The position numbers and the translations under genes are program-made. Source: Pneumocystis sp. 'macacae' (Eukaryota > Ascomycota > Pneumocystomycetes > Pneumocystales > Pneumocystaceae). Taken from it: a stretch of DNA of 64,000 nt. This document shows positions 1 through 64,000 of the stretch, piece after piece. Position 1 is the stretch's first letter, and every line of letters begins with the position of its first letter. The stretch spans positions 1 through 64,000 of the forward strand of contig CM030729.1 of NCBI GenBank assembly GCA_018127085.1, written 5' to 3'. Under the pieces are notes generated by a model, which saw only the letters and a program-made list of their open reading frames with translations, was not told the origin of the DNA and did no database searches.

Positions 1-120
1 TAACCCTAACCCTAACCCTAACCCTAACCCTAACCCTAACCCTAACCCTAACCCTAACCCTAACCCTAACCCTAACCCTAACCCTAACCCTAACCCTAAC
101 CCTAACCCTAACCCTAACCC
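1..120. repeat. Telomere, (TAACCC)20
   Basis: Twenty perfect TAACCC hexamers, i.e. TTAGGG on the strand running toward the end. This is the terminal repeat known from Pneumocystis and most filamentous ascomycetes. The array stops at 120 with no degenerate telomeric fringe, so base 1 is at or close to the physical chromosome end. Confidence 0.98.
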
Positions 121-164
121 TCCGTTAACCATACGGACAAGGCGTGCGCGAGGAGTTCCCCTGG

Positions 165-330
165 AAACAGTCGCTGCGGAAACAGTTCCCCTGGGAACAG
201 TCGCTCTAGAAACAGTCCCCCTGGAAACAGTCGCTGCGGAAACAGTTCCCCTGGAAACAGTTCCCCTGGGAATAGTTCCCTTGGCAATAGTCGCCCTGAT
301 AACAGTTCCTCTGGTAACGGTTGTCATGGC
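165..330. repeat. Degenerate ~16-bp tandem repeat (GGAAACAGTTCCCCT-like)
   Basis: About ten imperfect copies of a unit resembling 'GGAAACAGTTCCCCTG', with variants ending in TCGCTGC. Copies diverge toward 330. Nothing in it codes. It lies between the telomere and the 28-bp array, as a telomere-associated repeat would. Confidence 0.85.
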
Positions 331-348
331 AACGGCCCTGCAAAGACC

Positions 349-602
349 TGCTTTACAACTGCCCCTCATCAAACACTTGCTTTACAACTACCCTAATCAA
401 ACACTTGCTTTACAACTGCCCTAATCAAACACTTGCTTTACAACTGCCCTAATCAAACACTTGCTTTACAACTGCCCTAATCAAACACTTGCTTTACAAC
501 TGCCCTAATCAAACACTTGCTTTACAACTGCCCTAATCAAACACTTGCTTTACACAACTACCCTCCTTAAACACCTGCTTTACAATCGCCCTCCTTAAAC
601 AC
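349..602. repeat. 28-bp tandem array, ~9 copies
   Basis: Units begin 'TGCTTTACAACTGCCCTAA' and are completed by TCAAACACT. Copies start near 349, 378, 406, 434, 462, 490, 518, 546 and 576. The central five or six are essentially identical; the first and the last two diverge. There are no spacers, so it is a satellite and not a CRISPR array. Confidence 0.93.
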
Positions 603-850
603 TCTCTTCCAACTCCTCTCCTAACTCTTCTGTTTCTCGAGTAACGTTGCTATGGAAATGCCCCTCTCTTCTCCCCCCTTCTCTCCCCTCTTCCCCTGCT
701 TCCCCCGACGGTGGAAACGCACCCGATAGCGCCCGCCCCTATGCCTTCGCCCTAGAAGCGCCCTCTATCCAATTCGCTTCCCCCTAACCCCCGCTAACCC
801 CTTTTTCCCACCCTACCTGTTCCCCTGCCAACCGTCCCCATAACAACAAC

Positions 851-864
851 AGGTCACGTGACCT
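851..864. promoter_or_regulatory. CACGTG palindrome (Cbf1/bHLH-type site)
   Basis: A perfect 14-bp palindrome, AGGTCACGTGACCT. CACGTG is the E-box bound by Cbf1-type bHLH proteins; in budding yeast, subtelomeric X elements carry such sites. Binding in this organism is inferred. Confidence 0.45.
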
Positions 865-1418
865 CGACCTGACCCCCAGCACTTCACTCTGCGTTGCCCC
901 CACCTGCACTTTACGCTGCACTGCTTCCCTTACCACTCCACACTGCGTTACTTCTGGCGGGTCGTCCCCAACCACCTCCCCCCTACCCCACCCAACCCGT
1001 TTCCAACACTGCTCCCCCCAACATTCCACACTGCACTTTCCCCTCCCTTTCCTCCACCCTACCCATACCCTAACCATAACCATAACCATAACCCCCCGGA
1101 TGGGTTTTCTCATCCGCCTAACCCTACCCCACCCAACCCGTTTCCAACACTTTCCCCCAGCACTCCACTCTGCGTTGCCCCCACTTGTGCACTCCACTCT
1201 GCGCTGCTTCCAGACGGGTTTTCCCCGGCCACCCTACCCCACCCAACTCGTTTCCAACGTGTCCCCCCCAACATTTCACTTTGCACCACCGCCCCCCTTT
1301 GCGCTGCACTTTCCCCCCACTTGTGCACTCCCCCCTTGCGCTTTCTCCTCCCGTCTCGGTCGTCCCGGCAACGGTCGCTATGGAAACGACGCGTGTCCAC
1401 CCATGCCCCCGGCAACCC

Positions 1419-1481
1419 CACGTGGTCACGTGTCAGTCGGTCGCCTGGGTGATGTTGTCTTGGTGACGCTCGGTCACGTGA
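1419..1481. promoter_or_regulatory. Cluster of three CACGTG boxes
   Basis: CACGTG occurs at 1419-1424, 1427-1432 (the pair 'CACGTGGTCACGTG') and 1475-1480, the last two preceded by GGT as in the 851-864 palindrome. Such clustering in GC-rich subtelomeric DNA suggests a protein-binding element. No gene lies close enough to call it a promoter. Confidence 0.4.
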
Positions 1482-1736
1482 CATCTCGCCCCCCCCCCCC
1501 TCGGGTCTAAGCAGCGCGCAAACCCCGCCAAAACTGCAGCTGAAAGTGCGTCGGGGTCCGCGCGTTTCCTTTTTATCCTCTGGGAATCCAACGTAAGTCT
1601 TCTTCTGCGGGGAGGCGCCCACCCACCCGCCCCCCCGCTCCCGCCAATTTATGTTCCCCGCCCCCCGCACACCCTCGGGTGTCCCGCACACTCCCTCGCC
1701 CTTTCCCGCCCCCACCCCGGCCCCACCCCGACCCTA

Positions 1737-4700
1737 ATGTTTAAGCAATTCCCGCACCCTAGCCCCACCCTCGTGCTTTGCACCCGCCGCCCCCACCTTC
1801 CTCTGCGCCTCAATCTAACGTTGCGGTTTGCGCGCTCTCTGCTGTATTTCGCCGCATCCCCCTCCACCCCGCCTTCCAAGCAATTGCCTCACCTTAGTCC
1901 CCTCTGCGTCCGTTGCTTCTTGCGCTCTGTTCCCCGCGTGAGGCTCAATCTAACGTCTCGTTTTGCATGCTCTTTGCTGTATTTCGCCGCATCCTCCTCT
2001 ACTGCATGTCCACCCTGCCTTCCAAGCAATTGCCTCACCCTGGCCCCACCCTCGTCTTTTGTGCTCGCTGCTCCGCCCTTCCTCTGCGCCTCAATCTAAT
2101 TTCTCGTGTTGCGCGCTCTCCCCTGTATTCTTGCCTCCCCTTCTCCCGCTGCCTCCGCCTGCTCTGTTCTTCACGTTTAAGCAATTGCCTCAGACCCATC
2201 CTCTTTGCACGCAATGCCCTCTTTACTCACGCTGCCTCCCCAGTTTCAATGTAATCTTTGTGTCTGCTCCTTATTTTTTGGTGTTCCTGTTTTATTCTTC
2301 ATCTCATCTTCATTTTCTACTAACTTTTGCCCACCTACGCGTCGTTCGCTCTTCATTCACGAAAAATACATTATTCTTTACTCTTCTTTAACTTTAATTT
2401 AAACCCACTTTTAAACGCAATTCAATGTAATCTTCGTGTCTACCTTTTATTTTTTATACTTCTTGTTTTATTTGCCACTACTCTCTACTTAGCAATTCTT
2501 GCCCACCTTTCGTTTACTCTTGGTTTACAAGAAATTCTTTTTATTTTTTACTTCTCTCTAACTCTAATCTAAATCTACTTTTAAACGCAATTCAATCTAA
2601 TCTTCACCTTTGCTTTTTATTTTTTGGTGTTCCTGTTTTTTATTCACCACCATCCTCTACTTATTTATTCCTGCTCACGCATCACTTATTCTTCATTCAC
2701 GAAAATTCTTTTTACCCACTTATTTTTAAAACTAATTCAATTCTACTCTCAACTCAATCTAACTTTTACTTCTACTTTTTTTTTCTTTGTGTTTTTATTT
2801 TTTCTTCACCACCCCCTTCTCTACTCAGTTATTCTTGCTCACTCATCACTTATTCTTCATTCACGAAAAATACTTTATTTTTTACTCCCCTCTAACTCTA
2901 ATCTAAACCCACTTTTAAATGCAATTCAATGTAATCTTCGTGTCTACCTTTTATTTTTTATATTTCTTGTTTTATTCACCACCACCCTCTATTTAGCAAT
3001 TCTTACTTTTCGTTTACTCTTGGTTTACAAGAAATTCTTTTTATTTTTTACTTCTCTCTAGCTCTAATCTAAATCTACTTTTAAATGCAATTCAATCTAC
3101 TCTTCGTGTCTGCTTTTTATTTTTTGGTGTTTTTATTTTTTATTCACTACCACCCTCTCACTTATTCTTGCTCACTCGTCACTCTTCATTCACGAAAAAT
3201 ACTTTATTCTTTATTCCCCCCAAGTCTAATCTAAATCTACTTTTAAACGCAATTCAATGTAATCTTTGTGTTTGCTTCTTTTTTCTTTTGTTTTTTGTTT
3301 TTTATTCACCACCATCCTCTACTTATTTATTCCTGCTCACGCATCACTTATTCTTCATTCACGAAAATTCTTTTTACCCACTTATTTTTAAAACTAATTC
3401 AATTCTACTCTCAACTCAATCTAACTTTTACTTTTGCTTCTTTTTTCTTTCTGTTTTTATTTTTTATTCACCACCATCCTCTCTACTCATTCTTGCTCAC
3501 TCGTTACTTATTCTTCATTCACGAAAAATACTTTATTTTTTATTCTTCTTTAACTCTAATCTAAACTTACTTTTAAACTCGTTTTAATCTAACTTTTACT
3601 TCTGCTTCTTATCTCTTTTGTTTTTTATTTTTTGTTCACCACCTCTTGTTTTACTCATTTCTACTCATTCGTCACTTATTCTTTATTCACGAAAAATACA
3701 TTATTTTTTACTCCCCTCCAGGTCTAATCTAAACCCACTTTTAAATGCAATTCAATCTAATCTTCGTGTTTGTTCTTTATTTTTTGGTGTTTTTATTTTT
3801 TATTCACCACCACCCTCTCATTTATTTTTGTTCACTCATTACTTATTCTTCATTTACAAAAAATACTTTATTTTTTACTCCCCTCCAATTCTAATCTAAA
3901 CCCACTTTTAAACTTATTTAAATCTAATTTTTGCATCTCCTCTTTATTTTTTATGGTTTCTGTTTTTTATCTACCTTGTCTACACCTTCCAACTTTCCTA
4001 TTCTTCATTTACAAAAAAATTCTTTTTATTCTTTACTTCTTAAATACAACCTAAATCTGACACAAATCTAAATCTAATCTAACATCCACTTCTACTTTTT
4101 ATCTTTTTATATTTTACTCTTTACTCACCTACTACCTCCAACTCTGCTTAACTCTTGGTTTTTGGTTTACAAAAAAATTCTTTTTACTCTACTCTCAAAA
4201 CTAGTCTAATTCTAAGCTAAATCTAACTTCTACTTCTACTTTTGTACTCTTGTTTTTTACCCCATCACTTCTTATCTCCACTACCACCCACCTCACCTTA
4301 TCTGTACACCGTGCACACCCACCTCTGCTCTTATGTTGCGTGCACACTCACTTATACCCCTCTCCTACCCCTCCCCACCCTCCTACCTCATCCCACCTCC
4401 CCCACCTCACTGCTTCGTGCACACTCTCATCTGCACCGTACACATTTTTTTCACACCCGACCCCCCCTTCCTCACCCTACCTCTATCTTTGTGTCTCGTG
4501 CACACTCCCACCTCGTTACTTCGTGCACACGCTCACTCACTACCTCGTACACATCTTCTGCCCTCCTGCCTCATCTCTCACTTTGTTCCTGTTCACTCTT
4601 CATTTATAAAAAATTTTTTATTTTATTCTTCCTTTCTTTAAATCTATCCAAATTCTACTTCAATACTTAGATCTACTTCTTATCTCTTCTGTTTTTTATT

Positions 4701-7700
4701 TTTTATCCACCACCTCCTTCATTCATTTATTCTTGCTTAGTTGCGTGTCACTTGTTCTTAATTTACAAAATTCCTTTTACCCACTTATTTTTAAATCTAA
4801 TCTTATTCCACCCTCAATTCCAATCTAACTTTTACTTCTGCTTTTTATTTTTTATATTTTTGCCCTTCAGTCATTATTTACTCCATCTCTTAATTCCTAC
4901 CCAATTCTTGATTTACAAAAAATATTTTTTATTTTTCATTTCTTCTTAAATCTAATCTAAATCTACTTCTAAACTCATTCCAGTCTAACACTCAGTTCTA
5001 CTTCTTTTCTCTTTCATTTTTACCTTTCATTCACTACCTCTAACTCTGCTTAACTCTTGATTTTTGGTTTACAAAAAAATTTATTCTCTCTCTCATAAAT
5101 AATTCAATTCTAACCTAATGCTAATCTAACTCTGCCTCTACTTCTTTTATTTTCTTACTCTGTTCTTCACTTCTTATCTCTACTTCCACCACCCACCCCA
5201 CCTCCTCTGATCTGAGCATACTGCACACCCTACCTTATCAACACCGCGCACACGCACTTGTACCCCCACTTCTCCCCCTCTCCTACCTCTCCTCCTCTAC
5301 CTCCCCCTACTAGCTGCTTCGTGCACACCACCTCATCTACTCGGTACACATTTTTTTCACACCCGACCTCCCCCACCCTACCTCGGTGCCTCGTGTACAC
5401 CTCCTACCTCACTACCTCTTGCACACCTCATACCTCGTTACTTTTGGTGCACACTCACTCGCTACCTCGTGCACACCACCTTATCTTTACCTCTCAGTAG
5501 CTCTTGCCTACTCATTCCTAATCTATTCGAAAAAATATTTTATTTTTCATCACTCCTTAAATCCAATACAATTCTATCCTCAATTTCAATCTAATCTTCA
5601 CCTCTACTCCTTATCTCCTCTGCTTCTTGTTTTCTTATCCACCTTATCTTCACCTCTTGGCAATTCTTACTCAATTTTTCATTTACAAAAAAATTCTTTT
5701 TACCCTTCATTTTTCTTTAACTCTAACTCAAATCCAAGTCTAATCTAATACCTACTTCTACTTTTTTTCTCTTTCATTTTTGCCTTTTACTTACCACCTC
5801 TGCTCTGCTTATCAACTCTTACTTTTGATTTAAAAAAAAAATTATTTTTTCTCCCCTTAAAACTAGTCTAATTCTAAGCTAAATCTAACGTCTACTTCTA
5901 TTTCTTTTGTTTTTTACTCTGTTCTTCACTTCTTATCTCTATCTCCACCACCCACCCCACCTCACCTTATCTACAACACCGAACACCCTACCTTTCCGCA
6001 CCGCGCACACGCACTTGTACCCCCACTTCTCCCCCTCTCCTACCCCTCCTCACCTCCCTACCTCCCACTAACTGCTTGGTGCACACTCTCATTTGCACCG
6101 TACACATTTTTTTCACACCCGACCTCCCCCACCTGAGCCCACCTCGGTGCCTCGTGCACACCTCATATCTCAGTGCTTGGTGCACACCCCTTCGTTACAT
6201 GGTGTAGACCCTCTCTTACTCCCCACCTTGTTCTTGTTCACATTTGCTTTACAAGAAAAAAGCTTTTTACTCTGTTCTTTCCCTTTCTAAATCTAATCCA
6301 ATTCTAAACTCAGTTCAATCTAAAACTCCTACTTCTTATCTTTTGTATTTTTACTCTTCACTCACCATCTCTTATCATCATTTAAACAATTCTTACCCAG
6401 TTTTTGATCTGTAAGAAAAAAATCTTTTATTCTTTACTTCCATTTAAATCCAATCTAAATCCGCCTCTAACCTCAATATAACCTAACATTTAAACTCACT
6501 TCTCTTATACTTTTATCTTTCATTCACTACCTCTAACTCTGCTTAATTCTTGATTTTTGGTTTACAAAAAAATTTATTCTTTCTCTCAAAAATAATTCAA
6601 TTCTAACCTAATCTAATTCTACTTCTACTTCTACTTCTTCTATCTTGTTACTCTTCTACTCTCCACCTCTACTCTTACCTCCTCCACCCTCTCTTCGTAT
6701 TGCACACCCTGCCTTATCAGCACCACGCACACGCACTTGTACCCCCTCCTCACCTCTCCCTTACCTCCCCTACCTCCTCCTAGTCATTACTTGGTGCACC
6801 CCTTCTTCCCACCCTATTTCTACCGCACACCTCCTTTCCTACCTCACCCCCTACCTCCTCTTACCTGGTGCACACCTCATACCTCGTTACTTTTGGTACA
6901 CACACTCACTCGCTGCTTCGTGCACACCACCTTATCTTTACCTCTCACTAACTCCTGTCCACTCATTTTTGATCTGCTCGTGAAAACATTTTATTTTCAT
7001 CACCCCTTGAATCCAATTCACTTCTAAACATAATTCAATCTAATCTTCACCTCTACTTCTTATCTCCTCTGCTTCTTGCTTTATCTACCACACCTTATCT
7101 TTACTTTTGTCAACTCTTAGCCAATTCTTGACTTAAAAAATTATTTTTATTTTTCATTTCTCTTTAATTCTAGCCTAAATCCAAGTCTAATCTAATACTC
7201 ATTCACTTCCACTTTTTTTCTCTTTCATTTTTACCCTTCACCCACCACTTCTACTCTGCTTATCAACTCTTACTTTTGACTTACAAAAAAATTTATTCTC
7301 TCTCTCAGAAATAATTCAATTCTAATCTAATGCTAATCTAACTTCTACTTTATTTCTACCTTTACTTCTTTTGTTTTTTACTCTGTTCTTCTTCATCTCA
7401 CTACCTCCACTACCACCCACCCCACTCCTCTTATCTATACACCGCGCACACCCACCCCTGCTCTTAATGTTGCGTGCACACGCACTTCTACCCCCTCCCC
7501 ACCTCTCCCTTCCCCTACCTCCCTCCCCCACCTCATTGTTTGCTGCACACACCTCCTTTCCCACCCTATCTCTGCCGTACACCTCCCCTACCTCCTCCCT
7601 CCCCACCCCCCTCATTGCTTCGTGCACACCTCATACCTTGTTGCTTGGTGCACACCTACCTCGCTACTTGGTGCACACCTCCACCTTATCTTTACCTCTC

Positions 7701-8690
7701 AGTAGCTCCTGTACACTCACATTTATTTTTCATTTACAAAAAACATTTTATTTTTTCCTCTTTTAAATCTACCCAAATTCTACTTTAATGCTTAGATTTA
7801 CTTCTTATCTTCTGTGCTTCCTGTTTTTTATCCATTATCTTCTGCTTTACTTATTTCTAGTCATTCGTCACTCTTGGTTTGCAAAAAATACTTTATTTTT
7901 TACTCTCCTCCAACTCCAATCTAAACCCACTTCTAAACGCAATCCAATCTGATTTTTGCTTTTAATTATCTCGTATTTTATCTTTACCCACTATCGTCTC
8001 ATTTCCACCTCATTCTTCTACTTTTGATCTGAAAAAACATTTTTATCCTATTCTTCTCCTTCCTCAATCCAGTCTAATTTTACGCTTAATTTCAATCCAA
8101 TCTCTACTCCTAGTTTTTATCTTGTATTTTTTCCCTTTACTCGTTATCTACTCCATCTCGTCAATTCTCTTGTACTTTTGATCTGCTCGAAAAACTTTGT
8201 TCTTTACTTTTTAAATATGAATCAATTCTAACCTAAATCCAAGTCTAATCTGCCATTCACTCTTACTCTTGGCTTTTTGTATTTTCACCCTTCACCCACC
8301 ACTCCAACTCTGCTTAGCAATTCTTGCTTTTGGTTTACAAGGAAATTCTATTCTTTTTCTTCTCAAAACTAATCTAAGTCTGATCTACACTTAATTCTAC
8401 ATCTACTTCTTTTGTTTTATTTTTTTGCTCTGTTACTCAGCTCCACCTCCACCTCTTGCTCACCCTACCTTATCAGCACCGTGCACATCTTTAGATGACG
8501 TCCCCTCTCACCTCTACCTACTTCGTGCACACACTCATCTCGTCGCCTGGTGCACACCTCTCCCCGCCTTCTTCCTGTTCACCCTTGACATGCAGGAAAA
8601 AACCGTTTATTCTATTCTTTCCGCCTCCAATCGAGTCGAAATCAACGCAAATCCCGTGCAAACATCTACGCATTATTCCTTATCTGCCCC
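1737..8690. repeat. Pyrimidine-rich subtelomeric higher-order repeat
   Basis: About 7 kb in which the plus strand is nearly all C and T with scattered A and little G. One module type carries 'CATTCACGAAAAATACTTTA', 'TCTAATCTAAA' and TTTTATTTTTTGGTGTTT. It alternates with GTGCACAC-rich modules near 4290-4580, 5210-5500, 5970-6240, 6690-6980, 7430-7710 and 8460-8580. Three GTGCACAC modules share the stretch 'TACACATTTTTTTCACACCC' (near 4439, 5345 and 6101). The many open frames are low-complexity Leu/Ser/Phe/Pro/His strings with no family resemblance and are not called as genes. Confidence 0.85.
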
Positions 8691-9115
8691 CCTCACCCTC
8701 ACCCTCTCCTCTGCCTTACCCCACATTTACCCCACACTTACCCCACACAAATTCTGCTTTTTCGGTGGGGCGTTTCCGTTTTCGGACACAAATGCGGGGT
8801 AGCCGCACTCCCCCCTCTCTTATCGGCCCTGCCCCACACAAATTTTATTTTTTTGCGGGGTAACTGCGGGGTAATTTCGGACTAATTTCGGGCAAACACG
8901 CGCGTCCCAGACGCGTCCAAAACACGCCCACACGCATCTAAAGCGCACACAGCACACATTCAGTGCAAGAGCAGGCTACACAAGACGGGGGAGGCAGCGT
9001 GCACAATGCGGGGGAGGCTGACGTGCACAGTGCGAGGTGCGGGGAGGGCGTCCCGGTAAAATGCACTCATTATTCCCTAAATATACATGCCATCCCAAAC
9101 CATATTTACCCATTT
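8691..9115. other. MSG gene A 3' flank, GGGGTAA-rich
   Basis: No gene. CCCCACA/TTACCCC motifs lie at 8700-8755, and GGGGTAA motifs with TTTCGGAC near 8775-8890. Similar GGGGTAAACGCGGGGTAA-like sequence recurs at about 16715, downstream of MSG gene C, so this is probably a repeat tied to MSG 3' flanks. Confidence 0.5.
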
Positions 9116-12103
9116 CTAAATCATAACTGAAATCATCATCCCCAACAACAAACCCTTCATCACGCCCCACCCGCGCATCCTCAGCGCCCCACTCGGCGTC
9201 ACCTCGCCTGCCTCGTCCCCTGTCGTGCACCTCGTCGGCTTGCACCGCCTTGTAGACGTTAATGTCACCGTCGATGTAATAGTTGATGTAGACGTAGACG
9301 TGCTCGTGTGCGTCGACGTCCGTGTAATCCATGTGTCTGTAGTCTGAATAGATTTGCATTGCTCGCTCACTGTCTTTTTACCATCTGGCCCGATTGTCTC
9401 TGTTTCTGTTATCATTGTTGTTGTATTCTTTATTATTATTTCCTGTGATTTTATTTCTAGTGGTTTCAACTCTGTACATATACGTTTGACTGTTTTGCAT
9501 GTATCTTTGTATTTTTCGCATTCCTCCTCAAACCCACACTTCCTCAATGAATCTTCACACTCCTCCTTCAATTCTACATATAAGCTGAGCGTCTGTGACA
9601 CCAAGTCAAACGCTTTTACTTCGTCCTCCGTAACCTTTGCTACTGCATTTCTTCTTACAAGTCTAAACTGTGCCATATTCTTTGCCGTATTAGATGCTGC
9701 TGCTTCTACTTTGTCTTCAGATTTATTGCCTGCGTTCTTTGTTGTAAATAAATTAAGGCCTGCTGTTTTCATTGCTTCTTCTGTTTCTTTTTTGATATTT
9801 TCATATTCTTTTTCTTTCTTTTCTAACCTATTTTTAGCCTCGGAGAGTTTCCTTTCTAACTCAGGGCATTGCTTCTTCACATATCCTACAAGTTTTTTAC
9901 AGAGCACTTCCCTAACCTTAGAATCATTGCCTTTGTCTTTGTTTTTATCTGTACACAAAATCTTAAGCCCATTGTTTGCTTCTTCCCATTGCGTACAGTA
10001 TCTATTGAGTGTTTCTTTGCATTTTTCCTCTGTCTTCAAATGACCCTTTAATTCATCGACTACTTTCTTTTCCAATTTTTCTCGCTCAATAAACGACTTG
10101 CATTCCTTTTCAAGTTCTTTACATTTTCCACCATTTTTGACTGTTAAATTCCCACAACTCGATATGAATTTGGTGCAAAATGGCATCCAACTGTTGCATA
10201 TTGATTCTTTTTTGTTACCATTCTTCTTCAATTGATCGATAATGTTGCTTGCCTCTATACGCTCATCCAATGTAGCACACTTTGATCCTACACTTCCTGC
10301 AACATATCTGCAGGTGACATTAGGTGTGACACATGCAAGCGAAAACTCCGTCCTCCATCTTCTACTCCAGGTATTGCATTGCCCTCTCAAATTTTCCACA
10401 CATGAATCGAAATTATCCAAGTTTTCCACTTTCTCTGCCAACAACTTCTCCTCCAGCTGCTCTGCAACACTCAGCCGTGCACAATGATACTTTAGCGTCC
10501 GGCAGGGCCACTCAATTTCCTCTGAATCCGGCCTCAAATCCTCACACTTTTTCAACAACTCTCTGCAGTCTTCTTTCGTTGGGAAATCCCGCTTCATGTT
10601 CAGATGGTCATGCAATAGGCTTGTTTTTACATACAAATCTGTTTGCAGCACACCAATTGCTTCTAATGGTTGTATGCACAGCACGAATAGTTCTTTACTT
10701 GTGTTTTTCAGCTCTTTACATGCTTTTATCAGCTCCTTTGAAAACTCTTCAGATAATTTCCTGGTTTTATCATTAAACTTCCCTCGTAGTACATTCCGTA
10801 ACGCTTCTTTTGCTAATGCATCAAGTCCTCTTTTGTAGCACGCTGCTTTAACATTTTTGCACTGTTTTTCAAAAAACTGACCATAGTAAAGACAGTCAGA
10901 TTGTAATACTGTGCATTCATATTCATCAAAAACTTCTGGTAATTTGCTCCATGACATAGTATTCTCTTCAAAACCCTTAGCTGTAAACCTTGCAGCTAGA
11001 AAGCCCTTTTTTCTGTCAAACGTCTTTTTAAGTTCCTCACATTCATCCTCATGTTTAGTACTATTGTTACACAACTCTTCTAGACTTTCTGCAAGATGTT
11101 TAGTAGAGTTACAATTTTTACTGAGTGCTTCTTTGCACTTGTCTTTATTAAATTCTTTTTTTCCTGATAACAATACTAACAAATCAACAAGATCCCCTTC
11201 TAATGCTCTTTCAATTACAACGCCCTGTGCTGCTGCTTCCTGGTAAAGCTCCTCTAATCCTATTTTTTCCATTACTGTAGGCTCTGGTCGCGTAGGATCA
11301 AAATGTGAACCTGGCGGTGTATAAACGAGCCCTGCTTTTTTGCATTCATCTTTTAACTTATCGCACTTTGGTCCATCATTTCCACAGTTTCCCCCGTAAA
11401 AGTAGCACTCTTTAAGCAATGAATGCCCGTTCTCTTTTAATTTGTCATCTTTAGTTAATGCATCTTCTATCTTCGTCTTCAAAGAATCACACTTTTTTTT
11501 TGCTGCCTCTGGTAAATGTTGGCATGTAGTGTCCGTATCAATGCATTTCTTCAGTAATTCGTCACTTCCTTGAAACAACAGTTTACAAACATCATTAATT
11601 TTCTCTTTACATTCATCCTTATCTTTAAGGTTCCCTGAGAGCGCCCTCATAAGAGCTTCCTCTGCTACCTCATCACGTTTCTTCTGATAACAATTAGTTC
11701 TTATTGTGTTACAGTCCTCTTTAAGATCAGTTTGACATGCTTCCTCCAAAAACAGACATTCTTGTTCATTCTCTTTACAATCAGTATCTTCCAGTTTTGA
11801 AATAGGCTTTTTAACTGCTTCTTTGAGCTTGTTTTCAAATGTAGTACATTTTTTTTGAACACTGTTTTTCAATTCTTTGCACTTTTTTTCTTGTGAATTA
11901 TTATCTTTACAAGTTTCTTTTAATTTTGAATTGATACTAAAATTTTCATCTACTTTTTTCAAATTTTCACAGTATTCTTTTAGTTTCTGTTTGCATGGTG
12001 TTTCTTCTAGATTATTTTTTTTAAAAATTAAGGCCAAAAGATAGTCTTCATCATCATATACATCCTGCCCCCCTGCTGCCCGCCTCTTGACCGCCCGCGC
12101 CAC
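9116..12103 (-). CDS. msg: Major surface glycoprotein, classical CRJE-type, silent donor copy (gene A)
   Basis: A 995-codon open frame for a classical Pneumocystis MSG, the abundant antigenically variable surface glycoprotein. It opens with 'ARAVKR', the conserved recombination junction element with a kexin-type Lys-Arg site. It continues with repeated Cys-patterned Msg domains (C-x(5-10)-C spacing), a recurrent PPGSHFDPTRP segment and coiled-coil Lys/Glu stretches. It ends in a Thr/Ser-rich region at about residues 905-935 and a short hydrophobic tail typical of GPI attachment. The first codon is GTG, and an in-frame TGA lies 30-33 nt upstream with no ATG between. As in known donor MSGs, it probably has no start of its own and is expressed only after recombination into the UCS site. 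It is the copy nearest the telomere and is transcribed toward it. No frameshift is seen. Confidence 0.93.
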   Translation of the reverse strand: MARAVKRRAAGGQDVYDDEDYLLALIFKKNNLEETPCKQKLKEYCENLKKVDENFSINSKLKETCKDNNSQEKKCKELKNSVQKKCTTFENKLKEAVKKPISKLEDTDCKENEQECLFLEEACQTDLKEDCNTIRTNCYQKKRDEVAEEALMRALSGNLKDKDECKEKINDVCKLLFQGSDELLKKCIDTDTTCQHLPEAAKKKCDSLKTKIEDALTKDDKLKENGHSLLKECYFYGGNCGNDGPKCDKLKDECKKAGLVYTPPGSHFDPTRPEPTVMEKIGLEELYQEAAAQGVVIERALEGDLVDLLVLLSGKKEFNKDKCKEALSKNCNSTKHLAESLEELCNNSTKHEDECEELKKTFDRKKGFLAARFTAKGFEENTMSWSKLPEVFDEYECTVLQSDCLYYGQFFEKQCKNVKAACYKRGLDALAKEALRNVLRGKFNDKTRKLSEEFSKELIKACKELKNTSKELFVLCIQPLEAIGVLQTDLYVKTSLLHDHLNMKRDFPTKEDCRELLKKCEDLRPDSEEIEWPCRTLKYHCARLSVAEQLEEKLLAEKVENLDNFDSCVENLRGQCNTWSRRWRTEFSLACVTPNVTCRYVAGSVGSKCATLDERIEASNIIDQLKKNGNKKESICNSWMPFCTKFISSCGNLTVKNGGKCKELEKECKSFIEREKLEKKVVDELKGHLKTEEKCKETLNRYCTQWEEANNGLKILCTDKNKDKGNDSKVREVLCKKLVGYVKKQCPELERKLSEAKNRLEKKEKEYENIKKETEEAMKTAGLNLFTTKNAGNKSEDKVEAAASNTAKNMAQFRLVRRNAVAKVTEDEVKAFDLVSQTLSLYVELKEECEDSLRKCGFEEECEKYKDTCKTVKRICTELKPLEIKSQEIIIKNTTTMITETETIGPDGKKTVSEQCKSIQTTDTWITRTSTHTSTSTSTSTITSTVTLTSTRRCKPTRCTTGDEAGEVTPSGALRMRGWGVMKGLLLGMMISVMI
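12080..12103 (-). other. Conserved recombination junction element (CRJE)
   Basis: The 24 nt encoding V-A-R-A-V-K-R-R at the 5' end of gene A are strongly GC-rich against AT-rich surroundings. In Pneumocystis the CRJE is shared by the expression site and all classical MSG donors and is where exchange occurs. The Lys-Arg pair is the presumed kexin cleavage point. Confidence 0.8.
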
Positions 12104-12633
12104 CGCTCGTACAGGATCATGCAGAACAAGGCCTCAAGGCATGGAACACTTCTATTTTATCTTGCTTTTATAGGACGCCAAGAAATAGTGAGATTTTCAT
12201 ATTCTCAAAAAAACAAGTAATCCCATGCCATCCCAGCACTAATGACTACTCTTGTGCACCCTTTTAATCAATGGTGAGTAGAATTTGGAAATATCCAACT
12301 GAAAAACCAAAATCTTCTGATTTGACAAGGTTGAACGTTAACTCAAAATACAAGTTTCAATTTTATAAAATAGCGATTATTCGGAAAAACCAGAACGTAA
12401 TTCAAAAGAATAAATCTTGGATAGAAAGCTCTGCAATTAGGCACGAAGTAAGCTTGAGACTGTCTAAATGACTACTATTTTATTCAATGTCCAGCATTTC
12501 ATATCTATGTTGAAAGAATGTTCTAAATATTTATGTTTTTATATTGTATATCTATATTCCCTTTAGGAATCATTTTTAGATTATTTTTTAATTCCCTAAT
12601 TTTGTAGCCCAATACAGATGCTCATTATTCCCT
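12104..12633. other. Spacer between MSG genes A and B
   Basis: It holds the 5' flank of gene A (GC-rich for about 50 nt, then AT-rich) and the 3' flank of gene B. The short plus-strand open frame near 12271 has no recognisable features. I see no UCS, promoter or signal-peptide exon upstream of gene A, which supports its being a silent donor. Confidence 0.6.
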
Positions 12634-15600
12634 TTAAATTACAATAAAAATCCCTATTACCCATATAACAATATTCATTACTGTCAACCCAAATATTTTT
12701 GTCCCCCTGCTCGGTATTTTCGTACCTGCTCCACCTGTTTCTCGCCCTTTTGTTCGTGCTTCTTCCGTCGTACATGGCACTGGCTTGCATTTTTGTTTAG
12801 ATGTTGTCACTGAAGTACGTGTCTTCGTCTTTGTGGAGACTGATTTACTCGTCACCCAGGTCGTCTTTGAATCGATTGCCACGCACTTCCCATCTTTCAT
12901 CGTTACAGTGGACTTTGGCTTGCCATCTGTTGCAGTCGAGACAGATGTTTCTGTCGAAGACATCGCTTTAGGCAATACAAACACCTTGCAGTACTTGCGT
13001 ATTTCTTCGCATGGATTCTTAAAGCTAGGGCAATCATCTTCAAAAACACACTCTTGGATAAAATGACCACAGATATCCTTGGCCTCCAAATATAGCTCTA
13101 TAACGAGAGACATAAGATCAAATGCGAGTCCATGACGCACAGATGACTCTATATCCAGATCATCTCGACGCACAAGTTTGATGTAAGCTGTGGCATTGCT
13201 CTGGAGATTGCCACGTGCAGTGAGACGATAATGATTCTGTTTCCGATCTGCTGTCTGGGAAACCACCAAGAACAAGCCTGAATCGCTAACGGCTTTTTCG
13301 GCTTGCTTTTTAGTTTCTTCAAATTCAGCTACTCTATCTTTCAAGTCTTTAGCAACTTTATTCAGCTTAACTGGCAAATTATCACACAATATTTCCATCC
13401 ATTTTATAAATTTATTGCAAATTTCAGTCCTTGTTTTACCATCTTTACTATATTCTTTGCATGAATCTTCAAAAGTCTTGTCCAGTTTTGTTGAGTCTGT
13501 GCAGTAATAATTTAAGCGCTTACTGCACGCATCCTTGTCTGTTAAATATCCCTTTATACTATACATAAGATGTTTCAGTAAGGGAAATTTATCGCGAAAT
13601 GTCTTGCAGTTCCTTTTGAGCTTCACACACAGTTCACCTTCACCATTATCTTTCTTAAGTTTATCAGGGCAATTTCCCATGAGCATATCGCAGTATTTCT
13701 CCCAAAAAAAGCAGATATTATCTTTTTTTTCACTCTCTTCTGATTGCTTGACAACATTCTCGATTTTCATATTCTGCTCAAGTGCAGAGCAATGGTTTTG
13801 TACATCCTCGCGTATTCTAGTACATGTTTTGTAGTGCGCTACACATGTAAGACTAAACGGATTCATTTCCCTTGTAAACCATCGAGGACACTTCATCTCT
13901 AAATATTTTGTGCAGTTATCAACTGTTGCCAAAACGTCATTATTTTTGTTCAACAAAGCGTCTTTCAATTTCTGTGCATTTCTTAGGTGAGCACAATTCC
14001 TCCTCAATGTGCTGCAAGGTGCATTAAGCTCCTCAAAATCCTTTGATAGATTCTCGCACTTTTTTTCCAGAACAATACAGTCTTTTTCTTCCGGATAATC
14101 CCTCTTTTCGTTCAAAATAGACTGTAACTGGAGAGCTTTTCTTTCAACATCCTCCATAAGTGCTTCGCATGTTTCTTTCGGTTTCAAACACATTGAAAGC
14201 AAATCTATACTGTCGTTTCTAACTTTTTTACATTTTTCTACAAGTTTTAGCGCACATCCTTTAATCCCTCCTGAGCCCAAATCATGAAGAAAGCCGAATA
14301 ATTCCCCCTCTAGTACTTCTTTTGCTAAATTAGAAAGCTGAGTTCTATAATACGCTGCTTTCACAACTTTACAGGCTTCTATTAAATCATCACAAACCGA
14401 TTGAAGGTAATAGCATCTTGAAATAAGATCTGTATAAATTTCCTCATAAGTCATTTTAAATAATTTGTCCAAAGTATGAAACTTAGTTTTAGCATTTATG
14501 TTAAAAAATCCATTTTTTTCAAGAGTTAATTGAAAAGATTTGCATTCCGGTTGTACAGTATTGTTTATTTGTCTACATATATTAGTAGGGTTAGTTGTAT
14601 TGCACAAATCCCATAGTTTCTTTGTTAAATACTTAAAAGTACAATTTCCTAGATAATTAGTACATCTTTCCATTTTCTTATCACTTGAATTTTTAACATG
14701 ATACGTAAATAATATAAAACGATGCATTTCTAGAAGTAAAAGCTTAATATTTAAGACACCTAGAGTCTCTGCCTCAGCAAAAAGCTGATTAAGACCTATT
14801 TTTTCTTGAAGTGTAGGTGGAAACTTCAATGGGTCAAAAGGATGACCATAAGGGGAGTATGAGATGTTTTTCCCTTTACAATGGTTTTTAAGGTCTTTGC
14901 AGTTCTGTATTATCGTTTCTTCACAGCTTGATGAGTGAAAATAACATTTCTCAAGAAGAGGGTGGCAATCTTTTTCCAATTTATGAATATTTTCAAATAA
15001 ATTTTTGATATCTTTTTCAAGAGATTCACAGTTATTTTTTTTTTCAATAAAGAGAGTTTCACACGTATATTTTTGATGAAAACAAGATGAAAATAAGTAA
15101 TAGTTTTCTCCTGATAATTTTAAGCAAAAGTCTGTAATTGTCGTTTCACAAGCAAGTTGAGTTTTTAAATTCTTGCCAAGAGCCCTCGAAAGAGCTTCAT
15201 GAGCTAGGGTTTGAAGTATATATGCATGACATTGTTCATCTAAAGTATTGCAGAGGGAATGAAAATCAGGGAATTCCTGGAAAACCATATATTGAAGATG
15301 AACATAATTACATTTAACTTTGTTTAAAGTAGTCTGTGAAGAACCAAGAGAATTAGAAAGACCTTGAAGAAATTTTTTAGCATTTTCAGATGTATTAGTA
15401 ATTTTAGTTTTAAGATCAGTGCATTTTTGTTTTATTTCTTGACAGAGTCCCTCTAATGCAGGATGAAAATCCTTCGATTTTAGACCCATATTTCCAAAAT
15501 CATTGCAGTATTTTTCTAGTTCTTGCTCACATTCTTTATTTATTGCATCTTTCCCCAAAATTAAAGCTAAAATCCCCTCTTCACTGCATAAGAAACATCA

Positions 15601-15800
15601 ATTCTGCACATTTTGTTCCTGTTTAAATGTTTTTATACCCTATTGAGTCTGGTGATGCATATGGTGGGTCCAATGAACCAGATCTCTTATGAATAAGTTC
15701 TAAAAAAATTAAATAGTAGAAAAAGAAAAAACACGATACCAATATTTTTCGAGAAAGCATGTGCTATGCCAAAAAATCCGGCTAACATAAATGCTTTCAT
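12634..15800 (-). CDS. MSG family protein with own signal-peptide exon (gene B)
   Basis: A full-length MSG-family surface protein outside the classical CRJE group. I reconstruct three exons. Exon 1 (15740-15800) starts at an ATG and encodes a hydrophobic signal peptide ending in AHAFSKNI. A short intron ending TTTTTTAG follows, then a small exon carrying 'HKRSGS', a second intron (GTATAAAA...TTATGCAG, about 55 nt) and the long exon. Both introns preserve the frame. The body has Cys-rich Msg domains with a YSPYGHPFDPLKFP segment parallel to the one in gene A. The C terminus is Ser/Thr-rich with a K-C-K-P-V-P-C motif (gene A: R-C-K-P-T-R-C) and a hydrophobic GPI-type tail. It carries its own start and so should be independently expressed. 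Confidence 0.87.
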
Positions 15801-17338
15801 TTATAATGGTAATAAATAATAGTTTCTATCAAAAATATTTCATATTTGAGTGAAAACGTAGAAAGTGATTCTCGTTAAATATCGGATATACAATAAAATT
15901 ACTTGCTATACAATAAAAATAAATATTATTTTTTTAGATTTAAACATTTCAACTTCTCATTCAGTTCCTATTTTCAGGCATGTAAATTTTTATAAATTTT
16001 TTAAAGTAAAATAAAAATTTTAAATGATATAATTTTATTACTAATATTTAATATTTATGACTTTTATTATTTTTTTATTATTATTCCTTATCTTTTATTG
16101 TATTTGTAGACACATATGTTATAATTTTTATTTAATTTAGCTTTACTAGATTTTATAAAATCTTTTAGAAATATAAATAAAATTTTCATTATTTATTTTT
16201 ATTCAGAATTATTTCATGCATTTAATTATTCATGGTTCATTTTATTCATTTTTTGTATTTGGTTTTGAATTAAAATCTAAGTTTAAAGCTGTGCAGATGA
16301 TATTGTTTCGTATTTTTCTTAAATATATTGCTTATTTTTTACCTTTATACAATTCAAATTATAAAAATACTGTTTAAATACTAATAATTGCTGTTTTGGA
16401 ATTTTATTAATTTCTTCATATGCTTTAGTTTTAATTTATATTTTTATTTCTATAAATTATTTTACATTTTATATTTTAATCTTTTTAAAGTTAATATTTT
16501 AAATATTGTCATAATATAAAGTATTCTATTTTATGAACCACATCTTAAACATTTTATACTTTTTTAGAATAATAACTATAAATCTGTCTATAATATTTTT
16601 CATAAAATTAAAATGTGTTACAACATACATAAAATTAGAAATAAATCATATAATAATTGTTTAATCCTTAGGATATGCTTTATCTTTTATACCTGAATTT
16701 CTTTATGGATAGAAGTAGGGTAAACGCGGGGTAAGTGTAAATATGAAGAAATGGGGAATGGAACATAAAAGGAATGGATAAGAGAATGATCACATGAAGA
16801 ATATGGACTAATTATATAAAAAAATGTGCATTTTTATAACATATTTTATATTTATCCAGAAGAAACTATGTTTTAAATTTTCATCAAGAAACGCTTTTAT
16901 TGATTAGAGCAAGTTTGAGAAACTAGCTCCAAATGAATTCTGTTATCTAGAATTTTCTGAATACAGTAGCATTTAAAATTTTGTTAATTTTTATATTTAA
17001 AAATAGCTTTTAACTTTAAAAAGTAGAGTGCAATTCTAGATTATATTTATAATAAAAAGAAACAAATTTAATGGAAATCCGTTATGAATCAGTCTTATTT
17101 TTAGTAATCAGGTTTTGACTTAATGTTTTCACAAGATAATTGTTCTGTTTTCAATATTCATATTTTGCCACATTCTTGAAAAAATTGCCTTTTGAATTGT
17201 TAAAAAAAATAAAAAGCAACAAATAATTCTTTTAATAGTATTATTAAAATCATGCTTCATTAGAAAGTAAAGCTCAATTGTATTCTATTTAAAGGACATA
17301 GCTCATCCTTCCAAGATAAAGCCAATTTAACTTGACAA
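15801..17338. other. AT-rich spacer between MSG genes B and C
   Basis: No gene seen. It contains the promoter region of gene B (next to 15800) and the 3' flank of gene C. An island near 16715-16805 has GGGGTAA repeats and a purine-rich GGAATGGATAAGAG stretch, resembling 8770-8890 and, more weakly, 19900-20010. Decayed MSG sequence may be present but I cannot align it. Confidence 0.5.
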
Positions 17339-19369
17339 TCAAATCAACTTAATAAGCGCAGACTTTTTAGGCTTATAACCATTAAGACATGTTTTTTGTA
17401 ATGTTGTGCAATTATGAGCAAGGTCTTTAAAAATACCAGATAAACCATTACATTCTGAAAAATAATATGCACATTCTGCTAAAGTACGATTCCCATCTGT
17501 ATAATTGAAGCTCCATACTAAGTCTTTGTATCTCCAAGAAAAATCACGAAGTAATCTTGTAAATAGGTCACTGATGGAAGTGTGGGGGGGGGGGGGGGGT
17601 ACTTGAGGTGGGACGTAAGCACCATCTAAAAAGTATTTCATTAGTTGCTCCAAATTTAGCACATGCATTTTCAATAGGTTTATTTACGCTAGACCAGTCA
17701 GCCGAATCATTTTTAATATTAAAAACATTTAAATCAAGGGACGGTGAATCTTCTTTGAGTTTCTTCCAAAAATTATTCAAGTTGGACCTTTTTGTACCCA
17801 CTGTATGGCATAAAGCCCTTAGATTAACGCATATATCTTTAATACCAGAACAAAGACGTCCAAGATAAAAGCATTGTTCTGTCAGCATTATACATTGAGG
17901 CGTTGTGATTTTGTTTGCTGTGCTATTCCATAATACGGCCCAAATACCTTCTGAAGAGTTAAGACCTAATTCTTTGAGCGTTGCATTCAAATTAGTACAC
18001 ATCTTGGTCACTTCAGCATCCATATTGTCGCATTCGTCAGTACGCCCACTCTCACAATATGCCTTAAGATTAGGAAACACATATGTATTAGTACGATGAC
18101 GAGAGTCAAGAAAGTCTTTACATCTCTGTTCTAAACTAGGAGGTGTTCCTCTTAAAGAAGATCCGTATATTATAAGAGAGGTAAGATATGGATCTTTGTG
18201 AGGAAACAAAATGCCATCTCCCTTTTCTCCAGAAAAATACCAGGTTAAATTAAAATCTTTAAATGTTGATTTACAAGTACCCAAATCCATTTGTCCCATG
18301 AACAGCAGGTCTGGATCATTTTCTTCAGAGCATTCTTTTATTACTGTTGAGTTGCAAAGGTCTTTTATTGTTTGGTTACTACACTGTGCTAAATAGTAGT
18401 AGCAGACACCAAGAAACGAGCAATTATTTCTCGATACATCTTGGCTATAACCTTCTATATGTAGTTTTCCCCCTGAGAAGAATTCTCCAAGATATTTGTC
18501 TAAATATCTACAAGTTGTTCTTTTGCCTTCAGCATAATATTGACACGTTTGCGGTGGTAAAAAACAAGAGCTCACCATACTGGGCCCCATAGAGATTAGA
18601 CAATAACATTCCTTAAGAAGATTCCGAACACATTTTGGATAATGGCCTTGTTCATCATATACTAGCTCATCATCTATCACCCTCAACAATATTCTATCTT
18701 CATAATCTGCATAAAGTCTTTTATAACAGAGTCCTTTAAATCTGGTACATAAACCTGCAATAGTGTCATGACAAATTCTTTCAAAAACGTTGCACAATGT
18801 TTCTAAATTTTCACAATGTTCAACTTCTGTTCTTGCGTTCTTTTCCGCTAGAAATGCATCTTCGCCATAATAAAGATAATATTCAAGTTCAGTCTTTAGA
18901 CCATTACATTTTTTAAGTAAATCTTTTTTAATAAAATGCCCCTCGGTAAATAGACCTTTACAATAATTATCTCTTTTAGTCTCATCACATAATTTCTTTA
19001 ATATATTAGTGAAATCCCCACCTGGCAGTTTTAAGATAATCCAACATAAACCTCGTAAAAACGATTTACATTTTTCTTCAGTTGTAATAGAACTCTCTAA
19101 CACAAGACTGTACATAGAAGTATCGTCACTTAAAACAATAGACCATACGGGTGAAGAGAGTGAGCGTTTTGATAACAAATTAACTAACCCATGATCTACT
19201 GATCGACCATAATTTCTATTTTCTCTTGACTTGAGTAAATTTAGGCGCCCTTCTGGTTCTAAAAAATAAAAATTAAAAGCAGATAGAAAACAATCCTACC
19301 ATGAGTACAAATACTCTTCGAGAAAGCATATGGTATTGCGTTCAAAAATGCAAAGATAAAGGCTTTCAT
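17339..19369 (-). pseudogene. MSG family gene split by a C16 homopolymer frameshift (gene C)
   Basis: An MSG-family gene with its own signal peptide. Exon 1 (19300-19369) encodes a hydrophobic leader ending YAFSKSICTH. A roughly 40-nt intron (GTAGGATTG...TTTTTTAG) leads into the main exon, which has 'LLSKRSLS' (kexin-type site) and many Cys-patterned segments. The frame runs to a stop at 17568. The downstream 76 or so codons (LFTRLLRDF ... LNGYKPKKS, stop at 17339) lie in another frame. The switch point is a run of 16 C on the coding strand (17584-17599) encoding prolines; a run one shorter or two longer would place both halves in one frame. No GPI-type tail is visible, unlike A and B. It may be a contingency (phase-variable) gene, a pseudogene or a homopolymer sequencing error. 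Confidence 0.75.
17584..17599. repeat. G16/C16 homopolymer inside MSG gene C
   Basis: Sixteen consecutive G on the plus strand (poly-C in the coding sense) between TGT and TACTTG. It sits exactly where the two halves of gene C change frame. Long G/C tracts are slippage-prone and striking in this AT-rich locus. Confidence 0.95.
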
Positions 19370-20009
19370 TCAAAAGAGGCGATAAGCCTTAGTCCTTTTC
19401 ATGAAAACTTAGCACTAACACTATTTAACACTACCGGATTTGGTGTTACATTTTAGACTAAAGATATGAATTATAGAATGGTAAATTATTATCTTTTTAA
19501 CATTATTGGTTTCTTAATCAGTTCGATTGCTTCTATAAAAATTAATTTTTCTCATCTTTATAAAAACTATAATATGAAAAAATACAGTCTTAAATACTAT
19601 TTAGAATATATTTTATTCCAAATAACAGTGCAGTCTTTCTGTATTTTTCATATTTTCAATAATTTCAATTCTTAAAATTGTATTTTTCTCATCGTTTTAA
19701 TAAAATTAAGATTTATTTCATGTAATTATTATATAAATAGTATATTTACAAAAAAATTAAAAAATGATTTTTACTGAAGAAACTGATTTCTTACATTGTT
19801 CGTCTTGTTTTATGTTGAGTTTAACGCTAAAAGTAGCAATAAAAATGAAATAACTGAATTTTTTGATACAAATGAGTGTGTCCGGTATTATCAGTCAATC
19901 CTGTATGGGCAATTACATGACGATGGGAACAGTGGAATAAATGTAAACGTGATTTGGCTAATGAATTATAAAAAGCATGAGTGATAAGAATAATAAAGAA
20001 CACATGTAA
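19370..20009. other. AT-rich spacer upstream of MSG gene C
   Basis: It contains the putative promoter of gene C. Near 19890-20010 a purine-rich stretch resembles the one at 16715-16805, as expected of a repeated MSG 3' flank belonging to the relic that follows. Short open frames here (near 19466 and 19796) show no family features. Confidence 0.5.
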
Positions 20010-22950
20010 AAATGTATTGTAAATTGATGAAAAACGTCATTCCTTTAGTCTATTCTGTAGTCTTTGTCGCTATTTTGCTTGCACATTTTTTAAATATATC
20101 CTTTTCTAGTCCTTATTCATCTCTAGACTCCCAGTCTCCTGTTTCTGTCGTTGAACAAACTTGTTCTTGTAGTAGTTATGTCTTTGTTATTTCTGATGTT
20201 TCATTCTTAGCGGCCCTAATTTTGAACATTCATCCATTATTCATGTATCCTGATATTTGTATCCTTTTCTAGATCTATAGTTTTCCCGCCAAGAATAATA
20301 TCTCCTTTAATCTAGGATATAGATCAAACACTATCGGTATTAAATGAAATGCTTTTATCTCTTCGTTATTTGAATCTTTGTGCTTACAAACTTGAACTGT
20401 GCCGTATCTATTGTATCATTAAATGTTTCTAGGACATTCTCTAGAAATCTGATAGCTAATTTATTACCAGCTGCTTAACTTGGATAAAATATAACTTGCT
20501 GCTTTCATTGCTTTTTTATTCTTTTTAATATCTTTATATCCCATCTTTTAACTTAATTTCTATGAATTTTGTAAAAAAATAAAACCAATAATTTCTAAGA
20601 AAAGAAATTTTTAAAAGAATAGTCGAATTCAAAAAAATATCCAAAGTTAGAGAATTTCGGGTTCTCTAGTTTTATTATTTAATTATGTGAAATACTTTAT
20701 AAGCGTTTTTTGGATTCTTTGTGGTTATATCAGCCTTCGGTCTAATTGTTTTATCTTCTAAGTCTTTTTCAAAGAGTAATCCATACTTTCTATTGAATCA
20801 TAAAGTTCATTTTTGTTAACAATTTTTACTAGTTTTTGATAATTTTTCACCAACTTCCAAGAACATAGAATGAAGAATTTAGATTCTTTTTACTTTAGTC
20901 TTTTTATAACAAAATAAATTTCCATATGCTTTTCCAATTTATTAGACTTTAATTTCATTGGTTTTCTACACTTATGTTTTTTTTCAAGAATAATTATCTT
21001 AAGTCGTTTATTTATCTTTAAAAACATACAACATGCCTTCTAAATGATCGCATGTTTTGCCTTAATATTCAAATTTTTGCATTTTCCAATATAACTTCTA
21101 TTACAAAATTAATCGATATTAGAAAATAGGGCGATAATAAATATAAGATTTCCTAAGGAATATATTGCATTCTCTTAGAAACTATAATCGTATGACATTA
21201 AAAATATAGGTATAAAAGGATATGGTTTTCTAAAAAAAAATAAATACACCTTTCAATTTCTTCCTTTTAATGAGCTATTTATATTCATTAAATCTTTCAA
21301 AATCTTTATTGCTAGCATTTAACAAAATTTTGTGGTTTGGTATAAAATTATTATAGTATAGTTTCTAAAAAATTCTGATTGATTTCTTTTTCAATCTTTA
21401 GTTTTATTTTCTAGAATATTATTTTTCTTTATATCTACTTTCAACATAGCAAACGTAGATTTAACATTTTTGTGATAATTTTACAAGTAGCATTTTTTTC
21501 TAAATATAAAAAAACAAAGTGAAATTTTCTTTTTCTACCTCAATCATTATATTACTTTTTTAAATCCTTTATATATGAAGTTATCTAATTTTTTTCCTTT
21601 TATCAATTTTTTTACAATTGTTCTATATTTCTCAAGTAATTAGAACAGTAATTCAGCATACAAAATGGGCATATGATCCTTTTGAATTATGTCTTAATAC
21701 TTTCCACTTTTACAATTCTTAGTAACTCTTATTCACTGAAAAATTCCATTTTTTAAGTGTTCTCATAAAAAGACCATGCAAATTGATTGAAAATAGAAAG
21801 GCTATTTTTCTGATTCCATAGATCACAGAAACAGCTAATAGTTCTTTCCTTTTAGATAACCAGTAGCTTTTATTAATTTCTTTCAAGGGTTTTCAAACTA
21901 TGATTTACTTGAACTTCGTAACATTTTTTATAACATGTTTTGCAATCCTTTATTTTCTAATATATTAGGTTTTAGAACATAATATTTTTAAGTTATTGGA
22001 TAGTTTTCAAGAGATCATTAATCTTTTAAATAGGATCAAATTGATTCTAAAATTCTGAAATTTTATTTATTAAAAATGTTAATAAAATGTGTTATAGAAT
22101 TTTTCTAAGTCACTTCTTAAAAGTTATATTTGTTTTTTCGGAAATAGTCCGAGTATATTTTGAAAATTTTCTAACTTATTTGACTTTTTTTATCAATTAG
22201 AGTATCATTAAATCTTTTATAATATTATACCTTTGAAGATTTATATAATTATCTCCAAATACTTATTTACATTTTTTTAACTTCAGTCGAATTGCTCAAA
22301 TCCAATATTAATAATACCTAGAATATAATTTTGTTTTTTAGAAGAGCCTTTTTAATGAAATATTATTTAGTGCTATTTCTATAGAAATTTCTTTACTTTT
22401 TTTAGTAATATAATTTTTGGTTTCATAGAATTAAAATGTAAATTAAATCTTTATATATATAAAGCTTTTTTTTATATTCATTCTCAAATTTATGCAATTT
22501 GTCTTTTCTGTGTTTGTAATTTTAACTCTAGAATAGCATTATTTAGACAAAAATACATCTCATTTGTATTATTTGTGAGCATTTTTCTTCCCATTTTTAG
22601 ACGCTAGATTTTTCATTTATTTTTCTTAAAAATGCTATATATGCTTGTTAAAACATTTTTACATCAACTAATTGATTCCTTTACTTAATTCTTAGAAATA
22701 TTTTTCCAGTTAAACTTTTCCCAATTGAAATTCTATTCTTTTATCATCTTTAAAGAAACTTCTAATTACTTTTTCGTACATCCTTTCATAACATAGACTT
22801 GTTTCAATTTTTTATAAGACCAGGATATAGTTTTTTTAAAAGCAAATATTCTTCATATTAAATACATCATATTTTTTTTTGAATTGAACGGATCTACTCT
22901 GAACTCTTATTAAATCCTACACACTTTCCTATTTTTTGATTTTTATAAAC
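20010..22950 (-). pseudogene. Heavily decayed MSG relic 1
   Basis: Near full length in extent but full of stops and very AT-rich. Collinear marks remain: a Ser/Thr-type tail region at 20060-20230; at 20360-20560 a stretch matching gene A 9605-9810 (AAATGCTTTTA..., CTTACAA...AACTGTGCC, CTGCTTTCATTGCTTTTTT); and TAGGATCAAA at about 22030, equivalent to the GGATCAAA (FDP) motif of gene A at 11300. The distances from the 3' end agree (about 2.0 versus 2.2 kb). The 5' limit is estimated from this offset. Confidence 0.65.
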
Positions 22951-23513
22951 GTTTAGAAGTTTTTTACCTATTTGTTTTGTTTTTAGTCCTGAACTTTTTA
23001 TCCATTTCTTCTAATATTAAACATAGTTAAAAGGCGTCCTTCTTTAAAATCATTATATACTTTTGCATGTTTCCTAACAAGATATGTCAGTTTTTGTAAT
23101 AAATTTTGCAGGACATTGTAGGAGAAAGCAGTGTACAAGTTTTTAAGTTATATTGCACAATTATTTAGGATTAGTCAGATATTAAACATTATTAATCACA
23201 TAGAATTAACGCTTTTGCTGAAAATCTAATATCATTTCTGTATCAATAAGAGTTTTCAATGGTTTGTAGTTAATATATACTTTTCAGAAATATGAAATTG
23301 ATTATGCATAACCTCAATTTCTAGCCAAGTAGAATAAATAAAGTCAATACATTTACAGAACAAGTTTTAGATTAAGTCTATAATCTTTAAGTTACATAAA
23401 AAATCACTATTAAGAATGCACTTGTTTTTTATAGAATATGACTAAAGAACAAAACAGCCCTAAATATTCAAGTATTCCTAAAAAACAAAGTAGAATAAAG
23501 TCTAATGCAAAAT
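22951..23513. other. AT-rich spacer between relic 1 and MSG gene D
   Basis: No gene recognised. It contains the 3' flank of gene D and possibly the decayed 5' end of relic 1. Confidence 0.45.
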
Positions 23514-25017
23514 TTAACTTTCATCTTCTTCCTCTTCCAAATCTTCATCTTCATTAGCAGTAAGAGTTGCTAAGGTTTCACATGTAGTGTCAAGATGTAA
23601 ACAATAATAGAGTCCAGTTAGATCTGAAGTGGGTAAGCGTTTACAAGACCCTCTAGCCAGTTTTCTGTGACATTCCGTGCCTTTAGGAAATTCGCCATGA
23701 TAATGCTTGCCCAGTAAATGCTCAAGAGCCAATTTTGCCAATGAAGATCTATAACAGTATGCTGAGAATCTCACACATTGTTCTTTAAGATGATGATCTC
23801 CATAATGACTATAAAAAAAGCACTGTCCAAATACCTTAGCACATTCAGTTGCAGCTGTATCAACAGTCAATATAAGAGAGATGGGATTAATATCTTGCAA
23901 AATTAATTCTTCATGAGAAAAGAACTTTGAGAGATTAGCAAGATAACCATTATCTGGACGAGTGAGTCTATGCGGAAATTTATTACACGCATCTGTTCCA
24001 TTAGGATTCTCGGTACCATTTGTACATAATTCAGAGATATAGGGACCAGTATCATAAGGAGAGCAATTGTTTAAATGACGATGACATTCGCCTTTAAGAT
24101 GAAGATGATGACCATGATGATGATGACCACCCCCCCCCCCATTCAAAAGCATCAAACCTAAAGAAGGATCATATGGATATTGATGATTTATATCAGGAAT
24201 ATCAATATAAACACCAGTGTCCTCAAATGTTTTGTTGAAAACAGCATATAGTTCTGTCCTAACATCATCTGCATTGGAGCCTAAGCGCGATTGGTGTTTG
24301 TGGTTATCACCATATGTTTTCATGAATTGTACACATGTAGAATACCAACTTAAACAAAAAAACCTCGCCTCTGGAGTCGTTCCAGCTAAAGAGACACAGA
24401 CACCCTTAAGCCTATGATGACATTCTTCCAATGTATGTAAATAACCACTAAGAAAACTCAAAAGAACAGTGACTGTTGCTCTGTGGCGTTCTTGAGTATA
24501 GCACTTAGCCTCAAATATATTACAAAGCTGAGTGAGTTCAGGAAAAAGATGAACCAAAAACGTGCACCAGCCAGAAAAATATAGACATTCTGCAGGTGAT
24601 GGATGTGTTAATTCTGACAATTTTTTCTCAAGTTCTTCAACTTTTTCCTCAAGTTCCTCATAAAGTTCTTCACAGTCAACAGTACTACGTCTTCCACAAA
24701 AAGAAGAAAGCTGGGCGCCAAGTCCCTTAGAGCCACCATAACTATTATACCAGAGACGACAAAGAGCTTTACGTAAACCGTTACAGTCCTCTAAGTCACC
24801 AGCAAAAAATGTACTCTGTAAAACTGTAACACTAAATAAATTTTGTTAATAACAATTATGGAACGCACATTATAGATTTCATACTCTAAATCTGCTTTTA
24901 ATCCCGATCTCTTATTAATATACTCTAAAAAAAGTTATAAAAAAAATAATCGGAAGTATTAGTACTCGAAAAGACAGATGCTGCTGCAAAAAAAAAGGTG
25001 AATATAAGGGCTTTCAT
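23514..25017 (-). CDS. Short MSG family protein, His/Gly-rich, acidic tail (gene D)
   Basis: A smaller MSG-family protein. Exon 1 (24966-25017) encodes a leader starting MKALIFTFFFAAA and breaks in phase 1. A roughly 40-nt intron, a short exon with 'INKRSG' (kexin-type site), a second intron (GTGCGTTCC...TTTTACAG) and the main exon follow. The main exon opens STFFAGDLEDC, has a Glu/Lys coiled-coil patch (EELEEKVEELEKK) and then about 370 residues with Cys-rich Msg-type spacing. A run of 11 C on the plus strand (24130-24140) encodes Gly residues next to a His cluster (HHHHGHHLHLK). The C terminus is acidic (DEDLEEEEDES) with no GPI signal, so it may be secreted or otherwise attached. The second intron is the least certain element. 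Confidence 0.8.
24130..24140. repeat. C11/G11 homopolymer inside MSG gene D
   Basis: Eleven C on the plus strand, G on the coding strand, encoding part of a five-glycine run and currently in frame. It is the second long G/C tract in the MSG cluster. Confidence 0.93.
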
Positions 25018-28000
25018 GATTAAATTGAAATAAAATTATTTTTAGCTATCTAAAGAAGTAATGTGAAATTTTTAATATAGAATTCAAAATAAAAAAACTA
25101 TGTGAATTTCGGTATTTAAAAAAAATATCCAGTGTAAATAATATCCATGAGAATAATAATAAGTTAATATGATGCTATAGATGAATATATTGTTTTTTAT
25201 AAACCATGTTTTTATAAAAAATGCCCATTTTCAAAGATTGTTAGTTTAAAACACCCTAAACCATGCAATTACTCAATATATTTCGCAATTATTGCATTCT
25301 AATAACAATTTACAATAGTTTGTGTATTAATATTTCTACTTTCCTGCATGTTTTAGTCTTTCATCCAAGAGAAAATTACTAAAATTTGAATAAGACCTAT
25401 AAAGATCGATGAAATTGATTTAATACTTGAATACAAGGTCTTATATTTGAATCAAAATATATATGATTTACTCGAAACTATGTAATCAGTTCTGCATTGC
25501 AATACAATACTTATATCCAATATGCATTATGTTCTGTAATTTGTTGTGATTCAATAATTGTATATATGTTTTAACTGTTAAGTTCAATGTAGTGCATTTC
25601 CTATAATTATTGAAAGCGAAATAAAGATAATACTATTATTTGATTACTTAGTTTCGTTATCAGTTAATTATTTTCATTAGTTATCTTGGAATCTAATAAA
25701 ATAATACTTTTTATAAGTTCTTATTGATTTAAATTCCCAGAAAAGATTTATTTCATAGTTTTTTCATAAACCTTGCGAGCCTAGTTGATAATATTACATA
25801 TTATTTCCCTGTTTATTTGAAAAATTGTTCAAAAACCGATTCTGAAATTCACCACAACAATAATTTTTATGGTATAAAAATATTAGTGAATCCCGCATAA
25901 TTTCCCAGATTTGAATTGTTTATTCTATTTACATATTTTGTTTGAATTCCTAAGAAAATATAATATTCAAAAATCTTATTTTTAAAATTATTTTTTATTT
26001 TTTTTTTTTTTTTTAAATATTTTCTTAAATATAAATTAATTTTGCATAGAATAGATATAATCTAATACAAACTCAACAATATAATCTTTAAAATTGATAC
26101 AATACCCTTAATATTATTACCTAATTAATATTTTCAAGAATACTAATGACTTCTAAAACCTGTTTACCGTTTTATAGGTAATGCTATAATATAATATAAA
26201 ATTTCTTCAATCTTTAGCATGCATTTATTAATCTTCAATAACTCTTATATTTAGCTAGCAAAACCAATGATTCGTCAGTTAATATGCTAAATTTCTTAAT
26301 ATAGCATATATCTTTAATTTCTGAACATTTTCTTTGAATCATTTAATAAATCCTTTTAAAATAAAATTAGAACCACTTTAACTACATTGCTCCCACTTCC
26401 CACTTTTACTTTTTCAATAACTTATTGATATGTTAATACTGTTTTTTTTTTCTAAATTATTTCTCATAGAACTTTGAAAACCAAAATCCTCTGATAGTCA
26501 AATGGCTAAAATTATCGTATACTTCATTTCATTATTAATTATACCAAATAACCGACTAACTTTTTGGTACATATTCCCATTAAATATTACTTTTAGAAAC
26601 CCCTTAGATTTATGATGTTAATATTTGGTTATGTTTTTAGAGCAACATTCTTAGAAAGATAGCCTTTTGATATTGTTCTAAAGAATTTTTTTAAACCTTC
26701 TTTGCAATATTACAGTAAATAGCCCTATTTAATTAAAAATGATCTTTATAATGTACACATAATCTCTTTCCTCTTAAATTGGTCATTGGATTTCTTATAT
26801 TTAACATTATTGTTCTATTCAACTTCCAAAAGCAATAGTTTAAGTAGACGCTTTTAATCGGTAAATGCTTCTGAATAAATTATTAATTTCCACTTTAAGA
26901 ATTGCATAGTCTGGCTTCCTATTCTATTCTGTTATCTTCAAAAGCTAATTAGAAGTTCTTTTGATATTCCCTATAAAAATATACTTTCTTATATTTTTGT
27001 TCTCTAAACTAGAAAAATGGTTCAATTTGAATTAAGATTCATTTCGATTATTTAAGGTTTTTTATATAGATTTAAAAATGCTTTAACATTATTTTAAAAT
27101 TAGTAAATTTGTTGAATTTATCATTCTTCAAATTCTTATACTCTCATTTGTAAAATTTATTCTATTTAAGTCTAAGTTCTTTTTTTTAAAACTTTCTATA
27201 GTTTTCTATTTCTTTGTTTATAAATAGTTTAGTTTAGAATTAAACAAAATTACTTAATTTGAATATTATCTTTTTGTCTTTTACCATTTTTGTTTTAATT
27301 AAAGTTCACTAATTTAGACTTTTAGTTATTCTATTTTTGATTAAGCTGTAATCTAGAAAAATCTAAAATATTAAATTAAACTTTACTTCAAAAAATATTC
27401 TTAATTTTTCTATACAGTTATTTGTAAAGATTTTTTCTTTATTAATTTTTTGTCTAAAAAAATTAAAAATATTTTTACGTTAAAAATAGGTATTAAATTT
27501 TTAGTTATGTTTTAAAACATTCTTAAAATATAAAATGTTGATTTGTTTATACAAAATGTTTTCATAAATTTGATAATTTACATGTTTTAAATTATGATTT
27601 TAATTGTAAATTATAAAAAATGATTATTTGTATTTTAAAAAAATATTTAAATAGAATTATGTTTTTATTTTGAATTTTTATTTAAAATGTATTTTTACCT
27701 CAACATTTAATTTTTTATATTTTTTTTCTTTTTTTGAACAGTCATTTAAATTTATTTAATCAATAAAATATTGATAATTATATTTTAACTGTTTTTGCGA
27801 TTTTTTTAGATCTTTAATTATAAATCTGCACAAATTATTAATTAAATAGTAATTATATTTTTAAATTAATTTTTTTTAGTAATAAAACTATAAAGTATTA
27901 ATTGTTCAAAAAGTTTTTAAAGTTTATTTCTTCTAATATATTAACTTTTATCAGCTAAAAATGTTCTAAATAAATATATATATATGTAATTTTTTTTCTT

Positions 28001-28639
28001 ATATTCTGTAAGTTTATCATAACTGAAACTTATAATTTAACATAAAAGAGATATGATTCTGAAATAATGAAAAGTGTATTTTATTTTCTAAGATTTTAAA
28101 GGAATTTTTGAGACTTTGAAAACTTCAGACCTTTTTAAATATTTTCTTGTATATTCTATATGGAAATAAAACTAAATATTTAACTATAAATATATTATTT
28201 TTTATGCTAGAATCTGGATAGTTCAGAAATTTTAATCAAGCATTTTTTTCTCATAATATTTTTTAAAGTTTTTAGAAAATTTTATTTATTAAATTACCAT
28301 TCTTTCTGATTAAGTTATTTAAGTTATACTAAATACTTATTTAAAAAATGAAATATTTTTTTAAAAAAAATAGATTTCCATTTATAACATCTGCAATGAT
28401 TATATGTAACTTGTACCTTATTTTTTAGATAAGTATTTTTAAAAATCGAGTTAATCTTGTATTTTTAATTAATTTCAACTATTAAATTTTTCAATATATA
28501 TAAATTAATGATAAATAATATTTTTATATCTTTTGTATTTTTAAAAATAGTACAATATTTTCGGTATATTTTTATATTTTTACCCATATCAACATCATTT
28601 TCTTTTACATAGATTTAATTTTTTTTAATTACAATAGCA
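25018..28639. other. Long AT-rich interval, probably MSG decay products
   Basis: About 3.6 kb with no recognisable gene. The first 150 nt are the putative promoter of gene D. If relic 2 (next entry) was full length, its 3' part would reach about 27650 by the spacing of gene A, so much of 27650-28640 is probably eroded MSG sequence. There is a long T run at 25990-26015. Confidence 0.5.
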
Positions 28640-30000
28640 TAAACATATCATTGAAAAAAATCAAGTCCTTTACAATCTTTATTCTCAGCAACTGTCTGAT
28701 TCTTGCCGTTTGACATGATTTTGCTGCAAAATAGCATCTAAAAGTCGCATGTTGTTTTCTTTGTGGCATCCTCATTCGCCTCCTCTACAACTTTACTCAC
28801 TTGCATACACCTGCCCAGTATAGGAGATTTTGAGCTCGCACTTTGTGTGAGATATGTGGAGGTGGCGTTTGATGCGACACATGCAAGTGTGAACTTCTGC
28901 TTTCCATTTCTACTCCACCCGCGACATCTCTTTGTTAGAATTTTCATGCACGAATTAAACTTGTCCAAGTCTCCCATCCTCTTCCCCTGCAGTTCCTTTT
29001 CCAACTGCTCCACAATGCCCAGATGCGCACAATGGTGCCTCAGCGTCTGAAAGGGCTGCTCAACCCCCCTCAAATCATACCTCAAGTCTTCAGACTTCTC
29101 CAAAACCTTGCAGTACTGTTTTGTCGGAAGATTCCGCTTCTCGTCCAGACAGTCTGGTAATAGAGTCACCTTTATATCCAAATTTGTTAAAAGTAGAAAG
29201 GTTGTTTCTATTGGTTGCATTCACAGCACGAACAGTTCTTTACTTTTATTTCTCAGATCCAGAAATACTCTTAATAATTCTTTATAAAACTCGTCAAACG
29301 ATTCTGAAATATCATTATAGAATTTCTCTCATAGCCTTTTCAGCAATGCGTTATTTGCTAATGTATCAAGTCCTTTTCTATAACGCATCGCCTTGATGTT
29401 TTTATATACAATCCCAAAAGACGTTTGACCTTGTTAGTAAAAACAGACCAATCGTAATGTTGTGTAATCATCTTCAGTGAGGAAATTTTCTATTTTTCTT
29501 TACAATGTAATTTTATTCTTTTTAAATTGTTTATTCTCAATTCTTTTTGTAAAAATTTTCACTTCGTTAAACCTCTGTTTAAATTTTTGACATTCATTCT
29601 TACGCCCAAATGTATTATCAGAAAATTTTTTTATATTTTCTCCAAAATATTTAATAGATTTGCATTTAGTTTTAAGTATAGTCTCGCATTGATTTTGATC
29701 AAACGCAGTTGTTTCTGATGAAAACACTAGCAAATCAAGAGGATCATCTTCTAATGTTCTTCCGATCAGAACGCCATGTATAATCGCTTCACTATAAAGT
29801 CCATCTAATCCTATTTTTTCCGCTATTATAGGCTTTGGTCGAGTAAGATCAAATTTTGAACCAGGTTGCATATAAATAATTTTATCTTTTTTGAATTTTA
29901 GTTCTTAGTGTTTCTTTAAGATTTCTTTAAAAATTAATTGTGCTTTTTTACAGTTTTTTCTTTTAATTTTCGATATTTTTTTAGAATATTTTGAGAAAAA
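28640..30000 (-). pseudogene. Decayed classical-type MSG relic 2
   Basis: Clearly a former MSG related to gene A. One surviving frame (28738-29220) still reads like gene A residues 490-650 (RNLPTKQYCKVLEK, SRNGKQKFTLACV). Another (29500-29871) reads like gene A near residues 260-370 (PGSKFDLTRPKP, EKIGLDGLYSEA). Stops and frameshifts separate them. Several conserved cysteines are gone (for example KKCEDLR has become EKSEDLR, and WPCRTL has become QPFQTL). The distance between the two landmarks matches gene A (about 1.11 kb in each). The 5' third fades into AT-rich sequence beyond 29900. Confidence 0.85.
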
Positions 30001-31090
30001 TTTTTTGTTTTTATATATTTTCTTTCATTTAAATTTGAATTTTTAATTCTTTGTAACATTTTCTTTGATTATCTTTGTATTTTCTTCTATTTTTAACATT
30101 TTTTGAAATTACAACTCAAAAATTTTTATTATCATATATTAATTTTTGTTTTTTAATTACTCATATTACGCTTATAACATGCTAGTGCATTTTTAAGTAA
30201 AAAAGGAGTTGTACAGATTAATTAATACAAGTTGATTTTCAACGTGTTTCATGTTTTTATTTTGCATTGTTTTTAGAAGTAGTAAGAAGTATTAAATGAT
30301 TTTTAAAGATATATTTTTCCAAAAAAATCATCTATAATATGAATTTGTGCTGATTTTCACGTATTTTTTAGTTAATATAAGTATAGTTTAGAAATAGTTA
30401 AACGGAAACTTACGTTAACCAAATCTAGTAGATTAAGATAAAAATATAATTAATTATTATGAGTCTAAAATATAAATAACTTTTATAGTAACTTTAAAAA
30501 ATAATAACTAAAAAAGTAAAAATAAATTCTAAAAAATGTTAATTTTTTTAAATAATATTTTTAAAAAATTTATATTAAAACAAAAAACCTTTGTTTTTAA
30601 TTATAATAACTAATATATTTATTTTGAAATTTTAATGAAACTTTTAGTTATTTTTTTCTTATTTCTATATATTTCTATATATTTTTATAAAAGTGTTTTT
30701 TATATTTATATTTTTTTTCAATAATTTATTTTTATCATTCTTTTTTTATTTCGTCCCTTTAGGTTATTTATAAAATAAAATTTGGGAAGGTATATGATAA
30801 ATATTGATATAGTTTGCAAATAGTCATGATTTTTGGTAATTTATTAAATAGACTTGAAATTTTTTATTCTTTATTGATCTTTCTCTTGTTAAATTACCTA
30901 ATATTTACGGAACACTAAACATTTAAATTAAAAATGTCTTTTAAATACTCCTAAATTTTTATATTATATATCTAGTTAAATGCATCTACCAACTATCCTT
31001 TTGAATCTTTCATATCCCTTTCAAAATATTTCTCTTTAAAATATCTTTTTATATTGCCTTTGTTTTATAATTTAATATAGTTAAGTATTT
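30001..31090. other. AT-rich interval beyond relic 2
   Basis: Extremely AT-rich with no gene recognised. By collinearity with gene A the eroded 5' end of relic 2 would extend to about 30650. Confidence 0.4.
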
Positions 31091-31094
31091 TCCC

Positions 31095-31250
31095 TAAAAT
31101 ATAAGATTCCCAATACAGATAACAATATTTATTTCAATCTAAATATTTTTATTTTTTTATTTGGCATTTTTATTTTATTTATTTTATTAGTGTTTTCAGG
31201 TTTATTTATGTTTTTTTTAGGTATATCTTGTACTGGTGTACATTTTTAAG
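31095..31250 (-). pseudogene. MSG 3'-end relic 3 (similar to gene B tail)
   Basis: 'CCCAATACAGAT' and AACAATATT followed by TCAATCTAAATATTTTT match, in order, the 3' end of gene B at 12606-12690 (CCCAATACAGAT, AACAATATT, GTCAACCCAAATATTTTT). The following roughly 100 nt align with the gene B C-terminal coding region through ACTGGTGTACATTTTT versus ACTGGCTTGCATTTTT, with most C replaced by T. The rest of the gene is not recognisable, and gene F begins 1.3 kb on. Confidence 0.65.
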
Positions 31251-32529
31251 TCATTTCTCTTTTGAATAATGAAATAATTTATATTTTTTTAATATTTGAT
31301 TAATAGATCATGTTTTTTATAATACTTTATATTAAAATTTTCTGTTTTTTTTTTTTAAAAGAATCAATCAAAATAAATAAAATTTGATTCCTGTCTTTTA
31401 TTATTTTTATTATTAATAAATGTTGACAATTTATATTATAAAATTTTATTATATTTTCCAATAAAGCTTTTATTTATTATTTTAGTAAAAATATTTAAAA
31501 TTTTTTATATCTTTTTTCAATTAGTGAAATTCAATATTATTATTTTTTGTACTTTTAATTATCTTTTAAATATTTAATATGTTTAAAATTTTTGCTAAGT
31601 CTTATATTTTTCTTTAACGATATTTCCTACTTTTAGTATAAATATTGCCTGTTAAATTTTGAAAAAAATGGATTGTTAGAGTTTTTTAAATTTTTCATAT
31701 TTATTTATTTTTTAATTTTCTATATTTTTTCAAGAATTATATAAAAATATAACCCTTTCAATATTTTATCTAATTTTACCTATAATCAATATTTTATTTA
31801 TTAGTTTTTCATTCTATTTCTTCAAATTGTTTTTACATTTCAATTTTTCCATTAATTAATCTGTTTTAAAAATAAACTTAGGATTTTTTCGTGTAAAAAA
31901 ATATTTTTAATGATTTATATAATTATATTATTTTAAAATTTTAATTTTGTAAATATAAAAATAACTTGTAATTTTAAAAATAAAAGGAAACAAAAATACT
32001 TAAAACATATATCCCTTTTAATATAAGATATTTTGTGTAGTCAACAGTGAAAGAGTAGAATTGTTTATTTTTTACGATTATATATAAGATTTTTTTAAAA
32101 AATCCTTTATTTGAAAATTAATACTCAATATATCTTAATTTTAAAATTAAAAAAGATGATAAAATCTTATCTCTGTTATCTCTAATTAGTTAACTTTTTT
32201 AAGGGTTAGTTCAAATTTTAAATTTAGCGTGAAATATTAAAAACGCGATTTAAATCTTATCTTTTATTTTAAAAATATTTAATCTAGTAAAATAAGATAA
32301 TTCTTTATTATTTATTAAATTATATAAACAATAAAAATTAAAGTTTAATATAGTTTAATAATAAAAATATTTATATTTTTTTAAATACTTTTTTCTCTGA
32401 AATATATAATGTATTAATTTGATAAAAATTTTGGTTTTGTAAATTATAAAGAAATTAGAGCTATTTTTATGAATATCTATATTAAAGTTTACTATAGCAA
32501 AATATAAACAAACAAATATTCTCTGTATT
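31251..32529. other. AT-rich spacer downstream of MSG gene F
   Basis: No gene. It is probably the continuation of relic 3 plus the 3' flank of gene F. G+C is very low and no landmark could be aligned. Confidence 0.4.
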
Positions 32530-32820
32530 TTAAAGAATTATCCAAATTCCTGATATTATTCCTATAATTAAACAAATTATCTCCATTTTATAGATCTCTC
32601 TAGCATGAAGTCCATAACCTTTACTTTCTAATCCAGATTCATTCATTCTAGTAGGACTAGATGTTACTGTTAATGTTTCTGTGTATAAACAAGCTGAATC
32701 ATCTATAGTTGGTTCATTTTCAGATGGCACTGTTGTTGGTTCAGGTTCAGGTTCAGGTTCAGGTTCAGGTTCAGGTTCAGGTTCAGGTTCAGGTTCAGGT
32801 TCAGGTTCAGGCTTAGGTTT

Positions 32821-32917
<97 letters not shown>

Positions 32918-33754
32918 AGCTCAGGCTCTGCAGTAACAGGAGGTCTACCTATACAACACGTTTTCGTTAGTATAGTTGTCTCCACACAAGTTGCTGTTTC
33001 AGATGCCACTTCTGTTGCTATTGTTGTTGATATAATAAGTACGGTATGAGTCATGGTAAATGCATCCCCTATAGGGACTTTGTCTTTACATTCCTCTTTT
33101 ATCTTTTTGCATGTATCTTTTAGAATATTTTTACAACTTTCCTCTAGGTCTTCACATTTTGAAAGGTGAGTAATACAAATATCTTTTGTAAATTCTCGAA
33201 TCATAATTTGATCTTCTTTAATACTAGCACATAATTTTTCCAAATGCTTCAATATTTTTTCACATATATTCTTATCTGAAAATAATGAATCTAATATAGC
33301 TATTGCTTCACCCCTATTTTCAAAAGTTTCAAGAATAGATCGATAACCTTCTATTGTTTTTGCACATTCATCTAAATTATAACAATCTTCAAAGTATTTT
33401 TTAATTAATTCTATTATTGCATAATTTTGAGGATCAGTAGTTTCATATTTTCCTAATTGTGAGGAATCGTGTAAAAGATCATAATTTCCTGAGTATATTT
33501 CATCATTTAATAAAACATCAACATCATATAATATTTTTCCAAGTTTCTTTGTAAGTTCTTCTAGTGAATTTCTTGATTCTTCTGGTAAAAAATCTCTAGA
33601 AATATGATAATTTAAGTAATCTCTTTTTAAAATAGAATCAGTATAATTATGTTCTAAAAAATTAAAAATTAGAAAAAAAAACACCTAGAATACCATTGTC
33701 TTTTGAAAAAACACGAGCAATTCCAATAAATATAGCAATTATTGGGATCTTCAT
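32530..33754 (-). CDS. MSG family protein with Glu-Pro repeat and GPI-type tail (gene F)
   Basis: A short MSG-family protein. Exon 1 (33694-33754) encodes a leader ending ARVFSKDN and breaks in phase 1, as in genes B, C and D. A roughly 40-nt intron (GTATTCTAGG...TTTTTTAG) precedes exon 2, which opens [14 protein letters not shown] with a kexin-type Lys-Arg. Exon 2 has an alpha-helical region with sparse Cys, one compact Cys-rich Msg-like module (about residues 165-220, [12 protein letters not shown] ... [18 protein letters not shown]), a Thr-rich stretch and about 30 Glu-Pro dipeptides. After a second Thr/Ser patch it ends in a hydrophobic C terminus ([15 protein letters not shown]) consistent with a GPI signal. 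The EP stalk may project the module from the wall. It is the MSG copy nearest the core genes. Confidence 0.85.
32737..32929. repeat. Hexanucleotide repeat encoding (Glu-Pro)n
   Basis: About 31 copies of a hexamer reading GGTTCA or GGCTCA on the plus strand. The two variants are segregated: a GGTTCA block up to about 32810, a short variant patch encoding Lys-Pro, then a GGCTCA block. The repeat is fully in frame and likely length-variable. Confidence 0.95.
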
Positions 33755-34661
33755 TCATGAATTGGTAGTAATTAACGTATTTCGTCAAGAGCCCTATCTG
33801 ACATCGAAATATATTTAAAATCGTGTCCCGATTATAAAAAAATACTATCAATAATAGATAAGAATTTATTAAAATGATTTTTTAAATACTTTATAATAAA
33901 TTTAAATTATTTTTCAAAAATCTTAATTCTATATTAAATAGGAGACTATAAAAACCGTTAAAAAAGAATATTAATCAAATACTATTTAATTGAATACTAC
34001 CTTTATAGACTTTATTGAAAATCCTTATATTATAATTCACTTTATCTAGAAAATATCTGTTTTAAATTATTACTTATTTTACTTGTCAATATTTTTATAA
34101 ATTTTCATATACTTATGAATTTTTTAATATTAAACTATTTTACAAATTTATATTCTTTTGTTTTTTTTTAATTTTCTTTGTAAATGTTCATGCTTTTTTA
34201 TGTGGATTTTTTAAATAACTATCTATTTTCTTCAAATTATTTTTTTTATACCTTTATTAGCTAAATTAATATTTTTAATAAAAAGTATCAACATTTTGGA
34301 ATTTAATTATGAAAAATAATGTAGTAATTCATTTAACTTCCACACATAATTTATATTTTTCCACTACATTACTTATAATCTGTATAATAAAAATAACTTT
34401 TTTATTAATAATATTTTTAAAAAAAATTCTTTGAATTATTTTAAAAAATTTAATAAATATCTAATAAATTTCTAAATAATATAATTTCTAAAATTTTAAA
34501 TCAACGCTATATTTTTTTGTCGAAAAGTCATCTTTATTCTTAAATTTTAGTAAAAATCTAAATTAATCTTTATTTAAAAATATAATTAGAAACATGTTTT
34601 TATTTTAAGAGTTTATATAAATGAAAAACTTTAAAAAAGTATTTAAAGTATTTTTTGTTTT
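33755..34661. other. Boundary between MSG domain and core genes
   Basis: AT-rich, no gene seen. It holds the putative promoter of MSG gene F and the 3' flank of the UXT-like gene. Everything beyond it is single-copy housekeeping sequence. Confidence 0.6.
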
Positions 34662-35224
34662 TTAAAGCTTTTTTTTTATAATTTCCATTGTTATAACAAT
34701 TTGTGCTCTTATCTGGTTTATATAATTTGATTTTATTTCTGCCCTTTTCTTAAGAATATTTTCTTTTTTGTTAATAAATTCCAAAGCTTCATCATGTGTC
34801 ATTTCAATATAAATTCTACAACAATCTAATGACACAATAATCTTAGATGTATCTGGTCTATAGTTTTATTAATCTATCTTAAAGGAATTACTAAAAATAT
34901 ACATTTTTGATTGAACATAAAAATTTGATCCTATATCAATCATTACTTTTATTTGATCAAGTTTTTCATTTTGAATTTGAAAAATATGTGACTTTAGCTT
35001 AAAGCTATTTAAAATAAGTATAAAAAATCGAAATAAAAATTAAAATTTAAATAATACTATTCTAATAAACTTTTATCTAACTGTTCTCGTTCTTCTATAA
35101 GTGATTGAAGCTTTGGTTGCAAGATATTAGTAATGAAGAGTTGATATTTCTCAATTTTTGAATAATTATCATTTGAAATATAGTCTAGTTTAATATTATC
35201 AATTTTTTGTTCATTAAAGGTCAT
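34662..35224 (-). CDS. UXT-like prefoldin alpha subunit
   Basis: A small intron-containing gene. ATG at 35224; I infer three exons. Exon 1 begins MTFNEQKIDNIKLDY and ends LDKSLLE. After a roughly 60-nt intron (GTATTATTT...AAATAG), exon 2 carries FKLKSHIFQIQNEKLDQIK and DIGSNFYVQS. After a second intron (GTATATTTTTAG...ACTATAG), exon 3 reads PDTSKIIVSLDCCRIYIEM, then an EALEFINKKENIL helix and stop. The 'vDlGsNFyV...PDTskI.V.LG' pattern between two coiled coils is that of UXT/ART-27, an alpha-type prefoldin of the R2TP/prefoldin-like (PAQosome) chaperone complex. It is divergent from Dus1 across 115 bp. An ordinary prefoldin subunit 5 is the alternative. Confidence 0.75.
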
Positions 35225-35339
35225 TTTTAATTTTTATAACCGATGGATATCTATAAAAAAATTAAAAAACTTAAATAATTTTTAATAATAAACAAGAATC
35301 AAATAAATTTTTTAAAAATATTTAAAATTAATATTTATA

Positions 35340-36558
35340 ATGGGTCTTCGTGGTCGTGAATTTTGGCGTTCTATTGGAAGTCCTTCACGAATTGTTGCGC
35401 CTATGGTTGATCAATCAGAACTTGCTTGGAGGATTTTGTCTCGTAGATATGGTGCAGATTTATGCTATACACCTATGTTTCACGCAAAAAATTTTTGGTT
35501 ATCTTCTAAATATCGCAAAGAAGTTTGGAGTACTTTAGATAATGGAAAAGATCGACCTTTAATTGTTCAGGTATATATTTATCAATATTATCTGTTATTT
35601 ATACTTTTAGTTTTGTGCAAACGATCCGGAGGACTTTTTAAAAGCATCAAAGATTGTCATAGGAAAATGTGATGCAGTTGATTTAAATCTTGGTTGTCCT
35701 CAAAATATCGCAAAACGGGGATATTATGGTGCTTACTTACAAGAAAATTGGGATTTAGTTTCTAAAATCAGTACAATAATAAATCGTATTTCCTAAAAAC
35801 TGAAGTTTTTAGTTAAATATGTTAATAATTTTCTTGATATACCTATAACTGCTAAAATTCGTATTTTTTCTGATAAAGAAAAAACTTTAGCATATGCTCG
35901 AATGATTGTAGAGTCAGGTGCATCTATTTTAGCCGTACATGGGAGAACTAGAGAGCAAAGGGGAACTATGGCTGGATTATCTGATTGGAGTCAAATTTTA
36001 TATTTAAGGGAAAATCTTCCTTCAGATATTGTTATTTTTTCTAATGGAAATATTCTTTGGCCTCATGATATTAGTAGATGTTTAGAACAAACAAAAGCAG
36101 ATGGTGTTATGTCTGCAGAAGGGAATCTTTATAACCCTTGTATTTTTATTCCTAATATATATCCAATTATTACTGAAATTGCTAAAGAATATTTGGATAT
36201 TATTGTAAATTACAAACTTGAAAATGATAAAAGTTGTATCAATGCTATAAAACCACATTTATTTAAAATTCTTCGACCTGGATTATGTAAATATGAGCAT
36301 TTACGAAATGAATTAGGAAAAACGAAACAAGGAGAATTGGAAAAATGTTTTAAAATAGTTGAGGAACTTGATATATTAATTAAGGTATTCTTATTATCTA
36401 GATAGGATTTTTAATAATGTTAAAAGAAAGCAATTTCTGAAAATAATAATGAAGAAAAGATTCAATGGTGGCATTGTCAGCCGTATCTTCGACCATTACC
36501 GACACAAATGAATAAATCATTGGAAATGACTGACAGTTACATAGTTAAATTAAGTTAA
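35340..36558 (+). CDS. dus1: tRNA-dihydrouridine synthase 1
   Basis: A flavoenzyme that reduces U16/U17 of tRNA to dihydrouridine. The start at 35340 gives [15 protein letters not shown] and then [14 protein letters not shown], the Dus1 FMN-barrel opening. Further motifs are [20 protein letters not shown] with the catalytic Cys, [21 protein letters not shown] and SNGNI. I infer three introns: one after RPLIVQ (near 35569), a 47-nt one near 35774 (GTACAATAA...TTTTTAG) that removes an in-frame TAA, and one near 36384 (GTATTCTTA...AAAAG). The removed segment leaves a spacing between WDLVSKI and PITAKIR equal to that of other Dus1 proteins. The last exon ends [12 protein letters not shown] and about 20 further residues, stop at 36556-36558. 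Confidence 0.9.
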
Positions 36559-37867
36559 CCTATGTGTTCTAAGGCTATATTAATTTTATTTTAAAAACAA
36601 AACATAATAAAATTGGAATATTTTTATAATGGCTTTAAAATTTTATTTTATATTTTTATATCTTAAGATTATTTCATATAAACAGACAATAAATTTAATA
36701 TAATATTGCTTTTATTTAGGTAGCATTAGAGAATTAAATTATCATGATAATTATAAATAGGATTTTTTAAAAAAATTAAATATGGAAAATAAAAAATATT
36801 TTTAAGAGAGCAATTTATCAATTTTTCATATCTTAGATATATGTTTTTGTGTCTTTTCTAACTTAAAAATATATATTAACTTTAAAAGTCTATTTATAAT
36901 ATTTTTGATATTTTAAAGTGATTCATGTTTTACTTATTGCGTATAATCTAATAATTGTAATAAAACAGTTAACATTTTATATGTATAGAAAATTAATTAA
37001 GTAGTAATAAATTATTATATTGAATTTATTTATGAAAGCCTATATTTATTCAATTATTAATAAAAATAAAATATTAATTAACTATGAAAATACTATTTTA
37101 TATAAAATTTTGTTTTTATATTATTATTTTTCTTTTTTATTTAATATTTTTATTTATAATTAATCCATTTTTTCCAGTTGAGTTGTAGAATATTGAGTTT
37201 TATAAAAAATTTAAAATATAATTATAATCTTAAAAAGTATAAAATTTTAAAAATACAATTAAAAGTTATTAAGTCAAAATTAAAAAAAAAAAACAATATA
37301 TTTTCATAAAAATAATATTAAAAATAACCATATTTTTGATTTCTATATTAATTTTTAGAAGAAATAATAAAAAATTATAAATATTAAAAAAACTAAATTT
37401 ATAAAATATATACACCTAAAAAATAGACTCGATTTTATTATATAAATTTTAATCTTATAAAATTTACTATTTTAGAGTTTTATAATTATGTTTTTTTGAA
37501 TTATGATATGAAATTTATTTTTTACATTTTATTCGTATATATTGATAAAAGTTTAAGTAAAACTTAAAAAAAAATATTAAAATATTCAATATGACAAATC
37601 ATTTAGTGAAAAAAACTGATTTATAAAATAAGAAATAAATATATTAAAGTTAAATATAATAAAAAAACATGGAAAAACCAGTATATAATATATTGACAGA
37701 CGAGCCTATAGCACAGCATGAAATAATTTCCATTAAATATAGCATCCAAAATATCTCAAATTATGTAAATTTAGTATATTTTCTTTTCTAAACCAATTTA
37801 AAAACTCAAAATTACATTAAGAGCCAATTCTTAAAAACCCTCAAAAGCTCACGTCTTAATAAGACCT
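36559..37867. other. AT-rich intergenic region
   Basis: About 1.3 kb between dus1 and tRNA-His. Very low G+C, dense in stops on all frames, no gene or repeat recognised. Confidence 0.6.
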
Positions 37868-37938
37868 TGCCCGTACTAGGAATCGAACCTAGAGCATCAC
37901 AGCCACAATGTGAAGTGTTACCATTACACCATACGAGC
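37868..37938 (-). tRNA. tRNA-His (anticodon GTG)
   Basis: The minus strand folds as a cloverleaf: acceptor GCTCGTA pairing with TACGGGC (one G-U type pair), a D arm around TGGTGTAATGGTAACA, anticodon stem TCACA/TGTGA with loop TTGTGGC (anticodon GTG), and T arm CTAGG-TTCGATT-CCTAG. The discriminator is A and the base before position 1 is G, both expected for eukaryotic tRNA-His, which carries an extra G at position -1. No intron. Confidence 0.95.
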
Positions 37939-38441
37939 CTTTCTTATACCCAAGGGTTTAATAAAAATATTTTTTAAAGATCAATTTTTAAAATTAAAAT
38001 TTAAAATATAATTTTTTCAATAAAAATATAAAAAACTAAAATTATATAAAATCTGATTATTTATATTATTTGATAACTTATTTATAATTTTTTCTAATAA
38101 AAATTTAAATAATTATTAAAACGTGTCTTTTAAAAAATTATCAAACTATATTTCTTTAAATATATTTTATTTTAAATTTAAAAGAATAACTTTTTAATAT
38201 TATAAATTTAGTTATAATGGTAAAATAAATATACAATTTGAAATAAAATAAATAAAATATTATAAAATTATTAGAAATTTAAACGATTTTTCCGATATAT
38301 TAACATTTTTGCTTAGTATCAACGATATATTACTAAATAGAATATAATATTAATAATGTAACTGTAAATTTCTAAAAATTTTAATTCAATTATCAGTTTT
38401 AGATAAGTCAAAATTTAAGATTTTAAATAAATTTAAATATT
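37939..38441. other. AT-rich intergenic region
   Basis: Spacer between the divergently transcribed tRNA-His and the CDK7-like gene. It holds the putative kinase promoter; no other feature recognised. Confidence 0.6.
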
Positions 38442-39607
38442 ATGGATGTTGACAATAAAGCTAAGTTGTATACTAAAGATAAAAAAGTTGGAGAAGGAAC
38501 TTATGCTATTGTTTATTTAGGTATCGAGTTTTTGCTAGATTATTTTTGAATTTATTAAAAATAGGTCGACAATTATCTACAAATAGGAAAGTAGCTATTA
38601 AGAAAATAAAAATTGGCCAATTAAAAGAAGGTCTTGATATATCTGCAATTCGTGAAGTTAAATTTCTCCGAGAAATTAAACATGAGAATATTATAGAGGT
38701 TTCTTAATATTATCTATAAATTAAGTTTACTTAGAATTTAACAGCTTATTGATGTATTTTCATCCAAAAAAAATCTTAACTTAATTCTTGAATTTCTTAT
38801 ATCTGATCTTGAAATAATTATTAAAGACAAGTCACTTGTTTTCTCATCTTCTGATATAAAATCATGGTTACTTATGACATTACGTGGTCTGCATTATCTT
38901 CATTCATATTTTATTCTTCACCGTGATCTTAAACCAAATAATCTTCTTATTGATGCAAATGGTGTTCTTAAGATTGCTGATTTTGGACTTGCAAGAGATT
39001 TTGGAAACCCATATGTGAATATGACTAGTCAAGTAAATAATATCGTTAAACTTATTTTCAACCATGTAATCCTTTTGTTTAGGTTGTAACGCGCTGGTAT
39101 CGTTCTCCAGAGTTGCTTTTTGGTGCAAAATCATATGGTACTGGTGTTGATATATGGTCTATAGGTTGCATATTTGCAGAACTCATGCTTCGTACACCAT
39201 ATCTTCCAGGAAATACTGATGTTGATCAACTTGATACTATTTTTCGAGCATTGGGAACACCAACAGATGAAGATTGGCCAGGAATGCGTCAACTTCCAGA
39301 TTTTGTAGAATTCAAACAATACCCAAAACCTGCTCATCAGAGAGATCTTTTTACTGCAGCAAGTGAAGAAGAACTTCATTTGCTAGAATGGTTGCTGTTA
39401 TTTGATCCACTAAAGCGTCCATCTGCAAAACAAGCTCTCAAAAGTAAATATTTTTCTACTCTTCCTCGACCAACTCATCCATCACAATTACCAAAAAGAA
39501 AAATTATTGAAAGAAATGAAACAAATCTTAATTTTAAATGGGAGCATGAAAATATAAAAGATGTAGAATTTGATACAAAACCTATCGCACGTAAACTTGT
39601 CTTTTGA
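38442..39607 (+). CDS. mcs6: CDK-activating / TFIIH kinase (CDK7, Mcs6/Kin28 type)
   Basis: A cyclin-dependent kinase of the CDK7 branch, which phosphorylates the RNA polymerase II tail within TFIIH and, in many fungi, activates cell-cycle CDKs. Exon 1 (38442-38520) has [13 protein letters not shown], the Gly-rich loop. After a 44-nt intron exon 2 carries [10 protein letters not shown] and [15 protein letters not shown] (the C helix, in place of PSTAIRE). Exon 3 starts [13 protein letters not shown] and has [12 protein letters not shown] and [12 protein letters not shown]. After a last short intron comes [22 protein letters not shown]. The C lobe ([42 protein letters not shown]) is typical of Cdk7. 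All catalytic residues are present; four exons are inferred. Confidence 0.92.
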
Positions 39608-39982
39608 TCATATAGTTTATATATTTATAAATATATTAATATCATAATTAAAAAGTATTTTGCATTTTTTTTGGGTTTTATAATATATATAAATGATTTT
39701 CATATAAATTAATATTTTTAAATTCATATTTATCTATTTGAATTCTAACATTATATTAAGCCATTTTTGGATATAAACATTTATTAAATATATATATTTT
39801 ATAAGAAGTATAGTTTTTTTTTTAATACTTCTTTAAATTTTATATATCATATAAAAAAATCTTGTAAAAATTTTAAAATTTCTTATTTTTAAGAAAAACT
39901 ATAAAAACAAATTCATAGCAAAATCATATTATCTTATAATATATAATTTTTTTATACGTTTTTTTCAATTAATATTAATAAT
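39608..39982. other. AT-rich intergenic region
   Basis: Spacer between two co-directional genes, with kinase 3' sequences and the hydrolase promoter. Nothing else recognised. Confidence 0.6.
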
Positions 39983-40696
39983 ATGAAAGAATTATTTATT
40001 TATTTAACAGAGAAAAACTCATTGGAAATTCGAATATATGATCAAAAATCTGCAAAAAATGCTGCTATTATTGCTCATCCATATGCACCATTAGGAGGGA
40101 ATTTTAACAATCATGTTGTTGTTGCAATTGCAGGTATTTTTTTTATATTAAATTCAAATAAATAAATATTAGAAAAATTATTTTTATTGAAATACTTAGT
40201 AATTACATTTAATTTCAGAGGTGCATTGGGATCTAAAGGTCGGACTAGTTGGTCAAGCTATCCAGAACAGCAGGATTTTCAAACTGTTATTAATTATACT
40301 CTTACTAACTTCCCCAAAATTAATAGAATTATTTTAGGTGGTTACTCTTATGGCTCCCTTGTTGCTATTAAAATGAAGCCTCCTATTAAAAATGCATTTT
40401 TTTTACTTATTTCCCCTCTTTTGCCCCCTCTTACATATTTTCTTGGATTATCTCTCCAATTTACATCAAATGATTTAGATAAAAAAGGTTTGGTTATTTA
40501 TGGTGGCAAAGATTTAGTTGCATCTTTATTTTCTTGGAGGAACTACAGCAAATTTTGGGCTAATTTGAATGATCCAAACAGATTAATCACAGTTAAGGTT
40601 GAAAATACAGGTCACTTTTGGAATGAAAGAAATAATCTTGAAATTCTTCTTTCTGAAATTTCTAACTGGATAAAGCTTATTGAAACATACTGTTGA
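39983..40696 (+). CDS. Alpha/beta hydrolase, COG2945-like
   Basis: A predicted serine hydrolase of unknown substrate. Exon 1 has AIIAHPYAPLGGNFNNHVV, the HPh...GG.h.N..V signature. A 39-nt intron (GTATTTTTT...AAATATTAG) joins AIA to EKLFLLKYLVITFNFRGALG, restoring the usual helix-strand-NFRG order. The nucleophile elbow is GGYSYGSL (Ser), the acid is likely Asp in IYGGKDLV, and the His is in ENTGHFWNE. About 220 residues, complete, stop at 40694-40696. The usual second acceptor (CTTAG at about 40200) would delete the helix and is less likely. Confidence 0.82.
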
Positions 40697-40852
40697 TGTT
40701 AATATTTTAAATTGTCACAAATCTATTAAATCAATATCCATATTTCAATAATACTCTATGGTATAAAAATAGGTAAATTATTAATACATATATATGCATC
40801 GATATTTTTAGCAGGTATAAAAATGATAGTTTCATTTTAGCATAATATATAA

Positions 40853-41809
40853 TTAATTCTTTTGTTCTTTTTCTCGTTGTTCTTTTTCTCGTTGTTCTTC
40901 CATTACTCTCATTAACTCTTCACTCATTGCAATAATTTCTCTTTTTTCTTTTTGCTCATTTTGTAGCAATTTTCCCATTTCTTCTAACTTCCCTTCAAGT
41001 ACACTGATCTTTGCTTCATATTTCTTTTCATAATTTACTTTAAGTGCCTGAACCTTTTGGTGATGTTTTTGTGAATATTGATAATGCAAATCATTCGCTA
41101 AAATAGTTAGCTGTTCTTGATGTTTTGTCTCTAATTCTGCTAATACTGTTTGATCAATGGCCGATGTAGTAACTTTTGAATCAGTAGATAATGACATTGA
41201 ACTTCTAGATTCTAATTGAAGTCTTTCTTCTTCCCATGAAATAATAAGGTCATTTTTTTCGCGTTCTAATACAGAAATTGTATTTTCAATCTGTGCAACA
41301 TGATTGCGAAGTTCATTAATCTCTGCATCACGGCCTCGCAACTGAGATTCAAGATTAATAATTTCCGTACGTAATTTCGACCTCTCCTTTTCAAGATCAT
41401 GCAGCGTATATTTTGGAATACTTCTTGGTGTTGTAAAAACAGGTTCTGGGCTTATATCTAATAAAAGTTTCTGGGCTTCCGTAGGTGTAGATGGAGGAAG
41501 GGGTGGTAATACCGTATTTGACATAAAAAAAGGTGCTTGTGGTGAATTAAAAGACAATAAAAGACTACGATTTGATTTTGATGATGACGCATGCAACATT
41601 CCTCTTGGTGTAGCAATATTTTCATCCATAAATAATTGATTTGTGTGTTTACTTGATAAACTTTTTACATCATTTTCAGATTCGAAATATAATCCATTTT
41701 GTTCTGTTTGAAGAGGCAAGTTTTCATGCAAAATGGTACCTTTTGATTCAGGAATGTCTGCTTTAGGGAACAAAATATCTGATCTATTAAATAACTGATT
41801 TTCTGACAT
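40853..41809 (-). CDS. Coiled-coil protein of unknown function
   Basis: Not recognised with certainty. The first ATG in frame is at 41809 (MSENQLFNRSD). The N-terminal half is low-complexity and Ser/Pro-rich with APFFMSNTVLPPLPPSTPTE and ISPEPVFTTPRSIPKY. From about residue 150 a continuous coiled coil runs to the end (LEKERSKLRTEIINLES ... MEEQREKEQREKEQKN), including a helix with HQKVQALKVNYEKKYEAK. A disordered N terminus with SP/TP sites followed by a long coiled coil recalls spindle-pole or microtubule-associated proteins such as TACC/Alp7, but that is a guess. Single exon. Tail-to-tail with the hydrolase. Confidence 0.75.
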   Translation of the reverse strand: MSENQLFNRSDILFPKADIPESKGTILHENLPLQTEQNGLYFESENDVKSLSSKHTNQLFMDENIATPRGMLHASSSKSNRSLLLSFNSPQAPFFMSNTVLPPLPPSTPTEAQKLLLDISPEPVFTTPRSIPKYTLHDLEKERSKLRTEIINLESQLRGRDAEINELRNHVAQIENTISVLEREKNDLIISWEEERLQLESRSSMSLSTDSKVTTSAIDQTVLAELETKHQEQLTILANDLHYQYSQKHHQKVQALKVNYEKKYEAKISVLEGKLEEMGKLLQNEQKEKREIIAMSEELMRVMEEQREKEQREKEQKN

Positions 41810-41981
41810 TTTTAAAGTTTTAAACAATCGAAATCAATAATTATAAATTTAATGACTAAATATAAAAATAAGTATAGATAATATAGTGCTATAAAGAATT
41901 TTTAAAGAATAAATAATCCTTTTCTAAATTTTAATTCTTTTAAGAAAATATATAACAATTTATGAATTTAAGTTTACAAAA

Positions 41982-44416
41982 CTATGAATATGTTTCTTGC
42001 TGAACAGTATGTCCTACTGCAATGGGTGGTACTTCTCCTTGCTCGATATAATATTGATCATAGGGACTTTTTCCTGCACGGATATCTGCTTCATTAATTT
42101 CTACACCAGGATGTCCATTTGTGAGTCGAAGTTTGCGTTCATATGTTTTAGCATCACCATCTTCTGACAACTTTTGTTTATTCTCAATCTGAACACTAAA
42201 AGGTCCATTTACTTCTCGATCTAATCTATTGTATTCTGAAATAGCATTTGAAATAGGTGCACGTTCTAAAAGATAAACCATGTAAATATGTGTTAAATCT
42301 TTAATTACAAGTGGAGGAAGACGAGCCGTTTTTCGAATCTGAGTAATAACATCAAAAATGCGACAATGCACTTTTTCTGCAGTATCAGGCGCTTTGATCA
42401 TTAGTAGTATAGAATATAATATAACATCTACTTACAAACAGGTTGTTCCATTTCAAACATAAGATAATTAATCCAAAAATAACGACTATCAAGATACATA
42501 GGAGCATTTTTTTTAAACATTTCACGAGCTTCATCAGCAGAACCTTTACACTTTTATAATAATCAATTAATGATTTTAAAAATATATCCTATACCTTCCA
42601 TATCAATCTTATCCATTCAGTAGTTAATGCTGCTTTTGCATAAATATCACACGTACTACTATCAATAAACCGCTTTAGTATAGCAATAGAATTATCGATA
42701 CTCGAAGAAAGACGTCGCTCCATATTAACCCATGAAATAATAGTTTCTATGTGACCTGGGACTTTTTATATTAACAAAACTTCACACATTAATATAAATA
42801 ATACGCTTAACAAGTATAGACTCAAACATAGCTCTAGAAATATCTTCGTGGCCAAGTTGTTCCTCAAAATAAGCATATTGATGACGAATGGCAGGTCGAC
42901 TGTTCCATTAAAATCTATTTATAATGCTAAAAACACTTACCAAATAGGAACAAAAGTAGAACATGCACGTTGATATATCAATCGAACTTCTTCTTCTTTA
43001 TTTTCCTGTGCAGACATCCACCGAACATATCGGAACCAAAATTCATCATATAATGCCTTTTAAAATCAATAATAACCACAAATAATCTAAAACATAATAC
43101 GCATGCAACTAAACAACGCTCATAAAGAAATTGGATTCTTTTAAAATTCCCTTCTGTTTCCTCAAAGTCTAAATATTTTCTCCAATTAACTAATTGTGCC
43201 TCGTCTAATTCAGTTATATGGAAATATGGGCGACGTATCTTCAAATTTAATCAAATAAGAGAATATAATATTTAATTTATACTTCTGCCTCATAAACCCA
43301 TCTTCTTGTAGTTTCTACTTGAGTACGATTAAATATTTCCAAATGCAAATTATGTATCCTCAATCTGGTTTCTCTTTCAATTTCAAGCTCGCCACGCTCC
43401 ATTTTTATTTGCTGTTGTCCAGCTTGAATAGAAGATGCTGGTTCAGCAAGAACATCCCGCCTAAAAGAGCTTAATATATCAGGTGGAAGAAGTTCCGATA
43501 TAGGCCTTGTCGCTCCAACCTGAGTATATCTATAATATAATTATCAATTATAGATATACATATATATCTATAAACCTTTCAAAATATCGAGCATATTGAT
43601 GCATTGGGATGTGAATAACACGATCCAAAATCATAAAAATACGATCAGGCGCTTCCATGCGTTCCTCAAATTCAATATATTTGTCCCAAAAAGGATGTGA
43701 CAAAAAATCTAAACCAACATGAGTAGCTCCACGTTCAAACAATCTAAAAAATCATATTAGTTGGATACAACAAAATACGACTTAAACGAATAATGTAAAG
43801 ACTTATAATATTCTTTAATTCCAAATTTTATGAATTATATAATAGAATAAGACTTAATACTCGTTAATAAATCGAGTTTTTCATAAGTGAAAATACTGAA
43901 GTAACAATAATAAAAAATCAAAAAGATACTCACTCTCTTGTTTCATCAGCATCATGACTCGTCTCCATCTTAAATCCACAATAATTTGTCCAAAGATCAA
44001 CAGAATTGGATATACCTGCAACACCTCTTTCATAAACCTAAAACTATTAACTAGTCTATTTCTTTAAAAAATTATAAAAACAATCTCTGCTGCTTCTGTT
44101 CCAGCTATAGAGAACTCCAATTCCGCATATTTTCTCCAATATCCAAATAATAATGGAAATTTTGTAAGAAATCGATCATAAGCATTTCTCATAGTACCAA
44201 TAGCTTGTGGAGAAGAATTCCTATTTAATCCACCATCTGCAGTCTCTACTATTCTTATCAAAGCCTCCCATGATTCAAAATCATCTGAATTTTGTTTCTA
44301 TAGAAATTCTTTAGAAATATCATGTTTCTAATTATTAAACCCACCACTAGACGAGAATACCTCTCATATTCTGTTTCTTCTTCTAAAATATGTCCAGAAT
44401 ATTCATTATAATTCAT
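41982..44416 (-). CDS. prp39: U1 snRNP-associated splicing factor Prp39
   Basis: A HAT-repeat protein of the U1 snRNP needed for 5' splice-site recognition. The ATG at 44416 gives MNYNEYSGHILEEETEYER. At least seven exons separated by 40-60 nt introns follow. Recognisable HAT pieces include YDRFLTKFPLLFGYWRKYAE, FERGATHVGLDFLSHPFWD with KYIEFEERMEAPDRIF and MHQYARYFERF, and ELDEAQLVNWRKYLDFEE. The last exon is IKAPDTAEKVHCRIFDVI to stop at 41982. The segment CGFKMETSHDADETRE lies between the second and third pieces (near 43945). Order and spacing fit Prp39; some internal exon ends were not resolved. It is divergent from ade5 across about 200 bp. Confidence 0.88.
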
Positions 44417-44618
44417 TTTTTATGAAGAAAAAAACTTAAAAAATATTAAAACTTTTTCTAAGAATATTTGGATTTTTTCTTAAGAATTCTATCGCTAATA
44501 TTTAAACTTTTACAAGATTTAAAAAAGATTTAAACATAAATCATGGCAGTAACTCCGGAAAAAAGCACAAATTAAATATTTTTACCTTTTATTTTTAATA
44601 AATATTTATAAATATTCA

Positions 44619-45272
44619 ATGCAACTTGAAGAAAATCTAAAAAACAAGCTCGTTATTCTAATCAGTGGATCAGGTACCAACCTTCAAGCAATTATAGACG
44701 CATGTGCATTTAAACGCATCAATGGTTATATATGTAGAGTTATTTCAAATATAAAATCAGCGTATGGGATTATTCGTGCAAGAAATGCGGGAATTCCAAC
44801 TACAATACATCTTCTTCTTCCATATAAAAAAAGAGAAGAATCAAGCCCAGAAGGAATCCAAAAAGCACGATATAAATATGATGAAGACCTTTCTGATATG
44901 ATTATTAAAGAAGCACCTGTACTTGTTGTTTGTGCAGGCTGGATTCATGTTTTATCGTCAGCATGTCTTGACCCTCTGCAAAAATCTGGGATTAAACTTA
45001 TTAATCTTCACCCAGCTCTTCCAGCAACATTTGACGGTATGCATGCTATAGAAAGAGCATATAAAGCTTTTCATGAACATAAAATTACAAAAACAGGAGT
45101 CATGGTTCATTGGGTTATTGAAAAGATTGATCAAGGAGAACCTATTGTTGTTAGAGAAGTCCCAATGCTAAATGGTGAGGCATTTGATCAATTCGAAGAG
45201 CGCATGCATAAAGTTGAACATGATGTAATTATAGAAGCTATTTTAATTATTTTACAAGGCAAAAGCATGTAA
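44619..45272 (+). CDS. ade5: Phosphoribosylglycinamide formyltransferase (GAR transformylase)
   Basis: The third step of purine synthesis, transferring a formyl group from 10-formyl-THF to GAR. A single 217-codon exon covers the monofunctional PurN-type fold. LVILISGSGTNLQAII binds the GAR phosphate, NLHPALPATFDG carries the catalytic Asn and His, and HWVIEKIDQGEPI has the catalytic Asp. The length matches fungal Ade5/Ade8. The start at 44619 is the first ATG and precedes the fold by 13 residues. Convergent with stt4, leaving 100 bp. Confidence 0.95.
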   Translation: MQLEENLKNKLVILISGSGTNLQAIIDACAFKRINGYICRVISNIKSAYGIIRARNAGIPTTIHLLLPYKKREESSPEGIQKARYKYDEDLSDMIIKEAPVLVVCAGWIHVLSSACLDPLQKSGIKLINLHPALPATFDGMHAIERAYKAFHEHKITKTGVMVHWVIEKIDQGEPIVVREVPMLNGEAFDQFEERMHKVEHDVIIEAILIILQGKSM

Positions 45273-45372
45273 TTTGCATTATTTTTTAGAATTAAATTCA
45301 AACTCAATAACTAATAATTAGTACATATATACATGTAAATAAAAATGTTTTTAGGTGATTAATAAGGAATAC

Positions 45373-52035
<6,663 letters not shown>

Positions 52036-52203
52036 TTAATTTTTAAGGTACGATTATCATAAAAATATTAATCGAAATGTTTAATAAATAGAAAAATATA
52101 AATAAATTATTTATTTTTATTTAAATAACTAAAGACATTTTTTATATATGTTGAAAAAATATTAATATATAATTTTTTATGGAAAAATAAAAAGTATTAG
52201 CAT

Positions 52204-53742
52204 TTACTCTAATTTGGATTCATGTGTATATCCCAGAGCACGTAGACGTTCACTTAATATTGGATGGGAGTAATGGTAACTGCTATATAACCAGTCTGCA
52301 TCCATATTAGTTAAATTTTGAATATGAAGTTTTATAAGTGCACGCGAAAGTTCATTTTTGTAACTAAGTTTAGCAGCAAATGAATCTAAACATATTAATA
52401 ATATTTAATATTAATATAAAACATCATACCTGCTTGAAATTCATTCCTTCTACTAAGAATATTAATAAAAAATGTTAAAACACTATTTATAGGTGTTAAA
52501 ATGTCATTATATAAAACAAACCCTATTAAAATTGGCATATCTGAATAAAATCCAAATGATTGGTAAAGAGATGTATTCTGTATAAAGACAGAAAACAGCA
52601 TAAATACAAAAAATATGTGAATTTGAGCAATTATTAGCATTTTTGATACATGATATAATGCCCAGTGCCCTAATTCATGTGCTATATGATAAGTACAAAA
52701 AAATAAAAACGATATTAAGAATACCTAAAATTGCTACAATTTCTATAGTTTCTAATTTTCCAATCAATGTGTCATAAATAACAATATGTTTATTCCATGG
52801 CAAACCAAAAAAATATGCATTACTATGTGCACTTCTTTTCGATCCATCGATTACATAAAGCTTTTTAAGAGGAAATTTCAATTCTGATGCTAAATTTTCA
52901 ACCTTTGTTTTTAATTCACCTTCAGGAAGAGGTGTAAGTTTATTGAATAAGGGTTGGATGAAAGCTGGATAAATCAAAATCATTATAATCTGAAATACGA
53001 GTACAAAAAGCCAAAGGTAATAAAAAAAAATCTGACCAAAGTATGCGATAATTTTTAAAAATACGAAAAGAACAGGCCCTCCAATAACAATAAGTAGTAT
53101 TTGATTCTTAAACAGATCCATAATAAAAAGAGAGGGTGTCTGTTTATTAAATCCGAATCTTTCTTCTAAAACAAACGTTGAATATATAGAAACAGGGAGA
53201 TTCAGAACTAAAACACATATATTTAAAATAAAGAAAAAAAATAAAGAATATAAAATCTCTTATTATTAATAAAATATAATGTAGTATTCGTATCTTTACC
53301 TCTCCTGAATTTTTTTCTGAAAAAAAACGATTTACTATCAATTGAACATGAAAATAGAGTGTAGGAAGGACGTTATATTTTATAATAAACATTTTTTGAA
53401 TAAGTCCATAAAACTCAACAATAATGTTAAATTTAGTTTTTACACGAGTATATATTTGACTTTTATCAAACGTTTCTTGATCAATGATATTTTCCAATGA
53501 AATTGGAATCTTTTTTTCCTTTAATTTCTTATATTGTCTTAGTACTAAAAATTGTTCAAAAGTATATTGTACTTAAAATTTAATTCTTATCAAAATAAAA
53601 AATATAATTTACCTATAATAAATGAAACGACAAGTTTTTTCCATGGAAAACCAGGGATATCTAATCTGTCCTTGAGATCCTAAAAACTTATCAATACTTA
53701 TCTACCTAAATTTTTATTCTAATGAACCTCTAAAAAATCCAT
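52204..53742 (-). CDS. ste24: CAAX prenyl endopeptidase Ste24 (M48 zinc protease)
   Basis: An ER and inner nuclear membrane zinc protease that trims prenylated proteins such as a-factor precursors. Exon 1 (ATG at 53742) is five codons, MDFLE, followed by a roughly 50-nt intron and DLKDRLDIPGFPWKKLVVSF. Further exons carry LRQYKKLKEKKIPISLENII, DQETFDKSQIYTRVKTKF and KNQILLIVIGGPVLFVFLK with several membrane spans. LYVIDGSKRSAHSNAYFFG precedes the metal site. The HELGHW zinc motif follows an intron near 52690 (GTATTCTTAA...CATATAG). The last exon ends HPILSERLRALGYTHESKLE and stop. All hallmark motifs are present. Confidence 0.9.
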
Positions 53743-54017
53743 TTCAGGTTTTTTTAAATTAACAGAAAAACGTCACTGAATAATAAAAATAGTGACTAAA
53801 AAAATATATACAAAATAGAGTAATAAGTAATACAAAGAAGCTATATGAAATAGAGAGATCTAATATTACATTTTAAATATTTAATTTTTGAAGTTAAATA
53901 TTGATAAATAATAAAAATATGGTAAAAAATACATATACAAAAATGAACCAATTAGTATTTTTAGTAAGTGTTTTTAACAATATACCCTTATAAAGGTAAC
54001 GATATGTGAAAGATGAA
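53743..54017. other. Intergenic spacer
   Basis: The ste24 5' flank and nxt1 3' flank, both genes on the minus strand. Nothing else recognised. Confidence 0.5.
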
Positions 54018-54614
54018 TTAAACAACCTGTCTAAAACATTGACTTGCTATATAATACATTCCATGTTTTTCCAAATCATATTTTAAAACAAAAGTATCCT
54101 AAACAAAATAAGAAATTTGATATTGAATATTGTAGCATAATTATACCGAAAACCCACGCGGTTGTGACTCATTTCCATATCGCACGGATCCAGAAACAAC
54201 TAATAGAATATTACACGCACCATGCTCATTAATGCTTGAAGTCATAGGATGGCAATCAAAATTCTGAACCTAAATAAGTGTTATTTACAATTTCAAATGG
54301 AAAAAACATGAAAACAACTTCATGACAACTATTAGGAAGTTTTTTGACAAATTCTGCATAACATAAACCAGTAAAAGCATTCCCGTTCCAAAGGATAGTT
54401 GAAAACGGTCTATAAAACTGATATAAAACATCTCTGTTATTATCCATGCATTTAAAAAACACATTAATAAAATTTTCAGCTCCTAACATGCTTAATTTGA
54501 TTTAAAAAAAATAAATAAAATACCTTTGCTTGTAATATCAATCAGAGTCTTAAGATCTTGCTAAAATGGTTTAAGGAACATATTATTTAAACCATACTCT
54601 AAACCTACAGACAT
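54018..54614 (-). CDS. nxt1: mRNA export cofactor Nxt1/p15 (NTF2-like)
   Basis: A heterodimer partner of the Mex67/NXF1 export receptor. I infer four exons. Exon 1 is only six coding nt (M-S, ATG at 54614). The second begins QDLKTLIDITSK and ends at a GT near 54533. The third has AENFINVFFKCMDNNRDVLY and TILWNGNAFTG, the NTF2-like p15 core, and reads on across a further intron into NFDCHPMTSSINEHGACNIL and VVSGSVRYG. The last gives DTFVLKYDLEKHGMYYIASQ and CFRQ, then stop at 54018. The order and the 'YYIASQCFR' end are diagnostic of NXT1. An ATG at 54491 would miss the first helix, so the upstream start is preferred. Confidence 0.88.
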
Positions 54615-54735
54615 AATATTTTATAAGTTAAAATATTGGGTCTGAATTGCCATCGGTCTAGATGCTTTAAATTGCAAGAAAATAATAAAAAACCCTATTA
54701 TTCGATATTATAAAAATACATTTTTAAAATAAAAA

Positions 54736-55944
54736 ATGCCATTTCTTGATATTCCAGAAAAACCTAGTGGATTGAAAAGTCTTAATATTATTCTAAATGA
54801 TTACGAGAAATATAATGATGATAGAAAAAAAAACGATAATTTAATTCTAGAAAAAATCATGCAAGAAAATGTTAAAAAACAATCATTCAATATTTCAAAT
54901 CTATCTATAAATGAAAAAGAAGATCAAAGAAATTCTAAAGAAATTTATATATCTCCTCTTCCTGGTTTTGTTATTAAGACAATACAAACAGGTGATCAGA
55001 AAAAGCGGTTTCCTCAAGGTACAAAAGTATTTCTTAATTTATGCCATTCAGAAGAAGTTACTCCACCAAAAGATGGTGTTGAGCGTGATATTGGATTAAA
55101 AATAATGAGAGGGTGGCACTGGGAAATACCTATTATTGTAAGTGTAGAGCGATGGGATGTAGACAAAAGTATAATTATTGATAATAAAATACTATGTTAA
55201 TTGAAAAATTAGTCGGAAGAAAGTGTTTGGTAATAGACTGTTGCTGTAATACTTCTGTTATGAAATTATCTAAAGAAGATATAAATATTCGTCTTTTTTT
55301 CGTCGAAACATGTCTTGAACTTGTTGAAGATAAAACGGGAATGATTCTTTCTAGAGGTCTCTATTTCCTTAATTGTTAATGAATATTTATGTTCTTTAGA
55401 ATATACTATTCCTAGAATGAAGTCGAAAGGGGAATTATTGCCAAGTATTTTGGAGCTAAATGATACTTTTGGAGGAAAAATACAGGAAATTAATATTAAA
55501 AATATGCCTTCAAAATATATTAGGAAAGATGCGTTTCAGGAAATTAAGAAAAGTGATGCAATTACAAACAAAAATACACATCTATTATCTCTTTCAGAAA
55601 CAAGTATTAAAAAAAAAATATTAATAAAACCAATATATATTATTGAAGAATTTTCTCGATTGGATAATAATGAAAAAGGTTTTAAAATAACAATAGATCT
55701 TCCATTAATAGTATGCATACATCTTAATAATTTGCAATGCTAATTAGTACAGGAAGATGTTACTCATACATGTTTAGAATTGATTAATAAAAGTGGAGTG
55801 TTTTCATTAATGTTTTGTGTAAAAGATGTTTATGCTAAATTAAGGATACCTATTTCCGAATTTTATAAAGAAGACAAATCATCCATAGATGCATTTTTTG
55901 TAAATAAAAGAAAGAAGCTTTATGTATTTATACTATACATATGA
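54736..55944 (+). CDS. pih1: Pih1/Nop17 (PIH1 domain, R2TP complex)
   Basis: The client adaptor of the R2TP co-chaperone, involved in snoRNP and PIKK assembly. Start at 54736. The PIH1 domain includes PGFVIKTIQTGDQKKRF, KVFLNLCHSEEVTPPKDG, IGLKIMRGWHWEIPIIV and, after a 49-nt intron (GTATAATTA...AAAATTAG), GRKCLVIDCCCNTSVMK. Another intron near 55355 (GTCTCTATT...TTCTTTAG) leads to EYTIPRMKSKGELLPSIL, where the domain ends. A third, near 55710, leads to a C-terminal beta-sheet region (LELINKSGVFSLMFCVKDVY) like the CS-type tail of Pih1, stop at 55942-55944. All three introns restore the frame. Another candidate R2TP/prefoldin-like member, the UXT homolog, lies 20 kb away. Confidence 0.87.
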
Positions 55945-56034
55945 ATTCAAATATTGAAAATACCAAATGTAATGTAGGTAGTGTTCATTTTCATATTTAT
56001 CTTATCTCGGAAACTATATTTAGAATATAGGAGC

Positions 56035-56822
56035 TTAAAATGCATTTTTTAGTTTTGCTGAAACATTTCTGAGATTTGAATATATCTAAAACGTATAAGA
56101 AAAAAAAAAAGATAAACACTTACTTTTCCTGCAGGACTCCCTAGAATAAGACTGACGATTGAGTTCCGTGCTATATTAATATTTAAGAACCTTCCAAGAA
56201 TATGAATTTTGGTATCTGCGACTACAATTCTTGTTTGTGTTGCATTTTCAATTGCAAACTTTGTTTTTCCATCCTTTCCAACAATTCTACCAATTGCTCT
56301 AGATAAATGCTGACCCTCAAGTGTTTTAACATCTTTAATTTCAAATGTATCAAGATAAATATCATCCAATCGTATCATAGTAATTGCATCATTTACATCG
56401 AACCCTATTGCAAATGCTTTTATGAAATCTGCTCCCTTTTGAAGAGACTCTGGCATTTCTGTATAAACACTTGTTCGCAAATCAACTGTTTTATTTTTTA
56501 AATTCATTCTCACTTGTAACTTCAACTGCTCTACTAACGGAGGATAAATTTTTGGCCAATTCAGTTTTAATGGAGACATTCTATGATACGGAATCCTTAC
56601 AGAAATTGTATCTAATCTCTTGTATGTTGATTCTTTCTTATTTAGAGGTGCAAATTTCGGTTGATTTGTTTCATCTAGGTGAGTATCATTGCCATCACCC
56701 TGAAATACCACAGGTAGTGTTGATGCATCAATTAGAAGTTCATCTGTAAAAAACATTAAAAACTTGCTTGTCCATGAATGTTCTTTACCTTTTGATGCTT
56801 CTTGAGAGTCAATATTTTTCAT
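56035..56822 (-). CDS. pno1: Pno1/Dim2 (KH-domain 40S assembly factor)
   Basis: An RNA-binding factor needed for 20S pre-rRNA cleavage and 18S dimethylation; it partners Nob1. The ATG at 56822 gives MKNIDSQEASKG. From about residue 75, SVRIPYHRMSPLKLNWPKIY and LRTSVYTEMPESLQKGADFI, then FIKAFAIGFDVNDAITMIR, SRAIGRIVGKDGKTKF (KH GxxG loop) and ILGRFLNINIARNSIVSLIL follow the family closely. A 38-nt intron near 56110 (GTAAGTGTT...TTTTAG) joins SPAGK to IYSNLRNVSAKLKNAF and stop, matching the usual 'PGKVY..LR.V' end. Confidence 0.95.
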
Positions 56823-56994
56823 CTTGAAATTTTAAAAATTCTTAACGTTAATATAACGAGAACGGCTACTATAAGAATTCTGCTTAGTATATCTATAAAA
56901 TGGATCCAGAAACAGAGTAAGGAAATAATGAAAATACTAAATAAAATCATACTTTTCTACTAAATGAAGGATCTAATGCATTGGAGTGTTAAAT

Positions 56995-59040
56995 ATGTGT
57001 ATTTCTATAAAAAGTGTCTTGAGATACAAAAGACAAAAAATTCATGGGATATATGTAAAATGTCTTTTTTTTTCGTCGTTTTTAGTTCAAAAAACGTGGA
57101 TACTTAGAGAAAAATCCTTTTTATCCTTAAATCATGAAAAATGGTCTAGTTTTTGTTATCAAAATGACAAAAAACGATTAAAAAGTTGTTTTTTAAAAAA
57201 TAAGGATAAAAATTCTTATTCTAATACACGTTTTCTATCAAGCTATTTTTCTAAAAGAGCTACAAGAATAGGACATAATTTTATAAAAAAGGTCCATTTT
57301 TTACATGATTTTAGGGCATTTTTTCACATTAAAAGCCAAAATTTGATTCATCATTCAAATCAATCTATATATAGTTTTTCATTAAAATCAATTCCTAATA
57401 ATGAATACTGTTCAAAAGAGGTGTTACTATTAAATACACCTGGGTTTTTTGGGCGTTTAAAAATTCATATGAAGTATTGTTTAATGGGACAAATACGACC
57501 GTTTAATATTGACGATATAAGTGCCATGTTTACATGGATTATTGCATGTAACATTCTTTGGGTTATTGTTGGGACAACTACTTTTTTTTCTTTAGTTTTA
57601 GTAGCAGTCAATAGTGTTTTTGCACAAGAATATTTGGCTACTAAAATAGGAGAATATCTTACAAGAGAGACAGGTATTACTGTGGTTTTTGAGTCTGCTA
57701 TTGTTCCTAAATGGAGAGATGGGACTATTTCGTTTAAAAATGTTTATATTTCTAGATCTTATAATCAAAATGTAAAAAACAATGTTAGAAAAGGGACGCT
57801 TTTAAAAACACCTGAAGCAACTACAAAGGACGACATTAATATCCAAAATTCTTTTTTTGGGAAAAATTCAAATTATGTACTTTTTGATTTAACAATTGAA
57901 GATATTAGTGTAGTTTTTTCTTTTATTAAATGGTTTAGTGGAACGGGTATTATTAAGGATATAGATATAAAAGGTGTTAGAGGTATTATAAATGCTTCAG
58001 AGATTCATGTAGATGAAGAAAGGATTTCCCATGATCTAAAGTTCTTTCAAGGAAATCATCGATTAGGTGATTTTGAAATAGAAAATTTTCGACTTAAAAA
58101 TGTTTTAGTAACTATACATCAATCTAAAAAATTTCGTCCATTTAATGTTAGTATCTATAATTGTGAGCTTCCAAAACTTAGAAAACAGTGGTTATTATAT
58201 GACATCTTAAATGCAAATACAATTTCGGGTTCTTATGATAATTCCCTTTTTACATTACATCCATGTCAAATAGTTTTTCATGAATTGAATGAGAAAGAGG
58301 AAACACTTAGAAGAACGCGTCTTCAAATAGATAATGTTAATATCGACCATTTAAATAAGGGTGTTGATGGACCTTTTAGCTGGATTATTCATGGATATGT
58401 TGATTTTATTTTAGACTTTATATTTCCTAGTGAAACTAAAGATACTGATTTCAAAAAAGTTATGCGTAATATTGTTGATCAAATTGAAGCTACGCTTATA
58501 CAACATGATGAGGAAAAAAAAAAATCATTTATATTACAAAATCTAGTAGATGGAATAGTTCCTAAACTATTAAAAAAAGTCACTCAGTATAAATATTATC
58601 ATGATTCACAAATGGCGAATACTGAAGAAATGACTATTAATATTAAAATGATATTACATGGAGTTAAAGCAAATGTCCCATTGTTCACAAAAGAATTATC
58701 ATACATTAGCAACGCATTTATTCGCCCAATTGTAGCATATATTAATTCTCACCATGCGTGCATACCCATTACTTGTAAAGTTATCAAAAATTTGGATGAT
58801 TTTAATGGTAGTTGGACCATTTATGATAGTGGATTAATGAATGATCTTTCGAAAGAGGTATACATGCAATGGCAATCTATTCAATTTTCTCTAATATTCT
58901 AGATTTACAAAGCATTTGCAAAAATAGTAGTTGATCAAGATATCAAACGATATTATATACGAACCGTATCCGCATGGTCCCTTGAAATGGCTATTTATGC
59001 TATTCTCTCAAGTTTAAGAGGCGTTATTTCATCTTCTTAA
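56995..59040 (+). CDS. mdm31: Mitochondrial inner membrane protein Mdm31
   Basis: An inner-membrane protein of the Mdm31/Mdm32 family, required for mitochondrial shape and lipid homeostasis. The first ATG is 56995. The N terminus is basic and Ser/Phe-rich (presequence-like). IRPFNIDDISAMFTWIIACN, a membrane span (WVIVGTTTFFSLVLVAVN), SVFAQEYLATKIGEYLTRE and VVFESAIVPKWRDGTISFKN are strong family blocks. The long exon ends at SKE near 58857; an intron (GTATACATG...TATTCTAG) leads to IYKAFAKIVVDQDIKRYYIR and SWSLEMAIYAI-like sequence, ending at TAA 59038-59040. Without that intron the frame would stop at 58902 and lose the conserved C-terminal block. Confidence 0.9.
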
Positions 59041-59293
59041 GTCCATATTTGACATTTTTTGTATTTTTTTTCGATCACATATTCATAAAAATAGACATCT
59101 ACATCTAAAAAGTGAATAATTCGTTTTTATTTAGGTTTTTAAATAATACTTCCATACGAATTAAGTTATATAAGTTGTATCATAAACATACTTTATCTTG
59201 TATTTTTATATTTTTTTTCAGGCACAAACTGAACCTCTGTTCTTTGTACTGAATTTTGTATTGATGATTCAAGTTTCTTTGTTTGTTTTTTTG

Positions 59294-59845
59294 CTATACT
59301 GTTGTCAATACCACTTTCCAATCACGTATGTATTTACGAGAACAACTTATCTTTAGTTCTGGAGACAGTTTCCGCCAATTCTGTAGTTCTAATGGCAAAT
59401 TTGATCCGTACTGATCAGTAATACCAACAAAGTTTGCTAATTTATCAAGTAGCCTCGGATTTTTGAAGGATGTTGAATTATCTAAGCTTGTGTTAAGATG
59501 CACCCCGCGTTTCTTTAATTCTTGAAAATGCTCGAATTTCTGTATTAGAATTTTTGATACTGGTTCACTCAAAGAAGCTGCTGTCCAGCTTGATGTAAGT
59601 GGGGCGGTGCATTGGCGTAGAGTTGTACGTTCTGAGGCACAATTATCCATAGAAGTAGAAATATGCTTTATAGAGACAGTATCGGACTCTGAAGAATGTT
59701 TATTCATACTTGCAACAGTAACAGATGCGTTGTACACAGTTTTGAAGTACTGAATAGGACTATGGGAAATTCTTAAAAAGACAAAATGAAATATTTAAAT
59801 AAATAATTCTTATTATATTGATTACAATATTGCTTGAAATAGCAT
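59294..59845 (-). CDS. HCNGP-like (SAP30BP family) protein
   Basis: The HCNGP/SAP30BP family is a nuclear regulator linked to transcription repression and, in animals, to splicing of short introns. The core at the C-terminal half is KILIQKFEHFQELKKRGVHL, NTSLDNSTSFKNPRLLDKL and ANFVGITDQYGSNLPLELQ, matching 'L..F..LK..GiHfN.sL..s..FrNP.ll.KLv.f.GIdeyGsN.P'. The open frame has no ATG. I infer a small first exon with ATG at 59845 (MLFQAI), an intron of about 52 nt (GTAATCAAT...TTTTTAAG) and the main exon from ISHSPIQYFKTVYNAS. The start is tentative; the domain is clear. The window includes only a short Ser/Thr-rich N terminus. Confidence 0.75.
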
Positions 59846-60094
59846 CCGAAGTGTAAAAACTAGTTGAGCATAGCTAAATAATAACTAAGCAAAAGTTAAA
59901 ACTATTTCTGTAACAGCTTTATAACAGTTATTTTCAATCTGATGTTAAGAAAGATACTTCTAATACTATTCTTTATTTGAATTAGTGTAAAATAATAAGA
60001 AAAATGCAAGTATAAAAACAAAATAAAAATAATTGAAAAAATGTAAAGCAAGAATAAAAATAATGGTATAAAAGCTTTACTATAGAAATATGGA

Positions 60095-60981
60095 TTACGG
60101 AATATTGTCTAAATCCTCTGGAATATTAAATTGCGAATTAAGAAGATCTTTTTGCACCATTAATTCATTCACGCAGTAGCTTTGTAGAATGAAAATATTA
60201 TCTATAAAATATTAGTAAGTATTGATAAAAATATTCTTAACACCCCTGTCCACCGATTCGCTGCATCTTTTGCCACTTGTATTGCTTTTTCTGTTTAAAG
60301 ATTATTAAAACAAAAAATTAGATGGATTTAAATATACTCTTGGCTTCGATAATTGTTGGATCTGAATCACGATAATGCTCTAGATTTCTAACAATTTCCA
60401 TATGTTTTTTTTCTTTTTCAGTAACATTTTTCAGCAAAGACGTACGTAATTGCTTTATTACATTAGCTACACATAACATTAGATGTCTATTTTTATACAG
60501 AATCTTCACGCTGATTCATTTCTTGGTTAATTTGGTTCTGTAGTGTCCGTGTTTCTGTTTGAAGTGTTTCAAGTTGTTTTTCCATCGTAGTGATACGAAG
60601 TTGTCTTGATTTCTTTGCTTCACTTGGAAAGCTCCAAAAGTAATTCGTTGTCCCAATCTTATCCATTTTAACAATACCGTCATCAACAAGTGACTGTAAA
60701 ACATCTTTAATTGATTGAAGTACAATTTTTTTTTCCTGATAGCCTTTCTTTTCAATCTTTAAAACGCATCAACTATAAACACGTATCAATGATTCATAAA
60801 CACCTCTTTAAGCTGAAAAAACTCCTTCTAATTCCAACTGTTAATAGAAATACAGAAATTACTTACATACTGATTCATGAAACAATTCTTCTAAACGCGA
60901 ACGCTTCTCCGCTAATGAAAGAGCCTTCTTCGACTATTCAAGTATTTATTTTCTTAATACCAAAATACTAAAAATTACCAT
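60095..60981 (-). CDS. mnd1: Meiotic recombination protein Mnd1 (Mcp7)
   Basis: Mnd1 pairs with Hop2 to help Rad51/Dmc1 strand exchange in meiosis. I infer at least six short exons. The start codon itself (60979-60981) is followed immediately by an intron (GTAATTTTTAG...GAATAG). Exon 2 reads SKKALSLAEKRSRLEELFHE, then FFQLKEV, and IEKKGYQEKKIVLQ continuing into SIKDVLQSLVDDGIVKMDK and IGTTNYFWSFPSEAKKSR (winged helix). The coiled coil follows (MEKQLETLQTETRTLQNQI). Later exons carry NVIKQLRTSLLKNVTEKEKK, then AIQVAKDAANRWTD and NIFILQSYCVNELMVQKDLL, ending at 60095. Every block matches Mnd1 in order. Some exon borders (near 60300 and 60850) are approximate. Confidence 0.87.
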
Positions 60982-61152
60982 AATCCTTCTAAAACCTTCC
61001 TAAAAAAACGTAAAAAAACAATAAAAATTTAATTGAAAAAAACCATGCAAGATTCAAATACCCGGGGACACATCAAACTTTCAGAAACACTTTTTTAACT
61101 ACTGCCATGATACGACCACAACAACAATTAAAAAAGAATCTCTGAAAGAGAT

Positions 61153-61379
61153 TCGGCGTCTGCCTGAGATAGTGCAATACAAGCGACACCTGTGCCGGCC
61201 ACATAGCAAGCTAGAGATGGCCATGCTCAGTTCAAAAAGTAGTATAATCAATGTGTTCCCAGTGGGAACATTTCAGAGATTAAACTGAAAAGAACAGATA
61301 CTACACTTGATCTAAGCCAAAAGGCTGCACCTGTTAGATACCAAAAGATAATTATGTTGTCTTACCAAAGAGAGGTAAT
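61153..61379 (-). ncRNA. U2 spliceosomal snRNA, with an apparent 41-nt intron
   Basis: The minus strand contains the invariant U2 core: CCTTTTGGCTTAGATCAAGT followed by GTAGTATCTGTTC, which includes the branch-site-pairing GTAGTA. A Sm-like site (ACTTTTTGA) follows, and a 3' stem-loop IV with TATTGCACTATCTC closed by GGTGTC/GACGCC. The 5' end is interrupted: ATTACCTCTCTTTG (61366-61379) is followed by GTAAGA, a CTAAC branch box and an AG at 61325-61326, then CCTTTTGGC. Removing this 41-nt piece gives CTCTCTTTGCCTTTTGGC, the form I recall for fission yeast U2, and a mature RNA of about 186 nt, normal for U2. The 3' end is estimated from the terminal stem. Confidence 0.9.
61325..61365 (-). other. 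Putative spliceosomal intron inside the U2 snRNA gene
   Basis: GTAAGA at the donor, ATCTAAC 9 nt before the acceptor and GTGCAG at the acceptor; 41 nt, like protein-gene introns in this window. An earlier CAG (at 61331) lies only 3 nt after the branch A and would add six nt to U2, so the later AG is preferred. Confidence 0.75.
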
Positions 61380-61400
61380 GAACTGAGTCGCTGAAGGTTA

Positions 61401-61425
61401 TTTATATAGTTGGAGGGTTAGGGTT
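61401..61425 (-). promoter_or_regulatory. U2 promoter: TATA box and telomere-like box
   Basis: TATATAAA (61401-61408, minus strand) begins 29 nt before the inferred U2 5' end at 61379. Just upstream, AACCCTAACCCT (61414-61425) is a telomere-repeat-like box of the type bound by Tbf1/Teb1 proteins, which in yeasts control snoRNA and other genes. Confidence 0.6.
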
Positions 61426-61749
61426 TTCGTTAAAACTCCGATTAAATTTTGTTTGTAGACTTCTCAATCTGGTAATTATCATGTGATATTCTATATAACG
61501 ATATTACGTTACACTTTAAATAATATGCAATAATAGATGATGTATACCGTGTAATTTAAAACATGTAATATGAAAAATGTAAAACTATTTTTATTTAACA
61601 TACGATAATAAGATAAAACAAAAAAGATATTAAAGTGTAATAAAAAACTTTAAACATTGATTACCAAAACGTTAATAAACTATTATAATTGATGTGTATA
61701 AAATGTTTAAATGCCAAAATAAAAGTTTCTTGATGAAAAATAAAAAAGA
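61426..61749. other. Intergenic region
   Basis: AT-rich spacer between the U2 promoter and the 3' end of the serine-rich gene. Nothing else seen. Confidence 0.5.
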
Positions 61750-63045
61750 TTAACTTGAAATAGCAATTCTTTGATCAGAAATAAAAAGATTAGGGATACT
61801 AGAGATTGATTGTATTTCAATATTATTGAAAGTTGAACAGGGTTTAATATTTTTGGGTGTTTGCTGATTATGAAAATCATCCTTTACTTGAGATTCGGGT
61901 CTTTTTAGCAAAAAACTGAATGTGTGTTGATTTAAATCCGTGTTTGGGTAAACCTCAGATAGATGTTCCTGTATATTAGATGATATATCCTGTTTTTGTG
62001 AATGTTTAGATAAATGACCTGCAGTAGGTTCATAAGAACGCTGTACAAAAGATGTATGCTCGGTTGTTTCTTCGATTTGAAGCATTGGATAATTTGATTT
62101 TATATTTTTTGTTTTAAAAGTAGAATTATAATTCATTTTTTCATTAGAAAAGCAATCTAATTGTGGTTCGATTTCTGAAGCATCTTCTACATTGAGATAT
62201 TCTTTACCTTTATCCTCATCACTATAATATTCCATTAATAACTGTTCAGTTGTACTAGAACACAAGGCAGTCTGCTCAAGTATGTTTTGAGATATTGTAT
62301 TTTCGGGTTTGGATGCAATTAAATGTCTTAAAGTTTCTTTTTCTATTGGAATAGAGTGAGATTTGTTTTGAGAAAATGGTTCTGACGAAAATTCGTCATC
62401 AGAAGAGCAGGGTGAAGGTAGACCATTCACTACTCTTAGTATGCCTGGTGAAATTTGACCAAAATCAATGTTTGAAGGCGAAATTGATCCTTTATTAGAT
62501 AAATGTGTAGAAAAGGGTGATGGTGTAGATATTATTTCATTAGCTGAAGTAAGAGCCGATGTTGTGCAATTATTATATCTAGAAATATTGGAAATAGATG
62601 GACCATACCGAGTTGAAGTAGTACGTGGCATTGTATATGAAGTGCTCTGTCTATGGAAAGGTCTCGATGGGAAATACTGATAAGACATTCGATTATTAAC
62701 AGGATCAATTCGATATTTTCTAGAAGGATGTTGAGTTCGGGATTTAAGAGTATCTTTCTTTCCACAAACAGGCAATTGAATGTCAGATATATCTATATAC
62801 ATAGACGAAATAGGGTTTTTTGTTTTGGTGTACTTAGGAAGAGAATAAAACTCATCTGATTTGTTTACAAGGTTTGTCCCCGGATCAAATATATCTGTAA
62901 AGTGATATACTGGTGCACCTGTATATCTATTCTGAAGAGCCGGAATATCATGAGAACCTGATTTCTTTTTTCTCTTTGTTAATCGACGAGCAAGTGGTTT
63001 TTTATCATAAAATGTTTGTTTCCCATTGATGTTTCCCATTATCAT
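61750..63045 (-). CDS. Serine-rich protein of unknown function
   Basis: Not recognised. A single-exon frame of about 430 codons. The first ATG is 63045 (MIMGNINGKQTF), with a second at 63039 giving MGNINGKQ, which fits an N-myristoylation consensus fairly well. A basic patch follows (ARRLTKRKKKS), then QNRYTGAPVYHFTDIFDPGT, the most protein-like and probably conserved segment. The remainder is Ser/Thr/Asn-rich and likely disordered, with repeated SP motifs (ISTPSPF, SPSNIDFGQISPG, GLPSPCSSDDEFSSEPF). No catalytic domain, membrane span or zinc motif is visible. It could be a membrane-tethered regulatory or scaffold protein. Confidence 0.75.
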   Translation of the reverse strand: MIMGNINGKQTFYDKKPLARRLTKRKKKSGSHDIPALQNRYTGAPVYHFTDIFDPGTNLVNKSDEFYSLPKYTKTKNPISSMYIDISDIQLPVCGKKDTLKSRTQHPSRKYRIDPVNNRMSYQYFPSRPFHRQSTSYTMPRTTSTRYGPSISNISRYNNCTTSALTSANEIISTPSPFSTHLSNKGSISPSNIDFGQISPGILRVVNGLPSPCSSDDEFSSEPFSQNKSHSIPIEKETLRHLIASKPENTISQNILEQTALCSSTTEQLLMEYYSDEDKGKEYLNVEDASEIEPQLDCFSNEKMNYNSTFKTKNIKSNYPMLQIEETTEHTSFVQRSYEPTAGHLSKHSQKQDISSNIQEHLSEVYPNTDLNQHTFSFLLKRPESQVKDDFHNQQTPKNIKPCSTFNNIEIQSISSIPNLFISDQRIAISS

Positions 63046-63737
63046 TATAGGTAAACAAATCAATTAGCTGTCTATATATGACTTTTTTGTTTATATAACA
63101 TATAAACACTTTTCTCAATTTTTTGTTTCAATTTTCTATTTTTAATCAAATATTATTCAAATATTTTTAATTAAACTTCAATTTTTTGCAATTTATATTT
63201 GCACTCAGAATAATTTTTTCTTATACTATTTGTGCTTTTAAAACAACCGAAGCTTTATTTATCTCTTTTAATTTCGCGTCTAAAGAGGCTGAATATTTAT
63301 GTATTTTATGAACTTATTTGCTATCAATTTCGAGAGTGGAGAGTTAACCAGCCTTTTTTTTTATTTTAATATGTAAAAATATTAAAGAAATAAGAAAACT
63401 GTTTTATCTATATAAATATATATGAAATTATATATTTTTATGGAATTATATATTTTTTAAAGAAAAATGGTATTTATATTATTTTTAATATTTTATTTTA
63501 TTTTTGAAATTTTTAAATAACAGTTTCACTTTTCTTAATAAAGAATTTAGATTGATATTAATAAAATAAATACCAAACAATATTTCAATTTAAAAATATA
63601 TTAGTTATTCCATGTTTTATGTGTTTGAATGTTTTTTATATTTTCTTGTTTTTCTTACAGTTTTTATAAATATATTTTGTCTTATCTAAAAAGTGCGATT
63701 TAAATATATATTGATTTGAAAATTAAGAATTAAGTAG
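63046..63737. other. Divergent promoter region
   Basis: About 690 bp of AT-rich DNA between two divergently transcribed genes. A T run lies near 63354-63365. No further gene recognised. Confidence 0.5.
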
Positions 63738-64000
63738 ATGATTATGAAAGGAAATAATAAAGAGCCTATTTTTAAACATTTTCATAAATCGGATGAAAAT
63801 ATGCAAAATAATTCATTTTCTTTCGATCATATGAATATTTTGAATAAAACAAGAGATTCATTTAGAACACGCTATCTTATTGACCCAGATAAGGTATTTG
63901 ATTATAATGCATGGTCAGTAGGAAACCCTTTTCTGAAATTTTATTTATAATGCATAGGGATAATATAGAATGGGATGAAGAGCAAAAAAAATCCGCAGTT
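63738..64000 (+). CDS. trm140: tRNA m3C32 methyltransferase Trm140/METTL2 (5' part)
   Basis: An S-adenosylmethionine enzyme making 3-methylcytidine at tRNA position 32. The window ends inside the gene. The start at 63738 (or ATG 63744) is followed by a roughly 40-residue leader, then DSFRTRYLIDPDKVFDYNAW. An intron with GTCAGTAGG donor and GCATAG acceptor joins the Trp codon to DNIEWDEEQKKSAV, reproducing the 'V..fNaWDnveWdeEqe..A' N-terminal signature of METTL2/Trm140. The methyltransferase domain lies beyond the window. Confidence 0.82.

Follow-up and report, generated by a model that had tools for sequence, protein, structure and literature searches.

Must the U2 snRNA of this Pneumocystis genome, which is active in the splicing machinery, itself be spliced? 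The question is raised by a locus on the minus strand of the window (the whole stretch of DNA that was analysed, 64 kb at the start of contig C10), in a genome of 8.27 Mb and 19 contigs. For exon 1 of the DHFR gene of this genome, the best PDB matches were 4ixg, 4ixf and 1cd2, which are enzymes of P. carinii, and its DHFR suggests a species close to P. jirovecii, perhaps P. macacae. The Rfam RF00004 model matched U2 at 61334-61147 on the minus strand with 137 bits (cut-off of 46), and the conserved core, the branch-recognition sequence and the 3' stem-loops of U2 were all present. Alignment of the full-length model is the reason why the match starts at 61334, inside a 41-nt segment. A search of the whole genome with RF00004, in which 46 of the 695 first-look candidates were scored, gave a single U2 match, at this locus; the second, intron-less U2 that the first-pass annotation had suggested looking for was not found in the 8.27 Mb.

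Read on the minus strand, the locus begins with a proximal-sequence-like promoter element, CGGAGTTTTAA (61430-61440), which is common to U1 and U4, followed by a TATA box, TATATAA (61402-61408), situated 29 nt upstream of the position at which U2 would begin. The putative exon 1, of 14 nt (ATTACCTCTCTTTG, 61366-61379), holds the U2 strand of U2/U6 helix II and is split from CCUUUUGGC by a predicted GT...AG spliceosomal intron of 41 nt (61325-61365). This segment has a 5' splice site, GTAAGAC (61359-61365), a branch site, TCTAAC (61333-61338), with 9 nt remaining 3' of the branch A, and a weak 3' splice site, GTGCAG (61325-61330). Exon 2 (61147-61324), which lies within the Rfam U2 match, begins with CCTTTTGGCTTAG and contains stem I, the branch-recognition GUAGUA, an Sm-like site and the 3' stem-loops. 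The predicted exon-exon junction is CTCTCTTTG joined to CCTTTTGGC. The coordinates given for U2 and its intron by the first-pass annotation were exact when the minus strand was read again, and the signals that it listed in the segment (GTAAGA, ATCTAAC and GTGCAG) were all there. Its estimate for the spliced RNA was about 186 nt; the joined exons measured 189 nt when taken to 61150, and the length becomes 192 nt with an RNA end at 61147, where the Rfam match stops.

Promoter spacing and pairing of U2 with U6

The distance from TATATAA to the candidate starts of U2 was 29 nt for 61379, 69 nt for 61339 and 74 nt for 61334, in agreement with the spacing reported earlier (29 nt, and about 70 nt for an end that takes no account of the intron). 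The start of U1 is known because U1 opens with AUACUUACCUG, and its TATA box lies 32 nt upstream of this 5' end. For U3, U4 and U5, whose chosen starts are less certain, the TATA box precedes the start by 34, 28 and 36 nt, respectively. A pattern composed of CGGAGTTTNAA, 5-35 nt and TATAWA was found at three separate genomic sites, which are the promoters of U1, U2 and U4 (four matches, two of them overlapping, with two matches for a reversed control pattern). The pattern was derived from U1, U2 and U4, so their recovery was expected and the absence of other sites is the informative part. Looser or inverted forms of the CGGAGTTTNAA element were seen at U5 and U3, and no element of this type was seen at U6. 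The presence of CGGAGTTTNAA upstream of the TATA box in U1, U2 and U4 may represent an snRNA promoter code of the genus.

Pairing of exon 1 with the genome's own U6 was then compared with that of control sequences. Between CAAAGAGAGG, near the 3' end of U6, and CCUCUCUUUG in exon 1 there is a perfect pairing of 10 bp. It falls at the place of helix II, beside which the insertion lies, as had been claimed earlier. The energy of the exon 1-U6 duplex was reached by none of 2000 shuffled exon 1 sequences and by 3 of 5000 genomic 14-mers, while a perfect block of at least 10 with U6 was obtained with 2 of 5000 random 30-nt pieces. The duplex with the U6 tail had an energy of -16.0 kcal/mol with exon 1, as against -9.0 kcal/mol for the best duplex of U2 without exon 1. 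A collection of prokaryote genomes contained three U2 pieces in MAG contigs, apparently contamination from eukaryotes; the two that hold the 5' end were used as comparators only. The helix II strand stands immediately next to GCCUUUUGGC in these two U2 genes, as it does in the Rfam consensus, and removal of the 41 nt would give this U2 the same arrangement. No match to U2 or U6 letters was obtained in three scans of viral contigs. The TATA spacing, the promoter formed by CGGAGTTT and the TATA box, and the pairing of exon 1 with U6 are three lines that point to a U2 5' end upstream of the segment.

The 41-nt segment beside the introns of the genome

The reference introns came from a simple coding model applied to C10:1-264000, whose splice-site models were then refined, which yielded 94 genes and 539 introns. 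This set supersedes two earlier rounds, one made on the window only and one of 375 introns (median of 45) made before the splice-site refinement. The 539 predicted introns had a median length of 44 nt (quartiles of 42-47) and ended in TAG (357), AAG (104), CAG (60) or GAG (18). As a check on the gene models, five of the eight multi-intron models of the window were searched against Pfam; domains above the cut-off were found in all five (PRP39, CAAX protease, Mnd1, protein kinase and Dus), and at least one predicted junction in each gene was spanned by a domain match. The 30 introns of these five genes had a median of 44 nt, and 26 of them measured 39-47 nt. One of the three models left out of the Pfam check, that at 6-2199, has 13 introns and looks spurious, and the reference set therefore includes some false introns. 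The window also holds the gene for Prp39 (a splicing protein by its Pfam domains), at 41982-44416 on the minus strand, for which 12 introns are predicted. A predicted cysteine-rich protein is also encoded there (12581-15800, minus strand), which we take to resemble the Pneumocystis major surface glycoprotein. Pneumocystis genes are described as having about six exons each, with introns gained before the genus emerged, in the available text of PMC7940399.

The claim of a 41-nt spliceosomal intron in U2 was supported by comparison with this set, in which the length, the 5' splice site and the branch spacing of the segment fit and its 3' site is weak. Its length lies within 39-47 nt, a range that includes 416 of the 539 predicted introns. 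The 5' splice site stands at the 71st percentile of these introns and at the 96.9th percentile of the GT sites on the plus strand of the 264 kb, and its pairing with the 5' end of the genome's own U1 was -8.0 kcal/mol, compared with a median of -4.2 kcal/mol. The 3' splice site stands at the 13th percentile of the introns and at the 50.9th percentile of AG sites, its CAG end being of the kind found in 60 of 539; a closer AG is located immediately 3' of the branch site (CTAACAG), and splicing must skip it. The branch site played no part in the gene finder. The motif YTRAY was present in 338 of the 539 introns and absent from 201, and 8-10 nt followed its A in 134 of the 338, the value for U2 being 9. 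The branch signal is weak genome-wide, with YTRAY near the intron end in 319 of 539 introns as against 251.5 in shuffles. The CTAAC form is rare (15 of 539 introns, 5.2 expected in shuffles), so the match at the U2 branch site is better than that of the usual intron here.

A GTANG start combined with an AG end has a chance of about 1.4e-4 in random DNA of the same composition. The combination GTAAG..CTAAY..YAG at short spacing gave three matches on both strands of the 264 kb, at two distinct places, one of which is the U2 segment, and the segment itself occurred once in the genome when up to three mismatches were allowed. A spliceosomal intron in a single-copy U2 gene is by far the best fit to the locus.

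U6, U4 and the alternatives for U2

U2 had been treated as an isolated case by the first-pass annotation, and this did not stand, as U6 and U4 of the same genome look interrupted too. An intron-like segment of 46 nt is located in U6 (C8:34851-34896, plus strand) upstream of ACAGAG; at this locus, exon 1 (GGACCCTTGTGGTCCATCTGGTCAAT) is followed by the segment and then by TTGAAACGATACAGAG, and the predicted exon-exon junction is GGTCAAT joined to TTGAAACG. The 5' end of the Rfam U6 model falls inside the segment, as at U2, and the 5' and 3' splice sites stand at percentiles 31 and 37, respectively. The U6 segment contains GTTCGG, which we take to be loosely like a Pol III B box.

The U4 match was partial and, at 42.2 bits, below the cut-off of 46; known U4 sequences were the standard for judging the 3' end region of this gene. 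Two intron-like segments were observed in the gene on the minus strand, one of 43 nt (C11:170195-170237, GTAAG...ATAG), with a predicted junction of CGTCTTT joined to GTGCAAGGG, and one of 42 nt (C11:170096-170137, GTAAG...GCAG), flanked by GCTAGT on its 5' side and TGAAAACTAC on its 3' side, with a predicted junction of GCTAGT joined to TGAAAAC. The 5' and 3' splice sites stand at percentiles 32 and 62 for the first segment and 49 and 6 for the second. YTRAY was found only at 29 nt in the first segment, while the second had none in the usual place and one at 32 nt; this unusual placement makes the two candidate U4 introns less sure than the U2 intron. In a co-fold of U4 and U6 without the segments, made with no shuffle control, stem II crossed the first U4 junction and stem I the second. 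U1 and U5 showed no intron-sized insert, their Rfam models being matched end to end. On this reading, with one intron each in U2 and U6 and two in U4, four introns appear to split three of the five spliceosomal RNAs, which would probably need splicing. A possible 53-nt intron with uncertain boundaries was also seen in the U3 snoRNA gene (C4:67329-67381, plus strand, GTAAGATGCC...GCTAATGATGCTTTAG). No obvious intron was found on reading the SRP RNA sequence, in which model positions 1-293 were matched in 251 nt.

These results bear on three other explanations of the U2 locus. U2 could start downstream, at about 61339-61334, the upstream blocks being a promoter or leader that mimics an exon and splice sites. 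The end-to-end alignment of the Rfam model from 61334 agrees with such a start, as does an AGCC UUUU GGCU stem that still forms in the unspliced fold; however, the TATA box would then be 69-74 nt away instead of the 28-36 nt seen at U1 (whose start is beyond doubt) and at U3, U4 and U5 (whose starts are less certain), the helix II strand would be lost together with the stronger U6-tail duplex, and the end of the Rfam model falls inside an insert likewise at U6. We consider this start very unlikely. It is extremely improbable that the 41 nt are retained in mature U2 as an expansion segment, since the GTAAG...CTAAC...CAG anatomy, the length and the spacing are those of an intron, U6 and U4 carry intron-like segments too, and retention in U4 would split a strand of stem II. 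U2 does vary in size elsewhere, and helix II is not strictly essential, being partly redundant, in budding yeast. The unspliced 5' region of U2 also pairs with the U6 tail more strongly than the spliced one (-22.4 kcal/mol), but the same holds when other GTAAG introns are placed there, in 27 of 38 cases. An assembly artefact, or a dead U2 copy with a working U2 elsewhere, is scarcely credible: a single assembly, possibly incomplete, was examined, but it holds one U2 match in 8.27 Mb, and this copy has a full-length core, a promoter and a compatible U6 pairing. A feedback in which U6 pairing over the U2 5' splice site blocks splicing was considered and rejected as not specific, because of the same 27 of 38 GTAAG introns (95 of 539 introns overall).

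The reading that we favour, with a probability of about 95%, is that U2 is transcribed from an snRNA promoter with a start near 61379 and that the 41 nt form an ordinary spliceosomal intron of the U2 type, which is spliced out. It brings together the anatomy, the single U2 match, the promoter spacing, the U6 pairing, the likeness to predicted introns and the U6 and U4 parallels, all read in the DNA, and we infer from it the transcription start, the cap, excision in vivo and the need for this excision. Transcription from the TATA box and CGGAGTTT promoter would begin near 61379; U1 would bind GUAAGA of the U2 precursor, and an existing U2 snRNP would bind its UCUAAC. An existing spliceosome would ligate the capped exon 1, of 14 nt, with exon 2, with assembly afterwards, and the helix II strand would thereby be set directly beside stem I. 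Unspliced U2 could still pair in helix II and fold a short stem I, the two being 41 nt apart, and the loss of function that the first-pass annotation expected of it is a possibility only. New U2 would depend on old U2 and, if the sole U2 gene needs splicing, could not be made without the spliceosomes inherited from the mother cell.

Origin of the introns and known systems

The U2 intron is located at the edge of helix II, the first U4 segment within stem II and the second U4 segment a single base pair in from the edge of stem I. The U6 segment follows the 5' stem-loop and precedes ACAGAG, and lies in none of the canonical U2/U6 and U4/U6 helices. An intermolecular helix is touched by three of the four snRNA introns, a post hoc count on few cases, which would fit reverse splicing into engaged RNAs. 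U4 leaves the spliceosome before catalysis, and a simple insertion at the active centre therefore fails to explain the positions. No donor intron was found, in that the genome contains no second copy of the U2 segment with up to three mismatches; an old insertion would leave no copy, so this absence neither supports nor excludes old reverse splicing. We propose only tentatively, and as a whole less likely than not, that U2 (once), U4 (twice) and U6 (once) are interrupted, with three of the four breaks in or at U2/U6 helix II or the U4/U6 stems, that proper pairing of these RNAs requires their prior splicing by the very spliceosome to which they belong, and that these breaks are marks of reverse splicing into complexed snRNAs, with U4 as a previously unreported snRNA-intron host.

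Pneumocystis is a good lineage in which to study how introns enter snRNA genes, because several related genomes could date the insertions. The covariance models started U2 and U6 inside an intron and matched U4 in part, so snRNA introns may be under-counted. Among the literature matches listed, which comprised titles and abstract beginnings and had the main snRNA-intron surveys outside their scope, there was no report of U2, U4 or U6 introns in Pneumocystis or of any U4 intron, and the available text of PMC3488318, PMC10085805 and PMC8216456 held nothing on snRNA introns. On this search, an intron in U4 may be new.

The statement of the first-pass annotation that mRNA-type introns are known in fungal U6 and U2 is in print (available text of PMC10484740; a citation in PMC2586383), and the kind of finding is therefore already known. 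Fission yeast and other fungi have such introns in U6 (Tani and Ohshima 1989, 1991), with a statement on reverse splicing in the available text of PMC10484740, and fungal U6 introns are the subject, by its title, of Canzler et al. 2016, cited in PMC5832005. They resemble the U2 case in being mRNA-type introns in a spliceosomal RNA and differ in that the host is U6, not U2. The U6 segment described here lies upstream of ACAGAG, whereas the fission yeast U6 intron is at a different place.

Fungal U3 snoRNA genes also have introns, none of them reported in Taphrinomycotina (Canzler et al. 2017, PMC5832005), and the available main text of this paper makes no mention of Pneumocystis; the possible U3 intron noted above contrasts with this. 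U3 shares with U2 a spliceosomal intron in a small structured RNA gene, but a snoRNA is not part of the spliceosome. For U2 itself, an mRNA-type intron is known in the gene of Rhodotorula hasegawae, according to the title of Takahashi et al. 1993 (MCB), cited in PMC2586383. The two cases are alike, by that title, in having an mRNA-type intron in a fungal U2 gene, and the two species are far from each other. Rhodotorula hasegawae is a basidiomycete, and its U1 and U5 also contain introns.
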